Origin: Ignavibacteria bacterium
GTDB taxonomy: Bacteria; Bacteroidota; Ignavibacteria; Tepidaquicellales; Tepidaquicellaceae
Length of the DNA stretch: 64,000 nucleotides
Direction: 5' to 3'
NCBI GenBank assembly: GCA_028714695.1
Contig: JAQTLX010000010.1
Location: 1-64,000, forward strand
Within the stretch, counting starts at the first letter, position 1. Every line of letters starts with the position of its first letter. This document shows, one piece after another, positions 1 through 64,000 of the stretch. The notes beneath the pieces were generated by a model, which ran no database searches, was not told the origin of the DNA, and worked only from the letters and a program-made list of their open reading frames with translations. A program made the translations under genes and the position numbers.

Positions 1-620
1 GGCGGAGGGATGACAGGGAGAGAGGGATTTCGGATGGCAGGGGGAGAGGGGGATGACACAGGGAGAGCGTTTTACTTTATACAGGTTGGATACACAATTA
101 GAGAGGATTTTTAAGATCCCCGATAGGATCGCTCGGGGATGACAGGGAGAGAGGGATTTCGGATGACAGGGAGAAAGGGGGATGACACAGGGAGAGCGTT
201 TTACTTTTTACAGGTTGGATACATAATTAGAGATGATTTTTAAGATCCCCCGATAGGATCGCTCGGGGATGACAGGGAGAGAGGGATTTCGGATGACAGG
301 GAGAGAGGGTTCGGGGATGATAACAAGATGTGAGGAGGCTCGTTATATGGATCCCCGATAAGATCGCTCGGGGATGACAGGGAGAGAGGGGGATGACACA
401 GGGAGAGCGTTTTACTTTTTACAGGTTGGATACACAATTAGAGAGGATTTTTAAGATCCCCGATAGGAACGATCGAGGATGACAGGGAGAGAGGGATTTC
501 GGATGACAGGAAAAAAGGGGGATGACACAGGGAGAGCGTTTTACTTTTTACAGGTTGGATACACAATTAGAGAGGATTTTTAAGATCCCAGATAGGAATC
601 CGCCACGGCTGAGGGATGAC
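1..620. repeat. tandem 129-bp repeat block
   Basis: The segment starting GATGACACAGGG recurs at 52, 181, 392 and 521. The spacings are 129, 211 and 129 bp; the longer one carries an extra insertion of about 80 bp around 309-390. Each unit holds an A/T-rich core (acaggttgga, tacacaatta) followed by a palindrome with arms ATCCCCGA and TCGGGGAT around a 9-nt spacer (best copy 116-140). Then come short purine-rich GATGACAGGGAGAGAG copies. The last unit decays after about 590. The block runs off the left edge of the window, so its full size is unknown. No convincing coding frame is present: the open frames here simply read through repeats. Confidence 0.9.
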
Positions 621-644
621 AAAAGAGACATTCTTCAATCTTCG

Positions 645-701
645 ATGTTCAATGTTCAATCTTATGTTCAATGTTCAATCTTATGTTCAATGTTCAATCT
701 T
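645..701. repeat. 19-bp perfect triplicate repeat
   Basis: Three consecutive identical 19-bp copies of ATGTTCAATGTTCAATCTT (645-663, 664-682, 683-701) are followed by a partial copy. Each copy is itself an internal duplication of ATGTTCAAT. There are no unique spacers, so this is a simple tandem repeat rather than a CRISPR. Confidence 0.9.
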
Positions 702-811
702 GTGTTCAATTGATTAGTCAGTGCGTTATTGGTGAAATTTATAGAACTTTTCGTAACTACATTGGTGTTTCGATAATCGATATAAACAATAATCAATGGA
801 GTTAAATGATT

Positions 812-854
812 AAAAAATGACAGGTCAGCAAAACCGGGGTTTTGCCGACCTGTC
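812..854 (-). terminator. Rho-independent terminator-like hairpin (minus strand)
   Basis: A long stem is formed by GACAGGTC plus GCAAAACC against GGTTTTGC plus GACCTGTC, with one internal mismatch and a two-base apex. On the minus strand it is followed by ATTTTTT (complement of 812-818). It lies 278 bases downstream of the barrel gene ending at 1132 and is the first good terminator for that leftward transcript. Confidence 0.65.
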
Positions 855-904
855 GAGATTAATTTATGATGGTTAATTTTATTGCTGCTTAATCAATCCT
901 GTTT

Positions 905-1131
905 TCATAAACTAAGGTTTCAGAATCTAAGGTTTAAAAATCAAACCTTGCGTATTGCACTTTCGTTCTCTTTTCCGTTTTCAGAATCTAAGATTTCAGT
1001 ATCAAAGGTTCAAGAATCCATGTTTTCAGTATCTAAGGTTTAAAAATCAAACCTCGTGTAATGCACGTTCATGCTCTTTATTCTTTCTTTTGAATCTAAG
1101 GTCTCAGAATCCAAAATTTCCGAATCAATAT
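905..1131. repeat. degenerate 106-bp repeat, non-coding
   Basis: The string ATCTAAGGTTTAAAAATCAA starts at 925 and again at 1031. Both copies are followed by diverged CCT(T/C)GYGTAWTGCAC and then T/C-rich sequence. Shorter copies of CAGAATCTAAG occur between and after them, and a third weak copy runs into the end of the next gene near 1140. The repeated short element gives a spurious Phe/Arg-rich reading frame on the plus strand. No gene is supported here. Confidence 0.75.
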
Positions 1132-1677
1132 TTAGAAATAGAACCTTGCTGTTAGCACGGTTCCTGTGCTTAATTTTGTGTTTGTTTCTTCTACAGGTTT
1201 ATCTCTTTTGAATTGAAAGTCGGCGCCGACTGTTTCTTTAATACCGACACTGAGTTTTTTGTCTATGAAATAATCGAGACCAAAGATGACGCCTGCATTA
1301 AGAGAACTTTTCGAATCCGGTTCGGTTCCTTCAATATAAATTCCGGCGTCTTTTACGTTTTCATAAATTCCCTGTATTCCGATAAACGGACTTACTTTTG
1401 TTTTTGTAAAATGATACATGACTGCGAGACCGCCGCGGAAATCTGTTCCTGTTACTTTTTTCGAGCCTGCGGGAGCGTCACCGCCGTTGATATCGAAATT
1501 CGCGCCTGCTATCAGCATGGCGGCTACGTTATCGGAGAAATAGTATTTCAGATTTATGTTTGGCGATGATGTTATTCCGTCTATTCCAAGTCCGATTTTT
1601 CCTTTGCCGGGATAATCCTGTGAATACCCTATCGAGGCAAATACTAACAATGCGATTACTAATAATGTTTTTTTCAT
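1132..1677 (-). CDS. small outer-membrane beta-barrel protein
   Basis: This 181-residue protein has a clear signal peptide (residues 1-19, MKK start, cut near YSQ-DY). It then shows alternating short beta-strand segments rich in Gly and aromatic residues and ends in ...RFYF, the C-terminal aromatic typical of outer-membrane barrels. Its length suits an eight-stranded OmpA/OmpX-like porin-family barrel. No peptidoglycan-binding domain is seen. It is the last gene on the minus strand after the efflux genes, 86 bases beyond the RND pump stop, so it may share that transcript or have its own promoter in 1678-1763. The substrate or role is unknown. Confidence 0.75.
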   Translation of the reverse strand: MKKTLLVIALLVFASIGYSQDYPGKGKIGLGIDGITSSPNINLKYYFSDNVAAMLIAGANFDINGGDAPAGSKKVTGTDFRGGLAVMYHFTKTKVSPFIGIQGIYENVKDAGIYIEGTEPDSKSSLNAGVIFGLDYFIDKKLSVGIKETVGADFQFKRDKPVEETNTKLSTGTVLTARFYF

Positions 1678-1763
1678 GATTTTTCCTTTCGTGTGAATTA
1701 TTTTTGTTTTTTATTTATGACCAATAAATTTTTCGATTCATTGGTACGTTAGTTTTTTATTAA

Positions 1764-4700
1764 TTAAATTTTTTCAATTTGAACTTTGCCGGCATTTGCG
1801 GCTGTTTTCCTGCCGTATTTTTCTTTGAATCTGTCTATTATAAAATACAGGACAGGGATTAAGAACACCGTAATCACCATCGAAGAAAGCAAACCTCCGA
1901 TAAGAACCAAGGCAAGTCCGTTTTTCCATTCAGCGTCAGCGCCTTTTGCAATCGCAACGGGAATCATACCGACGACCATCGCGACAGTTGTCATTAATAT
2001 CGGGCGCAGGCGAAGTTTTCCCGCTTCAATCAGCGCGTCTCTGTAATACACTCCGTCCGCTTTCAGTTTGTTTGCAAAATCCACAATTAGAATTGCATTC
2101 TTCGATACAAGTCCAAGCAGCATCAGGACACCGAGTATAGAGAAAATACTTATGTTCGATATGCTGAGATTCAAAGCCAAGAACGCCCCGATTAATGCAA
2201 CGGGAATCGAGAACAGAATTACCACAGGATAGAGGAAATTATCGAACAGGATAACGAGTATGAAATATATCATCATAATGGATATTACAATCGCCATTCC
2301 GAGAGCGCCGAAACTCTCGTCCTGCGCTTTATTAAGCAAACCCCATTGAATCGATATCGAGGGGTCAACCGGGTCTTTTTTCAATGCATCATTGATGTCG
2401 TTAACTATAGAACCGTTGCTTCTTCCGAGATTACTTGCCGTGATTCTGATGGATGATCTTCTGTCTCTTCTTTCAAGCATATTAGGTCCGGCGCTTCTTT
2501 GCACGTTAGCAAACTGACTCAACTGTATTTGTTGTCCCATATTATTGATGAATCCGATTTCTTTTATATCATCGGGATTCCTTCTGTCGAAAGCGTCCAT
2601 CTTAACTCTGATGTCATAATCGGTACCATTTTCCCTGTACTTCGAATCGTTGTTCCCTGATAAAGCATTCTGAAGTGTTCCGCCTACTATTGCTGTGCTT
2701 AATCCGAAATCAGCCATTTTTTCATTATTCATATCAATCCTGAGTTCGGGATTCCCCTTTTCTTCTATTGAAACTTTTGTATCGATAGCGCCGGGAATAT
2801 TTTCGACTATACCTGCTATATGTTTTGCTTCCTTAAACAGTATATCGTAGTTATCGCCGAGCAAAACAATTTCAACGGGGGCAATCGCGATATCGGTTAT
2901 ACCGACAACCGATGATGTATATTTTATTCCCTGATATTTCTTTTCCAGTTCTTTTCTTAAATTCAGCATATATTTTTCAGTGGAAATTTTTTCGCGCTGA
3001 TTTTCATCTTTCAACTGGATTGTCAATTCCGATTCGTTCTCCACGCCGAACCCCGTTCCGCCGATACCCGTTTTGGGACCGCCGACATTAGCGAACACGT
3101 ATTCTACTTCGGGTTTGTTCATAATGTAATGTTCGACATCCTGCATTATCAGATTATTCTGAGACAGAGCCGTGCTTTTTGAAAATTCAAATGACATACG
3201 GAATTTGCCCTGATCGCCCATTGCGACCAATTCGCTTCCAAGTATTCCCATTTTCATTATCAATCCCGTGAATACGAATAAGATTACTATGATGCCGATT
3301 ACAATTGTTTTATGCGAGAGGCACCAATCCAGAATTTTTCCGTAATAATCGGTAAGTTTATTCAGGAGACTTTCAAATTTTACTAAAAATTTCTGAACGG
3401 GTTTTTTAGGATTCAGTTCATCCAGTTTTGCAAATCTTGAAGAAAGCCATACTGAAAGAGTCAAACTGGAAAAAAGCGATACCATTGTTGTAAATGCTAC
3501 AGTGAAAGCAAATTGTCTGAGTATATCGGAGACCATGGTTCTAATAAATGTAAGCGGTATAAATACTATTACGATAACAGCGGTAATGGAAATAGCGGCA
3601 AACGTAATTTCTTTGATACCGTCATAAGTAGCCGTAACTTTATCCTTACCCATTTCAAGATGCCGCTGAATATTTTCGAGCACAACGATGGAATCATCTA
3701 CCAGTATTCCGATTACGAGAGTCATACCGAGGAGCGTCATCAAATTAAGAGTAAACCCGCTAAGTTGAATCATAATAAAAGAAGATATCAGCGAGATAGG
3801 TATGGAGATAATAACTATCATTGAATTCCTGAAATTATGAAGGAACAGATACATAATAATGCCGACTAAAACGATTGCGAGAATCAAGTCTTTCAGAACG
3901 GAGTTAACGGATTGTTTTGTAATTACACTGTCATCGCTGACGTCGGTAAATTTCAGATTTGTGCTTTTGTTTTCTGTTTCCAGTATTTTCAGTTTATCGT
4001 GCACATTTTTACTAATTTCGACATTGTTACCGTCTGACGTTTTTTTAATAGAGATTGCTATCCCGTTTTCTCCGTTAAAGCGGGCAATAGATTCGGTTTC
4101 CTTCAATCCGTCTTTAACCTCGGCGACATCGGATACTCTGATTGGATTTCCCGCAGGAGATTTATAAACAACAAGATTTTTTATATCATCGAGGGAAGCG
4201 AACTTGCCTGCCAATTTAACGGTCAACTGCTCATCGGCGTTTTTAATTTTGCCCGTCGGGAATTCAAGGTTGGCATAATTTATCGCTTTCGTTATTTGCA
4301 GTATCGACAGATTATAATACTTTAACTTGTCTTTATTTACATTAACTCTGATTTCTCTTTCCTCGCCGCCCAGCATCGTAACTTCGGCAACGCCTTTTAC
4401 CTGTTGAATTATGGGCAGATACCGGTCTTTAACTTTCTGATATAATTCCGTATTCGGCAGATTGGAATTCACGACTAACGTCAGAATGGGAGAATCGTTA
4501 GGAGAAATTTTTGCAAGCGTCGGATTTTTCGCATCATCAGGCAAATCTTTTCTGACTTTGTCTATTTTTCTTTGCGCTTCCTGAAGCATAAAATCCACAT
4601 CCGTACCGTTTTTAAAATAAACGGCGACAATCGATACATTTTCTATAGACTGTGAAGATATGAAATCGATATTATTTAAAGTTGCAAGACCGTCCTCTAT

Positions 4701-4898
4701 TTTTTTTGTAATCTGGTTTTCCACTTCGCTCGGCGCGGCGCCCGGATATACAGTTGCAACGGTTATTACCGGACTTGCCATACTTGGTATTAACTCATAT
4801 CCCAAATAATGGAAACATAACAATCCGAACAGAGCGAGCAGACTGAATATTACGATAATTACCGACGGACGTTTTATTGATACTTGTGTTAAATTCAT
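1764..4898 (-). CDS. RND-family efflux pump, inner-membrane permease
   Basis: This 1044-residue protein has the full RND layout: an N-terminal membrane helix (about 12-32), a large periplasmic loop, a helix bundle (about 335-540), a second large loop and a final helix bundle (about 865-1025). The proton-relay aspartates sit as Asp401-Asp402 in GILVDDS and the partner lysine as Lys933 in GLVSKNA, matching the AcrB relay layout. This points to an HAE1-like proton antiporter exporting drugs or amphiphiles rather than a heavy-metal CzcA type. It follows the adaptor gene by 21 bases and completes a TolC-adaptor-pump operon downstream of tetR. The substrate cannot be read from the sequence. Confidence 0.93.
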   Translation of the reverse strand: MNLTQVSIKRPSVIIVIFSLLALFGLLCFHYLGYELIPSMASPVITVATVYPGAAPSEVENQITKKIEDGLATLNNIDFISSQSIENVSIVAVYFKNGTDVDFMLQEAQRKIDKVRKDLPDDAKNPTLAKISPNDSPILTLVVNSNLPNTELYQKVKDRYLPIIQQVKGVAEVTMLGGEEREIRVNVNKDKLKYYNLSILQITKAINYANLEFPTGKIKNADEQLTVKLAGKFASLDDIKNLVVYKSPAGNPIRVSDVAEVKDGLKETESIARFNGENGIAISIKKTSDGNNVEISKNVHDKLKILETENKSTNLKFTDVSDDSVITKQSVNSVLKDLILAIVLVGIIMYLFLHNFRNSMIVIISIPISLISSFIMIQLSGFTLNLMTLLGMTLVIGILVDDSIVVLENIQRHLEMGKDKVTATYDGIKEITFAAISITAVIVIVFIPLTFIRTMVSDILRQFAFTVAFTTMVSLFSSLTLSVWLSSRFAKLDELNPKKPVQKFLVKFESLLNKLTDYYGKILDWCLSHKTIVIGIIVILFVFTGLIMKMGILGSELVAMGDQGKFRMSFEFSKSTALSQNNLIMQDVEHYIMNKPEVEYVFANVGGPKTGIGGTGFGVENESELTIQLKDENQREKISTEKYMLNLRKELEKKYQGIKYTSSVVGITDIAIAPVEIVLLGDNYDILFKEAKHIAGIVENIPGAIDTKVSIEEKGNPELRIDMNNEKMADFGLSTAIVGGTLQNALSGNNDSKYRENGTDYDIRVKMDAFDRRNPDDIKEIGFINNMGQQIQLSQFANVQRSAGPNMLERRDRRSSIRITASNLGRSNGSIVNDINDALKKDPVDPSISIQWGLLNKAQDESFGALGMAIVISIMMIYFILVILFDNFLYPVVILFSIPVALIGAFLALNLSISNISIFSILGVLMLLGLVSKNAILIVDFANKLKADGVYYRDALIEAGKLRLRPILMTTVAMVVGMIPVAIAKGADAEWKNGLALVLIGGLLSSMVITVFLIPVLYFIIDRFKEKYGRKTAANAGKVQIEKI

Positions 4899-4919
4899 AA
4901 TTTTAAATTGGAATTCATT

Positions 4920-5972
4920 TTAATTAATAGTATTTACCAAAGCGCCGTCATACAGATTTACCTGACCGCCTATTACAACCGCATCACCTTCGGAAAGACC
5001 GTTTGTTACTTCAAGGAAATCATTCGTCGCAGTTCCCAGCGAAATATTTTTCAGATACGCTTTTCCGTTTTCGACTTTATATATTTGCGGCTCTTTAATC
5101 GTTCCTACAAGCGCGGCAACGGGTATCGACAAGCATGTTTTGCTTAATGTATTTCCGATTTTCACTGTTCCGAACATTCCGGATTTCAAAGGATAAGTTT
5201 TGGAATTTTCTATAGTAATCTGCACGGGAAAATTATGCGAATCGTCGCCTTTTGAACCTACCATGGATATTGTTCCTTTGTATTTGTATTCGGGATAGAC
5301 ATCGGAGAATATCTCGGTCTGCATTCCGTCTTTAAATCTTGTCAATTCGCTTTCGGGAATATTCAAATTCAATTTCAGGACGGATACATCGGTTAACTGG
5401 AGCAAAGGCACACCCGGTCCGAGCACGGAGCCGAGGTCGAAAAATCTCATTGAAACAACACCGCTGAACGGCGCTATAATAGTAGTTCTGGATATTTGTT
5501 CTTTTAATGTTTTAATCTGCACCTCCGCGGACTTTTTTGCAATGTAAGTTTTTTCCAACTGCACGGCGGGAATAGCATCGCCTTTGGAGAGGTTTTCGTA
5601 TCTTTTCACATCCAGCATTATCCCTTCGAGTTGAATTTCCGCGGATTCGAGTTGGAGTTTCAGCATTGTATCGTCAACTCTGGCAATTACATGTCCTTTA
5701 TTTATGAAGTCGCCGTCGTTTACTCCCACATAGACAACTTTACCCTGCGTCTCGGAAGCAATTTTATTATCGCGGTTAGCGGAAATTGTTCCGATATATT
5801 TTTTCTCTTCATATAAATTCCTGTATGCAACTTTATCGGTTGTTACAAGAATTTTTGCGTTTTCATCTTTTATGTAAGTTTTATCGGCGACCTCATGCTT
5901 ATTTGCAAATAACTTCCAAACAGTCAGCCCTAACAGAGCGGCTATAATTAATATCCAGATTGTTTTTTTCAT
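4920..5972 (-). CDS. RND efflux periplasmic adaptor (membrane fusion protein)
   Basis: This 350-residue protein starts with a membrane anchor (residues 4-22). It continues with a lipoyl/barrel-sandwich half (IASETQGKVVYVGVNDGDF, near 70-90), an alpha-hairpin (about 105-155), the second lipoyl half (APFSGVVSMRF) and a beta-barrel/membrane-proximal end. This is the usual HlyD/AcrA-type order and length. It bridges the inner-membrane pump encoded immediately downstream and the TolC-like channel encoded 25 bases upstream. It has no lipobox, so it is held by its N-terminal helix. Family assignment is firm; specificity is unknown. Confidence 0.93.
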   Translation of the reverse strand: MKKTIWILIIAALLGLTVWKLFANKHEVADKTYIKDENAKILVTTDKVAYRNLYEEKKYIGTISANRDNKIASETQGKVVYVGVNDGDFINKGHVIARVDDTMLKLQLESAEIQLEGIMLDVKRYENLSKGDAIPAVQLEKTYIAKKSAEVQIKTLKEQISRTTIIAPFSGVVSMRFFDLGSVLGPGVPLLQLTDVSVLKLNLNIPESELTRFKDGMQTEIFSDVYPEYKYKGTISMVGSKGDDSHNFPVQITIENSKTYPLKSGMFGTVKIGNTLSKTCLSIPVAALVGTIKEPQIYKVENGKAYLKNISLGTATNDFLEVTNGLSEGDAVVIGGQVNLYDGALVNTIN

Positions 5973-5997
5973 TGTATAATAAGTAAGTTTAAAATTT

Positions 5998-7308
5998 TTA
6001 ATTGTTAAGTAATTTACCGGCTGCTTTCTTCCATGCCAACTGCGCGTTCAGAAGATTTATTGTCGATACTATGTAATTATTCTGTGCTTCTCTTAATGAA
6101 TTATCGGACTGAATTACGTCGGTTATATTTACCAATCCTTCTTTAAACTGAAGTTGAGTCTGATCATAAATCTTTTGAGCAAGGTCCAACTGCTCTTTTC
6201 TGCTTAAGATTGTAGATTCATTAAGAGTTATTTGTTCAATCGAATTTTTCAGTTCCATACTTATATTTTCGTTCATTTGATTTAACTGCGTGTTCAGTTT
6301 TTCATATTCGATATTTTTTTGGTCAATTTTCGATTTCTTTCCCAGGCCGTCGAATAAATTCCAACTCAATTTCAAGCCTACCCATGAGCCCGGCAGACCT
6401 TTCAAAAAGCCCGCGTCTCCGCCCTTGCCGTAATAAGTATTGTTATAAACTCCGTATGCGGAAAGGGACGGGAAATAACCGGCTGTAATATTTTTTCTTT
6501 CAACCAAATTAAGTTCTTTCTGCTTTTCCAGTAATTTCACTTCAATCCTTTCGGGTTCGATATTATAGGACGGCAGTGTTATGGTGTTTGTAGATATTTC
6601 ATTATTTATTTGCAGATTATCGGACTGGGAAATCCCTGAAAGAAATTTTAGCATATTTATAACTTCATTATAAGATACCTTTACAGTTTTCTCCTGAGTT
6701 TCGAGCATAGTTTTGTTCAGTTTCAATTTATCGACATCGGTATGTTTTATCATCTGGTTTTCGTATAACAATTCCGCGGTGGAAATCAGTTTTTCCATAT
6801 TGGTAATATTGCTTCTGATGAAATTGCTCTGAGTATTAATTATCTGAGCGTTATAATAAGCGGCGCTTACATTGTAGGCAACTTCTTCTTTTGATTTGCG
6901 GACCAGCAGCCTGTTCAAATCCTTTCCTGTATTTGCCATTTGAACTCCGGTAATGTATTCCTGGCTGAAAATCAGTTGTCCTACGGAAATTGTTGTACCT
7001 AAATTCCACGGCGTGCTTATTTCAAACGGCTGATATATGTCACCTCCTACAGGCATTAATTGTACGGGGATTTTCGTATAGTATTTATAATCACCGCTGA
7101 CATTAACCTGAGGAAGCATACTGGATTTCACTTCGCTTACGCGTTTATCCGCAATCTCCGTTTCCAGTATGGAAGATTTGACACTCTGATTATTTTGCAA
7201 TGCCTTGTTTATCAAATCTTTCAAAGATATCTCCTGAGCATTCGCGCAAACCGCCATCGACAGGAAGAAAATCAGTGTCAGGTATATCTTTTTAGTTGTG
7301 TTATACAT
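5998..7308 (-). CDS. TolC-family outer-membrane efflux channel
   Basis: This 436-residue protein has a signal peptide (about 1-24, ending ANA-QE). It is followed by two repeated halves of long amphipathic helices with Leu/Asn/Gln-rich heptads and short beta segments, as in OEP/TolC proteins; length is typical. It is the first gene of the efflux operon after tetR. The start chosen is the ATG at 7308. The 146-bp gap to tetR contains one strong and one weak copy of the presumed TetR operator (7421-7438, 7326-7343), so transcription of the pump operon is probably derepressed when the regulator binds a ligand. Confidence 0.93.
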   Translation of the reverse strand: MYNTTKKIYLTLIFFLSMAVCANAQEISLKDLINKALQNNQSVKSSILETEIADKRVSEVKSSMLPQVNVSGDYKYYTKIPVQLMPVGGDIYQPFEISTPWNLGTTISVGQLIFSQEYITGVQMANTGKDLNRLLVRKSKEEVAYNVSAAYYNAQIINTQSNFIRSNITNMEKLISTAELLYENQMIKHTDVDKLKLNKTMLETQEKTVKVSYNEVINMLKFLSGISQSDNLQINNEISTNTITLPSYNIEPERIEVKLLEKQKELNLVERKNITAGYFPSLSAYGVYNNTYYGKGGDAGFLKGLPGSWVGLKLSWNLFDGLGKKSKIDQKNIEYEKLNTQLNQMNENISMELKNSIEQITLNESTILSRKEQLDLAQKIYDQTQLQFKEGLVNITDVIQSDNSLREAQNNYIVSTINLLNAQLAWKKAAGKLLNN

Positions 7309-7325
7309 ATCATTTATTGTTGTGT

Positions 7326-7343
7326 TTTAAATATTTGTTTAAT
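7326..7343. promoter_or_regulatory. degenerate TetR-type operator copy
   Basis: TTTAAAT-N4-GTTTAAT resembles the two better operator copies at 7421 and 8123 with a few changes. It lies 17-35 bases upstream of the TolC-like start codon. It could be a secondary site or chance in AT-rich DNA. Confidence 0.4.
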
Positions 7344-7420
7344 TTTAAAGCAAAAAAAATGTTTCTTTTATTTCAATCCGGAATACCGATTATATTTAAA
7401 CGCATTCATTATATTAATAT

Positions 7421-7438
7421 TTTAAACTATTGTTTAAA
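7421..7438. promoter_or_regulatory. probable TetR operator before the efflux operon
   Basis: This is a perfect inverted repeat TTTAAAC-N4-GTTTAAA. It lies between tetR and the TolC-like gene and matches the site upstream of tetR (8123-8140) at 16 of 18 positions. An 18-bp dyad next to and upstream of a TetR-family gene is the usual layout for an autoregulated TetR repressor. Confidence 0.72.
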
Positions 7439-7454
7439 GTCAGAGCAAAAAAAA

Positions 7455-8069
7455 TCACTTTTTAAGGAATAAGAAATTTGTAACCATTTCAATGGCATAT
7501 TCCATTTGCTGATGCAAAAACGCATTATAAGAATCTTCCGTGAATTGCTCAATTTCATTCAGAAGCGGCTCTGCGATTATCGGAAAATGCATATACCCTA
7601 TCACGATTGACAGTGCAGAGACGGGATCTATTTTTCTTATTATTTTCTTTTTAACATTTTCCTTTATCTGAGTGTTCCACTTTTCCAAAAACTCGGTTTT
7701 CCTGATGCCCATTTCGCTAATAAATGTTTTCGCATTATTCTTAACTTCGCTGTAGAAGAACACAAACATATCCGGGTCACTCATCTGCATCTCGAGTTGT
7801 CTCTCCATAATGAGGCGGATTTTCTTAGACAAATCTATCGGCCGGTTAAGAATGTCTATAATGTCATCCAGAAATTCATGGGCTGTTTCCATGAAAATAA
7901 TTTTAAACAGCATTTCTTTTTTTCTGAAATAGTAATTCGTAAGGGCGACATTAAGACCTGCTTCTTTTGCTATATCTCTGGAAGTGGTTCCCTTGAAACC
8001 CTTTTTCATAAAGACTCTGCGGGCTGCTTCTTTGATTCGTTCTTCAGTATTTAATATTTTTTCATCCAT
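7455..8069 (-). CDS. TetR-family transcriptional repressor of the efflux operon
   Basis: This 204-residue protein carries a TetR N-terminal helix-turn-helix (about residues 8-58: ERIKEAARRVF ... TTSRDIAKEAGLN ... LTNYYFRKKEML). The C-terminal half is a variable helical ligand-binding domain, and length is typical. It is the first gene on the minus strand, directly upstream of the TolC/adaptor/RND genes. Near-identical 18-bp dyads lie both upstream of its start (8123-8140) and between it and the channel gene (7421-7438). It is inferred to repress itself and the pump. The inducer is unknown. Confidence 0.92.
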   Translation of the reverse strand: MDEKILNTEERIKEAARRVFMKKGFKGTTSRDIAKEAGLNVALTNYYFRKKEMLFKIIFMETAHEFLDDIIDILNRPIDLSKKIRLIMERQLEMQMSDPDMFVFFYSEVKNNAKTFISEMGIRKTEFLEKWNTQIKENVKKKIIRKIDPVSALSIVIGYMHFPIIAEPLLNEIEQFTEDSYNAFLHQQMEYAIEMVTNFLFLKK

Positions 8070-8122
8070 CGTTTTAAATCAACTGTACAAATATAGAAAG
8101 GATTTTTGTTTTAAGCAAGTAA

Positions 8123-8140
8123 TTTAAACAGTTGTTTAAA
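8123..8140. promoter_or_regulatory. probable TetR operator upstream of tetR
   Basis: TTTAAACA-GT-TGTTTAAA is an 8-2-8 inverted repeat, 54 bases upstream of the tetR start. Sixteen of its 18 positions equal the site at 7421-7438. It probably mediates autoregulation. Confidence 0.72.
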
Positions 8141-8194
8141 GATTTTTTTCACTTTATAAAAATGGTAATACGGATTGAAGGATTAATTGCGTAT

Positions 8195-9223
8195 TCATTC
8201 CTTTTTCAGTTCTTTTTCCTTTTTCTCAATAATTCTCTGGAGGCTGTCGAGTTTCATGTGTGCGTCGCGAAGTTGAGAAAGGCGTCTTTCGCTTTCGATT
8301 TCATAGGTTTCTTTATCCCAGTATCCGATGTCTTCGAAGTATCCTTTGAAGAAGAAGTTATGTTTGAGGGCTTCCATATTCTGATTGAAACTGAATGCGC
8401 CCTTTTCGAGATTCTTTGTTGTTTTGTTTGCTGATTCTATAGTGCCTTTGAGGTTGTTCGCGAATGACGTATCCGTTAAGAGCGTACCGATAAAACTTTC
8501 GCTGGAATTGAGTTTGCCGGTTATTTCGGACAGGTTGCCAACTGTTTTATCAAGTTCCTTTGTAAGTTTTCCGAAATCTCCGGATATATTATCTATGGCA
8601 CTGCCGAGAGAAGAAAATATTCTGTTGAGGTCCTTTGAATATACAGCGAAACTCGCCATTACATTTTTAACTGAATAGTAGAGAGAATCGCTTTTCAGAA
8701 GTTGACCGATAGTTCCTTCTCCTTTATTCACTCTGCCTGTTATATCCGCGAGGTCTTTTGATAATTTACTCGCGTTATCGCCGGTTTCTTTCAATGATTT
8801 CAAAATATCTTCCGCCGAGATTGGTTTTACGGATTCGATAATTGAATTATTCTCTACACTTGGAGCGCTTGAAGAGCCGGCGGATATTTCAACTATCCTG
8901 TTTCCGACAAGTCCTTCCGAGATTATAACTACTTTCGAATCGGTTTTAATATACTTCTGAATATCGGTCGTCACGTCAAGCACGACTTCGATTTTATCTC
9001 CGCTGATAATATTAATTTCATAGACCGAACCGATTCCTATACCGGAGAATGTAACCTTAGTGCCTTTTTGCAGTCCTGCAACATTTTCGAAATAAGTTTT
9101 CAGGTGCAGAGATGTAGTAAAAAGATTTCTATTCTTACTGATGAAGAATATTACGAATATCAGCAGCGCCAATCCCGCCATTGTAAATATTCCGATTGCC
9201 AGATTTCTTTTTGTTTCATTCAT
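8195..9223 (-). CDS. mlaD: MlaD-type MCE-domain lipid transport protein
   Basis: This 342-residue protein has one N-terminal membrane helix (about 8-30) and an MCE domain (about 38-118; LKTYFENVAGLQKGTKVTFSG and a following GIGIGSV). A long helical, Asn/Lys/Ser-rich periplasmic tail then extends to a charged coiled-coil end. In Mla-type importers and exporters this subunit forms a hexameric ring that binds phospholipid and sits on the MlaFE complex. It is the last gene of the operon, 11 bases after the ATPase. The direction of lipid movement is not determined by the sequence. Confidence 0.92.
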   Translation of the reverse strand: MNETKRNLAIGIFTMAGLALLIFVIFFISKNRNLFTTSLHLKTYFENVAGLQKGTKVTFSGIGIGSVYEINIISGDKIEVVLDVTTDIQKYIKTDSKVVIISEGLVGNRIVEISAGSSSAPSVENNSIIESVKPISAEDILKSLKETGDNASKLSKDLADITGRVNKGEGTIGQLLKSDSLYYSVKNVMASFAVYSKDLNRIFSSLGSAIDNISGDFGKLTKELDKTVGNLSEITGKLNSSESFIGTLLTDTSFANNLKGTIESANKTTKNLEKGAFSFNQNMEALKHNFFFKGYFEDIGYWDKETYEIESERRLSQLRDAHMKLDSLQRIIEKKEKELKKE

Positions 9224-9234
9224 ATAAGAATATT

Positions 9235-9990
9235 TTAATATTTTTCATTAGTTTGAATAAAAAATGATTTAATATACGGGTCTTCGGATTTCTTCACATC
9301 TTCAGGCAGACCCACGGTGACGAATTCGCCGGATTTAAGAACCGCAATCCTATCTGCCGTTATATCAACGCATTCCATGTCATGAGTTACGACAACAGAT
9401 GTTATGTTTCTTTCTTTTTGTACTTTTCTTATAAGATGACTTATGTCCCTTGATGTAGCGGGGTCAAGTCCCGTTGTAGGTTCATCGTAAAGAAGTATTT
9501 CTGGAGCAAGTATGAGCGTGCGGGCAAGACCGATTCGCTTTCTCATTCCGCCTGATACTTCTGACGGCATTTTATCGATAGCGGAAAGCAGTCCGACTTC
9601 GTCCAAAGATTTAGCGACACGTTCTTTCAGTTCCGATTTGCTCAAATTAAAATGCCGTATCAGAGGGAATTCAAGATTTTCGCGTACGCTCATAGAATCG
9701 TAAAGCGCTCCGCTCTGAAAAAGAAATCCGGTCTTCTTTCTGAATTCAAGAAATTCATCTTCATTAAGACCGAAAATGTTTTTACCGAAAACGTTTACTT
9801 CTCCCCTATCGGGTTTTAAAAGTCCGACGATGCACTGGAGTATAACGGATTTTCCAGTACCTGATTTTCCGAGCACCACGGCAGTTTCGCCTTTTTTAAT
9901 ATCGATGTTTATATTTTTCAATACTTCGACGGAGGCGAATGCCTTGCACACATTTTTTAGAACAATAATATTTTCAGTTTCTTTTTGCAT
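9235..9990 (-). CDS. mlaF: MlaF-type ABC transporter ATPase
   Basis: This ABC ATPase has Walker A GKSGTGKS, a Q-loop near LFQSGALYDS, signature VSGGMRKRIGLART, Walker B ILLYDEPTTGLDP and a switch histidine in VVTHDM. The GALYDS and GGMRKR segments are typical of the MlaF/Ttg2A family. I chose the ATG at 9990 (protein begins MQKETEN, 251 residues), one base after the permease stop. The longer frame to 10020 would start at TTG inside mlaE. It energises the MlaE/MlaD complex. Confidence 0.93.
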   Translation of the reverse strand: MQKETENIIVLKNVCKAFASVEVLKNINIDIKKGETAVVLGKSGTGKSVILQCIVGLLKPDRGEVNVFGKNIFGLNEDEFLEFRKKTGFLFQSGALYDSMSVRENLEFPLIRHFNLSKSELKERVAKSLDEVGLLSAIDKMPSEVSGGMRKRIGLARTLILAPEILLYDEPTTGLDPATSRDISHLIRKVQKERNITSVVVTHDMECVDITADRIAVLKSGEFVTVGLPEDVKKSEDPYIKSFFIQTNEKY

Positions 9991-9991
9991 A

Positions 9992-10765
9992 TCAGAATAG
10001 AGAACTAATTTGAACCGCAATCATATCGAGCAGAATTATAAGCAGCGATGATAAAACTACGGCAGAGTTTGCAGCCATGCCGACGCTTTCCGTTCCGCGC
10101 GAGCAGTTGTAACCTTTATACGAGCCTACGATACCGATAGTAAAGCCGAAAGCGAAAGTTTTTAATAATGAAGGTACAATATCGCCGAATCCGAGCACAT
10201 CGAATGCGAGACTGATATAAAGCGGAATGCTGATATCGCTTTGCAGTTTCAGCGCGATAAATCCTCCCAGTATAGACAATGAATCCGCATAGATAATAAG
10301 CAAAGGAACGCCTATAATCGCGGCGGTTACTCGGGATACGACAAGATATCTGAAAGGTCTGACTGCGGAAACTTCCATTGCGGCAATCTGCTCGGTAACT
10401 TTCATCGACCCGAGTTCCGCTCCGATAGCCGAGCCCATTTTGCCTGCGCAGATTAGCGAAATTATAATCGGTCCTATTTCCCTGAATATCGATACAGAGA
10501 GAAGTGAAGGAATTAAAGATTCGGCGCCGAATTTTCCGAGCGTCGGTTTCAACTGCAATGCAAGCGTCAGTCCGAGAATAAGTCCTGTAATGCTGACGAG
10601 CGGAAGGGATTTAAGAATAAGAATATAAAACTGTTTGAAAATTTCTTTTATCTCGAAAGGCGGTTTAAAGGCTTCCCGGAAATAACGGAAACTGAAAGCC
10701 ATCAGATCGCCTGCCGTTTCGATTTTTTTGTAGAGCGCACTTTTGGCGGAATTAAAACTATTCAT
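9992..10765 (-). CDS. mlaE: MlaE-type lipid ABC transporter permease
   Basis: This 257-residue membrane protein is of the MlaE/permease family (DUF140). An N-terminal amphipathic region is followed by about five hydrophobic helices. Family-typical segments are visible: GPIIISLICAGKMGSAIGAELGSMKVTEQI split around residues 92-125, and GSYKGYNCSRGTESVG near 210. Its ATG overlaps the stop of the upstream barrel gene by four bases (ATGA), showing translational coupling. It forms the inner-membrane core with the ATPase and the MCE protein encoded next. Confidence 0.94.
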   Translation of the reverse strand: MNSFNSAKSALYKKIETAGDLMAFSFRYFREAFKPPFEIKEIFKQFYILILKSLPLVSITGLILGLTLALQLKPTLGKFGAESLIPSLLSVSIFREIGPIIISLICAGKMGSAIGAELGSMKVTEQIAAMEVSAVRPFRYLVVSRVTAAIIGVPLLIIYADSLSILGGFIALKLQSDISIPLYISLAFDVLGFGDIVPSLLKTFAFGFTIGIVGSYKGYNCSRGTESVGMAANSAVVLSSLLIILLDMIAVQISSLF

Positions 10766-11436
10766 TGTCTGTGTCCTCTCCTTATATTCAGGTCTGAAAA
10801 AGGATTTGCTATTCCGACCATGAGACCAAAAGACAAATCGAAAGCGTTTGTTTTTCCTTTATCGAAAATATATGTGTAACGAAATTTAAAATTAGGATAT
10901 ATAAGTAATTTCTGATTTCGAATCGAATATCCGAAGCCGACATCGGGCGAAACGCCGCTTCTTGTGAAATCCGTGAAATAAGAAAGCCCGAAAGTGAATG
11001 CCGAGGTTGCCTGGAGATTATTCGACGGTCTCAGATTAGACAATAGATAATCGTATTTGTAACCCGCCCGCAGATGCTGTGTATAATCCTTTCTGAAAAT
11101 ATAAGCGTAATCGAATGAAATCCTGTGCTCGCCGAAGTAGCCGAATCCAACTGAAATTTCCTTATTAAGACCGAGATTGATTTTATTGTTCTCGTACATG
11201 ATAACAGGACTGAGAATATAGAGCACGGATGCAAAGATAATCGATACTGGATAAACACTGCTTGAGGTTTCGGATGCAATTACTCCTTTTGAAATTTTAT
11301 TATCCGGATTTGAATAAAGCGAATTGATATTCCGTCCGCCGGACGAGGATGTATTTAATGAAGGGAAATGATTAAACTGGCAGTATGCCTGATTACATAT
11401 TATAATGAATAACAATATTAAGAGAATTTTCTTCAT
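10762..11436 (-). CDS. outer-membrane barrel-like protein at the head of the mla operon
   Basis: This 224-residue protein has a signal peptide (1-19, YC-Q) and then a low-complexity Ser/Asn region. Several Tyr/Phe/Gly-rich beta strands follow (for example SVGFGYFGEHRISFDYAY and FTFGLSYFTDF). It does not match a named Mla component that I recognise. Being first in the operon and coupled to mlaE by an ATGA overlap, it is a good candidate for the outer-membrane partner of this lipid transporter, but that is inference. The C-terminus is Arg/Gln-rich rather than aromatic, which is unusual for a barrel end. Confidence 0.7.
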   Translation of the reverse strand: MKKILLILLFIIICNQAYCQFNHFPSLNTSSSGGRNINSLYSNPDNKISKGVIASETSSSVYPVSIIFASVLYILSPVIMYENNKINLGLNKEISVGFGYFGEHRISFDYAYIFRKDYTQHLRAGYKYDYLLSNLRPSNNLQATSAFTFGLSYFTDFTRSGVSPDVGFGYSIRNQKLLIYPNFKFRYTYIFDKGKTNAFDLSFGLMVGIANPFSDLNIRRGHRQ

Positions 11437-11554
11437 TATTTATCGTTCAGAAATAATTTAGTTACAATTCATTTTCAATTAAATGTAATTTTTCTCTCCA
11501 TAAGAAATTAAAATACAGTAATAACGGTTTTAACGGTAAAGAAAACAAACATTA

Positions 11555-12106
11555 ATGGTACTAATGGAGAGACTAATACTCGTAAATACATACGAAGACA
11601 TACTTCCGGCTTACATGAAGACGCCGATTGGGCTGCTTTTGGAATATCACAATCTTAGCCGCAAACCGGATGAATACGAAAAGGCGCAATTGCTTGTGGG
11701 AATGTGCATGGACAACCGCAAGCATCTGCATATTCCGGACAACTTCGCATTCATTATACGTTCAGGAGGCGCGAATCTACGTTACAGCGAATTCAAGGTT
11801 TCGTATGCAATTTCAGTCGGAAAGGTCAGCCACATCGCGCTTATAGGACATAATCACTGCGGAATGGTAAATCTTATCGAGAGGAAGAATGAATTCATAA
11901 GCGGACTGGTTGAAACGGCAGGATGGAAAAAAGAAAAAGCCGAAGAGCATTTTAATACATTCGCGCCCATGTTTGAAATCGGAAATGAAATTGATTTTAT
12001 ACTCAGCGAAACGAAGCGGCTCAGACTGCGTTATCCGAAAATCACTATCGCGCCGCTGATGTATCTTGTTGAAGACAACAAACTTTATTTTATAAATGAG
12101 GATTAA
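11555..12106 (+). CDS. beta-class carbonic anhydrase-like protein
   Basis: This 183-residue protein carries the beta-carbonic anhydrase zinc signature: Cys51-x-Asp53-x-Arg55 (MCMDNR) and His99-x2-Cys102 (GHNHCG). A segment IIRSGGANL stands where the family has RNAG. The enzymes interconvert CO2 and bicarbonate. It is somewhat short for the class, and Ser-Gly-Gly at the usual Asn-Ala-Gly site is a deviation. The start could also be the ATG at 11564. It stands alone on the plus strand, divergent from the mla operon, with 456 bases before the next gene. No signal peptide is seen, so it is probably cytoplasmic. Confidence 0.82.
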   Translation: MVLMERLILVNTYEDILPAYMKTPIGLLLEYHNLSRKPDEYEKAQLLVGMCMDNRKHLHIPDNFAFIIRSGGANLRYSEFKVSYAISVGKVSHIALIGHNHCGMVNLIERKNEFISGLVETAGWKKEKAEEHFNTFAPMFEIGNEIDFILSETKRLRLRYPKITIAPLMYLVEDNKLYFINED

Positions 12107-12316
12107 ATACTTCATCCCTCACTTCGTTTTAGAATTAAATTTCACCTCGCACTAATAATTAATCTCTTTGATATGAAGAATAATTATTATACATTTGACA
12201 TATTATCCCGAATTCGTCACGGGTAATGAATTATTTGATTATATACATAAATGAAAATTAATATTGTAAATTCATTTATTTATTTTTTTATACTTTAAAA
12301 AAGAGATTATAAAAAA

Positions 12317-12465
12317 CTATACAATTTGTATAGAAATCATACAATCTATACGTTCAATAATTATACAGTATAATTCATTGTTATTTCAAATAGTTATAAC
12401 GAAATATGCTTTGATTGTATAATTTAAATACAACTGTTCAATTTTCTTGTAAAATTATCATACAA
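12317..12465. promoter_or_regulatory. cluster of ATACAA/TTGTAT palindromes, candidate activator sites
   Basis: Several dyads share the same half-site. 12317-12333 is CTATACAA-T-TTGTATAG (perfect). 12361-12373 is TTATAC-A-GTATAA (perfect). 12415-12433 is TTGTAT-N7-ATACAA. 12447-12465 is a looser TTGTA-N9-TACAA, and there are extra half-sites at 12339-12352. They lie about 50-195 bases upstream of the sigma-54 promoter, where enhancer-binding activators normally bind. The likely binder is the NtrC-type regulator encoded in the same operon; this is inferred. Confidence 0.6.
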
Positions 12466-12510
12466 ATGATTGAATTTTGAACAGGAATCGCAACAATTTT
12501 TTTGTGTTTT

Positions 12511-12526
12511 CCGGCATAATAGTTGC
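12511..12526 (+). promoter_or_regulatory. sigma-54 (RpoN) -24/-12 promoter
   Basis: The sequence CGGCATAATAGTTGCT fits the RpoN consensus TGGCACG-N4-TTGCW. It has the invariant GG (12513-12514) and GC (12525-12526) exactly ten bases apart, and a full TTGC. It lies 36 bases before the ATG of the GcvH-like gene. A sigma-54 activator is encoded two genes downstream, which supports the call. Confidence 0.75.
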
Positions 12527-12562
12527 TTGATATATTAGTAAACAATTTAAACGGAGTATATC

Positions 12563-13213
12563 ATGGTTATCGTATTAGTAGTACTAACATTTGTGGCATT
12601 AATTCTGGTTGATGTAATTATTTTCAACAGACAGCCGAAAAAGTCATATAGTCTTGCGGGAGCGGAAGCCCAGCAGGTATTTAATTTAAATGACACATTA
12701 TTGCCCGACGATTTTTATTACTCAAAAGGACATACATGGGTAAAAGTTGAAAATAATGAAAAGGTAAATATTGGTTTGGACGGATTTGTATTGAATGCAC
12801 TTGGAAAACTGAGTCTAAAGCATATTGCGGAGCCGGGAAAAAAAATTAACAAAGGCGATGTAATATTCGAAGGAACAGTAAATAATGTAAACTTAAAATT
12901 CCGCTCGCCTGTAGAAGGTATAGTCACTGCAATAAACAGCAATAATTCCGTAAAAGATTCAAATTCATGGTGTTTATCGTTAAAACCTTTGAAAATCAAA
13001 GACGATCTCATGAGCCTTATCCCGGCATCAAGCGCACACAAATGGATAAAGAGCGAATTCAAGAGATTAAAAGACCTTTTGATATACAGCATGGAGCCAT
13101 CCGGCTTAGCAGGCGCCACAATGTATGACGGCGGTAACATAGTTGAAGGGGCAATTTCATATATTGACGCAAAAAGTATAAAGGATTTTGAAGAGTTGTT
13201 TCTCAGAGTTTAA
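12563..13213 (+). CDS. membrane-anchored GcvH-like protein without the lipoyl lysine
   Basis: This 216-residue protein begins with a membrane anchor (residues 2-21). After a linker it has a glycine-cleavage-H-like lipoyl domain (about 50-140): YYSKGHTWVKV corresponds to the family YTKxHEWV, and RSPVEG to the SPVSG turn. Counting back eight residues from Pro116 places Asn108 where the lipoylated lysine normally sits, so classical lipoylation looks impossible; Lys112 is the nearest lysine. The C-terminal 75 residues are not recognised. It is the first gene after a sigma-54 promoter and 123 bases ahead of the haem sensor kinase, so it is probably an envelope partner or output of that system rather than part of glycine cleavage. 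Confidence 0.8.
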   Translation: MVIVLVVLTFVALILVDVIIFNRQPKKSYSLAGAEAQQVFNLNDTLLPDDFYYSKGHTWVKVENNEKVNIGLDGFVLNALGKLSLKHIAEPGKKINKGDVIFEGTVNNVNLKFRSPVEGIVTAINSNNSVKDSNSWCLSLKPLKIKDDLMSLIPASSAHKWIKSEFKRLKDLLIYSMEPSGLAGATMYDGGNIVEGAISYIDAKSIKDFEELFLRV

Positions 13214-13237
13214 AATAAGATAGAATTTCGCAGCCTG

Positions 13238-13266
13238 AATTTGGACCATATTCCCCGGTCCAAATT
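13238..13266 (+). other. 10-bp stem hairpin between the GcvH-like and kinase genes
   Basis: AATTTGGACC (13238-13247) and GGTCCAAATT (13257-13266) form a perfect stem around a 9-nt loop. It is not followed by a T-run, so it is not a standard terminator. It may be a partial terminator, an RNA-stability element or an operator that lowers kinase/regulator expression relative to the GcvH-like gene. Confidence 0.6.
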
Positions 13267-13336
13267 TGGGCAGAAATTAATAAATTGATAATATTCTTAC
13301 GCTTCGGTAATTTGATGTAAATAATTTATACACTGG

Positions 13337-14923
13337 ATGAAACCCCGTTTCCTCAATAAATTGAGTTTTAAACTTTTTCTTTCAACTCTTATATTGCTCG
13401 TAGGGTTTTTATCCATACACACATACCTGACAATAACAAATCTGCAAAAGGACATCACAAAATTATACATGCAGTCCGCATACAACATCAGCGACCTGAT
13501 AAAATATTCCACACGATACAGTATGCTTCACAACAAGCGTGAGGACATATACCAGACAATAAAAGCAATCAGCAACGAAAAAGGTGTAAAGAGAATAAGG
13601 ATATACAACAAACTCGGCGTTATCACATATTCAACGGATTCAAATGAAGTTTCGAAGACAGTGGATATGGATGCAGAAGCCTGTAACGTATGCCACGACA
13701 AGACCTCAAAAAAATACGTATCATCGCCGAGAGACAGCATCAGAATTTTCGAATCGGAAGATAATGAAAAGATACTGGGTCTTGTAAATCCAATCAGGAA
13801 TGATAAGGACTGTTACACTGCAGAATGCCATGCACACAACTCGCGCAACAAACTGCTCGGCGTTCTTGACGTAATGGTCTCGATGAAAGACGCTGAAAAT
13901 ACAGTTATCGAAAATCAGAAAAACACGATATATGCTTCCGTAATAATCACAGTTATTATTTCGGGATTCGCGGGATTATTCATACTTTATCTCGTTAACA
14001 GACCGCTTAAGAGCCTTCAGGAAGGTATAAACGAACTTGGAAAGGGAAACTGGAATTACCGCATACTTGTCAGGTCAAGAAGCGAATTGGGCGAGATTGC
14101 GAGAGAGTTCAATGAAATGTCGCGGCAATTATCGCAGGCATACAATGAAATCAAGGACTGGTCGGAGAATCTGAATACCAAAGTCGAAGAAAAGACAAAA
14201 GAACTCAAAAACATATACGAGCAGGTTGTACAGATGGAGAAACTTGCTTCGCTTGGTAAACTCTCGGCGACTGTAGCGCATGAACTTAACAATCCGCTTG
14301 AAGGAATTCTAACATACAGCAAACTGATAACCAAGAAACTGAAGGATAAGGAAAGCGATCCGCAGATGGATAAAATCAGGGATTATCTTAAACTCATCAG
14401 CGAGGAATCATCTAGGTGCGGCAACATAGTAAAAGACCTTCTGCTATTCTCACACAGGAGCGAAGACGAATTTACGAAAAATGATCTGGTTGACATTATC
14501 GATAAATGCTGTGTGCTTATTAATCATCATCTTGAGATACACAACATAAAACTCATAAAGAACTTCGATTTGAATTCACTGATAATCACATGCAATCCGC
14601 AGAAGATACAGCAGGCAATAATATCGCTGCTGATAAATTCAATAGAGGCAATGTCAAACAGAGGCGGAACGCTGAAGATAGAGTTATCGCATGACGGCGT
14701 ATACGCGATAATAAGAATAAAAGACGAAGGTTACGGTATTTCGGAGAAAGACATTCCGTTTATTTTCGAGCCTTTCTTTACGACGAAGGAAATGTCGAAA
14801 GGAACAGGACTCGGTTTATCGATTGTATACGGAATCATAAGTTCACACAAAGGAAACATCGAAGTCGAATCGACATCGGTGCTTGGAACGACATTTAAAC
14901 TTACTTTACCAATAAATATTTGA
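13337..14923 (+). CDS. sensor histidine kinase with two periplasmic c-type haem motifs
   Basis: The domains of this 528-residue protein run in order: membrane helix (about 13-33), periplasmic sensor (34-197), second membrane helix (198-220), HAMP (221-273), coiled coil, dimerisation/phospho-acceptor with His315 in VAHELNNPLEG, and HATPase (N-box near 430, GTGLGLS near 490). The sensor carries two haem-attachment motifs: CNVCH (Cys116, Cys119, His120) and a CX4CH (Cys159, Cys164, His165). It should sense redox state, oxygen, NO or CO through covalent haem; the ligand is inferred, not shown. The response regulator starts 11 bases downstream. Confidence 0.9.
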   Translation: MKPRFLNKLSFKLFLSTLILLVGFLSIHTYLTITNLQKDITKLYMQSAYNISDLIKYSTRYSMLHNKREDIYQTIKAISNEKGVKRIRIYNKLGVITYSTDSNEVSKTVDMDAEACNVCHDKTSKKYVSSPRDSIRIFESEDNEKILGLVNPIRNDKDCYTAECHAHNSRNKLLGVLDVMVSMKDAENTVIENQKNTIYASVIITVIISGFAGLFILYLVNRPLKSLQEGINELGKGNWNYRILVRSRSELGEIAREFNEMSRQLSQAYNEIKDWSENLNTKVEEKTKELKNIYEQVVQMEKLASLGKLSATVAHELNNPLEGILTYSKLITKKLKDKESDPQMDKIRDYLKLISEESSRCGNIVKDLLLFSHRSEDEFTKNDLVDIIDKCCVLINHHLEIHNIKLIKNFDLNSLIITCNPQKIQQAIISLLINSIEAMSNRGGTLKIELSHDGVYAIIRIKDEGYGISEKDIPFIFEPFFTTKEMSKGTGLGLSIVYGIISSHKGNIEVESTSVLGTTFKLTLPINI

Positions 14924-14934
14924 TATAATATAAA

Positions 14935-16299
14935 ATGGAAGAAAACAGAATTCTAATTGTTGATGATGAACGTATTGTCAGAGAATCTCTGACACACTGG
15001 TTTGAAGAAGAGGGATACATTATCGAAACCGGGGAAAACGGGAATGAAGCGTTAAAAATATTCTCACGCGGAAAATTCGACCTTGCGCTGCTTGACATGA
15101 AAATGCCGGGGATGACGGGACTTGAATTGCTGAAAAAGATAAAAGCGATAGACGATGACTGTATAGTAATTCTTATTACGGCATTTGCATCGGTACCGAC
15201 GGCAATACAGGCGCTTAAAGACGGCGCATACGATTACGTAACAAAACCTGTTGACCCTGATGAACTTAACAACATAGTTCACAATGCGCTCGAAGGCAGG
15301 AAATTGAAGAAAGAGAACGAAGAACTCAAGAAGCAAATCGACAAATTCATCGTTCCCGAAAATCTTGTCGGCGAAAGTCCGCAGATGAAGAAAATCATCG
15401 ATTTGATACAGACGGTCGCGGAAACTGATTCAACGGTTATGCTGAGAGGAGAAAGCGGAACGGGCAAAGAACTTGTGGCGAAGGCGATACACCAGAACAG
15501 CAAGAGAAAGTACTTCCCTATCATAACGGTGAATTGCGGCGCTCTGTCGGAGTCGCTGCTTGAAAGCGAACTCTTCGGACATGAAAAGGGCGCATTCACG
15601 GGAGCGCATTTCAGGCGCAAAGGAAAATTCGAAATTGCAAACGGCGGCTCGATTTTTCTCGATGAAATCGGAAGCGTATCTGCAAAAACACAGGTAGAAC
15701 TTTTAAGAGTAATAGAATCGAAGAAGTTTAACAGAGTAGGCGGAAATGAAATGGTTGAAAGTGATTTCAGAATAATTACGGCAACGAACGAACCGCTTGA
15801 AAAACTCATCGAACAGAATAAATTCAGAAAAGATTTATATTACAGACTTAACGTAATTACGATTAACATTCCGCCGCTTCGCGAAAGGATACAGGATATT
15901 CCAATACTCGCAAATCACTTCGTGAAAAAATATTCCGAACTTATGAATAAGAACGTGAACGGCATTTCCAACAGGGCGCTTGACCAATTGTTGAATTACG
16001 AATGGCCGGGAAACGTCCGCGAACTTGAGAACACAGTTGAGAGAGCAATCGTAATCGGGAAAGGCGATTTCATAGAGCCCGAGGATTTGCACCTGAAAGA
16101 AACGAACTTTACAATCACAAACGATTCAGTACTGAACGGCGACTCAACTAACAGTTTAGAGGAAATCGAGAAAAAATATATCATTAAAGTACTGAACGAA
16201 AACAACTGGAATATATCAAAGAGCGCTGAGATTCTGGAGATAGAACGGGTTACTCTGTATAATAAAATTAATAAATACGGATTACGGAAGATTAAGTAA
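14935..16299 (+). CDS. NtrC-family sigma-54-dependent response regulator
   Basis: This 454-residue protein has a receiver domain (1-120, acidic pair Asp10/Asp11, phospho-acceptor Asp54, Lys near 104). The AAA+ domain has Walker A GESGTGKE (about 171), the sigma-54-contact loop GAFTGA (219-224) and an arginine-finger segment. A Fis-type helix-turn-helix closes the protein (about 420-450). It is partner of the haem kinase upstream and activates RpoN promoters. The sigma-54 promoter at 12511 and palindromes at 12317-12465 are its most likely target, making the cassette autoregulated. Its stop overlaps the next start (TAATG). Confidence 0.95.
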   Translation: MEENRILIVDDERIVRESLTHWFEEEGYIIETGENGNEALKIFSRGKFDLALLDMKMPGMTGLELLKKIKAIDDDCIVILITAFASVPTAIQALKDGAYDYVTKPVDPDELNNIVHNALEGRKLKKENEELKKQIDKFIVPENLVGESPQMKKIIDLIQTVAETDSTVMLRGESGTGKELVAKAIHQNSKRKYFPIITVNCGALSESLLESELFGHEKGAFTGAHFRRKGKFEIANGGSIFLDEIGSVSAKTQVELLRVIESKKFNRVGGNEMVESDFRIITATNEPLEKLIEQNKFRKDLYYRLNVITINIPPLRERIQDIPILANHFVKKYSELMNKNVNGISNRALDQLLNYEWPGNVRELENTVERAIVIGKGDFIEPEDLHLKETNFTITNDSVLNGDSTNSLEEIEKKYIIKVLNENNWNISKSAEILEIERVTLYNKINKYGLRKIK

Positions 16300-16832
16300 T
16301 GAAATTAAATATAGTTCCGCTTAAATTCTCCAATGACCCTTTGCTCAGGAAATTGATAGAAAATCTATCTTTATTTTTCCGGGAAATTGAGATATTCTAT
16401 ACTTTAATCGATATCGAAAAATCTTATTCGCCGGAACGCAGGCAATATTACTCGACAAGAATTCTTGAATCCGTCATTAAGTCAAATCCCGAACCTGACG
16501 GTTATATATTAATAATTACAGAACTCGATTTATTTGTGCCGGTGCTTACACACGTTTTCGGGGAAGCCCAGTTAAACGGGAGATTTTCAATAGTTTCAGT
16601 ATGCAGGCTTTACGAAGAATTTTACACGGCAGAGTCGGACAACAAAATAGTTGTACAGAGAAGTTTAAAGGAAGTACTTCACGAAATCGGGCATAATTTC
16701 GGTTTACTGCACTGTAAGAACTGGGAATGTGTGATGCACGCATCGAACAATGTCGAAAATATAGACATTAAGGGAAATACGTATTGTGACGAGTGTTTTG
16801 GTTTATTAAAGGCAAAAAACATCGTTTTTTGA
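16299..16832 (+). CDS. archaemetzincin-type zinc metalloprotease
   Basis: This 177-residue protein has the archaemetzincin signature near residues 128-170: HEIGHNFGLLHC, then Cys-x4-Cys-x-Met (CKNWECVM), then 16 residues and CDEC. This gives the HExxHxxGxxH zinc site, the Met-turn and the second structural zinc site of four cysteines. Length fits the AMZ family. There is no signal peptide, so it is probably cytoplasmic. It overlaps the response regulator by one base and must be co-transcribed with the sensor system. No substrate is known from the sequence. Confidence 0.88.
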   Translation: MKLNIVPLKFSNDPLLRKLIENLSLFFREIEIFYTLIDIEKSYSPERRQYYSTRILESVIKSNPEPDGYILIITELDLFVPVLTHVFGEAQLNGRFSIVSVCRLYEEFYTAESDNKIVVQRSLKEVLHEIGHNFGLLHCKNWECVMHASNNVENIDIKGNTYCDECFGLLKAKNIVF

Positions 16833-17099
16833 TTAAAAACGACCTCTTTCACATAATTTGCGACCGATATAGATTGCTATTGTTAATCTTAATCCCTATG
16901 TTAAATAGGTGATAAGGACTAAAATTCTTTTCATTTATTACTTTTGCAATCTGCATATTAATCAAAGATTAAATCTGCATTAAATTATCTTGCATTTGAA
17001 TTATTGAAACCCTTTCGACTCCTGATCATCCAAAACAAATTTATTATTAGTTTGCAGTAAGCAGACACTTAAAGTCCATTACGGACAGGAGAAAACGAA

Positions 17100-17444
17100 A
17101 TGAAAATCTACGTAGGTAACATCGCAAGAGAATCAACCGAAAACGAAGTTAAATCACTCTTTGAAGAATTCGGTACAGTTACTGACATTAACCTTATAAG
17201 AGATAATTATACGAAAATGCTGAAAGGATTCGGATTCATCGAAATGCCGAACGATGCTGAAGGTGAAAATGCAATTAAAGGATTAAACGGACAATTATTC
17301 AACAGCAGACCATTAATGGTCAGCATTGCAAAGCCGAAAACAGACAGTCAATCAGGCGGCGGTTTCAATCGCAGCGGCGGCAACAGACCCAACAGCAGCA
17401 GAGGCGGATACAACAAACCTAAAAGATACGGTTCAGATTATTAA
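17100..17444 (+). CDS. RRM-type RNA-binding protein with Gly/Arg-rich tail
   Basis: This 114-residue protein has a single RNA-recognition motif: RNP-2 KIYVGNI (residues 2-8) and RNP-1 KGFGFIEM (about 41-48). A short Gly/Ser/Arg/Asn-rich tail follows, rich in GG and RG dipeptides. This is the small bacterial or cyanobacterial-type Rbp architecture, often linked to cold or RNA-chaperone roles; that role is inference. It is monocistronic: 267 bases of A/T-rich leader precede it, with a good AGGAG ten bases before the ATG, and a strong terminator follows at 17508. Confidence 0.93.
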   Translation: MKIYVGNIARESTENEVKSLFEEFGTVTDINLIRDNYTKMLKGFGFIEMPNDAEGENAIKGLNGQLFNSRPLMVSIAKPKTDSQSGGGFNRSGGNRPNSSRGGYNKPKRYGSDY

Positions 17445-17507
17445 TAATAATTCTTTCCGGTGAAATATTCGGAAGGTTTTAAGACACCATACAATGATTC
17501 TTTATGA

Positions 17508-17545
17508 AACCCTTCCTGCCGATAAGGCAGGAAGGGTTTTTTTTT
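17508..17545 (+). terminator. Rho-independent terminator of the RRM gene
   Basis: A perfect 13-bp stem, AACCCTTCCTGCC against GGCAGGAAGGGTT, with a 5-nt loop is followed by a T-run (17537-17545). It terminates rightward transcription and touches the stop codon of the convergent acs gene. Confidence 0.9.
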
Positions 17546-19430
17546 ATTCTTCAAGAGTTGAAATATTTCCGGGGTCCTGCCCGAGTGCACGCGCTTTCAA
17601 GACTCTTCTCATAATTTTACCGCTTCGAGTTTTCGGAAGTACATCCACAAATTCAACAGACTCAGGTTTAGCGATGGGACCGACCTCATGTCCGACATGT
17701 TTGATTAAATCTTCCCTTAATTGTTCGGATTTTTCTATTCCCGCTTTTAATATTACGTAAGTATGAATAGCATTACCTTTGACTTCATGGGGCAATCCGA
17801 TGGCGGCGGCTTCGGCTACAGCATAGTGGCTGACGAGGGCGCTTTCAATTTCAGCAGTTCCCAGTCTATACCCCGATACTTTTATTACATCATCGGTTCT
17901 CCCGATTATCCAGTAATATCCGTCTTCGTCGCGTTTAGCCGAATCGCCTGTCAGATACATGCCTTCGTATTTACTCCAGTATTTCTCAATATATTTTTCG
18001 GGGTCTTTATAAATTGTTCTCATCATCGCGGGCCACGGGGTTTTAATTACAAGGAATCCTTCTTCATTTGCTTTTACGGGAATTCCCTCTTCGTCGAGAA
18101 TATCCATTTCAATACCGGGAAACGGTTTTGTTCCCGAGCCGGGTTTAAGAGGCACGCACGGCATAGGAGTTATCATGAACGAACCTGTTTCTGTCTGCCA
18201 CCATGTATCCATAATCGGGCATTTTTCTTTTCCGATAACTTTATAATACCAACGCCATGCTTCCGGATTTATCGGTTCGCCGACTGAACCGAGCAGTCTC
18301 AGCGAAGATAAATCGTGTCTGTTCGGCCATGCATCTCCGAATCTCATTAATCCTCTGATTGCCGTAGGTGAAGTGTAGAGGATATTTATTCCGTATTTTT
18401 CAACCATCTGCCACCATCTGTTCGGGAATGGATAATTCGGAGCGCCTTCATACATGAAAGAAGTCGCACCGTTCAGAAGCGGACCGTAAACAATATAACT
18501 ATGACCTGTAATCCAACCCGGGTCGGCAGCGCACCAGTATCTGTCGGAATCGTTTATATCAAAAACATATTTCAGTGTCGAGTAAGTGCCGACCATATAT
18601 CCGCCGTGAGTATGAAGAATTGCTTTCGGCTTTCCTGTCGTTCCCGAAGTATACAAAAGGAATAAAGGATCTTCCGCGTCCATTACGGCTGCTTCGCATT
18701 TCGAATTAATTATAGGAAGGTTTACAAGTTCATGATACCAGATATCTCTGCCGTATTCCATGTTAACGTTTTCACCGGTTCTTTTAATGACAAGCACGCT
18801 TTCGACCGAAGCCGCTCTTTGCAGCGCTTCATCGGCGATTGCTTTAAGAGGCACAATTTTACCTCTCTGATAAGCGCCGTCGCAGACTATCAATACTTTT
18901 GAATGACTGTCTTCGAGCCTTTCGTGCAGCGATTCAACGGAGAATCCTCCATAGACAACCGAGTGCACCGCTCCGATTCTTGCGCACGCAAGCATACCCA
19001 TAGCGAGTTCGGGAACACGCCCCATATAAAGAGTAACCCTGTCGCCTTTATTAACGCCGAGGCTTTTTAAAACATTTGCGAATCTTGACACTTCCCTGTG
19101 CAGTGCAAAATATGAAAATACCCTGACCTCTCCGTTTTCACCTTCCCAGTAAAATGCTACCTTATTTTTTCTCTGGGTCTTTAAGTGCCTGTCGAGACAG
19201 TTATGAACAATGTTCACCTTTCCGCCTGTAAACCATTTAAAGAAAGGCTTCCCGGAATCGTCAAGAACTTTATCCCACTTATCGAACCATTCCAGTTCTT
19301 CGGCTTCTTTTGACCAGAAGCCCTGCAGGTCCTTCGATGCAAAATCGTTCATCGCGTCCCAATCTTTTGCAATAGCATTACGGATGACTTCTTCCGAAGG
19401 ATAATAAACTTCGCCGTTAAGTTTTTTCAT
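17544..19430 (-). CDS. acs: acetyl-CoA synthetase (AMP-forming)
   Basis: This 628-residue protein joins acetate, ATP and CoA to acetyl-CoA, AMP and PPi. Adenylate-forming motifs are visible: YTSGTTGKPK (near 260), WWQTETG (near 410), VIKVSGYRLGTAEIE (near 520). The terminal PKTRSGKIMRR (near 600-610) carries the catalytic lysine that acetylation switches off in this family. Length and order are typical. It lies beside pta-ackA, so both the high-affinity and the reversible route of acetate metabolism are encoded here. It has its own upstream region after the ackA terminator. Confidence 0.96.
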   Translation of the reverse strand: MKKLNGEVYYPSEEVIRNAIAKDWDAMNDFASKDLQGFWSKEAEELEWFDKWDKVLDDSGKPFFKWFTGGKVNIVHNCLDRHLKTQRKNKVAFYWEGENGEVRVFSYFALHREVSRFANVLKSLGVNKGDRVTLYMGRVPELAMGMLACARIGAVHSVVYGGFSVESLHERLEDSHSKVLIVCDGAYQRGKIVPLKAIADEALQRAASVESVLVIKRTGENVNMEYGRDIWYHELVNLPIINSKCEAAVMDAEDPLFLLYTSGTTGKPKAILHTHGGYMVGTYSTLKYVFDINDSDRYWCAADPGWITGHSYIVYGPLLNGATSFMYEGAPNYPFPNRWWQMVEKYGINILYTSPTAIRGLMRFGDAWPNRHDLSSLRLLGSVGEPINPEAWRWYYKVIGKEKCPIMDTWWQTETGSFMITPMPCVPLKPGSGTKPFPGIEMDILDEEGIPVKANEEGFLVIKTPWPAMMRTIYKDPEKYIEKYWSKYEGMYLTGDSAKRDEDGYYWIIGRTDDVIKVSGYRLGTAEIESALVSHYAVAEAAAIGLPHEVKGNAIHTYVILKAGIEKSEQLREDLIKHVGHEVGPIAKPESVEFVDVLPKTRSGKIMRRVLKARALGQDPGNISTLEE

Positions 19431-19535
19431 ATTTTTGAAATTAAATTTGTATTTGTTAGAATTAAAACACAGTTTTTATAATAATTGTTTCAGTAAATAA
19501 TCAGTAGGCTGAGAAGGTAAGTATAAACGGGGTAT

Positions 19536-19564
19536 AAAAAAAAGACGCAGCGGGCTGCGTCTTT
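19536..19564 (-). terminator. terminator after ackA (minus strand)
   Basis: GACGCAGC and GCTGCGTC (19544-19561) form a strong stem extended by AAA/TTT pairs. On the minus strand it is followed by a run of eight T. It ends the pta-ackA transcript before acs. Confidence 0.88.
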
Positions 19565-19588
19565 ATAAAAATACTATTTACAAAAAAT

Positions 19589-20791
19589 TCAGGCTTTTAC
19601 AGTCTTCATGTTATTTACAATTTCCATAGTATCTCGTGCAATCATAAGTTCTTCGTTTGTAGGAATAACGTAAACTTTCACTTTGGATTCCGGAAGCGAA
19701 ATTTCAGCAAGTTCACCGCGGATAGTTTTGTTTTTTTCGACATCAAGATAGAGACCCATGAATTCAAGTCCTTTGCAGGCTTCGTATCTGGTTTCATAAT
19801 CATTTTCGCCTATGCCGGCAGTAAATATCAATGCATCGAGTCCGCCCATAACGATAGTGTATGCGCCGATAAATTTTTTCAATCTGTAATCGAACATTTC
19901 GAGAGCGAGTTTTGCTCTTCTGTTGCCATCGTGGAACGCGTTTTCCAAATCGCGGAAATCATTGCTGATACCCGAAACACCGAGCATTCCCGATTTTTTA
20001 TTCATCACATCGTCAATCTGTTTGGCTGAGAGACCCTCGACGTTTTCGAGAATAGGAATAAGAGCGGGGTCTACATCGCCGCATCTTGTGCCCATTATAA
20101 GTCCGCCTGTTGGTGTATGTCCCATGCTGGTATCAAGGCTTTTACCGTTCTGAATCGCGCATACGCTTGCTCCGTTTCCGAGATGGCATGAAACGATTTT
20201 GGATTCTTTTTTCCCGAGCAATTCCATTGCGACCTGAGAGACATATCTGTGAGATGTACCGTGGAATCCATATCTGCGGACTCTGTATTTTTCATACAAC
20301 TCATAAGGCAGAGCGTACATATAGACATAATCGGGCATTGTCTGGTGGAATGCAGTGTCGAACACGCCGACCATAGGAACATCCGGAAGCACTGCCTGGC
20401 AGGCTCTGATGCCTTTAATATTAGGCGGATTATGAAGCGGAGCAAAGAATGAACATTCGTCGAGCGCTTTCACAACGTTTTCATCGATAAGTACCGAGCC
20501 GGAATATTTTTCACCTGCATGAACGACCCTGTGACCGACTGCATCAATTTCATGAATATCTTTCAGAACATTCTTTTCTTTCAGCACGTCGAATACGAGT
20601 TTGATAGCGTCCGTATGATTAGCAATAGTTTTTTCTATTTTATTTTTTTCTCCGTTAACCGTATATGTCATTGAAGAACCTTCGCTGCCGATTCTTTCGA
20701 CCAATCCTTTGGAAATAACAGCCTCCCCTGTCATTTCAATCAACTGGTATTTCAGCGAAGAACTTCCGGTGTTTACTACAAATATTTTCAT
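19589..20791 (-). CDS. ackA: acetate kinase
   Basis: This 400-residue protein interconverts acetyl phosphate plus ADP and acetate plus ATP. Recognised family motifs are NTGSSSLKY (residues 6-14), HNPPNI (near 118), [10 protein letters not shown] (near 175), HLGNGAS (near 205) and FTAGIGEN (near 327). Length matches the family. It lies 28 bases after pta and forms a pta-ackA operon producing ATP from acetyl-CoA during fermentation, or working in reverse on acetate. Confidence 0.97.
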
Positions 20792-20819
20792 AAATAATTA
20801 TATAAATTGTTTAATGTTT

Positions 20820-21815
20820 TTAACCTATTGCCTGCACAGCCGTAATCGCAACGACATCGACAATTTCTTCGGGTGTACAGCCTCTTGAAAGATCATTTAT
20901 CGGCAAAGCAAATCCCTGGCTAATGGGTCCGATAGTATTTGCTTTTGCAAGCCTCTGAACGAGTTTATAACCGATATTGCCCGACTGAAGGTCAGGGAAT
21001 ATTAGAACGTTCGCTTTTCCCGCCACATTGCTGTCTTTGGCTTTTAAAGCGCCGACTTCAGGCACAAGCGCAGCATCAAGTTGCAGTTCGCCGTCAACGA
21101 GAATATCGGGCATTTTTTCTTTTACGATTTTTGCCGCTTCTTTCACTTTATCGACCAATTCATGTTTTGCGGAACCTCTTGTAGAAAAAGAAAGCATTGC
21201 AACTTTCGGTTCAATGCCGAGAAGAGATTTTGCCGTGAAAGCAGTTGATACTGCGATGGACGCAAGTTCTTCCGCGTTAGGATTCGGATTTATAGCGCAG
21301 TCCGCAAAAACTATTACACCGTTGTCACCGTAGGTGCAGTCGGGGACTTCCATAACGAAGCAACTCGAGACAATCGAGATACCCGGTGCGGTTTTGATAA
21401 TCTGAAAACCGGGTCTGAGCAAATCACCTGTTGAATGGATGGCGCCTGAAACAAGACCGTCGGCATCTCCGACTTTAACCATCATCGTTGCGTAATAGAT
21501 AGTATCTTTCATCGTCTCCAGCGCATTTTCATAAGTTACGCCTTTCGATTTTCTTAACTCATAAAACTTCTTCGAATATTCTTCTCTCATATTCGAAGTA
21601 ACAGGATTAATAATTTTGATACCGGAAATGTCCGCGTTATGTTTTTTTGCTTCATCATGAATTTGTTTTTCATCACCCAGCAAAATAACGAACGCAAGTT
21701 TTTCTTTATTGATTTTTTCCGCGGCGAGTAGATTTCTTCTTTCGCAGCCTTCGGGAAGTGCAATCGTTTTCCTGTTTGAACGAGCCTTGTCCCATATCTT
21801 CTTCATCACTGACAT
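20820..21815 (-). CDS. pta: phosphate acetyltransferase
   Basis: This 331-residue protein is the short, single-domain phosphotransacetylase converting acetyl-CoA and phosphate to acetyl phosphate. Typical segments are IALPEGCERRNLLAA at the start, DADGLVSGAIHSTGDLLRP near 118-136, MLSFSTRGSA near 208 and QGFALPINDLSRG near the end. It lacks the N-terminal DRTGG regulatory domain of long Pta forms. It is first gene of the pta-ackA operon. A related domain is fused to the malic enzyme at 35408-37672. Confidence 0.96.
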   Translation of the reverse strand: MSVMKKIWDKARSNRKTIALPEGCERRNLLAAEKINKEKLAFVILLGDEKQIHDEAKKHNADISGIKIINPVTSNMREEYSKKFYELRKSKGVTYENALETMKDTIYYATMMVKVGDADGLVSGAIHSTGDLLRPGFQIIKTAPGISIVSSCFVMEVPDCTYGDNGVIVFADCAINPNPNAEELASIAVSTAFTAKSLLGIEPKVAMLSFSTRGSAKHELVDKVKEAAKIVKEKMPDILVDGELQLDAALVPEVGALKAKDSNVAGKANVLIFPDLQSGNIGYKLVQRLAKANTIGPISQGFALPINDLSRGCTPEEIVDVVAITAVQAIG

Positions 21816-21985
21816 AAATGCATATTAAATTTGAATGGATATTCAAAATACAAAATCTAAAATTTACTTGATATGGCTTTTTTTATGCATGACATTAATT
21901 TTGTGTGATTTTTCACAGGAATGCGGGTTTTACATAAAAAAACCACCTTAAAAGGATAGTTCATAAAATGTATCAAAACATGAGT

Positions 21986-22576
21986 TTAAAGCACGTACAT
22001 ACCGCCGACGCCGAACATAAATTCCGTACTTTGCCCCATGAAATTTATTTCGCCTTCGGGAAAGATATTTATATAATTTGATAGTTTAATTTCATAACCG
22101 AGACCTAAAGTTAAAACCGGCGGAATTGAAATCGAAGTATTATTATTTTTTGCAGACATACGGCTCATAAGACCCAATCCGATTTTTCCATAGCCTTTAA
22201 AATTATCTCTGCTTGGATAAATTTTTGTGCCGATGCTGATTAATATTGACGGTTTCATGCCTTCGGAGACAGTATTTTTGCCGGACGACAACGGAATTTC
22301 ATCAACGTACTTTATCCTGTAAAGAGTGAGTTCAGTAAAAAAAGAAACAACTGAACCCATTTTAAAAAGAGCAGAGGCGGAGGCACCGTATCCGCTTGTA
22401 AAATAAGATGTCGCTCCTGAATTTGAAATAGTGACCGCCAATAATTTCAAAGTGACTGCGGAACCGCCCTGTTCCCTTAAGGTAATATGTTCAGGAGTTG
22501 TGTAATTAAAGGTCTGTGAATAGAGAGCAGAAAACGAAAATAATGTAATCGCCAGACAACAAAGAAATGATTTCAT
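21986..22576 (-). CDS. outer-membrane beta-barrel-like protein
   Basis: This 196-residue protein has a signal peptide (1-20, cut near LYSQ) and Gly/aromatic-rich beta strands such as KGYGKIGLGLMSR and LGLGYEIKLSNYINIFPEGEI (given here in part). The C-terminus VGGMYVL is hydrophobic. It shares the overall plan and the segment FPEGEI/YPEAEI with the next upstream protein (22799-23374), so the two are probably distant paralogues. Function is unknown. Confidence 0.7.
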   Translation of the reverse strand: MKSFLCCLAITLFSFSALYSQTFNYTTPEHITLREQGGSAVTLKLLAVTISNSGATSYFTSGYGASASALFKMGSVVSFFTELTLYRIKYVDEIPLSSGKNTVSEGMKPSILISIGTKIYPSRDNFKGYGKIGLGLMSRMSAKNNNTSISIPPVLTLGLGYEIKLSNYINIFPEGEINFMGQSTEFMFGVGGMYVL

Positions 22577-22671
22577 AAAAAATTAATTTGTAATTATTTA
22601 ATATCAGATGGATGATTAAATATTACAATTAACCCTGCCGTTCAGTTTTATAATATAAAAGGAAACTACAG

Positions 22672-22701
22672 AAAAAAAAAGGCTGTCCTTTAGGGACAGC
22701 C
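22672..22701 (-). terminator. terminator, GGCTGTCC family (minus strand)
   Basis: GGCTGTCC (22681-22688) pairs with GGACAGCC (22694-22701). The minus strand then runs into nine T. It follows the barrel gene that ends at 22799 and is nearly identical to terminators at 23505 and 26817. Confidence 0.85.
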
Positions 22702-22798
22702 TTCATAGAAGAATATTAAGTTATCATTTTCAGAAAGCAATTTCTGAGATTATAGATTTGAAAGAATATTTTAAAATCTCTTTATATATGTCAGCATA

Positions 22799-23374
22799 TC
22801 AATGAAAAAGCGAGATACCAAGAGAAAGAGATAAAATTGATGATTTGAATCCTGTAGTAAGAATTTCTGCTTCAGGATATATGCTGATTTTATCAGACAA
22901 AATAAAATCATACCCTGCACCAACATTCAGAATAGGGATTGGTATTATGACATATGCAAAAGCAAGACCGGACTTCAGATAAATTGGAAAGTCCGCTCTT
23001 CCCGGATATGTTCTAATCCCTACCTGACTATAAATTAAAGGTTCTTTTTTATCCGATTTCAGATATGATACAGGAGCCGGGTCCGACCATTCTTTTTTTC
23101 TTATCCCGCCGATTAAAAGTTCTGTGTATAATGAAAAAGTCCGGCTGATAGGAAATTGCAGAGAAATCGACATCCCATACCCATTCTCATAATGCGTTTC
23201 ATTATCCGCGGCAAAAGGCGAAGCGGTACCGAGTACTTTAAATTTCAAAACTGTTTCTTCCCAGTATTTATATCGTTCTGCTTTTCCAGTATAATCTTTA
23301 CTTACTTGCGCGGCTGTTGGCAGATTCAGCAAGAAAAACAACAACAGTGATATTATGATGCCTGTATATTTCAT
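22799..23374 (-). CDS. outer-membrane beta-barrel-like protein
   Basis: From the ATG at 23374 this is a 191-residue protein with signal peptide (MKYTGIIISLLLFFLLNLPTA split before AQ). An in-frame upstream ATG at 23401 would only spoil the signal. The body has alternating beta segments and a hydrophobic end (LSLSLGISLFH). It resembles the 21986 gene in plan: both show IYPSR/TYPGR-like and PEAEI/PEGEI segments at matching places. It is isolated between terminators. Function is unknown. Confidence 0.68.
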   Translation of the reverse strand: MKYTGIIISLLLFFLLNLPTAAQVSKDYTGKAERYKYWEETVLKFKVLGTASPFAADNETHYENGYGMSISLQFPISRTFSLYTELLIGGIRKKEWSDPAPVSYLKSDKKEPLIYSQVGIRTYPGRADFPIYLKSGLAFAYVIIPIPILNVGAGYDFILSDKISIYPEAEILTTGFKSSILSLSLGISLFH

Positions 23375-23504
23375 AGAATGATAATTAAGAAAAGTTAGCA
23401 AAACTTAAGACTATAAATTCATCTTATACAAGATAATATTTTTCTTTTATAATAAACAGCAATAAACTTTAAATTTAGCATTTTTACTAAATGTAAACGA
23501 AGCG

Positions 23505-23536
23505 AAAAAAAGGCTGCCCCCTAAGGGACAGCCTTT
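23505..23536 (-). terminator. terminator of the phospholipase-like T9SS gene
   Basis: GGCTGCCCC (23512-23520) and GGGACAGCC (23525-23533) form a stem with one mismatch and a CTAA loop. A run of seven T follows on the minus strand. It lies 17 bases after the stop at 23553. Confidence 0.85.
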
Positions 23537-23552
23537 GCAAAACAAATTCATT

Positions 23553-26318
23553 TTATTTAATAAGAACAAGCCTTTTAACATCAGTAAACGTTCCTGCCGT
23601 AATTCTGTAGAAATATATACCGCTGGCGAAATTACTTCCGTTAAATTCCACTGTGTACATTCCCGGATTTTTCGCTTCATTTACGAGAGTCGCGACTTCT
23701 CTTCCGAGCAAATCATATACCTTAATGGAAACCAGACTTTGTTTCGGTACACCGTAGTTTATTTTTGTAACGGGATTGAATGGATTCGGATAGTTCTGAG
23801 AAAGCGAGAATTTATCCGGAATACCGTTTTGTTCTTTCCCGGTTATTTTCCGGTTTAGCATTTTATTTCCCATTACAAGGACTTGTCCATTAACTTCTAA
23901 GACATAGTCACGGACAGTGATAGTTCCTGAATACGGTACGGAATCTCTAAATTCCAAATCAAGGTAAGAATTCGGACTTATGTATGAATATGAGTTATCG
24001 TTTGACATTAAATTCTGCGATACATTTCCTTCTGCAGTCTGAAGCGCATTTACCAATGGTAACTCTATAGTTGAAAAACCGGAATATAACAAACTTGCTA
24101 CTGCTGAATATTTGATTTTGAAACTCTTATCAAAAGCGATATGTACACTATCCACTTGTCCCAGATGTTGTTTTCCGCCGTTTACCGGGACTTCATAAAC
24201 ATTAATGTCCGGGTTTTCACGTCTCATGAAAGAAGACATATAAGATCTATCCGGTGTATTTGTATATAAATAGCCGGAAAAATTATCTTTATATGTCGGC
24301 GTAATTGCTATTCCTCCCCCTCGTTCAAGATAGGAAATAACACCCGGATACGAAATTGATCGACTTGCAAATTCAGCGTAAATATTATATAATGAATCAC
24401 CATTTATAGGGAGTAAATCTCCATTATTATTATGGAATAGAATATATCCTGTAATATCTTGATAATTATTTTCCGGATCGAAGAGCGATGCAGAGTTGTC
24501 TTGAATTACCGATGCACTATCAAACATTACAATTGTATTACTGTTTGTTACTGCAATTTTTTTCCCAATAGGATGATCAACTGCATATAATTTAACCGAA
24601 TTGAAAATCGTAGAATCGTTATTCGTTTCAATAATCCTAAAATTCAATTTACCGTCAAATACACCGGGTTTATTATGCAGGACATATTTATCAGTTATAA
24701 ATAGACCTGAATTCTGGGGTAACTGTGACTTATGAAGAATATTATTCTCCGCAACTATAGATGTATCAGGTGTTTCTACATATAACCACGGGCAACCTGA
24801 ATAAATATAACCCCTTTGAAATACAACAGGGAAATGTGCCGAATGATAAGACATACCATTGTTATTCTCTGCATTTACACCAATTCTGAATATATGATTC
24901 ATTTCATTTGGATTTAATTTAGTATTAGGCGAAACGGTAATTGTCAGATAATTATTATTAGTCGTGACCGCCATACTATCTTCGTTATCTACATAATTGC
25001 CATATTCATTTGGGACAGATATTGATATGTAATCAGGCTTTTCATGCCAATGCCACGTATATTCAACATCCGGAAAATTTCCGGAAGATAAACTGCAAAT
25101 GACACGTCCTGGACTATTTGAATTTATTACTGGGGGATATTGCGTAACAGCTGAAATATATGGTGCATCATTCCTTGGCGAAGTATTGCTATATACATAA
25201 TATAAAAATCCGGCGACAGCTCTGATTGCTCCGGTAAATGAGTATTTTAATACCGAGTCGCATATTCTAATAGCTAAGCCTTCATCATTTTCTGGCCAGT
25301 GGTCTGTTAGATTTCTCACATTCCACCTAATTGGTAATACTTTTTTATTAAAGAAAAATGCATCACCTCTCGGATTAGCTGATCCAGACGTTGCATCTTC
25401 ATCATTACTTGGAAAAGTATTGGCTATCTCGTTCGTTACACAAAGTACCGAGCGCAAAGGTTGATGAAGATAATTAATGTTCATTATCCCGCCTTTATTA
25501 ATTGCATCGAATATTCCAATATACTGATAATGATTATTTAAATAGGTTTGTTCATAGTAATCGGGGTCTGCAGGATAAGTGATTCCTAATATTGTTATAG
25601 GTTCAGTATTATGAATGTCTTCAAGAGCGTGACAAGGCATAGACATATCTTCAATTAGATGACATATTCTACCAACTACATCATATAATATGTCATCAAT
25701 TTTAGCATCCACTTCTGCGGGCGTCAAATACGTATTATTAATTATGAAACTTCTCAATTGGGTATTAGTTTGCGCTATCCAAATATTTTGATGATTATGT
25801 ATTGCATCCATCAGATTATTGTAAACAAAAAATTGTTGATGGTTTGTACCGTTCCTATCTTGATAATTAAATGTTAAAAATGGATGCTGATTGGTTTCTT
25901 CCCAAACTCTACTAGTCCAAAAATTTTTCGCTTTCATATAAGCGTTGGGATATGCGCAAGGCCCAATATGTAAATAACTATCATCACCTTCATCAAATTC
26001 AGTGATATCTAAAAAATGAGTACAGGTATATAATCCATAACTATCACATGGCAAATTATAAGTATACATAATTTCATTATTATCTTCATCATTTGACGCG
26101 TAAAGTACCGTACCATAGACTGGATTATTTGTACCAATCCTCTGATCCATTGAAGTTGGGTCAGTGCTATTCACTTCGCCATGTATCCATTTCACTAGTG
26201 ACCATGCCTGAGACGTTACATATTGATGATGGCTACCCCACATTTTATCCTGAGACATAACTGTGGATAAACTTAAAATAGTTATAATAACGACTAATAA
26301 AATAATATTTTTTTTCAT
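23553..26318 (-). CDS. T9SS-secreted zinc phospholipase C/P1-nuclease-like protein
   Basis: From the ATG at 26318 (better than 26375 because it gives a clean signal peptide) this is 921 residues. After the signal, a helical region contains HLIED (His220, Glu223, Asp224) and a following CH (His230). This is the spacing of zinc ligands in phospholipase C/S1-P1 nucleases, preceded by HHQYVTSQAW near the mature start, which supplies a Trp-rich first strand. A long beta-rich middle (about 380-830) is not assigned. The last 85 residues are a T9SS type A sorting domain (SQNYPNPFNP ... GIYFYRI ... LVLIK). It is probably secreted or surface-anchored; substrate unknown. Base composition in the first half is more A/T-rich than neighbours. 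Confidence 0.8.
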   Translation of the reverse strand: MKKNIILLVVIITILSLSTVMSQDKMWGSHHQYVTSQAWSLVKWIHGEVNSTDPTSMDQRIGTNNPVYGTVLYASNDEDNNEIMYTYNLPCDSYGLYTCTHFLDITEFDEGDDSYLHIGPCAYPNAYMKAKNFWTSRVWEETNQHPFLTFNYQDRNGTNHQQFFVYNNLMDAIHNHQNIWIAQTNTQLRSFIINNTYLTPAEVDAKIDDILYDVVGRICHLIEDMSMPCHALEDIHNTEPITILGITYPADPDYYEQTYLNNHYQYIGIFDAINKGGIMNINYLHQPLRSVLCVTNEIANTFPSNDEDATSGSANPRGDAFFFNKKVLPIRWNVRNLTDHWPENDEGLAIRICDSVLKYSFTGAIRAVAGFLYYVYSNTSPRNDAPYISAVTQYPPVINSNSPGRVICSLSSGNFPDVEYTWHWHEKPDYISISVPNEYGNYVDNEDSMAVTTNNNYLTITVSPNTKLNPNEMNHIFRIGVNAENNNGMSYHSAHFPVVFQRGYIYSGCPWLYVETPDTSIVAENNILHKSQLPQNSGLFITDKYVLHNKPGVFDGKLNFRIIETNNDSTIFNSVKLYAVDHPIGKKIAVTNSNTIVMFDSASVIQDNSASLFDPENNYQDITGYILFHNNNGDLLPINGDSLYNIYAEFASRSISYPGVISYLERGGGIAITPTYKDNFSGYLYTNTPDRSYMSSFMRRENPDINVYEVPVNGGKQHLGQVDSVHIAFDKSFKIKYSAVASLLYSGFSTIELPLVNALQTAEGNVSQNLMSNDNSYSYISPNSYLDLEFRDSVPYSGTITVRDYVLEVNGQVLVMGNKMLNRKITGKEQNGIPDKFSLSQNYPNPFNPVTKINYGVPKQSLVSIKVYDLLGREVATLVNEAKNPGMYTVEFNGSNFASGIYFYRITAGTFTDVKRLVLIK

Positions 26319-26816
26319 ACGCAAAGAGTTTAATTTTTGAAAGATATAATATATCTCTGTATAGATAATAAACACCCTATAAAAACATGGTTTCTATCTT
26401 TAATGATTACGGTGGTCTCATAGCCTGTACCTCCTATACTGAAAAATTAGATTTTTTATTAATGGAGTTTTTATTGGAGAAAGAAAGCCACCATTAATTT
26501 GATTAATAATATATATATATTATAACTATATATATATTTATTATTATACCGATACTATTGATATAGTAATCACTTTACAATTTAAAATCAATTCATTTAT
26601 AGATTTTTTCACATATATTTATTTTTTATTAATATTTAATATTTAAATATAAAATCAAAATTTCTTAATATATTATTAATTATAATTTTTGTACTATTCG
26701 AAGCCTATTTAATATCCAATCACTAATTTAAATGAGGTAATTTATTGCTTTAGAAAATCGATTTAAAATTATTTAAAAGGAATCGAAATAAAAATCGAAG
26801 GAATGGGATATATAAT
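26319..26816. other. about 500-bp AT-rich intergenic region
   Basis: This is the promoter region of the phospholipase-like gene plus the 3' flank of the C25 protease gene. It contains a nearly self-complementary AT-dinucleotide tract at 26501-26540 (ATATATATAT arms) that could extrude as a cruciform. No reading frame, RNA gene or clear promoter motif could be supported. Confidence 0.6.
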
Positions 26817-26846
26817 AAAAAAGGCTGTCCCCTAAGGGACAGCCTT
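26817..26846 (-). terminator. terminator of the C25 protease gene
   Basis: GGCTGTCCC (26823-26831) and GGGACAGCC (26836-26844) form a perfect 9-bp stem with loop CTAA. Six T follow on the minus strand. It is 24 bases beyond the stop at 26870. Confidence 0.9.
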
Positions 26847-26869
26847 CATAATATGGAGTTTGTCTAACT

Positions 26870-29377
26870 TTATTTAATCAGTATAAATCTCTTTACGTCG
26901 GTAAACGAGCCTGCCGTTAGTCTGTAGAAATAAACACCGCTGGAAAGTTTGTTTCCGTCGAAATCGACAGAATAATATCCCGGCTGTTGTGCATCGTTTA
27001 CGAGCACGGAGACTTCCCTGCCCATTATGTCATAGACTTTCAAAGTAACCAAAGATTGTTTCGGAAGGCCATAACTTATTTTAGTAACCGGATTGAAAGG
27101 ATTCGGATAGTTTTGTGACAGCGAAAATACTTTTGGTATTTCGTTTTCGTTACCCTGAAGACCGGCAACGGTCACAACAAGTGCATTACCCGTATATCTG
27201 AAATAGTTTTGTTTTGTGATAACAATTTTTATTACATCACCTACATTCAACGTACCGGAAATAGGTATACTTAGAGACGAGCCTGTTCCTGTTGCGGTTC
27301 CCAATAATGATGTATCTTTCGAAATCGCGATAAATGCTCCGTTGTTTGCTGTTACATTAAAATGGTTTGCATCGAAACTTATCTGGCCTGCATGAACTAC
27401 ATTTAAGTTTTGCGGCACTTCCGAATACAAATCAAGGAATGCATCACCGTGCATGTGGAACAGCCTGTATGTAACAACTTTGTTGCCTGTATTATAAGGC
27501 CATGAAGACTGCTGCAGGAAGTATTTACCCGCCGCCATACCGAATGCAGGTCTTTCATCTCTCGACGGAGGTGTTGAACCGTATCCAGGCATGAAATCCG
27601 GCCACATATTATCGTACATACCCCAAACATAAGTATCGTTAACGAATGAATAAGACACTTCCGACGGGCAGACCATACCGAGAGCACCGGCATTCTGTCC
27701 GTTATATTTATATCTGTAAAATACTTCCACGAAACTGCCTTCCGCAGGACAACCTGACGGATTGTGATAAGCGCCTGTTTCGCAATTGATGGAAAATATA
27801 AACGGCAAGAAATTTGTATTGTTTAATTGTGACGCATATGCAGTATTGAATCCAGGTTCACCCCAGCCGATATATTCACCGTGGTCACGATGCTGGAGAA
27901 TAAACGCGCCGTTATTTATTGCATTTACAACCTGTGTAGGTGTACCGCCGTTAAAACCGCCGAGTGAATCAGGTGTCATAGGTATGTATCCTAGACCTCT
28001 CGTGCCAAAATAGTTTACAACTGCCGCTGTATTAGTTGCCGATGACCACAGTGTATCCGGCGTTCCCTGATAAACTTTATTAATTCTGACGGGATGTTTA
28101 TTCTTCATTTTCTTGAAATATCCGCCTACGAGTTCCGAACACAACTGGAACCATCTTTCTGTCTGCCAGCCAAGCGCGGTTATCGGCTTATCATAATACG
28201 ATGAACTTGTCGGAGGATTTCTTTCATAATTCAGGTTCTTCGTAATTAAAGTCTGCAATTGATCGTTATTGTTTGCAATTATTCTTGAGAAAACAATTTC
28301 CGGCATTTCATCGCCGTTTACGTCAGCATAATAATTATCCGACGCGAAATTCGGATACGGTGGCGAATCCGGCTGCAGTTTAGAATTAATTGTACTTGCT
28401 CCGGAAGATTCAGTTCCATAGTCAGCCATTAAGCAAACAGCGACAGGTTTTATTGTCCAGTTAGAATATGCATTGACAACCCAACTTTTAATTGTTTCTA
28501 TATTATTGCCGCCAATAGCGGATATTTTGAATACACCGGTTTTTATTCCCTGTTCAGTTCTGAATCTCTTTACAGTATCAGCCCATGCTGCGAATTCGGG
28601 ATTATTAGGAATAATAATTACATACTCATAACCATATTCAGTCATAATATCTTTATATCTGTTATCGAAATCGATTACAGGAAGGGAGGAATAATTAAGG
28701 ATAGCATCGCTTAAGATTGGTTCCCACCATCTGTTTCTGTATGAATCTTCGCCGAAATGACCGTTGCCGCCGATGAAATTGATTTCAACTTTTATATCGG
28801 TATATACCGTTAATTCTCTTTCGACGGGGTTATACTGGAATGGTGTAATACCAAGCATTACTACATCAACACCTCTCAACTTCGAAGGTGCCGATATCAT
28901 TACCGGGCTTTCGGGATAATTCGTATTTTTTCCGTATACACTTTTATCCCGTGGATATTTCAGAGGAGACGGATCGCTGTCCATTGGAATTATCGGCGCG
29001 GGAGCAATATCGATATTCTTAATTATTTCAGATTTGTATGAAACTATTTTATAAGTAACAGTTGCGCCTTGAGGTATTGCAATATAGCGGCCGGTACCCG
29101 CCAAATCAGGCTTACCGGCATCGTTTGGAAGAAATATATTCGGAACCTTTGCGGCTTTCATTACAACGCCATCAACGTTCACGTCTTCAAGATACATTTT
29201 ATCCACAGAAAAATTCACGTCTACTCCCGATGACATCTGTTTTGTCATGGAGAAACCCGACGGACCCCAATTGCCCGAATAATTAATCTCCTGCGCGTTT
29301 GCAGAAGATAAGAACATGCACCCTAATAATAAAACAACCAAATTACGTAGGGAAATTTGATGTAAAATAATTTTCAT
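26870..29377 (-). CDS. gingipain-type C25 cysteine peptidase with T9SS sorting domain
   Basis: This 835-residue protein has a signal peptide (1-28, SANA-Q), a propeptide-like region (about 30-245), and a C25 peptidase domain. The domain starts near YEYVIIIPNNPEF and holds the catalytic dyad candidates His499 (HRDHGEYIGWG) and Cys532 (INCETG). An Ig-like segment (about 660-750) and a T9SS type A sorting domain (SQNYPNPFNP to RFILIK) follow. Gingipain relatives cleave after Arg or Lys, are T9SS cargo and often process other cargo; specificity here is inferred only to family level. It is monocistronic with its own terminator. Confidence 0.92.
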   Translation of the reverse strand: MKIILHQISLRNLVVLLLGCMFLSSANAQEINYSGNWGPSGFSMTKQMSSGVDVNFSVDKMYLEDVNVDGVVMKAAKVPNIFLPNDAGKPDLAGTGRYIAIPQGATVTYKIVSYKSEIIKNIDIAPAPIIPMDSDPSPLKYPRDKSVYGKNTNYPESPVMISAPSKLRGVDVVMLGITPFQYNPVERELTVYTDIKVEINFIGGNGHFGEDSYRNRWWEPILSDAILNYSSLPVIDFDNRYKDIMTEYGYEYVIIIPNNPEFAAWADTVKRFRTEQGIKTGVFKISAIGGNNIETIKSWVVNAYSNWTIKPVAVCLMADYGTESSGASTINSKLQPDSPPYPNFASDNYYADVNGDEMPEIVFSRIIANNNDQLQTLITKNLNYERNPPTSSSYYDKPITALGWQTERWFQLCSELVGGYFKKMKNKHPVRINKVYQGTPDTLWSSATNTAAVVNYFGTRGLGYIPMTPDSLGGFNGGTPTQVVNAINNGAFILQHRDHGEYIGWGEPGFNTAYASQLNNTNFLPFIFSINCETGAYHNPSGCPAEGSFVEVFYRYKYNGQNAGALGMVCPSEVSYSFVNDTYVWGMYDNMWPDFMPGYGSTPPSRDERPAFGMAAGKYFLQQSSWPYNTGNKVVTYRLFHMHGDAFLDLYSEVPQNLNVVHAGQISFDANHFNVTANNGAFIAISKDTSLLGTATGTGSSLSIPISGTLNVGDVIKIVITKQNYFRYTGNALVVTVAGLQGNENEIPKVFSLSQNYPNPFNPVTKISYGLPKQSLVTLKVYDIMGREVSVLVNDAQQPGYYSVDFDGNKLSSGVYFYRLTAGSFTDVKRFILIK

Positions 29378-29679
29378 AAAGTGTTTTATTAATTAATTTT
29401 GATAAAATAATTTTGATAAAGAATGAGAGATGTTCTTTAATAGTAAAGAGAGATTTTTGTTCCTCAAAGCTAATTTAATATTAGTACTTTAATTAAAATT
29501 AATAAGAAAATTTTTATTATAAAACCTTAAAATTAATAATTTATTTGATTTTATTAAGTATATAAAAAATAAAAGTTTCCGATTAAAAAAAGAATGTTTT
29601 ACATCGGTAAGTTTTTTATAGAAAGTTATATATTGCGCGTATTTTGGCAAAGAAATTGAAGAAAATACGAACTTTCGAA
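29378..29679. other. 302-bp AT-rich intergenic region
   Basis: This is the upstream region of the C25 protease gene. It is over 75 percent A/T by eye, with repeated short GATAAAATAATTTTGATAAA-type stretches near 29398-29421. I see no gene or defined promoter. Confidence 0.6.
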
Positions 29680-30327
29680 TTATCTCAGTATAAATCTGAA
29701 TCCGGCAAGTATTGAACTGAAGCCATTGGTATTTCCTCCATAGCGGGAGTCGTAATACGCGTGATATCCTCCGTTCAAATCAATCATGACATCTCTGCCG
29801 ATAGGAATGTTTACGCCGATGCCTATATTCCCGCCGGGATTTAATTGTCTGTCCGAATATACACTGTGACTCGTAATGCTTCTGTCTTTTTGTACGGATG
29901 AGTACAATCCTAAACCGAGTTCGGTATATATTGAAGCGTTTTTATAATCATCATAAATCGTATATCTTGAATTAAGGGAAAACGAAGTCAGTCTTGGCAT
30001 GAAATTAACACTCAGACCCGAATAGAATTTATGGAATAATCTATACATCACCTGAACATTAGCGATAAATAAGCCCTTATAAGTATTTTCCATATCTCCG
30101 TATGTACCGCCCCCGCCGATTCTAAGAGCCATATATAGTTCAAAGCCCGATGTGTCTTTTGAGAAAGAACCGTAAACTTTCATTTTTCCCGAATCATTCG
30201 GATTGAAATTATTGGCATTGTTAAGGTTCCGATTTGGAATATTATCAGCAATAGTAATGGATGTTTGCGAATAAGATATATTTGCTGTTATAATGAATGC
30301 AAAGAATATACTGATTATAATTTTCAT
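29680..30327 (-). CDS. outer-membrane beta-barrel-like protein
   Basis: This 215-residue protein has a signal peptide (1-20, YSQ-T). It then has a mature part of alternating strands (YMALRIGGGGTYGDM, FYSGLSVNFMPRL, YTELGLGLYS) and ends GFRFILR. The plan suits a small porin-like barrel. It follows the iorAB terminator and has its own transcript. No function can be assigned. Confidence 0.68.
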   Translation of the reverse strand: MKIIISIFFAFIITANISYSQTSITIADNIPNRNLNNANNFNPNDSGKMKVYGSFSKDTSGFELYMALRIGGGGTYGDMENTYKGLFIANVQVMYRLFHKFYSGLSVNFMPRLTSFSLNSRYTIYDDYKNASIYTELGLGLYSSVQKDRSITSHSVYSDRQLNPGGNIGIGVNIPIGRDVMIDLNGGYHAYYDSRYGGNTNGFSSILAGFRFILR

Positions 30328-30344
30328 ATTAATATTTTCTTATT

Positions 30345-30372
30345 AAAAAGGGACTGCTTTTGACAGTCCCCT
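30345..30372 (-). terminator. terminator of the ior operon
   Basis: GGGACTG (30350-30356) and CAGTCCC (30364-30370) form a stem with a 7-nt loop. On the minus strand five T follow. It lies 16 bases after the iorB stop. Confidence 0.85.
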
Positions 30373-30387
30373 TGAAAATCACGTCAC

Positions 30388-30972
30388 TTATTTGTTGTGC
30401 TTTTCCGCAATGTCCCTGCCGGCTTTCATTGCCTTCAGATTTACATTTACAACGGATTCGCCTTTCCGCGCGAATATAAATTTTATTGCTTCTTCGAGTT
30501 TTCCGTATTCAATATCGAGAAACGGCGAGGAAGCGCCGAGAATTACCATATTTGCAGAGCGCAGCGAGCCGGATTCCTTTGCAATAGCGTCAGCGTCTAT
30601 TGTAATTGTATGAGATTGAGAATTGAGTTCATTCATTACATCCTCGACAGGAGGATAGTTCGTAATGTTAATGAACGGTTTTGTATTTGTTATAATCCAT
30701 CCGTCAGGAGAAAGATACGGCAGATATCTTAATGATTCCATCGGCTCAACGGAAATAATCATATCGGCTTTTCCGAAAGGAATTAAATCGGAAAAAATTT
30801 CTTTATCGGATAGTCTGAGATGGGACTGGACGTCTCCGCCGCGCTGGCTCATACCGTGGACTTCAGCCTGTTTCAAATATAAGCCGAGATTGACTGCCGC
30901 TACGCCTATTACCGAAGCGATTGAAAGGATTCCCTGTCCGCCAACACCTGCTAAAATAATGTCTCTTTTCAT
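30388..30972 (-). CDS. iorB: indolepyruvate ferredoxin oxidoreductase, beta subunit
   Basis: This 194-residue protein belongs to the pyruvate/ketoisovalerate oxidoreductase gamma-type family. It begins with GVGGQGILSIASVIG (residues 8-22), followed by VHGMSQRGGDVQSHLR and a Rossmann-like remainder. It pairs with IorA to convert aryl pyruvates from aromatic amino acids to aryl-acetyl-CoA with reduced ferredoxin. Its ATG overlaps the iorA stop by four bases, showing tight coupling. Confidence 0.95.
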   Translation of the reverse strand: MKRDIILAGVGGQGILSIASVIGVAAVNLGLYLKQAEVHGMSQRGGDVQSHLRLSDKEIFSDLIPFGKADMIISVEPMESLRYLPYLSPDGWIITNTKPFINITNYPPVEDVMNELNSQSHTITIDADAIAKESGSLRSANMVILGASSPFLDIEYGKLEEAIKFIFARKGESVVNVNLKAMKAGRDIAEKHNK

Positions 30973-32582
30973 TTTGCTGCCTCCGCTTCGCTTTTATCTT
31001 TATTCTTTTTACCTATTGTCTGAATGCATTCCCTTCTTGGAATAATTACGGATACGCCTTCATACGAAAGTTCTTTCTGAATTATTTTCATGTTTTCTTC
31101 GTGATATCTTTTCATCGGATTTATTATATGCAGGTGTTCAGGGTCAACCCCGACACCTTTACATATATCTTCAATTCTGCCTGTGGCTGAAGACTTCTGT
31201 CCGCCTGTCATTCCTGTTGTCGCGTTGTCGAGTATGAAAATCGTGACGGGTGTTTTGTCGTTCACGCAGTCAAGGAGTCCTGTAATTCCGGAATGCGTAA
31301 ATGTCGAATCCCCTATTACAGCCACTGCAGGCTTTAAGCCCGCTTCCGACGCGCCTTTAGCCATTGTTATCGACGCGCCCATATCAACCGTCGAATTCAC
31401 GGAATTGTACGGTGGCAAAGCGCCGAGAGTATAACAGCCTATATCAGCGAAGACTCTTCCGGGTGTATATTCAGCGAGAACGGCTTTCAAATCGAGATAT
31501 GAATCTATATGCGGACATCCCGCGCAAAGCGAAGGAGGTCTTGGCGTAACCATAGCCGGCACATCTTTTCCGTGAATATCAGTCATGCCTAATGCTTTTG
31601 CAACTATATTCGGATTTAGTTCGCCGTCGCGGGGAACAGTGCCGTCGAGTCTTCCTTTTATTTTCAGATTATTTCCGAGAAAACCTTTCAGCATTTCTTC
31701 TATTAAAGGAGCGCCTTCTTCAAGCAGTAAAAGTTCTTCGCATTCTTCAGCAATCTTTTTTATCATATCGAACGGAAGAGGATATTGAGATATTTTCAAT
31801 ACAGGATTAGGGCAAACTCTGTCAGGATAGTTTTCCATCAGATAATTGAAACCAAGTCCGCTGGCAATAATACCGAGTTTCCTGTCTTTTCCGTCAATAA
31901 ATTTATTGAATCCTGACGTTTCAGATTCTTTCGTAAAATTTTCCTGATTTTTCAGCAAATCTTTGTACTGCCTTCTTGCAATTGCCGGAAGAAGAACGAA
32001 CTGTGTCAGGTTCTTCGGAAGGCTGACCTCATTTTGCTGTCTTTTATCTTTTGTCGATACACCTGCCCTTGAATGCGCCAGTCTTGTAGTAATCCTGAGC
32101 ATTACAGGTATTTTATATTTTTCGGAAATCTCGAATCCGTAATGAACCATATCATAGGCTTCCTGCTGGTTAACGGGCTCAAGAACAGGAATCATCGCAA
32201 ATTTACCGAAAAATCTTGAGTCCTGTTCGTTCTGTGACGAATGCATTGAAGGGTCATCTGCCGCTACAACTATCATACCGCCGTTTGCGCCTGTAATTGC
32301 AGAGTTTACGAACGGGTCCGCGGCAACATTCAATCCTACGTGTTTCATACATACCATTGAGCGTTTGCCCGCATAGGACATTCCCAGAGCGGATTCCATC
32401 GCGGTCTTTTCATTGGCAGACCACGAAGAACGTATTCCTTTTTGTTTTGCTTCTTTTGAGTGTTGAACATATTCGGTGATTTCAGTTGAAGGAGTGCCGG
32501 GATATGCATATATGCCCGAGATGCCTGCATCAATAGCCGCCTGTGCTATTGCTTCGTCACCCAGTAAAACTAATTTTTGCAT
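30969..32582 (-). CDS. iorA: indolepyruvate ferredoxin oxidoreductase, alpha subunit, lacking the ferredoxin domain
   Basis: From the ATG at 32582 this is 537 residues. It has the N-terminal pyrimidine-binding domain (LGDEAIAQAAIDAGISG; YPGTPSTEI), a middle domain and a C-terminal thiamine-pyrophosphate domain (CAGCPHIDSYLDL; GDSTFTHSG; DNATTGMTGGQ). The canonical enzyme adds a C-terminal double 4Fe-4S ferredoxin domain after the PRRxC segment. Here the protein stops 21 residues after RREC in a Lys/Glu/Ala tail with no cysteine cluster, so electrons must leave by another route. Upstream in-frame starts to 32642 are less likely. Confidence 0.93.
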   Translation of the reverse strand: MQKLVLLGDEAIAQAAIDAGISGIYAYPGTPSTEITEYVQHSKEAKQKGIRSSWSANEKTAMESALGMSYAGKRSMVCMKHVGLNVAADPFVNSAITGANGGMIVVAADDPSMHSSQNEQDSRFFGKFAMIPVLEPVNQQEAYDMVHYGFEISEKYKIPVMLRITTRLAHSRAGVSTKDKRQQNEVSLPKNLTQFVLLPAIARRQYKDLLKNQENFTKESETSGFNKFIDGKDRKLGIIASGLGFNYLMENYPDRVCPNPVLKISQYPLPFDMIKKIAEECEELLLLEEGAPLIEEMLKGFLGNNLKIKGRLDGTVPRDGELNPNIVAKALGMTDIHGKDVPAMVTPRPPSLCAGCPHIDSYLDLKAVLAEYTPGRVFADIGCYTLGALPPYNSVNSTVDMGASITMAKGASEAGLKPAVAVIGDSTFTHSGITGLLDCVNDKTPVTIFILDNATTGMTGGQKSSATGRIEDICKGVGVDPEHLHIINPMKRYHEENMKIIQKELSYEGVSVIIPRRECIQTIGKKNKDKSEAEAAK

Positions 32583-32703
32583 ACGTATATTTAAAATTTG
32601 GGATTTTAGGTTAGATACAATAAAAATAGAGAATTTAAACATTAAAAATAAGACGATTTTTTGGTGTGATTGGGAATCCTAACTAAAATTACAATTAACG
32701 GTT

Positions 32704-32731
32704 ACCTTCCCAAGCCTGAAACCTGGGAAGG
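32704..32731. other. hairpin downstream of the PDZ-hydrolase gene
   Basis: CCTTCCCA and TGGGAAGG form a perfect 8-bp stem around an 11-nt loop in the 115-base gap between iorA and the hydrolase stop. No T-run follows on the minus strand. It may be a Rho-independent terminator remnant or 3'-end protecting hairpin. Confidence 0.5.
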
Positions 32732-32757
32732 AGAATGTTTAATCCTAATTCAGCAAG

Positions 32758-34110
32758 TTACTTTAAGCCTTCAATCCAGTTTGATATTTCGTCGATTACG
32801 GCGGGATTGAAATTATTGTAATAGAAACCCGGAATATTTTTGTTCTTAAAACTCTCTTCCGGTGTTTTTGAAGTTGCAAAGCCATGGTCCATATTCGGAA
32901 TCAGGAGAAACTTGCCTTTGCCCGGATGATAGAGGTTTACGATTTTTTCAATATCTTCATGGTCTTTATTCGAGAATGCTTCGAAGTCGCCTTCACCTCT
33001 GATAATGAGGACATTTGCTTTTACGTTCTTCCAAACTACAGGCATATTCAAATCCTGCAACTGCTGCCAGAATTTGTAGTTTCTGTCCCAAACGCGGTCG
33101 CCGCCGTCGAACTCAAGATACTCCTTCATCTCGTTTTTCAATTCTTCAGTCAAGGCAAGGTCTTTCGGATGTTTTTTCAATACGAGATAATCATAAAGAA
33201 CTTTAATCATATCGGTAACTACTTTTTCATTTTCAATATAATCGACACCCGAAATGGGATTCTGAAATCTGAACATATCGATAATATATTCATACCATGT
33301 TTTTAATCCCGTGCCGCATACAATAACACCTTTTGCAATGCGATTCTTATCAATCATAGGCGCTTCATAACCGCCGAGCGAATGTCCGAAAACGAAAACG
33401 TTATCTTTATCCACAAAATCATATTCAAGCATTTTTTGAAATCCCGCTTCGAATGCTTCTAGTTCAGTATTATAATCGATTTCAAAACAATCGGGAGTAT
33501 TTAAGCAGTCACCCATCGCGGGTTTTTCGACTCTGACAACTGAATAACCTTTTTCGCTTAATCTATCGACAACCTGTCCGTACGGATGCTTGCCGATGTT
33601 ATCGAGAGAATAGCACATATAACCAGGAATAAATAAAATTGTCTTGAACTTCCCTTCGCCTTTCGGTTTTGTAGTAATAATCCTTAGATAGCCTTCTTTG
33701 AATTTAACCTCGTCATATATCACATCATATTTATCGGATTTTTCATAAGGAAGCGGTTCCGTAATGCCCGTCAGCACTAAGTTAACTCCGCCTCTTATGG
33801 CGCCAATTTTAACCTGCATTTTCTCTCTGAGATTTTTCACTGCCTCTTTATAGGCTTTTATAGTATTTACATTTATTTCGTTTACTGATTTCAGGACATC
33901 GTTCGCTTTCATTCCCAGTTTTTCGCCGGTGGAATTTGCAGTTACGCTTGTAACGGCAAGACCGTCTTTTGAGTCAAGATTCAATGCGGTTTTAATTGAA
34001 TCGTTAATTTCTACAAGTCTTAAACCAAGAAAGGCTTTACGCGTGATATTCTGAGAATAGCCTGTTGTAATCAGGCATAATAATAACGCAGTAAATATAA
34101 GTTTTTTCAT
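32758..34110 (-). CDS. secreted PDZ-domain alpha/beta hydrolase
   Basis: This 450-residue protein has a signal peptide (1-19, GYSQ), then a PDZ domain (about 30-110; FLGLRL ... KLGMKANDVLKSVNEINV) and an alpha/beta-hydrolase domain (about 140-450). The nucleophile is the serine of GHSLGG (near 245), with the likely acid in GEGDFEAF (near 378) and the likely His in NMDHGF (near 412). The PDZ-plus-hydrolase arrangement suggests a periplasmic or surface peptidase/esterase. The substrate is unknown. It is transcribed alone or with the upstream lipoprotein (96-base gap). Confidence 0.88.
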   Translation of the reverse strand: MKKLIFTALLLCLITTGYSQNITRKAFLGLRLVEINDSIKTALNLDSKDGLAVTSVTANSTGEKLGMKANDVLKSVNEINVNTIKAYKEAVKNLREKMQVKIGAIRGGVNLVLTGITEPLPYEKSDKYDVIYDEVKFKEGYLRIITTKPKGEGKFKTILFIPGYMCYSLDNIGKHPYGQVVDRLSEKGYSVVRVEKPAMGDCLNTPDCFEIDYNTELEAFEAGFQKMLEYDFVDKDNVFVFGHSLGGYEAPMIDKNRIAKGVIVCGTGLKTWYEYIIDMFRFQNPISGVDYIENEKVVTDMIKVLYDYLVLKKHPKDLALTEELKNEMKEYLEFDGGDRVWDRNYKFWQQLQDLNMPVVWKNVKANVLIIRGEGDFEAFSNKDHEDIEKIVNLYHPGKGKFLLIPNMDHGFATSKTPEESFKNKNIPGFYYNNFNPAVIDEISNWIEGLK

Positions 34111-34205
34111 AGCAATATAATGAGTTTATTTTGAGTACGGGGATTAATAATGCAAAGTTGCAAAATCAAATAAAAATTACAAGCCGCAATATGATATTCC
34201 TTAAT

Positions 34206-35162
34206 CTATTTATTTAATGATTCATCTTTAGCAGAAACATCGTCAATAATTCCATTAAGTTTTTCATTTTTGAATTTTTCTTTCAGATATAATAAATATT
34301 CTTTTGCTTTTTCCTTTCCTCCCAATTTCTTAATAATCAAATTAATACAATCATGAATATAGTATTTATTGTAATCTGAATCGGGGTTATTCTCTATGAG
34401 AAGTTCAATGTCCTCAAGCAATGTTTCATCATATTTATAGTGGAACCATTCCCTGTTTTGTGCAAAAACATCAAACACAGGCTGAACAAATATAGATTGC
34501 GGATACTTCCTGATATAAAAACGGGCTGAGTCGATATACTCCTGCATTGTTTCCTGCTTGTATGGGCCGGGAAGAACAGTTTTTTCAAATTTCTTCAATT
34601 GATTGAATATATTTAAATCCTCATCCGTTGCCTTCTTAACGGAAAAGTTAATCCTGTTAGAAGTAATATATTTTTTCGAAAATTGTGAAGGAGAAAGGAA
34701 ACTGTACCCGCAATCAAGATTATAAACCCCGGCTTTAAAATAACGGCCCCCGAAAAACAACGATACATTTCCCAGATTGAAATTCAAATTATCCGCTGCA
34801 GTAATTTCCTCACCGGGCTTTAATATAACATAATCGAGTTTTGAGTATGTCGCGTCGTAACCGGACCATTTAAGAGTATCATTTTTTTCGTAAACGCAAT
34901 TCATCTGCCGTGACAGGTGATTTGAATTGAAAAAAGTTTTTATAATGGTATCTGCCATAATACCCGTATTGACTAATCTATAAGTTATGAAAACTTTATC
35001 ACCAAATTCATATTCCTGTTTATCCGTTGAAATCGTCAGTTTGAAATCATGACCTATGGTATCAGATTCCCATTTTTCAAAATGCAGGCCATTATCCGAT
35101 GAAGAACATCCGAACAGGCTAATAATTGCAAAAATTATTACTGAGTAGATAATATATTTCAT
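34206..35162 (-). CDS. hypothetical lipoprotein
   Basis: This 318-residue protein has a lipoprotein signal peptide ending LFGC with Cys19. The first half (about 30-170) is beta-rich and resembles an Ig-like or intracellular-protease-inhibitor-like fold (KQEYEFGDKVFITYRLVN; LKPGEEI). The second half is helical with repeated Tyr/Lys/Glu, like tetratricopeptide-type helices. I do not recognise a family. A small helical tail ends in KDESLNK. It probably sits in the envelope. Confidence 0.75.
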   Translation of the reverse strand: MKYIIYSVIIFAIISLFGCSSSDNGLHFEKWESDTIGHDFKLTISTDKQEYEFGDKVFITYRLVNTGIMADTIIKTFFNSNHLSRQMNCVYEKNDTLKWSGYDATYSKLDYVILKPGEEITAADNLNFNLGNVSLFFGGRYFKAGVYNLDCGYSFLSPSQFSKKYITSNRINFSVKKATDEDLNIFNQLKKFEKTVLPGPYKQETMQEYIDSARFYIRKYPQSIFVQPVFDVFAQNREWFHYKYDETLLEDIELLIENNPDSDYNKYYIHDCINLIIKKLGGKEKAKEYLLYLKEKFKNEKLNGIIDDVSAKDESLNK

Positions 35163-35241
35163 AAATTTAGTTTGTGCTGAGTGAGAAATCTGTACAATAT
35201 TATAAATTTGTATTATAAAATCATATACATTTTCGTAACCA

Positions 35242-35318
35242 TGCCTGTCCCGCCTTTCTATTTGGGCGAGTACCTCCGGACAGTAATAATTCCATCAGGA
35301 TGTAAGTCCTGACGGGCA
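35242..35318. other. structured palindromic element before maeB
   Basis: Several inverted repeats nest here: CTGTCC/GGACAG (35245/35278), CGCC/GGCG (35251/35265) and TCAGGA/TCCTGA (35295/35307). The ends TGCCTGTC and GACGGGCA can also pair. The first and last pairings are mutually exclusive. It lies in the divergent gap 90 bases before maeB and is much more GC-rich than its flanks. It could be a leader RNA switch or a small palindromic repeat element. Confidence 0.45.
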
Positions 35319-35407
35319 GCACTTAATAAAATATTTTAAATTTGTATTATAAATTAATATACATTTTCATTATATTTATCGTACCTCATTTAACTTAATC
35401 AATCATT

Positions 35408-37672
35408 ATGATTAGAAAACAAGACTCACTGGATTATCACAGTATCGGACGTCCGGGTAAAATTGAAGTCATTGCCTCTAAACCCTGCGCTACACAAAGA
35501 GACCTGTCGCTTGCTTACACACCGGGTGTCGCGGACCCCTGTCTCGAAATTGAAGCGAATCCGCTCGATGCTTACAAATATACCGCCAAAGGTAATCTCG
35601 TAGCAGTGGTATCGAACGGTACTGCCGTACTCGGGCTAGGGAATATCGGCGCTCTTGCAGGGAAACCTGTAATGGAAGGCAAAGGAGTTCTGTTTAAAAG
35701 ATTTGCCGATGTGGATGTATTTGACATAGAACTTAACACTCTTGATTCCGATGAAATTATTAAAGCGGTTAAATTGCTTGAACCGACATTCGGCGGTATT
35801 AATCTTGAGGATATCAAGGCTCCCGAATGTTTTTATATCGAAGAAGAACTCAAAAAGATAATGTCAATTCCTGTTTTTCATGACGACCAGCATGGAACAG
35901 CAATAATAAGCTGCGCGGCGCTTGTAAACGCTCTTGAAATAGTAAACAAAAAAATAGCCGACATTAAAGTTGTTTTCAGCGGAGCCGGAGCAGCAGGTAT
36001 CGCCTGCGCGAAACTTTATGAATCTCTCGGTGTAAAACTTGAGAATATTACTCTTGTCGATACAAAAGGTATTGTATTCAAAGGAAGAACAGAAGGGATG
36101 AACAAGTACAAGGAACATTTTGCAATCGATACATCAAAAAGAACACTTGCCGATGCAATGAAGGGAGCGGATGTATTTTGCGGTGTTTCAAAAAAGGACG
36201 TATTAACGAAAGCCATGGTTAAGTCTATGGCAGACAATCCTCTCGTATTTGCAATGGCAAATCCCGACCCGGAAATCACCTACGAGGATGCTAAAAGTGC
36301 GAGAGATGACGTGATTATGGCAACAGGAAGAAGCGATTATCCCAACCAGGTTAATAACGTACTCGGATTCCCGTTTATATTCAGAGGCGCTCTGGATGTG
36401 CGCGCATCAACAATCAATGATGAAATGAAAATCGCCGCTTCTTACGCATTGGCACAACTTGCGAAAGAGGATGTTCCTGACTCGGTTATCAGAGCATACG
36501 GAGGAAAGCGAATTGAATTCGGGAGAGAATATATAATACCTAAACCTTTCGACCCGCGTGTTCTTTTATGGGAAGCCCCCGCTGTTGCCAAAGCGGCAAT
36601 GGATACGGGTGTTGCGCAGAATCCTATAAAAGACTTTGAAGCGTACAAGGATTCTCTTGAAGCGAGACTGGGCAAGTCAAGAGAAATAATGAGATTCTTC
36701 ATACATCAGGCACAGAAAACGCACAAGAGGATAGTATTCCCGGAAGGCGAGGAAAAGAGCATACTGCGCGCGGCTCAGATAATTACCGACGAAAAAATCG
36801 CTACTCCGATTTTGCTCGGAAAGAAGAGTGTTATACAGAAAAATATTGAAGAACTCGGACTCAGCATAGATGCAAATGACATCATTATTCTTGACCCGAC
36901 ATTATCAAAGAAAAGCGATAAATATCTCGCTGAATTCTACGAATTGAGAAAGAGAAAAGGCATTACATATTTTGACGCAAAACGAATGATTAAAACTCCG
37001 AATATTTACGGAATGATGATGGTAAGAATGGGTGACGCGGACGGGCTTATTTCGGGGCAGACACAGCATTATCCGGACACCGTAAAGCCGGCATTACAGA
37101 TAATCGGAAAGGAAGACGGAGTAAGGAATATAGCGGGAATGTATATGCTAGTTTTTAAAAATCAGAGGATTTTCATTGCGGATGCGACTGTGAATATTGA
37201 CCCGAATGCAGAAGAACTTGCAGAAATTGCCATACTTGTTGCCGATAAAGTGAAACAGTTACACGTGAACCCGAAAATTGCCATGTTGTCATTCAGTAAT
37301 TTCGGAAGCACAAAACATCCGTTCACTGAGAAAGTCCGTATTGCGACTCAAATAGTTAAATCGAAAAGACCTGATTTAACGATAGAGGGTGAAATGATGG
37401 CGGATACGGCGATGAATCCGGAAATCATTAAAGAATACTTCCCATTCAGTGATTTAAAGGAAAAGGCGAATACATTAATCTGTCCTGGAATTACCTCAGC
37501 AAATATTGCATACAAACTGCTAACATATCTCGGAAATGCATCGGCAATAGGGCCGATACTTCTCGGCATCAAGAAACCCGTTTATCTCCTTGGACCGGGA
37601 TGTTATGTTGAAGACATCGTGAATATTACTGCCATGGCTGTTTATGAAGCGGAAAGCAAAATTGATAATTAG
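35408..37672 (+). CDS. maeB: NADP-dependent malic enzyme with phosphotransacetylase-like domain
   Basis: This 754-residue protein has a malic enzyme part (1 to about 425; [32 protein letters not shown] in pieces, [24 protein letters not shown]). A phosphotransacetylase-like part follows (about 430-754; [32 protein letters not shown]). This is the standard MaeB length and order. It decarboxylates malate to pyruvate; the C-terminal domain in MaeB proteins is regulatory (acetyl-CoA binding) rather than a working Pta. It is monocistronic and followed by a strong terminator. Confidence 0.96.
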
Positions 37673-37687
37673 TTTCTTTAAAACAAA

Positions 37688-37722
37688 AAGGCTGCATTCT
37701 AATCGATGCAGCCTTTCTTTTT
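37688..37722. terminator. bidirectional terminator between maeB and fmdB
   Basis: AAAGGCTGCAT and ATGCAGCCTTT form an 11-bp stem with an 8-nt loop. It is flanked by T-rich sequence on the plus strand and A-run on the other side, so it can stop both convergent transcripts. Confidence 0.88.
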
Positions 37723-37812
37723 AAAAGAATCATTAATTGAATATCGGGTTTTAAACCCAGATTAAACGTAAAACACTTCTGTCCCGAAAGCCGTAAACAA
37801 ATCCGGACACAA

Positions 37813-38052
37813 TTAATTCATACCGCACATACCGCCCGGGCATCCGCCGCCTGACGAAGGCATTCCGCAGTTACCGTTTTCGCAGCCGCCCTTATTTCCC
37901 GGTGATATCTTAGATGAAAATGTTGAAATTAGTTTTATGCTGTTTGAGGATTTGCAATTGGGACAGACTGCTCCATTTGTTTCTTTTGATGATTTATGCA
38001 AAACATCATAAACAGTATCGCATTCCTTGCATTTATATTCGAATACAGGCAT
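37813..38052 (-). CDS. FmdB-family zinc-ribbon protein
   Basis: This 79-residue protein starts MPVFEYKCKECDTVYDV and has a second Cys pair CPNC (residues 35-38), forming a FmdB/regulator-like zinc ribbon. A Gly/Cys-rich tail with six more Cys or Gly-rich turns (GCENGNCGM, CPGGMCGMN) follows, as in many bacterial members. Function of the family is poorly known. Confidence 0.9.
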   Translation of the reverse strand: MPVFEYKCKECDTVYDVLHKSSKETNGAVCPNCKSSNSIKLISTFSSKISPGNKGGCENGNCGMPSSGGGCPGGMCGMN

Positions 38053-38149
38053 TGTTTATTATTTATTATTTATAGTTGCTAGTAGCAATATATTTATTTG
38101 AGATAAAAAAATCAAACCGATTTTTATTCTGAAGCGAATTTCACAGCAT

Positions 38150-38179
38150 AAAAAAAGGCTGAACATCCGTTCAGCCTTT
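38150..38179 (-). terminator. terminator of the sigma factor gene
   Basis: GGCTGAAC (38157-38164) and GTTCAGCC (38169-38176) form an 8-bp stem with loop ATCC, extended by AAA/TTT. Seven T follow on the minus strand. It lies 64 bases after the stop at 38243. Confidence 0.88.
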
Positions 38180-38242
38180 CAGTTTATAATCGTCGATGTA
38201 TTTTAAGCAATTAAACTATTCATTTAATTGCATATTCAAATA

Positions 38243-39100
38243 TTATTGCCCCAGATAAGCCTTTAGAGTTTTGCTTCTTGAAGCCTGTCTCAATCTGCGA
38301 ATTGCTTTTTCTTTAATCTGGCGGACGCGTTCTCGTGTAAGTTTGTACTTATCTCCGATTTCCTCAAGCGTCAAAGGATTTTCCTTTTCCAGTCCGTAAT
38401 ATAATTTTACGACTTCTTTTTCGCGCTGGGAAAGCGTATCCAGAGCTCTTTCGATTTCAATTCTCAGAGAGTCTTTAAGCAAACCCTGGTCGGGCATCTT
38501 TTCCGCTTTATCGGGCATAATATCGATGAGTTTTGTATCTTCACCGTGAATGCTCGGGGCGTCCATAGATACATGACCGCTTGAATTCTTAAGAGTTTCC
38601 TGAACTTCGTAGATACTCATATCAAGTTGCTCCGCTATTTCAAGTACGTTGGGAGCACGTTCGTTTCTCTGTTCGAGTTCGCTTATTGTTTTTGAAATCT
38701 TGCTCTTTTGCTGAACGATATTCAGCGGCAGTCTGACGACTCTCGATTGTTCGGCGAGCGCCTGAAGAATCGACTGTCTTATCCACCATACGGCATAGGA
38801 AATAAATTTAAATCCGCGTGTTTCATCAAATTTCTTAGCAGCTTTGATTAACCCAAGGTTACCTTCGTTAATCAGATCATTAAGTGACAGTCCCTGATTC
38901 TGATATTGTTTTGCGACGCTGACTACGAATCGAAGATTTGCTTTAACAAGCATGTCTAGAGCCTTTTTGTCTCCTTTTTTTATCTTCTTCGCACAGTCGA
39001 TTTCGTCCGCAACACTTAAAGGAGTCGTTTTGCTGATTTCTTTAAGGTAAATATCCGTAGACTGATTTTCGCGACTTGTGTATTGTTTGCCTAATTTCAT
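38243..39100 (-). CDS. rpoD: primary sigma-70 factor, short form
   Basis: This 285-residue sigma factor starts at region 1.2 ([14 protein letters not shown]). It has region 2 ([30 protein letters not shown] split; [14 protein letters not shown]), region 3 and region 4 ([29 protein letters not shown]). The length is that of the primary sigma of Bacteroidota-Chlorobiota, which lacks the long 1.1 region of E. coli. It recognises the housekeeping promoters of the lineage. It directly follows the ribosomal cluster, 131 bases after rplW, where rplB would usually stand. Confidence 0.93.
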
Positions 39101-39146
39101 ATTTTTTTTAAAGCGTGTAAATTATTAACTGCACTCTATTAAACTA

Positions 39147-39188
39147 CAAAAATAGGAACTTAGTTTCATTTGAAACTAAATCCCTATT
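39147..39188 (-). terminator. hairpin terminator after rplW
   Basis: A 17-bp imperfect stem (AATAGG-x4-TAGTTTC against GAAACTA-x4-CCTATT) is followed on the minus strand by TTTTTG. It is A/T-rich but long. It stands between rplW and rpoD and suggests that the ribosomal transcript ends here. Confidence 0.65.
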
Positions 39189-39231
39189 ATTTAAAATTTA
39201 ATCGTAATAGTTAATATTAATTTCCGAAAAA

Positions 39232-39534
39232 TTATTCAGTCGGAGTTCCGCCGATTAAGTCGATTTTATCTTCTTTATGCAATGTTACGATGGCTTTTTT
39301 TCTGTCAGCCCTGTAACCCGAGAATTTGCCTTTCTTAGTCATCAATGCCTTTTGTTTGCCTTTCATAATAACTGTTCTAACGCTGTTCACTCTTACATTG
39401 AACTTCTTTTCAATAGCGGTGGTAATCTCAATTTTATTTGCATCAAGACCGACTTCAAAAGCATACTGGTTCTTCTCTTCCTGAAGTATAGTGTTCTTTT
39501 CGGTTATTAATGGTCTTATGATAATTCTTTTCAT
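39232..39534 (-). CDS. rplW: ribosomal protein uL23
   Basis: From the ATG at 39534 (MKRIIIRPLITEKN) this is 100 residues, standard for L23. RPLITEKN, NKIEITTAIEKKFNV, VRTVIMKGK and KKAIVTLHKED are visible. It binds 23S rRNA at the polypeptide exit. The ORF extends five residues upstream, but this start matches the family. It is the last gene of the ribosomal block: rplB does not follow. Confidence 0.96.
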   Translation of the reverse strand: MKRIIIRPLITEKNTILQEEKNQYAFEVGLDANKIEITTAIEKKFNVRVNSVRTVIMKGKQKALMTKKGKFSGYRADRKKAIVTLHKEDKIDLIGGTPTE

Positions 39535-39549
39535 TTTTATTAAATTCAA

Positions 39550-40179
39550 TTATGATAATAACGGCTTGCATAATTTTTCGACCGCAGATTTCTGAATCAG
39601 AATCATTTTATTGTTCAATAAATCATACGTTGCAGCCTGTTCGGAAATAAGAACATTCAGTTTAGGAAGATTTCTTCCCGATTTATAAAGTCCTTCGTTC
39701 TTTTCAGGAACAAGCAGAAGGGTCTTTGTGGAATCGAGTTTCAATGATTTTAGAATCTCCACCATATCCTTTGTTCGCGGTTTATCGAATGAGAAATCCT
39801 CAACAACCGTAATCTCATTTTCCTTTGCCTTCAGGCTCAGTGCGCTTTTTCTTGCAAGCTTGGCAGCCTTCTTGGGAATATCAAGATAATACCTGTGCGG
39901 TTTCGGGCCGAAGATAGTTCCGCCGCCAACCATCACGGGTGAACGGCTCGTACCGCGGCGTGCATTACCGGTACCTTTTTGTCTGTACGGCTTTTTACCG
40001 CCGCCGTGCACTTCGCTGCGCTCTTTAGTTTTGTGCGTGCCCTGTCTTCTGTTTGCCATATAAGTTCTGACAGCCTGATAGATTAAATGGGTATTCGGCT
40101 CAATTCCAAAGATTTCCTCAGGAAGATTAATTACTTCACCGCTTTCATTACCGTTTATTTTTAATACTTTAAGTTCCAT
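39550..40179 (-). CDS. rplD: ribosomal protein uL4
   Basis: This 209-residue protein has the L4 motif RQGTHKTKERSEVHGGGKKPYRQKGTGNARRG (in two parts, about 45-76) and the C-terminal RNA-binding half. It follows rplC by two bases. In many bacteria L4 autoregulates the S10 operon. Confidence 0.97.
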   Translation of the reverse strand: MELKVLKINGNESGEVINLPEEIFGIEPNTHLIYQAVRTYMANRRQGTHKTKERSEVHGGGKKPYRQKGTGNARRGTSRSPVMVGGGTIFGPKPHRYYLDIPKKAAKLARKSALSLKAKENEITVVEDFSFDKPRTKDMVEILKSLKLDSTKTLLLVPEKNEGLYKSGRNLPKLNVLISEQAATYDLLNNKMILIQKSAVEKLCKPLLS

Positions 40180-40181
40180 TT

Positions 40182-40805
40182 TTAATTTTTATAAATTTCC
40201 ACTAAACCTGAATTTGCTCCCGGAATAGAGCCTTTCAGCAAAATAAGATTTGAATCCGGAATGATTTTTACAACCTTAAGATTCGCTATCGTGACCTTGT
40301 CACCGCCCATTCTTCCGGCCATTCTTGTGCCTTTGAGAACTCTTGAGGGATATGAAGATGCACCGATTGAACCCGGGGCTCTTTCTCTGTCACTCTGACC
40401 GTGAGTACGAACGCCGCCGCCGAATCCGTGTCTTTTTACGACACCCTGGAATCCTTTACCTTTTGATAAACCGGTAACTTTAACCTTATCTCCGACTTTA
40501 AACAAAACTTCTATCTTTAACTCATCACCAACTTTAAGGTCTGCCAAAGGATAATCCCTTAATTCCTTAACGTAACGCGGCGGAGCTATTTTTAAATTCT
40601 GATAGACTTTTCTCTGAGGCTGATTTACATTTTTTTCCTTCTTTGTTCCAAAACCGACCTTAACTGCTTCGTAACCGTCTTTGTCTTTTGTCTTAATCTG
40701 GGTCACTACGCATGGCCCTGCTTCGATCACAGTACACGGTATCGCGTTTCCGGAATCCTCAAAGAACGTAGTCATACCTATTTTTTTTCCTAATATACCT
40801 AACAT
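40182..40805 (-). CDS. rplC: ribosomal protein uL3
   Basis: This 207-residue protein begins MLGILGKKIGMTTFF and carries the L3 segment GFQGVVKRHGFGGG (about 117-131) and HGQSDRERAPGSIG. It is close to the peptidyl-transferase centre. It follows rpsJ by 33 bases. Confidence 0.97.
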   Translation of the reverse strand: MLGILGKKIGMTTFFEDSGNAIPCTVIEAGPCVVTQIKTKDKDGYEAVKVGFGTKKEKNVNQPQRKVYQNLKIAPPRYVKELRDYPLADLKVGDELKIEVLFKVGDKVKVTGLSKGKGFQGVVKRHGFGGGVRTHGQSDRERAPGSIGASSYPSRVLKGTRMAGRMGGDKVTIANLKVVKIIPDSNLILLKGSIPGANSGLVEIYKN

Positions 40806-40838
40806 TTTGAGTATAATTTATTTTAATAGATCTTACGA

Positions 40839-41147
40839 TTAAACTTTTATTTCTATATCAACACCACCCGGAGGATCCAGTTTGGTCAACGCATCGACAG
40901 TCTTGTTCGAAGAATTAAGAATATCAATAAGTCTTTTGTGAGACCTTGTTTCAAACTGCTCGCGCGACTTTTTGTCGACGTGCGGCGACCTGAGAACGGT
41001 ATAAATGTTCTTCTTTGTAGGTAAGGGTATAGGACCGCTTACAATGGCGCCAGTCTGTTTGATTGTCTTAATAATTCTTTCTGTCCACTTATCCAGCAAA
41101 GCGTGGTCGTAAGATTTTAATTTAATCCTGATTTTTTGTGTAGCCAA
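40839..41147 (-). CDS. rpsJ: ribosomal protein uS10
   Basis: This 102-residue protein matches S10 ([16 protein letters not shown] at the start; [28 protein letters not shown]). It is usually the leader of the S10 operon and follows tuf here, as in the common str-S10 junction. Confidence 0.97.
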
Positions 41148-41172
41148 TTTTTGTTAGTTTTTTATTCTTACT

Positions 41173-41198
41173 CCCGAAAGGCTGTGAAGCCTTCCGGG
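41173..41198 (-). other. hairpin in the tuf-rpsJ spacer
   Basis: CCCG-A-AAGGC pairs with GCCTT-C-CGGG (one mismatch, 6-nt loop). No T-run follows directly on the minus strand, so it is more likely an attenuator or an mRNA processing site than a full terminator. Confidence 0.55.
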
Positions 41199-41212
41199 GT
41201 AATAAAAATTTA

Positions 41213-42421
41213 TTATTTAATAATTTTAGTTACAACGCCTGATCCAACTGTTCTGCCGCCTTCTCTGATTGCGAATCTGAGTTTATCTTCCATGGCGATA
41301 GGAGCAATAAGGTCAATCTTTAATCCGTCAAGGTTATCACCGGGCATTACCATCTGTACGCCTTCAGGCAGTGTTACGACGCCTGTTACGTCCGTGGTTC
41401 TAAAATAGAATTGAGGTCTGTAATTATTTGCAAAAGGTGTATGTCTTCCGCCTTCTTCTTTCGAGAGAACATAGACCTGAGCTTCGAATACCGTGTGAGG
41501 TGTTACGGAACCTGTTTTTGCAAGTACCATTCCTCTTTCGATTTCCTTTTTATCAACACCTCTTAAAAGAAGACCGCAGTTAAATCCCGCTACTGCTTCA
41601 TTAAGAGTCTTATTGAACATTTCTGCTCCGGTTACTACTGTTTTCTTATGAGCGCCGAGTCCGATTAATTCTACTTCGTCTCCGACTTTTACTTTTCCTC
41701 TTTCTACTCTTCCCGTTGCTACTGTACCGCGGCCTGTGATTGAGAATACGTCTTCAACCGACATAAGGAACGGTTTATCAGTTTCACGTGCGGGTTCAGG
41801 AATATAGCTGTCTACTGCATCCATAAGTTCCCAGATGCATTTTAATCTTTCGTCATCAACGCCTACTGATTCATCAAGACCGGCTTCCATGGCCTTTAAT
41901 GCGGAACCTCTTATGATAGGAATATCGTCGCCCGGGAATTCGTACTTGGATAATAATTCTCTTATTTCCATTTCTACGAGTTCAAGTAATTCCGGATCTG
42001 CTGCATCTACCTTATTAAGGAATACCACCATTGCGGGTACACCTACCTGGCGTGCTAACAGTATATGTTCTCTTGTCTGAGGCATAGGACCGTCAGTTGC
42101 GGCTACAACGAGAATGGCACCGTCCATCTGTGCAGCACCGGTAATCATATTCTTTACATAGTCAGCGTGTCCGGGACAGTCAACGTGCGCGTAATGTCTT
42201 TTTTCAGTCTGATATTCTACGTGCGCCGTTGCAATCGTGATACCTCTTGCCTTTTCTTCAGGTGCCTTATCAATTTCATCAAATTTTTTGACTTTAGCAG
42301 AACCTTTCCTTGCTAAAACCATTGTGATGGCAGCGGTTAACGTGGTTTTCCCGTGGTCAACGTGCCCGATGGTTCCAATATTAACATGCGGTTTTGAGCC
42401 GTCATATGTTTCTTTTGCCAT
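41213..42421 (-). CDS. tuf: elongation factor Tu
   Basis: This 402-residue protein has G1 [10 protein letters not shown] (near 19-28), G2/switch ([16 protein letters not shown]), G3 [10 protein letters not shown]4 NKVD and G5 SALKA. Domains 2 and 3 are complete. It carries aminoacyl-tRNA to the ribosome. It lies between tRNA-Ile and rpsJ. Confidence 0.97.
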
Positions 42422-42490
42422 TTTTTAATATCTCCTTATAGAGTTAATTAAATTAGTAAATAAACTTTTTACCCTTTCGTATAACTGTAG

Positions 42491-42564
42491 TGGGTCAGGG
42501 AGGAATTGAACCTCCCACCTCGTGCTTATAAGGCACGCGCTCTAACCAACTGAGCTACTGACCC
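42491..42564 (-). tRNA. tRNA-Ile with anticodon UAU
   Basis: On the minus strand (74 nt) all four stems are perfect or near perfect: acceptor GGGTCAG/CTGACCC, D stem GCTC/GAGC, anticodon stem CGTGC/GCACG, T stem GGAGG/CCTCC with TTCAATT loop, then discriminator A73. The anticodon loop is CTTATAA, giving UAU (plus-strand bases 42528-42530). That reads the rare Ile codon AUA, which bacteria usually decode with a lysidine-modified CAU tRNA. It sits between fusA and tuf. CCA is not encoded. Confidence 0.9.
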
Positions 42565-42708
42565 AGTCTTGCCCTTGCGGGCGGAAACTTTGGACACAAT
42601 CCGCGGAGTAGTGCGTCAAAGTTTTATAGAACGTTTTTTGTGTCTGATTCACGAGTTCTGTCCCTTTTTCAAGGGGCTGACCCATATTACTATTAAAGAA
42701 CTATCTTA

Positions 42709-44796
42709 CTATCTTCTGCTGCCTGCGTAATTTTCGATTATCTTTTCCGATATCGACTTAGGCGCTTCATCATAATGCGAGAACTGCATTGTAAATATCG
42801 CACGTCCCTGCGTCATCGAACGCAATTGAGTTGCATAGCCGAACATCTCGGATAAAGGAACCATTGCCCTTACAACCTGAGCATCGCTTCTCTGCGACAT
42901 GCCTTCGATTCTGCCTCTTCTTGAACTCAAATCACCCATAACATCACCCATATAATCATCTGGTGTAACAACTTCAACATCCATTATCGGTTCCAATAAA
43001 ACGGGATTTGCTTTCCTTGCCGCTTCTTTAAAAGCCATCGACCCGGCTATCTTGAATGCCATTTCCGATGAATCTACATCGTGAAATGAACCATCGTATA
43101 ATGTTGCCTTTACATCCTCAACGGGATATCCTGCCAGCACACCGTTTTTCATTGCTTCTTCAATTCCCTTTTCAACGGGTCCGATATATTCTCTTGGAAT
43201 TACGCCGCCGACAATCTTATTTTCAAATACGAATCCTTTTCCTTTTTCATTCGGTTCGATTTCAATCCATACATGCCCGAATTGTCCTTTACCGCCCGAC
43301 TGCCTGATAAACTTGCCTTCCTGTTTGACTTTCTTTCTGATTGTTTCTTTATATGATACCTGTGGTTTACCTACATTGGCATCAACTTTAAACTCTCTTT
43401 TTAATCTGTCAACAATAATCTCAAGATGAAGTTCACCCATGCCCGAAATCAGCGTCTGCCCTGTATCTTCGTCCGATTTGACCTTGAATGTAGGATCTTC
43501 TTCCGACAATTTTGCCAGAGATTCTCCAAGTCTGTCCTGATCGGCTTTGGTTTTAGGTTCGATTGCAATCTGAATTACGGGTTCAGGGAATGTCATTTTT
43601 TCAAGCAAAATAGGATCTTTTTCAGTACAGAGTGTATCGCCTGTTCTCGTATGTTTCAATCCCACTGCCGCGGCAATATCACCGCAATAAACTTCTTTAA
43701 CATCTTCCCTGTGATTTGCATGCATCTGCAGGATTCTTCCGAGTCTTTCCTTTTTTCCGGTTATGGAATTGTAGATGTAACTTCCTGCTTCGGCTTTGCC
43801 TGCATACACTCTGAAGAAACATAACTTTCCTACATAAGGATCTGTCATTATCTTAAACGCTAATGCAGTAAATTCCTCATCGTCGGAAACCCTTCTTATT
43901 ATATGGTCGTCTTTATGCAGGTGATGACCCATAATTTCTTTTGAGTCATTAGGAGCCGGCAATAAGTCGACAATCATATCGAGCAAATTCTGCACGCCTT
44001 TATTTTTGAAAGATGAACCGCAAAGTACGGGAATAATCTTCACCTGAATTGTTGCTGTTCTTAAAACATCAATAATTTCTTTTTCGGAAATTTCCTTACC
44101 TTCAAGAAATTTTTCCAGCAGAGTATCATTAACATCCGATACTGCTTCGAGCAATTTCTGTCTGTATTCTTTCGCCTGCGTCATCATGGATGCGGGAATT
44201 TCAATATCCTCGAATGTTGCACCGAGTGTATCTTCATTGAACATCCTTGCTTTCATGGAAATCAAATCGATAATACCCTTGAACATGTCGCCCTGACCTA
44301 CGGGAATATGAATCGGAACAGCATTTGCTTTAAGTCTGTCCTTCATCATCTGCACGGTATGGAAGAAATCCGCTCCGACCCTGTCCATCTTGTTTACAAA
44401 CGCTATTCTCGGAACACTATATTTATCCGCCTGGCGCCAAACCGTTTCTGACTGCGGTTCTACACCGCCTACTGCACAGAATAAAGCGACCGCACCGTCA
44501 AGGACTCTCAACGAACGTTCGACTTCAGCCGTAAAGTCAACGTGACCCGGCGTGTCAATAATGTTAATTCTGTGTTCTCTCCAAATACATGTTGTAGCAG
44601 CCGAGGTAATCGTGATACCTCTTTCCTTTTCCTGCTCCATCCAATCCATTGTTGCGGCGCCTTCGTGCACTTCACCCATGCGATGCAGTTTACCGGTATA
44701 ATACAATATCCTTTCGGTAGTTGTAGTCTTACCGGCGTCGATGTGCGCCATAATACCTATATTCCTCGTCTTTTCTATGGATACCTGTCTCGGCAT
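42709..44796 (-). CDS. fusA: elongation factor G
   Basis: This 695-residue protein has a GTPase domain ([41 protein letters not shown]) and domains II to V ([32 protein letters not shown]). It translocates the ribosome. It is part of the str cluster, rpsL-rpsG-fusA, and its Ile codons 7 and 13 are ATA, so the neighbouring UAU tRNA serves even highly expressed genes. Confidence 0.97.
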
Positions 44797-44823
44797 TTAA
44801 AACTTAAACCTTTCCTTTATTTT

Positions 44824-45291
44824 TTACCATTTAAAATGTGCAAATGCCTTATTTGCTTCAGCCATTCTGTGAACGTCTTCTTTCTTTTTCACGGAACTGC
44901 CTTCTCCGACGGATGCTGCCATTAATTCGTTTGCAAGCCTTAAAGACATTGTCTTTTCGCTTCTTGCGCTCGAATATGTCAGAATCCATTTTATTGCAAG
45001 AGCGACTCTCCTGTCAGGTCTTACTTCCGTAGGAATCTGATAGTTTGAACCGCCGACCCTGCGTGAACGGACTTCAATTGTCGGCATTACGTTATTAATT
45101 GCCTTATTAAATACTTCAAGAGGATTGCTTTTTGTCTTTTCCTCTATTATATCGAAGGCACTGTACAAAATTCTCTGGGCCACTAATTTCCTGCCCTCTT
45201 TCATAATTGAATTAATGAATCTCCCGACCAGTACATCACTATACCTAAAATCAGGAATTCTGATTCTCTTCTCTGCTCTTTTTCTTCTCAT
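44824..45291 (-). CDS. rpsG: ribosomal protein uS7
   Basis: This 155-residue protein matches S7 (MRRKRAEKR, then NSIMKEGRKLVAQRILYSA; VRSRRVGGSNYQIP). It nucleates the 30S head. It follows rpsL by 26 bases and precedes fusA by 27. Confidence 0.97.
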   Translation of the reverse strand: MRRKRAEKRIRIPDFRYSDVLVGRFINSIMKEGRKLVAQRILYSAFDIIEEKTKSNPLEVFNKAINNVMPTIEVRSRRVGGSNYQIPTEVRPDRRVALAIKWILTYSSARSEKTMSLRLANELMAASVGEGSSVKKKEDVHRMAEANKAFAHFKW

Positions 45292-45317
45292 TAAAAAAGA
45301 TATATTTTTTTAGAAAA

Positions 45318-45704
45318 CTATTTTGCTACGGATTCTTTTACCCTTTTGGCACCGTACTTAGATCTTGACTTCTTTCTATTGGCGACGCCAGCGGTATCTA
45401 TTGCACCACGAATGATGTGATACCTAACGCCCGGAAGGTCTTTTACTCTTCCGCCACGGATTAATACTATGGAGTGTTCTTGAAGATTGTGACCTTCACC
45501 CGGAATATATGCTGTTACTTCAATTCCGTTGGTCAATCTAACTCTGGCTACTTTCCTTAACGCTGAATTAGGTTTCTTGGGAGTTGTTGTATATACACGA
45601 GTGCACACACCTCTCTTTTGAGGACATGAATCCATCGCCGGAGCTTTGCTCTTGTAAACCTTATCCTTACGTCCTTTTCGAACTAATTGATTGATTGTTG
45701 GCAA
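45318..45704 (-). CDS. rpsL: ribosomal protein uS12
   Basis: This 128-residue protein starts [12 protein letters not shown] and contains [28 protein letters not shown] and [15 protein letters not shown], including the Lys of PKKPNS whose mutation confers streptomycin resistance in other bacteria. It is the first gene of the str cluster. Confidence 0.98.
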
Positions 45705-45857
45705 ACGTAACTAATTATTTGGTTATCAAAATATTTGAAACATTAAAAATACTAAAATTAATGAATTTAGTCAACACCATTATTACATAAAATCACAATT
45801 ATTTAGTTTTATTGCGGTCCGAATATCCGCATAGTTTCCGATTAATACGCTGCAAAT

Positions 45858-46481
45858 CTAAACTATCTCAATACTGCCGTTCGTTATTTCCGTCAATTCT
45901 TTTCTCATATCATCCAGTATGCCGAGCCTTACATCACAAATAATCTCGACAGTCTCACCTGAATTGTTTTCCTTAATACTGATTTTGGACCTCTCAAGAT
46001 ACTTCATTACATGACCAATGAATTTATACGAAAACCTCAGCCTAACGGTTTTAGTAATCAATATCTCTTTGATTTTACATAATTTTAGGCATTCTTCAGC
46101 AGTATCGAAATAAGCCCTCTTCAGACCTCCTACTCCAAGTTTTACTCCGCCGAAATAACGTGTAACAATGACTATAACATTTCTGAGGTTATATTTGTTT
46201 ATTACGTCATATATCGGTTTCCCAGATGAACCTGCAGGTTCACCGTCGTCATTGTATCTGAATCTGTTTGTATCTTGCAGAATAAATGAGAAAGGGTGAT
46301 GTCTCGCATCATAATATTTTTTCCTGACTGAATTCAGGCGCTCATCCGCCTCTTCGGAGGAATTAACCGGATATGCGTCGGCGATAAATCTTGATTTGTT
46401 GATTTTCAATTCAGTTGAAGCGTGTTCTTCGATTGTCAGATAATTATCTGTTGTTTGCATTCTGCCATCCGTATTCGCCAA
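45858..46481 (-). CDS. yigZ: IMPACT/YigZ-family protein
   Basis: This 207-residue protein has an N-terminal IMPACT domain (KINKSRFIADAYPV; ARHHPFSFIL; YNDDGEPAGSSGKPI about 76-90; VTRYFGGVKLGVGGL about 103-117) and a C-terminal DUF1949-like domain. YigZ proteins are regarded as translation-associated but their exact role is open. It overlaps the 3' end of pcm; starting at Met8 (46460) would reduce the overlap. Possibly co-transcribed with pcm. Confidence 0.92.
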   Translation of the reverse strand: MANTDGRMQTTDNYLTIEEHASTELKINKSRFIADAYPVNSSEEADERLNSVRKKYYDARHHPFSFILQDTNRFRYNDDGEPAGSSGKPIYDVINKYNLRNVIVIVTRYFGGVKLGVGGLKRAYFDTAEECLKLCKIKEILITKTVRLRFSYKFIGHVMKYLERSKISIKENNSGETVEIICDVRLGILDDMRKELTEITNGSIEIV

Positions 46482-47115
46482 TTAATGGTACAAACTTAAA
46501 ATACTGATATTTATCCGTCGTGAAAGACTCTTTGCCGTTTTTATCTTTTGATTTTGTAAGACACCATATCTCCTGAACATCTTTATCGCCAACGGGAATT
46601 ACCAGTCTGCCTCCGTCTGCGAGTTGTTTGACTAATTCATCAGGCAGACCCGGGCTGCCTGCGGTAACAATTATGCCGTTATAAGGTGCATGTTCTTTCC
46701 AGCCTTTTGTACCGTCCGAGCATTTTAATTTCACATCGTAATTTGTTTTTTGCAATGTCAGTTTTGCTTCGTTGTAAAGTTGTTCTATTCTTTCAACCGA
46801 AAAAACTTCCGCCCCCAGTTCGCATAATACAGCGGCCTGATATCCCGACCCCGTGCCTATCTCGAGAATCCTGTTTCCTTTTTCAACTTTCATAACTTCC
46901 GTCATGAAAGCAACGGTATAAGGCTGGGAAATAGTCTGGTTGTTGCTTATCGGAAGGGCATTGTTTTCATAAGCGAACCGCTTGAACTCAGGACTGACGA
47001 AGAGTTCCCTCTTCACCTTGTTTATTGCGTCAAGAACAGATTCGCTTTTTATTCCCGACTCTTTAAGTTTTTTAATGAGATCTTTTCTCTGGAAATCGTG
47101 TAGTGATACAGACAT
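46444..47115 (-). CDS. pcm: protein-L-isoaspartate O-methyltransferase
   Basis: From the ATG at 47115 (MSVSLHDFQRK) this is 223 residues. It contains the PIMT segments NNQTISQPYTVAFM (near 60) and ILEIGTGSGYQAAVL (SAM site, near 85). It repairs isoaspartate damage in proteins using S-adenosylmethionine. The chosen start is four bases past the cdaA stop; the longer frame to 47154 would lie inside cdaA. Confidence 0.94.
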   Translation of the reverse strand: MSVSLHDFQRKDLIKKLKESGIKSESVLDAINKVKRELFVSPEFKRFAYENNALPISNNQTISQPYTVAFMTEVMKVEKGNRILEIGTGSGYQAAVLCELGAEVFSVERIEQLYNEAKLTLQKTNYDVKLKCSDGTKGWKEHAPYNGIIVTAGSPGLPDELVKQLADGGRLVIPVGDKDVQEIWCLTKSKDKNGKESFTTDKYQYFKFVPLIGEYGWQNANNR

Positions 47116-47119
47116 TGAA

Positions 47120-47947
47120 TTATGGTTTTTCTTCATTCTCCTGCGTTGATTCAAGCAGGGATTTAAGTGATTTGGTAACGCTCGTGCTGCTCATCGCTTC
47201 TTTCAACTGCTCTTTAAGGTCCTCAATATCCTTGCAGATATGCAGTTTCCCGTCTTCCGCAACCGATATTTTCGAACTTTCTTCCGAAACAATTACGGCT
47301 ATGGCATCGGACTGCTCTGATATCCCCAATCCTGCTCTGTGCCGGGTTCCGAGATTTTTATTCACCATAAACTCTACTTCGGACAAAGGAAGAAGGCAGC
47401 GCGCAGCCTCAATTTTATTATTATTTATTATAACCGCACCGTCATGCAGAGGAGACCTCGGATAAAAAATCGAGACCAGAAGTTCTTTATTGATTCTGGC
47501 ATCAATTCTTTCGCCTGTTTCTACAATGTTCTGCAAACCGGTTGAACGTGTAATCACAATCAAAGCACCCCAGCCGTTTTTCTGAAATTCCACGCATGCA
47601 TCGACAACTTCCGTCACATTTTCTTTCAGGTCGATTCTCATGAACAATCTGACAATTCTTGTTCTTCCGATAATAATCAGCACTCTTCGTATTTCAGGCT
47701 GGAATAATATTATCAAGGCAATCACCCAGATATCGGTTAACTTACTCAGTAACCAGCCGATTACTTGCAGGTTTAATAACTGAGCAAGGAAAGAAATGCC
47801 CAGAATTAATAGCAGAGAGATGAAAATCTGAAATGCTATTGTACCTCTCATAAGTTTATACAACTTAAAGAAAACGTACGTAACAATCAGAATATCAATA
47901 ACATCTATTAACCTGAAAGATAAAAAACTGACTTTGAATAATTCCAT
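47120..47947 (-). CDS. cdaA: diadenylate cyclase (c-di-AMP synthase)
   Basis: This 275-residue protein has three N-terminal membrane helices (about 12-30, 36-55, 67-85) and a DAC domain (about 108-235). The catalytic Asp-Gly-Ala is at residues 169-171 and the Arg-His-Arg motif at 202-204 (TRHRAGLG). Family type is CdaA/DacA. It makes cyclic di-AMP, which controls osmolyte and cell-wall balance. It heads a group with pcm and yigZ. Confidence 0.95.
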   Translation of the reverse strand: MELFKVSFLSFRLIDVIDILIVTYVFFKLYKLMRGTIAFQIFISLLLILGISFLAQLLNLQVIGWLLSKLTDIWVIALIILFQPEIRRVLIIIGRTRIVRLFMRIDLKENVTEVVDACVEFQKNGWGALIVITRSTGLQNIVETGERIDARINKELLVSIFYPRSPLHDGAVIINNNKIEAARCLLPLSEVEFMVNKNLGTRHRAGLGISEQSDAIAVIVSEESSKISVAEDGKLHICKDIEDLKEQLKEAMSSTSVTKSLKSLLESTQENEEKP

Positions 47948-48090
47948 TTTTGAAAGTAGCGAAAATCACCCAGTAATTAAATGTTATAAATCCCCCACAC
48001 GATTAATTTGTATATTATTTAACCGGTCAAGCATATATTAATTATATAGTTTAAATAAAAAAATTTATATAATTTTGTACATCGAATTAT

Positions 48091-48621
48091 ATGAAAAAAG
48101 TTTTTGCAATATCTCTTGTATTTCTTTTTCTAATAAACGATTTCAGTTTTGTATCCATTTATCTTCCTCTGAAATCGCTCGCAAAATATATTAATTTCGA
48201 GACGAAAAACACGGATAAGGACGATCCCGATATCACTACTATAGTTTTAAGCAAAAGCGAATTCAGCGAGAACAATGATAATTTCAGAAAAATTGACGAA
48301 GACGAGATTATTTATGAAAACGAATTATACGATGTGCGTTCATATCAGGAAGAAAATGATTCGGTTATCATATACTGCGTAAAAGACGTTAAGGAAAATT
48401 CACTGGATAAAATATTCTCGGTTCATGTCGAGCAGAATGCGAACAACAAACTCGCATCATCATTTCAAAATATTATCAACAACAAAAGATTTTCAGCATA
48501 TTTGATAATAAATCCTTTCATTTTAGAAGTAGCGGAAATTTCGGCGGTTAAAACCGATATACCCGAATTTACATCTGCTCCTTTTCTTAAAATTGAAATT
48601 CCGCCGCCGAAGTTATCATAA
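48091..48621 (+). CDS. hypothetical secreted protein upstream of a TonB receptor
   Basis: This 176-residue protein has an N-terminal hydrophobic segment (1-20, possible signal peptide). The body is Asp/Glu/Asn-rich with no clear motif and it ends in a short Pro-rich sequence (IPPPKLS). It is 73 bases before the TonB receptor gene on the same strand, so it may share its transcript. I cannot assign a function; the position suggests a role next to metal or nutrient uptake. Confidence 0.65.
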   Translation: MKKVFAISLVFLFLINDFSFVSIYLPLKSLAKYINFETKNTDKDDPDITTIVLSKSEFSENNDNFRKIDEDEIIYENELYDVRSYQEENDSVIIYCVKDVKENSLDKIFSVHVEQNANNKLASSFQNIINNKRFSAYLIINPFILEVAEISAVKTDIPEFTSAPFLKIEIPPPKLS

Positions 48622-48694
48622 TTTAATTCCATTTGATTAATTCTCCGTTTTATCTTACGGGGTTCGACTATTTTAAAAATTAAATGATTAAGTT

Positions 48695-50794
48695 ATGAAA
48701 AAGTTAATTTTATTATTCGTAATTATATTTATGGCTACATTGCAGGCCTTTCCCCAGGTGGAAAGCCTCGATAGTGCAAAAAAAGAATATCAATACCCTC
48801 TCGAAATATTAATAACGGCTCCAAGGTTAACGATGCCGCTTAAAGAAAACAGTTTTGCGACAAGCATAGTCGGTTATGATTTTCTCAGTACTATGCCGCG
48901 CACGATTTCACCTGACGATGCATTAAAACTCGTACCTGGTGTTAAAGTAGACAATCAGGCAAACGGAGAAAGAATCCATTTATCGATAAGAGGTCAGGGA
49001 ATCTTAACCGAAAGAGGCATAAGAGGAATCAAAATTTTACTCGACGGAATTCCGGTAAATGACCCGTCAGGTTTTGCACCTGATTTCTTTGATGTCGACT
49101 GGGCTACAGTGGAAAGAGTTGAAGTTTTAAGAGGACCGGGCGCATCATTATACGGCGGCAGTTCATCGGGCGGTATTCTTAATATCATTACTCAGAACGG
49201 AAGTTCGAAACCGCTTTCAGGACAGGGACTCATTTCATACGGTTCGAATAATTTCTTTAAAGGACTCGGACAGTTCGGCGGTACGGTCGGTGATGTAAAT
49301 TACAGAGTTTCATATTCAAGAGAATACGGCGACGGATATCGCGACCATACACATTTCTTCGGAAATAATATTTACGGGAAAGCAACTTATACACCGAATA
49401 AATATTTAACACTTACACCAATAGTCAGTTACAGCGAAAAATATCATGAAAATCCTGAAGGTATAAATCTTGAACAATATAATCTGGATCCGAAAGCATC
49501 AAATCCGGATGCAATACCTTATAACGAATATCTTGAAACAAACAGACTTTATGCCGGACTCGTCGGCAGCGTAAACATTAACGCAAATCACGATTTCTCT
49601 TTCAACATTTATTCAAAGAGAACCTTATTCACGGAAGCAAACAATCACACTTTCAACGACAGGAACATACAGACCCCGGGCGCATCAGTACAGTATAACT
49701 TGCATTTTGGAGGAAAAAAGTTAAAGAACCACATCAGCGTCGGTACTGACCTCGCATTCCAGAAAATTCTTGAAACGAGAGTAGAAAATCAGCATTCCGT
49801 AAGAGGCAATACAATATTGTCAAATCAGAAAATCGAACAAAGAGGATTGTCAGCATTCCTTATCGACCGTGTCGATATCGGCGATAAATTCAATGTAATG
49901 GCAAGTTTAAGATATGACGATATTAAAAACACTCTGACTGATAATTTAAAAGATCCTTATGATGCATCAGGCGATGCAAAATTCCATCAGACAACGGCAA
50001 GAATCGGATTCGCATATACACCCGTTCCTAACGTCAATATCTATGCGAACGTAGGACAGGGTTTCCTGCCGCCTGCAACTGAAGAACTTGCACAGAATCC
50101 GGATAATTTCGGAGGATTCAACGTACATCTTTCACCAGCAACATCAATCGGTGAAGATATCGGAGTAAGAGGAACAATTGGTAACAAGTTATACTATGAT
50201 ATCGGCGGTTTCTTCCTTACAACAAAGAATGATTTTGACAGATACAGAATAACTGACCCTCTTCGTAATCAGGAAACTTTCTACAAGACGGAAGGTTCAA
50301 GCAGAAGAATCGGCGTTGAAGTTTACGGAAAATACACACCGATAAAACCTTTAATGGTTCAGTTAGCATATACATATTCAAATTTCAAATATACGAACGA
50401 TGTACCGAGCAGAATCGTAATGGATGACACATCCATTGTGAAATATGCAAAAGACGGCAACTATCTTCCGAATTCACCGCAGCACCAGTTATATATCGAT
50501 GCTCAGTACGAAATAGTTCCGCATTTATTTATCGGATTAAATTCAGAAACACTCAGCAAAGCATACATCGACGGAGCAAATATTGAAGATGAAGCAGTAA
50601 AAGCATATACTCTCTTCGGCGGCAGATTGGTTTATCAATTTAACTTAAAATCAATCGCAGGACAAATTTCATTTAACGTTACAAACTTAGGCGATACAAA
50701 ATATGTTGCATTTTCCGAACCCGATCCGGGCGGGAATGCTTACCAACCTGGCGCAGGAAGACAATTCTTCGGCAGTCTGAAAATAAATCTGTAA
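48695..50794 (+). CDS. TonB-dependent outer-membrane receptor
   Basis: This 699-residue protein has a signal peptide (1-20), a possible TonB box (EILITAPR, near 33), a plug domain (ALKLVPGVKVDNQ; LSIRGQG; VEVLRGPGASLYGG) and a 22-strand-type barrel ending SLKINL. Such receptors import siderophores, vitamin B12, metals or sugars with TonB-ExbBD energy; the substrate is not evident. It is followed by a strong terminator. Confidence 0.93.
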   Translation: MKKLILLFVIIFMATLQAFPQVESLDSAKKEYQYPLEILITAPRLTMPLKENSFATSIVGYDFLSTMPRTISPDDALKLVPGVKVDNQANGERIHLSIRGQGILTERGIRGIKILLDGIPVNDPSGFAPDFFDVDWATVERVEVLRGPGASLYGGSSSGGILNIITQNGSSKPLSGQGLISYGSNNFFKGLGQFGGTVGDVNYRVSYSREYGDGYRDHTHFFGNNIYGKATYTPNKYLTLTPIVSYSEKYHENPEGINLEQYNLDPKASNPDAIPYNEYLETNRLYAGLVGSVNINANHDFSFNIYSKRTLFTEANNHTFNDRNIQTPGASVQYNLHFGGKKLKNHISVGTDLAFQKILETRVENQHSVRGNTILSNQKIEQRGLSAFLIDRVDIGDKFNVMASLRYDDIKNTLTDNLKDPYDASGDAKFHQTTARIGFAYTPVPNVNIYANVGQGFLPPATEELAQNPDNFGGFNVHLSPATSIGEDIGVRGTIGNKLYYDIGGFFLTTKNDFDRYRITDPLRNQETFYKTEGSSRRIGVEVYGKYTPIKPLMVQLAYTYSNFKYTNDVPSRIVMDDTSIVKYAKDGNYLPNSPQHQLYIDAQYEIVPHLFIGLNSETLSKAYIDGANIEDEAVKAYTLFGGRLVYQFNLKSIAGQISFNVTNLGDTKYVAFSEPDPGGNAYQPGAGRQFFGSLKINL

Positions 50795-50801
50795 TTTTAT
50801 C

Positions 50802-50834
50802 AAAAAAGTCCCGGATATCATCCGGGACTTTTTT
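50802..50834 (+). terminator. terminator after the first TonB receptor
   Basis: GTCCCGGAT and ATCCGGGAC (50808-50828) form a 9-bp stem with a 3-nt apex, flanked by six A and six T. It is a strong bidirectional-type terminator. Confidence 0.9.
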
Positions 50835-50919
50835 CTTATGCATTTTATTTATTCTTTTATTATAATCCAATTTCGATTAAGTTTATTATTATAACAATAT
50901 TATAACTAATTATACTACT

Positions 50920-53025
50920 ATGTTCAAAAGAATACTCATTGTTTTAATGCTTTTTGCTGCCGTATCCTTTTCTCAGGAAAAAGAAAGAGACAGTCTGAAA
51001 TATGAAACCGAAGAACTTGTAATTACGGGAACAAGATCGTTTGAAAAAATAATTGACATACCGTTTTCAATATTCAGAGTCGATAAAAAAGAACTCGATT
51101 TCGGAAAAAAAGTATCGGCAAAGAGTGTTCTGGCGGATGTACCGGGATTATTTCTGCAGTCACGATACGGCAATAAAGACATTAGGGTGACGATAAGAGG
51201 TTACGGTACACGCTCAAACACAGGAGTCAGAGGAGTTAAAATACTTCAGGACGGAATACCTGAGTCAGAACCTGACGGCGAAACAGTCGTTGACGCCATC
51301 GATTTTACTTCTCTCGGAGGTGTTGAAGTCGTAAAGGGAAACCTATCTTCAATATACGGAAATTCACCGGGCGGCGTAGTCAACTTTCTTTCGGATTTGT
51401 ATTTCCCTAAAAATTTCGTTACGTCGAATAATCAGTACGGCAGTTTCGGCTTTCTGCAAAACGGCGGCAAAGTTGGAATTGTAACAAATGACTACAGACT
51501 TTTCACCAGTTATAATTACCGCAATTTAAAGGGTTACAGGGACCACAGCGGCGAGTACGGACATCTGGTCAATTCCGTTTTCGAAGGTTATCTCGGCACA
51601 AAATCTACAATATCTCTTTACGCGAACTACGTAAGAGGTATCAGCAGAATACCGGGTTCGCTTACAAAACAGCAATTCGATACAGACCCTATGCAGGCGC
51701 GCGATATAGCGAAGTCTCAGGATTTCAGAAATGAAAGCAAGAAAGGAAGACTTGCCGTAAGATTTAAAACAATGTTCGGTAAAGATAATAATAACGAACT
51801 TGAAGTTACCGGATACGGCGGGATGAAAGATTACATGAAGACAGATGACGAAAGTTATATGATTTCAAACAGAAATTCACTCGGCGCATTGCTGAGATTT
51901 ACAAACAGGACAAAATTATTGAAAGGCAGAAACAATGTGTTTACTGTCGGAATGGATTATGCATTTCAGTCGGGACCAAGAACACTTTTTGATAACGTTA
52001 ACGGTAAAAAAGGACTCACGGTAAACGACCAGTTCGAAGACTTGCAAAGCAGTCTGGGCTTTTACCTCGAGGATCAGGTTGAACTTCTGAAAAACAAATC
52101 CAACATTTTCTTTTCTTCAAGATACGATATGGTAACACTGTCGAAGAATTCCATGCAGTTCCACGGATTTACGGACACGTCCAGAGTATTTAACAACTTC
52201 ACGCCTAAAATCGGAATCAATTATAAACTGACCCCGTATATTGCCCTTTATTCATCATACGGCATAGGCGTCGATATTCCGGCTGTCAGCGAACTCGACA
52301 ATAATTACACGACATCAAACACGAGTTATACACTGAATCCGGACTTAAAGCCGCAGACATCACAGAACTTTGAAGTCGGAATAAAAGGAAATGTATTAAA
52401 CAAAGAATCCGAATTTATGAGGAAAGTAAAATTCGAAGTTACGCTTTTCGATTATGTTGTGAGAAACGAGATAGTCCCGTTCACGATTAACCAGAATACA
52501 TTTTTCAGAAACGCGATTAGAACCAACAGGCTCGGACTTGAGGTCGGATTCATGTGCGAACCTTTTGAAGGAATCGAACTTGTATCAAATTATACTTACA
52601 CAAAATTCAAATATCAGGATTATAATGCAATAATACACGGACCATCCGGAGATTATCTCGAAGTTTATTCAAATAATACGGTTCCTTCAATTCCGACGCA
52701 CATATTTAATCTTATATTAAATTATGAATTCGAACTTTCGGAAAACGTAAACGGGCTTCTGCAATGGGATTGCGATTATCTTACCAAGATGTACGTGAAC
52801 GACAACAACTCGGAAACCGCACCCGGATATTTTTACGGCAACGTGATGGCAGGAATAAACTTTACGGTCGGCAAATTCAATACGATTCTATACGTAGGTG
52901 CGAATAATATTTTCGACAAACGATACGTCGGATACATAAATATAAATGATTTCTTCGGCAGATATTACGAAACAGGTGAACCAAGAAGTGTATATTCGGG
53001 TTTAAATATTAGTTATAAATTTTAA
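50920..53025 (+). CDS. TonB-dependent outer-membrane receptor
   Basis: This 701-residue protein has a signal peptide (1-18, FSQ), a TonB box region (EELVITGTR), a plug (SVLADVPGLFLQ; VTIRGYGTRSNTGVRG; VEVVKGNLSSIYGN) and a barrel ending in ISYKF, with the C-terminal Phe expected for outer-membrane insertion. It is a diverged paralogue of the receptor just upstream, separated from it by a terminator, so the pair is probably regulated separately. A T9SS protein follows only 11 bases later. Confidence 0.93.
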   Translation: MFKRILIVLMLFAAVSFSQEKERDSLKYETEELVITGTRSFEKIIDIPFSIFRVDKKELDFGKKVSAKSVLADVPGLFLQSRYGNKDIRVTIRGYGTRSNTGVRGVKILQDGIPESEPDGETVVDAIDFTSLGGVEVVKGNLSSIYGNSPGGVVNFLSDLYFPKNFVTSNNQYGSFGFLQNGGKVGIVTNDYRLFTSYNYRNLKGYRDHSGEYGHLVNSVFEGYLGTKSTISLYANYVRGISRIPGSLTKQQFDTDPMQARDIAKSQDFRNESKKGRLAVRFKTMFGKDNNNELEVTGYGGMKDYMKTDDESYMISNRNSLGALLRFTNRTKLLKGRNNVFTVGMDYAFQSGPRTLFDNVNGKKGLTVNDQFEDLQSSLGFYLEDQVELLKNKSNIFFSSRYDMVTLSKNSMQFHGFTDTSRVFNNFTPKIGINYKLTPYIALYSSYGIGVDIPAVSELDNNYTTSNTSYTLNPDLKPQTSQNFEVGIKGNVLNKESEFMRKVKFEVTLFDYVVRNEIVPFTINQNTFFRNAIRTNRLGLEVGFMCEPFEGIELVSNYTYTKFKYQDYNAIIHGPSGDYLEVYSNNTVPSIPTHIFNLILNYEFELSENVNGLLQWDCDYLTKMYVNDNNSETAPGYFYGNVMAGINFTVGKFNTILYVGANNIFDKRYVGYININDFFGRYYETGEPRSVYSGLNISYKF

Positions 53026-53036
53026 ATATTTGTAAG

Positions 53037-54662
53037 ATGTTAAAAAAAATAATTTATTTTTTCTTAACAATTGCGATAATATCGTGCTGCTCCGTGAACA
53101 TGTATTCGCAGCAATATTCTGCTTTCACAAATTTCAGAATATTCCCGAGTCCCATTACACAGACTGAACCCGTAGTTTGTTTCAGTCCGACGAATAAACT
53201 CCTTATGTTCGCGAGTTCATACACTATCAACACTGCGAGCGGTTTTATCAGCGAAGGTGTGTACATAAGCACTAACGGCGGTTTAAACTGGACGGGAACA
53301 GATACATGCAAAGGAAACAACATACAGAACCATGGCGGAGACCCCGGTGTTTCAATTGATAAAAACGGAATATTAATTATCACACATATCGGCAAACAAT
53401 CCGTAGTCTCTGGAGTTTACAGTCATTATTCAACCGACATGGGAAATACATGGTCGTCTGCCTATCCGCTGACTACACAGCAGCCGGAAGACAAAGGCTC
53501 AAGCGCCACGGATGATCATCCTTCCAGCCCTTTTTACGGCAGGACGTATGCTTCATGGATAAATTTTGTCAGTCCCTTCCCTGTCCTCGTTTCTTATACC
53601 ACGAACAGCGGACAGAACTGGACTAGCCCATCATCCATTAATTCGCCGCCGCCGCAGAGATGCTCAGGCGGTTATATAAGGACAGGTTCTAACGGAACTG
53701 TTTATGATGCATGGGCAGGTGTTTCGAGTATTTCTCCGTTCACGGAAAATTTTGCAGGTTTCGCATATTCAACGGACGGCGGGGTTAACTGGAATATTAT
53801 TCAGAATGCTTATCCAATGAACGGGATAAACGGAACTTTGACTACTAAGAATAACATTAGAGTAAACGGATTACCAAGATTCGATATAGATAAATCGGGC
53901 GGACCAAGAAACGGCTGGATATACATGATAACCGCCGAAAAGAATTTATCACCCGCAGGCTCGGATCCGGACATAATACTTCACCGTTCAACGAATAACG
54001 GAATTAACTGGTCGGCAGGAATAAGAGTTAATCAGGATGCGGTTAACAACGGCAAGATACAATACTGTCCGTCGATAGATGTCGACTCAACCGGAGGCGT
54101 TAATGTAATTTTTTATGATGACAGAAATACTTCATCGGATTCAGCCGAAGTTATTCTCGCGCGTTCAAAGGATGGCGGCAATACATGGAACGAATTCATT
54201 ATAAGCGACCACAGGTTCATGCCAAAACCAATCGCAGGCGCGGTTTCAAGTTATCAGGGCGATTTCATTTCTTTAGCCTCGAACGGAAATAAGATTTTTG
54301 CATACTGGATGGATGACCATTCCGGTATATACCAGATATGGTCGTCAATTATAGATATTAATACAATCGGAATTAAAAAAACGGATTCGGAAGTCCCTTC
54401 GGGTTATTTGTTATCTCAAAATTATCCGAATCCTTTCAATCCGTCAACAAAAATAAAATTCTCAATAACAAAAAGCGATAACGTCGTTCTGAAAGTATTT
54501 GACATTCTCGGGAAAGAGGTTTCTACTCTTGTAAATGAAAAATTATCACCGGGTACTTACGAAACGGTGTTTTCGATTAACGAATTACCCAGCGGAATGT
54601 ATTTTTATACACTGAGGGCCGGTAGTTTTTCGCAAACAAAGAAAATGACGCTTCTGAAATAA
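53037..54662 (+). CDS. T9SS-secreted Asp-box (BNR) repeat protein
   Basis: This 541-residue protein has a signal peptide (1-25) and a beta-propeller-like body with at least six Asp-box segments of the S-x-D/N-x-G-x-x-W type (STNGGLNW, STDMGNTW, TNSGQNW, STDGGVNW, STNNGINW, SKDGGNTW), as in sialidases and other BNR proteins. Its tail is a T9SS type A sorting domain (SQNYPNPFNP to KKMTLLK). No sialidase active-site arginines can be recognised confidently, so enzyme activity is uncertain. It lies 11 bases after the TonB receptor, implying co-transcription. Confidence 0.86.
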   Translation: MLKKIIYFFLTIAIISCCSVNMYSQQYSAFTNFRIFPSPITQTEPVVCFSPTNKLLMFASSYTINTASGFISEGVYISTNGGLNWTGTDTCKGNNIQNHGGDPGVSIDKNGILIITHIGKQSVVSGVYSHYSTDMGNTWSSAYPLTTQQPEDKGSSATDDHPSSPFYGRTYASWINFVSPFPVLVSYTTNSGQNWTSPSSINSPPPQRCSGGYIRTGSNGTVYDAWAGVSSISPFTENFAGFAYSTDGGVNWNIIQNAYPMNGINGTLTTKNNIRVNGLPRFDIDKSGGPRNGWIYMITAEKNLSPAGSDPDIILHRSTNNGINWSAGIRVNQDAVNNGKIQYCPSIDVDSTGGVNVIFYDDRNTSSDSAEVILARSKDGGNTWNEFIISDHRFMPKPIAGAVSSYQGDFISLASNGNKIFAYWMDDHSGIYQIWSSIIDINTIGIKKTDSEVPSGYLLSQNYPNPFNPSTKIKFSITKSDNVVLKVFDILGKEVSTLVNEKLSPGTYETVFSINELPSGMYFYTLRAGSFSQTKKMTLLK

Positions 54663-54712
54663 AATATAATTGAACATTTGAAGCAATATCGAGTATAAGA
54701 ATAAAGAGATAC

Positions 54713-55294
54713 ATGAGAAAAATTTTAAATATTGCATTTTTATTTCTGTTTGTTTTTTCAATCAACTTATTTTCACAGGAAATAAAAGTATCCTCCGTAT
54801 CGGCACGATATTCGGGAGACGGCGCTTGGAAAGACTGGAATATTTCCTACGATAAAGGTTCAGGCTCTTACACTACGATGTATTCGGGTGAAGATGCATG
54901 GAAACAGTGGAGAGTTGCAACTCCTAATTCAGACGGCAGTGTTGAGACTGTATTCAGCGGAGAAGATGCATGGCAGTACTGGAGATTCAGTTTTAGCAAT
55001 TGCAGCGGAACTATACGGACGGTATTCACGGGCGAAGATGCATGGAAACAATGGGAAGTTACTGACGGCAAACATACGCTGAAAATCAGCACAGTTTTCT
55101 CCGGAGACGACGCATGGAAAGACTGGAACATAACTTCAAGCGGCGGAAGTATGAGAATCAATACAAGATTCGGAGGCAACGGCGCTTGGAAAGACTGGAA
55201 TATAACCGATAACCTCCCGGGCGTGAGTGTAGAATTAAAAACTGCCGCGGTATTTGTGTGTATATACTCGGGTGCGGTTAGAATCAGGAGGTAG
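54713..55294 (+). CDS. secreted protein made of exact 24-residue Trp repeats
   Basis: This 193-residue protein has a signal peptide (1-22) and six repeats with conserved core G-x-x-A-W-K/Q-x-W. The first Trp falls at residues 39, 63, 87, 111, 135 and 159, an exact 24-residue period; each core is followed by a variable strand. The ending (about 175-193) is hydrophobic (FVCIYSGAV). I do not recognise the family. An exact period with alternating strands suggests a beta-solenoid or beta-sheet stack, outside the cell or on its surface. It follows the Asp-box protein by 50 bases. Confidence 0.88.
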   Translation: MRKILNIAFLFLFVFSINLFSQEIKVSSVSARYSGDGAWKDWNISYDKGSGSYTTMYSGEDAWKQWRVATPNSDGSVETVFSGEDAWQYWRFSFSNCSGTIRTVFTGEDAWKQWEVTDGKHTLKISTVFSGDDAWKDWNITSSGGSMRINTRFGGNGAWKDWNITDNLPGVSVELKTAAVFVCIYSGAVRIRR

Positions 55295-55340
55295 AAATTA
55301 TTTATCGAATTTTTTCGCTCATATTTTGTTATCTTGTTAA

Positions 55341-56126
55341 ATGAGATTATTGTATAAAATATTGCTTTTACTTATATCGGTGAACGTTCTTCAAGCCCAG
55401 CCCGTTCCAAAATCACAAAAAGACCATTTTGTTATTCAGTCTGTAATCGGCGAAAATACCGAATACCAGACTCCTTATTATATTCTGAGGTCCGATACGG
55501 AATACCCGAAAATACTTATTGATGCCTGCATACACGGTGATGAAGTGGCGGGTGCGTATGCCTGTGATACTGTTATGAAATACATCAATGTTTATGAAGG
55601 CTCAGTCGGATTTGTCCCGAAAGTGAATATACAGGCATTCAATCTCAAGGTAAGAGGCGTCGGAGTTGATTTGAACCAGGTTTTCCCTGGCGATAAGAAA
55701 GGCGCCATGTATGAAGACAGGCTCGCAAGTGATTTTATGGACTTCGTTCATGACTTCAATCCCGATTACGTAATAAACCTTCATGAAGCATGGACAAAGT
55801 TCGATGAAAATATGTATCAGCGTCAGAAAGACAAATCATTCGGTCAGACGTTCATTACGAATTCGGAAAAATTTTCAGACTTCCTCGTCCGTGCTAATCT
55901 GAATACAAATAAATACATAACAAGTCCGGAACTGAAATTTCACATACAATATTTCCCGTACAAACCGAATCACTCTATGGATAATATTATTGAGAAACTT
56001 AAGATTCCTTCTTATACGGTTGAAACACTGCGAACACTGCCTCTTGAAGACAGAATTAAGTATCAGGTACTTTGTATTCTGACCTTCATAGAAGAAAGCG
56101 GAGTGAAATTTACTTACGAACAGTAA
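55341..56126 (+). CDS. secreted zinc carboxypeptidase/aspartoacylase-like protein
   Basis: This 261-residue protein has a signal peptide (1-20) and an M14/AstE-AspA-type fold. Zinc ligands are His65 and Glu68 (IHGDE) and His148 (NLHEAW). A substrate-binding segment VGVDLNQVFPG (near 106-116) resembles DLNRxFPG of carboxypeptidases, and the likely catalytic Glu is in YTVETL near 240. It may trim peptides or amino-acid conjugates in the periplasm. It lies 46 bases after the Trp-repeat gene and ends convergent with the next gene. Confidence 0.86.
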   Translation: MRLLYKILLLLISVNVLQAQPVPKSQKDHFVIQSVIGENTEYQTPYYILRSDTEYPKILIDACIHGDEVAGAYACDTVMKYINVYEGSVGFVPKVNIQAFNLKVRGVGVDLNQVFPGDKKGAMYEDRLASDFMDFVHDFNPDYVINLHEAWTKFDENMYQRQKDKSFGQTFITNSEKFSDFLVRANLNTNKYITSPELKFHIQYFPYKPNHSMDNIIEKLKIPSYTVETLRTLPLEDRIKYQVLCILTFIEESGVKFTYEQ

Positions 56127-56139
56127 AGCAAATACTGTT

Positions 56140-57750
56140 TCAGAATTTCAGATAATCCACACCCTGCACAAAAACTATATCAAGCGGTATTCCCGCGCTA
56201 TTAATTCTGTCGAGGTCTTTTTTAAGTTCTTCTTTTATGAAACCGTCTTTTTCTATAAGCGCTTTTACGCCGTCATAGTCGCCGTCGCCCTGCAATTTCA
56301 ATATTTGCGCTGATGAAGAAATAACAGCGTCTTTCATATTATCGAAATTGACCGAATATGTTCCGTCGCTGTTTCTTGTGAATGCTTTTTTATCTTCAAA
56401 ATAATAGAACCTTACCATATTTGCTTTTCCGTGTGCGTCTGCAACACCGAATCTGCATGAACGAAGTATGCCGGCAAGAAATGTAACGTAATTATCCATA
56501 ACTTCACCTTCTTTCAGTTCACCCATTTCGTATAATTTCGTTACGATATATAATCCAAGTATATCCGCCTTGCCTTCTTCCAGCGCGGAATTTTGTTCCT
56601 TCAATGCATCCCTGACAGTACCCTTGCCGTTAATCGTATTTTTTATTCCGAGACCGTGCGCAACTTCATGAAACATTGTGTTCTCGAAGAAAGCGTTGAA
56701 CTTCACATACTTTCTCTGTTCCGGTGTAATCATTAGTTCGGATATCGGCGCCATTATATTATCGAATTTCGCCTTCATTATATTTTTCAACTGTAAGCGT
56801 CTTGAACCTTTTTTCATCTGTACTTCTTCGTCATTCGGCAGATTGATTGCAATAGTCTTTCCTCCTGCATTGCAATCGCCGGCATAATAAATCGCGTCAT
56901 AAGCATTCAAGTCCGAGCCGGAACCGGGATTTTCCGATTTATAAACTTCATCAACCGGCAATCCTTTTTGCAATTCTGGCAGCAATCCTGTGAATCTTTC
57001 AAGTTTCTTACTCCATTCAGGGTCTTTAATAAGTACATACGCTTCAAACGATGTTCTGTAACCGAAAAGTTTATCCGTATAGTTTTCAATAGGTCCGACA
57101 ACGAAATCAATATTTGAAGATTTCATGTCCATCCAGGCTAAATCGCTCGGCTGATAATTATCTGTAAGCAAAGCATCGGCTCTTAAAGACAAATATGTTT
57201 TCAGTCCCGGATTTTCCGCGAGTTCTGCTGCCTCTTTAAGCAAATCGGCAATTTTACGAATTTCATTTGAATAGGCTTTCGAATACGGCACAACTTTATA
57301 ACCGTCTTTTTCCTTCACAATAATTGAGTACGCGCCTGTTTTATTCGGGTCTTTGATTTTTTCAAAATCAGCCTTCGTCATATCCGAAGGATAAAAATTA
57401 GCCGTCGGGGGTTTTTCGCCGAATCCTTTTATAAAAGGCTTTTCATCGTTTAAAATATCCCACGGACCATAATTCATTTTTACAAATTCTTTTTCATATT
57501 CATCCGTAAGTTTTGAAAGCAGAGCGTCTTTATCTCCGAAATTCTGCTTCCAGAATATATCATCGGCAATTTTTGCCGCTTCAATAAATAATGGTATGAT
57601 TTTTTTCTCTTTCTCGCTCAGCCAGGATAGATTGGCGTTCAGAGTTACTTTTCTATAACTTTCAACTCTTTGTTTTATGCTATTATTTTGTGAATACATA
57701 GTTTGAACCGTAAATATAGTAATGAGGATTAAAAAGATTAGTTTACGCAT
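56140..57750 (-). CDS. M49-like dipeptidyl-peptidase III-type metalloprotease
   Basis: This 536-residue protein has a signal peptide (about 1-20, MYSQ). It shows the zinc site HEVAHG (near 359-364) and downstream EEGKADILGL (near 391-400), the M49 order. The motif is the pentapeptide HExxH, whereas most DPP III enzymes have HExxGH; a pentapeptide variant is known in the family. It should release dipeptides from short peptides. It is convergent with the carboxypeptidase-like gene; the two could act together on peptides in the envelope. Confidence 0.86.
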   Translation of the reverse strand: MRKLIFLILITIFTVQTMYSQNNSIKQRVESYRKVTLNANLSWLSEKEKKIIPLFIEAAKIADDIFWKQNFGDKDALLSKLTDEYEKEFVKMNYGPWDILNDEKPFIKGFGEKPPTANFYPSDMTKADFEKIKDPNKTGAYSIIVKEKDGYKVVPYSKAYSNEIRKIADLLKEAAELAENPGLKTYLSLRADALLTDNYQPSDLAWMDMKSSNIDFVVGPIENYTDKLFGYRTSFEAYVLIKDPEWSKKLERFTGLLPELQKGLPVDEVYKSENPGSGSDLNAYDAIYYAGDCNAGGKTIAINLPNDEEVQMKKGSRRLQLKNIMKAKFDNIMAPISELMITPEQRKYVKFNAFFENTMFHEVAHGLGIKNTINGKGTVRDALKEQNSALEEGKADILGLYIVTKLYEMGELKEGEVMDNYVTFLAGILRSCRFGVADAHGKANMVRFYYFEDKKAFTRNSDGTYSVNFDNMKDAVISSSAQILKLQGDGDYDGVKALIEKDGFIKEELKKDLDRINSAGIPLDIVFVQGVDYLKF

Positions 57751-57949
57751 AAAATTATGTTCTTTTAATTTTTGTGTAAATTATTCAAACACATTTTCAT
57801 TTACAATTCCATTCTGATTGTGTTATGCATGTTTTTTCGCCGATAAATGAAAAATAGTGCGTGTAAATTCAATACAAATAAATGTTTATTGAATTATTAA
57901 ATATTTTTGTTCATTTTACGTTAAATTTACCTTAATCAAACAAAGTCGA

Positions 57950-59503
57950 ATGATGAAAAGAATTCTTACCGTTTTTTTGCTTCTCGTCGTATCGTTTTCA
58001 GCAGTTTATTCACAGAATGGAACGAGAGCAGTAGATTATAACACACGTTCTATAGGCAGAGGCGGAACTGAGATTGGTTTTTTTGACAGTCCGTCGCTAA
58101 TGCTGACAAATCCGGCAGGTCTATCGTTCATTAAAAAACCGGTTCTTGATGCAAACGCAATCTTCATGGTTCCGATACCGCATTTTAAAAATTATTCAAA
58201 AAATGCAAGCGGAAACACGACAACGAACATTTTAAATGACGCTGAAGGAGACAAAACTCTATATGTAATGCCGAGTCTTGCATACGTTCATAATATTAAA
58301 GACAGCAAGTTGACTTTGGGAGCGGGTGTTTTTACGACAGGAGGAATGGGTATCGGTTTCAAACTGAATCATCAGTTATTTACCACTCCCCCGGGAAGTA
58401 CAAATTATCAGCAGCAGTCTTACAGTTCGAAATTTGCAATTGTAGAAGCAACGCTTTCCGCTGCATATCTTATTACTCCGAATTTTTCAGTCGGTGCAAC
58501 TGGGGAATTTGTTTATTCAACACTCGATATGTCACAGCCCTTCAGCCTTCCGCCTTCAATATTGCAGGGCAGGCTTGTAACAACACAGGGTGTGACTTCT
58601 TTCGGTTCGTATTTTTCAACTGCGAAACCGATGGGATTAGGATACAAGGAATTGACCGCGGCAGCGCAAATAGCAGGATTGAAATCATACACGTTCGGAG
58701 GCAAAATAGGATTTGCATATAAATACAACGACAGATTTTCTTTTGGAGCAAGTTATACCGCATCAGTTCCATTGAGATTCAAAAGCGGCACGGCTGATAT
58801 GGATATGTCGTCACAGTTCAACGAAGCATCAGGAGTAGCAGCAATGAATCTTGTCAACATTTATCACATATCGGTTGATTCGGCGGCAAAACTTGTAGCG
58901 GCATTGTTTTCGGCAAACGGAATCAGTCCTTACGCGGGTTTCATTGGAAAATATACAATCACAAATGATTTCAGTACACCCCAGTCAGCCGGATTCGGTT
59001 TGATGTATTCACCTATTGAAAAACTCAGATTCGGTTTCGATTTTGAATGGCTTAACTGGTCAAAAGCATTCAACAGCATGAAAATCACACTGTCCGCAGG
59101 CGATAACAGCAACATCAATAAAATGATAGGCAGCGGCGGAACGAATCAATCTGACCTTGTTATCGAATTCCCAATGAAATGGAAAGACGCTGTTATTCTT
59201 AAATTCGGCGGTGAATACGATATAAGTAAAGTTTTAACGTTAAGAGCAGGATATGCATACAGCACAAATCCTATACCGCCCGAAACAATTATTCCGATAA
59301 TGCCGGCAGTTCTCGAACATCATATAATGGCAGGCTGCACGTATGCACTTCTGCAAAAACTGGATTTAAACCTGGCAGTTGAATACGGATTGAACAACAA
59401 GGTCACAGCCGCAAGCACGCATCTTGTTGCATCCGAATACAACAACAGTGAAAGCAGTCTCAAAAATCTTCTGGGTCATATTTCGCTTTCATATCATTTC
59501 TAA
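57950..59503 (+). CDS. FadL/TodX-family outer-membrane transporter
   Basis: This 517-residue protein has a signal peptide (1-21, YSQ) and a plug-like N-terminal segment with the FadL mark NPAGLSF (near 55-61). A long 14-strand-type barrel ends LSYHF. The family imports long-chain fatty acids or hydrophobic compounds. It is divergent from the M49 gene, transcribed alone and closed by a terminator. Confidence 0.92.
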   Translation: MMKRILTVFLLLVVSFSAVYSQNGTRAVDYNTRSIGRGGTEIGFFDSPSLMLTNPAGLSFIKKPVLDANAIFMVPIPHFKNYSKNASGNTTTNILNDAEGDKTLYVMPSLAYVHNIKDSKLTLGAGVFTTGGMGIGFKLNHQLFTTPPGSTNYQQQSYSSKFAIVEATLSAAYLITPNFSVGATGEFVYSTLDMSQPFSLPPSILQGRLVTTQGVTSFGSYFSTAKPMGLGYKELTAAAQIAGLKSYTFGGKIGFAYKYNDRFSFGASYTASVPLRFKSGTADMDMSSQFNEASGVAAMNLVNIYHISVDSAAKLVAALFSANGISPYAGFIGKYTITNDFSTPQSAGFGLMYSPIEKLRFGFDFEWLNWSKAFNSMKITLSAGDNSNINKMIGSGGTNQSDLVIEFPMKWKDAVILKFGGEYDISKVLTLRAGYAYSTNPIPPETIIPIMPAVLEHHIMAGCTYALLQKLDLNLAVEYGLNNKVTAASTHLVASEYNNSESSLKNLLGHISLSYHF

Positions 59504-59513
59504 AAATTTTTTC

Positions 59514-59546
59514 GCAGAGACTCCGCACTGGAGTCTCTGCTTTTTT
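59514..59546 (+). terminator. terminator after the FadL-like gene
   Basis: GCAGAGACTCC and GGAGTCTCTGC (59514-59540) form a perfect 11-bp stem with a 5-nt loop and six T follow. Confidence 0.93.
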
Positions 59547-59895
59547 AGCATACCTTGCTTATTTTCACTTGAATACTGCCGTTAGCAGACAAACCCCACT
59601 ATCCCCAAAATACCCTGATTATTAATACGATTTTCCTATTTATAAAAGTGTCATTTCGTGCAAAAATAATTTTAAAAATAATACTTGACTTAATAATAAA
59701 AATTGATTATGTTAATAATAGATTTTTTTTATTGACTATTGCACGATAAATGGAAAACGAAAATCTTCCAATATTGCACAGATACACTGAATGCCGCCGG
59801 CTGTCAAAGCCGGCGGCAACTCGAACACGTGATTTTCGAAATATTTTTTTGATAATAATAATTTTTTATAATCCAACACAAGGAGTAATTCATTT
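59547..59895. other. 349-bp leader region of the cysteine-rich array
   Basis: No gene is supported. It is A/T-rich and contains two copies of TATTGCAC-x0/1-GATA (59738, 59772). A GC-rich hairpin at 59792-59818 is listed separately, and a clear AAGGAGTAA ribosome-binding site stands 14 bases before the first array gene. The promoter of the array must lie here, but no consensus motif is convincing. Confidence 0.65.
59792..59818 (+). promoter_or_regulatory. GC-rich hairpin in the array leader
   Basis: TGCCGCCGGC and GCCGGCGGCA form a perfect 10-bp stem with a 7-nt loop TGTCAAA. It stands out in DNA that is otherwise very A/T-rich. No T-run follows, so it is not a standard terminator. It is 78 bases before the first array start and could be a 5' leader stability or regulatory structure. 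Confidence 0.6.
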
Positions 59896-60258
59896 ATGAA
59901 AAAAATATCGATTCTATCCGGGCTAATGCTGACAGCATTGATTGCTTTTACGGCATTCACAACCAGCCCGCCTGCATCAAATCCTGCTGAAAAATTGGTA
60001 GTTCACGTTATTGGGTGTGAAACCTGCAGGAACATACAATATTGCATAAACGGAGGTCCGGTTCAGACAGCAACAACCAGTGATTTTGTTATCGAATGCA
60101 ATCCACAGTTACCGTTTATACAGATAATATGTATAAAGTGCTGTCCCGATAACAGATTTGGTACTGCAACATTCGATTGCGGCATTACCAAAGAAGTTAC
60201 TATTAAAGTCTCTCCTGATGCATCCGAATGCTCATGTTTCGGTAATAAGAAAAAGTAG
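59896..60258 (+). CDS. small secreted ten-cysteine protein, array member 1
   Basis: This 120-residue protein has an N-terminal hydrophobic signal (about 5-22) and a mature part with ten Cys: GCETC (41, 44), YC (50), one EC, IC, a KCC pair, DC, EC and SC. It shares the array pattern G-C-x2-C-x5-C, ...E-C-x-P..., I-C-x-x-C, ...C-G/D... and C-x-C near the end. It carries the CC doublet of members 2 and 4 but ends its mature start KLVVHV like 3, 5 and 6, so it looks intermediate. I do not recognise the family. A strong AAGGAGTAA precedes the ATG. Confidence 0.85.
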   Translation: MKKISILSGLMLTALIAFTAFTTSPPASNPAEKLVVHVIGCETCRNIQYCINGGPVQTATTSDFVIECNPQLPFIQIICIKCCPDNRFGTATFDCGITKEVTIKVSPDASECSCFGNKKK

Positions 60259-60305
60259 CAAAAGAAATAACTGTTTTCTTAAAGGAAAAAAAGGAGTAAC
60301 AAATT

Positions 60306-60662
60306 ATGAAAAAAATCTCAATTCTTTCGGCATTGTTATTTGTATCAATAATTATTTTTTCGGCATACGCTTTTAAACAACAATCTCCAAACCCAAACAC
60401 GGGATACTGGATTGATGTTTTAGGTTGTGACGATTGTAAAAATATTGTCTATTGTGTAAATGGCAGTCCGGAATATATTTCCAGAACAAAGCACTTTTAT
60501 GTTGAATGCGATCCTAACAGCCTTCAGCAGAATATTTGCGTAAGGTGTTGCGGCGACCGCTATGGAACAGCAACTATAATGTGCGGTACAACAAATGTAA
60601 AAATAACAGTCTCCCCGGATAATGCACCCTGTTATTGCGGCGACAAAAACAAAACAAAATAA
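60306..60662 (+). CDS. small secreted ten-cysteine protein, array member 2
   Basis: This 118-residue protein has a signal segment ending near AYA-FKQQ and ten Cys in the mature part (GCDDC, YC, EC, IC, RCC, MC, PC, YC). It begins its mature domain with GYWIDVLGC and is the closest relative of member 4 (GFWVDVIGC). It lies 47 bases after member 1, with AAGGAGTAA before the ATG and no terminator between. A short Lys-rich tail follows the last Cys. Confidence 0.85.
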   Translation: MKKISILSALLFVSIIIFSAYAFKQQSPNPNTGYWIDVLGCDDCKNIVYCVNGSPEYISRTKHFYVECDPNSLQQNICVRCCGDRYGTATIMCGTTNVKITVSPDNAPCYCGDKNKTK

Positions 60663-60720
60663 ATTAAAGGGTCTTAAACGATCCTCATTTACTAAACTAA
60701 ATTATAAGGAGTAAAAAATC

Positions 60721-61062
60721 ATGAAAAAATTATCAATCATCTCGGGAATTTTGCTGATTGCATTAACTGTCTTTATGGCATTCACTATATACCAGCCGGC
60801 AGATAAAACAGCCGACCAGTTCAAGGTACATGTGACAGGTTGTGACGATTGTTCCAAACTGCGTTATTGTGTAGGCGGCGGTCCGACAGTTTATCCGGGC
60901 TCATGCGACTTCACTGCTGAATGTAATCCGTTTGGACCTGTCGTACAAACAATATGCGTGAGGTGCGGAGATAAAGCAGGTACGGCGACTATTTATTGCG
61001 GGCAGACAAAAGAAGTTAAAATCGAAGTTTCGATGTTTGGCACTGCATGTGACTGCAAATAA
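60721..61062 (+). CDS. small secreted ten-cysteine protein, array member 3
   Basis: This 113-residue protein shares its first 23 residues exactly with member 5. Ten Cys are present, but the CC doublet of members 1, 2 and 4 is replaced by a single C (VRCGD) and an extra Cys appears in SCDF. It ends CDCK. The AAGGAGTAA site is 10 bases before the ATG. Confidence 0.86.
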   Translation: MKKLSIISGILLIALTVFMAFTIYQPADKTADQFKVHVTGCDDCSKLRYCVGGGPTVYPGSCDFTAECNPFGPVVQTICVRCGDKAGTATIYCGQTKEVKIEVSMFGTACDCK

Positions 61063-61119
61063 AGGAAGTTCTTTTATCAAAAAATTTCGAATAAAGTCTT
61101 AAAAGGAGTAAAAACAATT

Positions 61120-61467
61120 ATGAAAAAGAAATCAATATTTTCGGGTCTCATTCTGACCGCATTAATAGTATTTGCCGCATGCGCTTTTAAGCAGCAGCCT
61201 TCTAATCTGACAGGTTTCTGGGTAGATGTAATCGGTTGTGATGAATGCGATAACATTTCTTATTGTCTGAACAACGGTCCGGCAATTAGCGTTAACTCAA
61301 CTCACTTTTATGTCGAATGCGACCCTGCAAGCGAGCAGCAAAAGATTTGCGTTACATGCTGCGGCGACAAATACGGAACTGTGACGTTAGTTTGCGGAAG
61401 TGTGCCGGGTGTTAAAGTAAAAGTATCCAACGCAAGCAAACCATGTAATTGTTCCAATAAAAAGTGA
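61120..61467 (+). CDS. small secreted ten-cysteine protein, array member 4
   Basis: This 115-residue protein pairs with member 2 (GFWVDVIGC start, HFYVEC, CCGDKYGT). Ten Cys lie in the mature part (GCDEC, YC, EC, IC, TCC, VC, PC, NC). An additional Cys in the signal segment (FAACAF) resembles a weak lipobox, but the homologous position in member 2 is Tyr, so cleavage by signal peptidase I is more likely. The gap to member 3 is 57 bases. Confidence 0.85.
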   Translation: MKKKSIFSGLILTALIVFAACAFKQQPSNLTGFWVDVIGCDECDNISYCLNNGPAISVNSTHFYVECDPASEQQKICVTCCGDKYGTVTLVCGSVPGVKVKVSNASKPCNCSNKK

Positions 61468-61536
61468 ACTGTATAAGATTAATAATCGCTAAAAATTACA
61501 CTAATCAAAATAATAAATTAAGGAGTAAAAACTATT

Positions 61537-61881
61537 ATGAAAAAATTATCAATCATTTCGGGAATTTTGCTGATTGCCTTAACTGTTTTCATGGCATTCA
61601 CTATATATAAACCTATAGATACAACAGCAGACAAGTTCAAGGTTCATGTTATCGGCTGTGATGACTGTTCACAACTGCATTATTGCATCGGCGGACTTTC
61701 GGCTGTTTATCCGGGTTCATGCGACTTTACGGCGGAATGCAATCCTTTTGGCAGTTCAGCCGACCAAATAATATGCGTCAGATGCGGAGATAAATCGGGG
61801 TCTGCTCTAATTCATTGCGGTGTTACAAAAGAAGTAACAATTAATTTTATTGCATCTCCTTCAGACTGCCAATGCAAATGA
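61537..61881 (+). CDS. small secreted ten-cysteine protein, array member 5
   Basis: This 114-residue protein is the closest paralogue of member 3: identical N-terminal signal, then KFKVHVIGCDDCSQLHYC, SCDFTAECNPFG and ICVRCGDK. Ten Cys are present, ending CQCK. The AAGGAGTAA site precedes the ATG. Confidence 0.86.
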   Translation: MKKLSIISGILLIALTVFMAFTIYKPIDTTADKFKVHVIGCDDCSQLHYCIGGLSAVYPGSCDFTAECNPFGSSADQIICVRCGDKSGSALIHCGVTKEVTINFIASPSDCQCK

Positions 61882-61938
61882 CAGACATAAGTTGAAGTTC
61901 ATTTTTTAATTAAAAACATATTAAGGAGTAAATCAAAC

Positions 61939-62283
61939 ATGAAAAAAATCTCAATTATAACCGGAATACTAATTATTGCATTAACTGTATTCACGGGATT
62001 TACCATTAATCAGCAGACAGAAATTACAGCCGACCAGTTTAAGGTTCATGTCGTTGGATGTGATGACTGCTCAAAATTGCATTATTGTATAAACGGCGGT
62101 GCATCTATTTATCCGGGTTCCTGCGATTTCATAGCCGACTGCGATGTGTCCGGGACTGTTTATCAGACTATTTGTGTGATTTGCGATGGTAAATTCGGCT
62201 CCGCTGCAATAATATGCGGTCAAACGAAAGATATTACTATCACTTTAACTGAATCAGGGACAGTATGTAGTTGCAAAAAATAA
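61939..62283 (+). CDS. small secreted ten-cysteine protein, array member 6
   Basis: This 114-residue protein belongs to the member 3/5 subtype but is more diverged: the signal is KISIITGILIIALTVF, the mature part has GCDDCSKLHYC, SCDFIADC, ICVICDGK and IICGQTK, and it ends CSCKK. Ten Cys are kept. It is the last gene of the array; a strong terminator follows 25 bases later. Confidence 0.86.
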   Translation: MKKISIITGILIIALTVFTGFTINQQTEITADQFKVHVVGCDDCSKLHYCINGGASIYPGSCDFIADCDVSGTVYQTICVICDGKFGSAAIICGQTKDITITLTESGTVCSCKK

Positions 62284-62307
62284 ATCCGGATTTTTTTAGA
62301 TAATATG

Positions 62308-62342
62308 AAAACCCGTTATCATAGTTATGATAACGGGTTTTT
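62308..62342. terminator. terminator after the cysteine-rich array
   Basis: AAACCCGTTATCAT and ATGATAACGGGTTT form a 14-bp stem with a 4-nt loop, then T-rich sequence on the plus strand and A-rich on the other. It closes the six-gene transcript and may also serve the convergent gene. Confidence 0.9.
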
Positions 62343-62415
62343 AATATGCAGGAATTAATCCCGGTCAATAATACCATCAATCCAAAACTATTACTTAAGA
62401 TTTCAGTTTGACATA

Positions 62416-64000
62416 TTATTTTAACAGGAGCATTCTTTTTGTTTCCAAAAAATTACCGGCCGACAATTTATAAAAATACACTCCGCTTGATAATCCGTCC
62501 GCATTGAAATTGACTTCGTATGTTCCCGGCTGCATTCTTTCATTCACAAGCGCCGCAACTTCCTTTCCCAGAATGTCATAAACCTTAAGAGTTATTATGC
62601 CGTTTTCAGATTTCAATTTTCCGTTTTCAGGAATCGAAAACCTGATTTTAGTGGAAGGATTGAACGGGTTAGGAAAATTCTGGCTCAAAGAAAACGAAGT
62701 CGGGACTTCTGTCGAAATATTCTGCACTCCTATTACAAAATTATTATTATAAAACTGCCAGGCAACAGCGGCAAGTTGTTTCAACTTTGTCACTGAATTC
62801 AGATTGTTCGTTCCTCTCGCAACCAACTGACATATTATTACAGTCTGAGTATCACCGGGACTCACAACAAGATTAGACGCCCCTGTACCCATGATGTATC
62901 TTCTGTCTCCTGGCGGATTAGAGAATGTAGTAATAGTATCTCCACCGATACAATTTTTAATTTGAGCCATATTCGTATTTCCATTGTAACCGAATTCAGT
63001 CCATCCTGTATTTGTTTCAGGTTCTCCGGTATAAACTTTAATGCTTCGCTGTTTTGTAAAAGGATGATGCCAATATGCTCCGTCTTTTTTATATCCTCTT
63101 AAATAATTATATGCTTCTATGGGTAAACTGGGATCAAGTAAGCATGTCAATGATTGATCATTCGTAAAATAAACAAACGAGGTCATATTCAAATTTACTG
63201 GAACAGAACCTTTTATTTTTGCACCTTTAAGAATAATCTTTCCCGCCGCCGGAGGATTCGCGCCGTAACTCGGCGGGTTCCCGTCTCCGTCCATATTATC
63301 GGCATTATACATATAACCTAATTGCAACACAGTATCGCAGCCGATATAATCATCATTTGCATTTCCCAAATCTTCATCACATATGAATGACATAAAAGTC
63401 GAATCCCAGACATTGCTCCCTTTATTAATTATTTCATATTTCATAAACTGCATGTCCGCATATTCCTCTTTTGAATATCCCCATGCAGTAAAATGGGTTT
63501 CGGTGAACAGCGGAAGTGTGCCACCCGAAAATCCTTCGCTTTGGTTGTGCGAAAACTGGAATCCGTCAGTCATACATATAAATACGGTTTGCCGGGCATT
63601 GTGAACACCCGGTGTATCAATTCCCTGGTCATAAATACCATTATTGTTTACATCATAATATGGCGCACCGTAAGGCACCATCCTGTACCAGTTTGCCCAA
63701 TCCGGATTCGAAGGACCGTCTCCTCTCGAGACTTTGTACAATTTGAAATTCGTATTCGAATCAGGAACGCCGTTATTTATAAACCCGGGAGAATATTCAC
63801 CCTTATAAGAACAAGATACTAGACGAATTGCGTTCAACACTTTTGCACCAATTGTTAAACCTGCCGAAAATCCTATAAATCTGTTAGAACCCGCAGGCCA
63901 CATACATCCCGGAGTGTTACTTGTCCTTATATCCTGATTGAAAGTACCTGTGTTCTGTATCCAGGTGGACATTCGATTCGGTTCAAGCAAAATCTGTTGT
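62416..64000 (-). CDS. T9SS-secreted protein, 5' end outside the window
   Basis: The frame stays open to the right edge (residues before the first Met read QQIL), so the gene is partial: at least 528 residues. The body has many Gly/Asn/Trp/Tyr-rich beta segments and recurring Asp/Asn-Gly turns, with no recognised enzyme motif. The final 85 residues are a T9SS type A sorting domain (SQNFPNPFNP ... GVYFYKL ... RMLLLK). The signal peptide must lie beyond the window. Cargo function is unknown. Confidence 0.85.
   Translation of the reverse strand, partial: QQILLEPNRMSTWIQNTGTFNQDIRTSNTPGCMWPAGSNRFIGFSAGLTIGAKVLNAIRLVSCSYKGEYSPGFINNGVPDSNTNFKLYKVSRGDGPSNPDWANWYRMVPYGAPYYDVNNNGIYDQGIDTPGVHNARQTVFICMTDGFQFSHNQSEGFSGGTLPLFTETHFTAWGYSKEEYADMQFMKYEIINKGSNVWDSTFMSFICDEDLGNANDDYIGCDTVLQLGYMYNADNMDGDGNPPSYGANPPAAGKIILKGAKIKGSVPVNLNMTSFVYFTNDQSLTCLLDPSLPIEAYNYLRGYKKDGAYWHHPFTKQRSIKVYTGEPETNTGWTEFGYNGNTNMAQIKNCIGGDTITTFSNPPGDRRYIMGTGASNLVVSPGDTQTVIICQLVARGTNNLNSVTKLKQLAAVAWQFYNNNFVIGVQNISTEVPTSFSLSQNFPNPFNPSTKIRFSIPENGKLKSENGIITLKVYDILGKEVAALVNERMQPGTYEVNFNADGLSSGVYFYKLSAGNFLETKRMLLLK

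Follow-up and report, generated by a model that had tools for sequence, protein, structure and literature searches.

The window analysed here is a 64,000-nucleotide stretch (64 kb) of a contig from an Ignavibacteria bacterium. Positions 59896-62283 hold six adjacent open reading frames, preceded by a terminator-like hairpin and a GC-rich leader hairpin and closed by a second terminator-like hairpin. The features of the block are as follows.

59514-59540, + strand: terminator-like hairpin that belongs to the OmpP1/FadL gene before the array, a 12-bp stem followed by TTTTTTAG
59792-59818, + strand: TGCCGCCGGC-TGTCAAA-GCCGGCGGCA, a GC-rich hairpin in the leader, 77 nt ahead of the start codon of gene 1
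59880-59888, + strand: ribosome-binding site of gene 1, AAGGAGTAA
59896-60258, + strand: gene 1, type A, 120 aa, ten cysteines in the mature part
60291-60299, + strand: ribosome-binding site of gene 2, AAGGAGTAA
60306-60662, + strand: gene 2, type A, 118 aa, ten cysteines
60706-60714, + strand: ribosome-binding site of gene 3, AAGGAGTAA
60721-61062, + strand: gene 3, type B, 113 aa, ten cysteines
61103-61111, + strand: ribosome-binding site of gene 4, AAGGAGTAA
61120-61467, + strand: gene 4, type A, 115 aa, ten cysteines in the mature part and one in the signal segment
61520-61528, + strand: ribosome-binding site of gene 5, AAGGAGTAA
61537-61881, + strand: gene 5, type B, 114 aa, ten cysteines
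61923-61931, + strand: ribosome-binding site of gene 6, AAGGAGTAA
61939-62283, + strand: gene 6, type B, 114 aa, ten cysteines
62308-62341, + strand: symmetric terminator-like hairpin closing the block, listed on the - strand, with a + strand 3' arm that ends in GGGTTTTTAAT

The first-pass annotation had described this block as an array of six tandem small genes for ten-cysteine proteins closed by one terminator, and the starts, spacing (410, 415, 399, 417 and 402 nt from start to start), lengths and cysteine counts all agree with that description. Each protein carries exactly ten cysteines past residue 26, and the cysteine content is 8-10% per protein vs a window average of 1.07%. A hairpin scan of the block found no terminator-like hairpin between the genes, and the one at 62308-62341 may also serve the convergent gene for a cargo protein of the type IX secretion system (T9SS). 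The array lies among genes for an M49 peptidase, OmpP1, the T9SS cargo protein and a PepD-type dipeptidase. Another exported protein of the window, encoded at 54713-55294, consists of about six SGEDAWKxW-like repeats and is conserved in the genomes G001 and G002. In all gene pairs with a computable dS, dN lies well below dS (0.18 vs 1.02 for genes 3 and 5, for example); the six frames are thus selected protein-coding genes, and the array is under purifying selection.

The six genes fall into two subtypes. Type A (genes 1, 2 and 4) has a CC after the IC motif, and type B (genes 3, 5 and 6) has a single cysteine at this point and an extra one in GSCDF, so that the tenth cysteine occupies different positions in the two. 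The mature proteins of type B are acidic (pI 4.7-5.7), those of type A near neutral (pI 6.4-7.6). In a tree of the family genes 2 and 4 pair with supports of 99/97, and genes 3 and 5 with supports of 90/83. This fits growth of the array by duplication of an A-B gene pair and bears out the earlier proposal of tandem expansion with divergence. In both G001 and G002 a type-B-like gene comes first, and after it a CC-type gene that has eight cysteines.

Residues 20-22 of the products of genes 1-6, aligned by eye, read AFT, AYA, AFT, ACA, AFT and GFT. This suggests that a signal peptide is cleaved, probably after an A-x-[T/A]-like motif near residue 22; alternatively, the segment could stay on as an uncleaved anchor. 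The earlier reading as small exported proteins is supported, and the proteins would be secreted. No lipobox pattern is common to the six, and only gene 4 has a cysteine at the end of the hydrophobic segment. The C-terminal sorting domain of T9SS (PF18962 / TIGR04183) is absent from all six proteins and present in the product of the neighbouring gene at 62416. The Phr signal-peptide family (TIGR04429) gave a weak match (E 0.007-0.04) confined to the N-terminal hydrophobic segment; as the match stayed below the cut-off and the mature part is unrelated, a Phr-type signalling peptide was set aside.

AlphaFold2 models of types A and B, built with 11 sequences, open with an N-terminal helix, which corresponds to the export segment; a linker of low confidence follows, and then an all-beta domain with a pLDDT of about 92 (~91-94 for type B, 87-94 for type A). 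The best structural neighbours in VIA-align are 3e8v (Z 8.0), CueP (Z 7.6, for type B) and the N-terminal extension (NTE) of SusC (Z 7.3), followed by DUF4876 (Z 6.9), carboxypeptidase D/N (Z 6.9) and Bacteroides adhesins (Z 6.5-7.2). Both subtypes are therefore predicted to be transthyretin-like beta-sandwiches. Many of these transthyretin-like and related sandwich neighbours come from bacterial envelope proteins. As Z values up to 8 may reflect just a common arrangement of strands, no function was drawn from them. The carboxypeptidase regulatory domains and their relatives (carboxypeptidase D/N C-terminal domain, SusC NTE, 3e8v) match the model over six to seven strands and 69-75 residues with Z 6-8. 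Unlike the array proteins, which are stand-alone, exported, rich in cysteine (ten each) and without a sequence match to them, they form part of an enzyme or a transporter. Type V fimbrillins and adhesins of Bacteroides and Porphyromonas (Mfa2, BT2657, BT0320) share the transthyretin-like sandwich at Z 5.5-7.2. They are two-domain lipoproteins of 220-330 residues, the lengths being also those of the PDB chains, whereas the array proteins have one domain, no common lipobox and no assembly genes.

Searches of Pfam, NCBIfam, PHROG, PADLOC and PDB sequences returned no significant match for the array proteins, in agreement with the earlier statement that no family is recognised. Nothing came near the curated cut-off of Pfam for 18 members, PADLOC had no significant match in 19 members, a profile search of PDB sequences with the array family found nothing significant, and a literature search on the family found nothing relevant. 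A search in relatives, which the annotation had suggested together with a count of copies, located 19 homologous genes in nine genomes, all of the one bacterial family to which the window belongs. Even sampling of the class (391 genomes) and of the phylum (395 genomes) gave no convincing member outside that family, and viral contigs, phages and plasmids contained no homologue. The family is genuine and new, and its predicted fold looks ordinary. Profile matches in G055, G135, G339 and G371 (E 2e-4 to 2e-3) are partial or fall in Ig-like repeats of very large frames, and those in G026 and G012 and the second one in G011 (E ~0.004) were likewise not counted. The weak match in G371 lies on contig C1 (L053, L059, L061, L062), which has large frames with many cysteine-containing Ig-like repeats.

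Within the genus the copy number is 6 (own genome), 2, 2 and 0, and G004, a further genome of the genus, has no match. In G003 the M49 peptidase, OmpP1 and PepD-type dipeptidase genes of the flanks are kept and the array is absent; a syntenic, empty locus of this kind means that the array was either gained or lost at one constant site. Copies outside the genus lie in unrelated neighbourhoods, and there is therefore no conserved partner gene that hints at a pathway or function.

The presence of each cysteine was tabulated for the 19 members. Six core cysteines (44, 50, 79, 82, 110 and 112) are present nearly everywhere. C41 occurs in 15 members, all of which have either C62 or the CC cysteine but never both (15/15), and the four members that lack C41 lack C62 and the CC cysteine too. 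Five members, from three lineages, lack both C68 and C93, one member lacks both C79 and C110, and the total is even in 17 of 19. The C-terminal CxC is kept in 18 of the 19 members; the first CxxC is not kept, its spacing being changed in G018 and G011 and its first cysteine (C41) missing in four members. This paired gain and loss, seen in few lineages, points to a fold stapled by disulfides and away from a metal cluster. We infer that the array proteins contain disulfides, and that one staple moves its partner between subtypes, from C41 to C62 or from C41 to the CC cysteine. The first-pass annotation had offered five disulfides or metal ligation through the GCxxC and CxC motifs. The disulfide half of this proposal agrees with the cysteine pattern; the metal half does not, since the wider family does not preserve the CxxC and loses cysteines in pairs and not in fours.

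Neither DsbB (PF02600) nor VKOR (PF07884) is found in the 96%-complete host genome, and its 66 T9SS cargo frames show no even-cysteine bias (37 odd counts, 26 even, 3 with none), so no general oxidative-folding route is evident. This genome without DsbB or VKOR exports many cysteine-containing T9SS proteins. An Omp28-like T9SS cargo gene adjoins the pair in both G001 and G002; the G002 copy encodes a CGPC motif, which makes its product a possible candidate oxidant. Elsewhere, G000:C2:398618-398989 (+) (L141) encodes an exported 123-aa protein with 13 cysteines in repeated KDGKC/MKDC units and a metallothionein-like look.

All six start codons are preceded at a distance of 7-9 nt by AAGGAGTAA, which occurs at one further place only in the 64-kb window. 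AAGGAGTAA-N(3-10)-ATG is present at 23 places in the 3.85 Mb of the whole genome, six of them in the array, and 4.8% of 997 frames examined in 1.28 Mb of the genome have a match of at least 6 nt to the anti-Shine-Dalgarno (anti-SD) complement. These counts confirm the earlier remark that the array has strong SD sites in a genome where such sites are mostly weak. Among the other genes with AAGGAGTAA, identified by eye from their translations, are those for acyl carrier protein (acpP), ATP synthase subunit c (atpE), a LeuD-type small subunit, an AmtB transporter and a YbaB protein. The products of acpP and atpE are very abundant proteins, and because such genes share the site, AAGGAGTAA tends to mark highly translated genes. 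Measured against the ribosomal and elongation factor genes of the window, codon adaptation puts five of the six array genes in the window's top quarter (ranks 40-50 of 51) and gene 1 near the median. The array products would thus be abundant, but the second gene of the pairs in G001 and G002 lacks a strong SD site, which counts against this reading. Regulation of SD-led genes through bS21 is known from Flavobacterium (PMC9976891), and bS21 is present in the host genome. We considered such regulation for the array and prefer plain strong initiation, which is simpler, because typical highly translated genes are among the other AAGGAGTAA genes and because Ignavibacteria has a value of 32% in an anti-SD table (PMC10783764).

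The leader hairpin at 59792-59818 is new and had been missed in the earlier annotation. Equivalents lie ~60-100 nt 5' of the first gene at the same site of G001 and G002 and, in another genus and at other loci, 5' of the single copies in G023 and G011; none was found upstream of the homologues in G008, G018, G010 and G022. In the alignment fourteen columns are invariant and one base pair goes from C-G through U-G to U-A. Fold z scores run from -2.6 to -6.7 across members, with -4.5 for the window copy, and no Rfam match was obtained. The copies are located at 59792-59818 in the window, ~12181-12203 in L021, 10027-10047 in L022, ~7336-7363 in L025 and 6988-7013 in L046. A genome-wide repeat was rejected, as the array copy is the only occurrence of the full motif in 1.28 Mb of the host genome. 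A protein operator is less likely given the variable loop length and the C-G, U-G, U-A series, and the loop length favours an RNA element. As a guess, this RNA element might act in mRNA stability or regulation. Two distant homologues in G010 (L047 ~6220-6330 and ~6790-6896) share another upstream element, GAGAG...CTCAGCTTAAAAATC.GGCTTTAGTCTCT, partly assigned by eye, and that genus may have a leader of its own. A perfect palindrome, CCGTCAGGACTTACGTCCTGACGG, stands in two identical copies 725 bases apart at G000:C1:369286-369309 and 370011-370034 (L120).

We propose, at middling confidence, that the block forms an operon and that its products are abundant exported beta-sandwich modules, stapled by disulfides, which have a structural or ligand-binding role in the envelope or the extracellular space. 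In this proposal the operon would be strongly translated, and its small exported proteins would belong to a family that is undescribed and restricted to the lineage. In each of them an export signal and a short linker would precede one transthyretin/carboxypeptidase-regulatory-like beta-sandwich. Up to five disulfides would staple this domain: those of the six-cysteine core, an optional C68-C93 pair and an optional pair of C41 with C62 in type B or with the second cysteine of CC in type A. The array would have expanded through duplication of an A-B gene pair, its dosage increased through copy number together with strong SD sites. Such a module would most likely be abundant, rigid and resistant to proteases, and work in the envelope or outside the cell. 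A role at the surface is possible, and the choice of a structural or a binding role is a guess. A bolder version, which we think improbable, has types A and B co-expressed under control of the leader hairpin and assembled into an abundant heteromeric extracellular coat or filament, with the swappable disulfide setting the subtype and forming without DsbB or VKOR.

Among other readings, an exported metal- or redox-active cysteine protein, whose thiols bind soft metals (copper, zinc, arsenic, iron-sulfur) or serve as a thiol buffer in an envelope that lacks oxidative folding, is unlikely, yet it would accommodate both the missing DsbB and VKOR and the retention of the C-terminal CxC. It also has a structural neighbour in CueP, a periplasmic copper protein of Salmonella with a beta-sandwich and functional cysteines, which aligns with type B over 71 residues (rmsd 2.3). 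CueP, however, is longer, has 8% identity and no evident sequence relation, and drops to Z 5.2 for type A. The cysteines vary in twos with partner swaps, unlike a four-ligand site; neither an invariant CxxC nor a four-cysteine ligand set runs through the family, and no metal-resistance genes were recognised beside the copies in the neighbourhoods read. An exported scaffold that is small and rich in disulfides, and whose tandem copies have diverged and show variable loops in the alignments, would also suit a secreted protease inhibitor or a protein of host or prey interaction, in which the scaffold is kept and the loops are diversified among paralogues. We rate this as a long shot, as Pfam and NCBIfam give no inhibitor family match, no reactive loop is conserved, and the low dN relative to dS holds in every computable pair.

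The toxin or defence role raised in the first-pass annotation, namely a secreted antagonism factor (a bacteriocin-like toxin or contact-dependent effector) or an anti-phage component, is very doubtful. That multi-copy small exported cysteine proteins are often toxins was the lead, and no tool result stands behind it. The array has no immunity gene, every gene in it being a homologue; the PADLOC and PHROG scans were without significant match, viral contigs, phages and plasmids carry no copies, and there is no arms-race signal, so the suggestion is not supported. A precursor of a radical-SAM-modified peptide (RiPP) was prompted by contig C367 of G008, where PapB-like and YydG-like radical SAM genes (L024 3222-4319, 5488-6519) flank the homologue. 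This reading is hardly credible and was rejected: the radical SAM pair is a one-off of G008, absent from the other neighbourhoods read and without a close enzyme homologue in the family's other genomes, our own included, and the mature part is a predicted folded domain of ~80 residues. On C367 a small precursor peptide could fit in the 635 bases that separate the homologue from the PapB-like gene.

The array defines an undescribed family of exported proteins in uncultured Ignavibacteria, and its strong SD sites together with the leader hairpin offer a clean case of selective translation signals where such sites are rare. Its staples appear to evolve as exchangeable pairs in an organism without DsbB or VKOR, so either another disulfide route operates, or the thiols stay reduced and have another task. 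Either answer would be informative, and this tension between the disulfide pattern and the missing DsbB and VKOR is the most interesting point of the locus.
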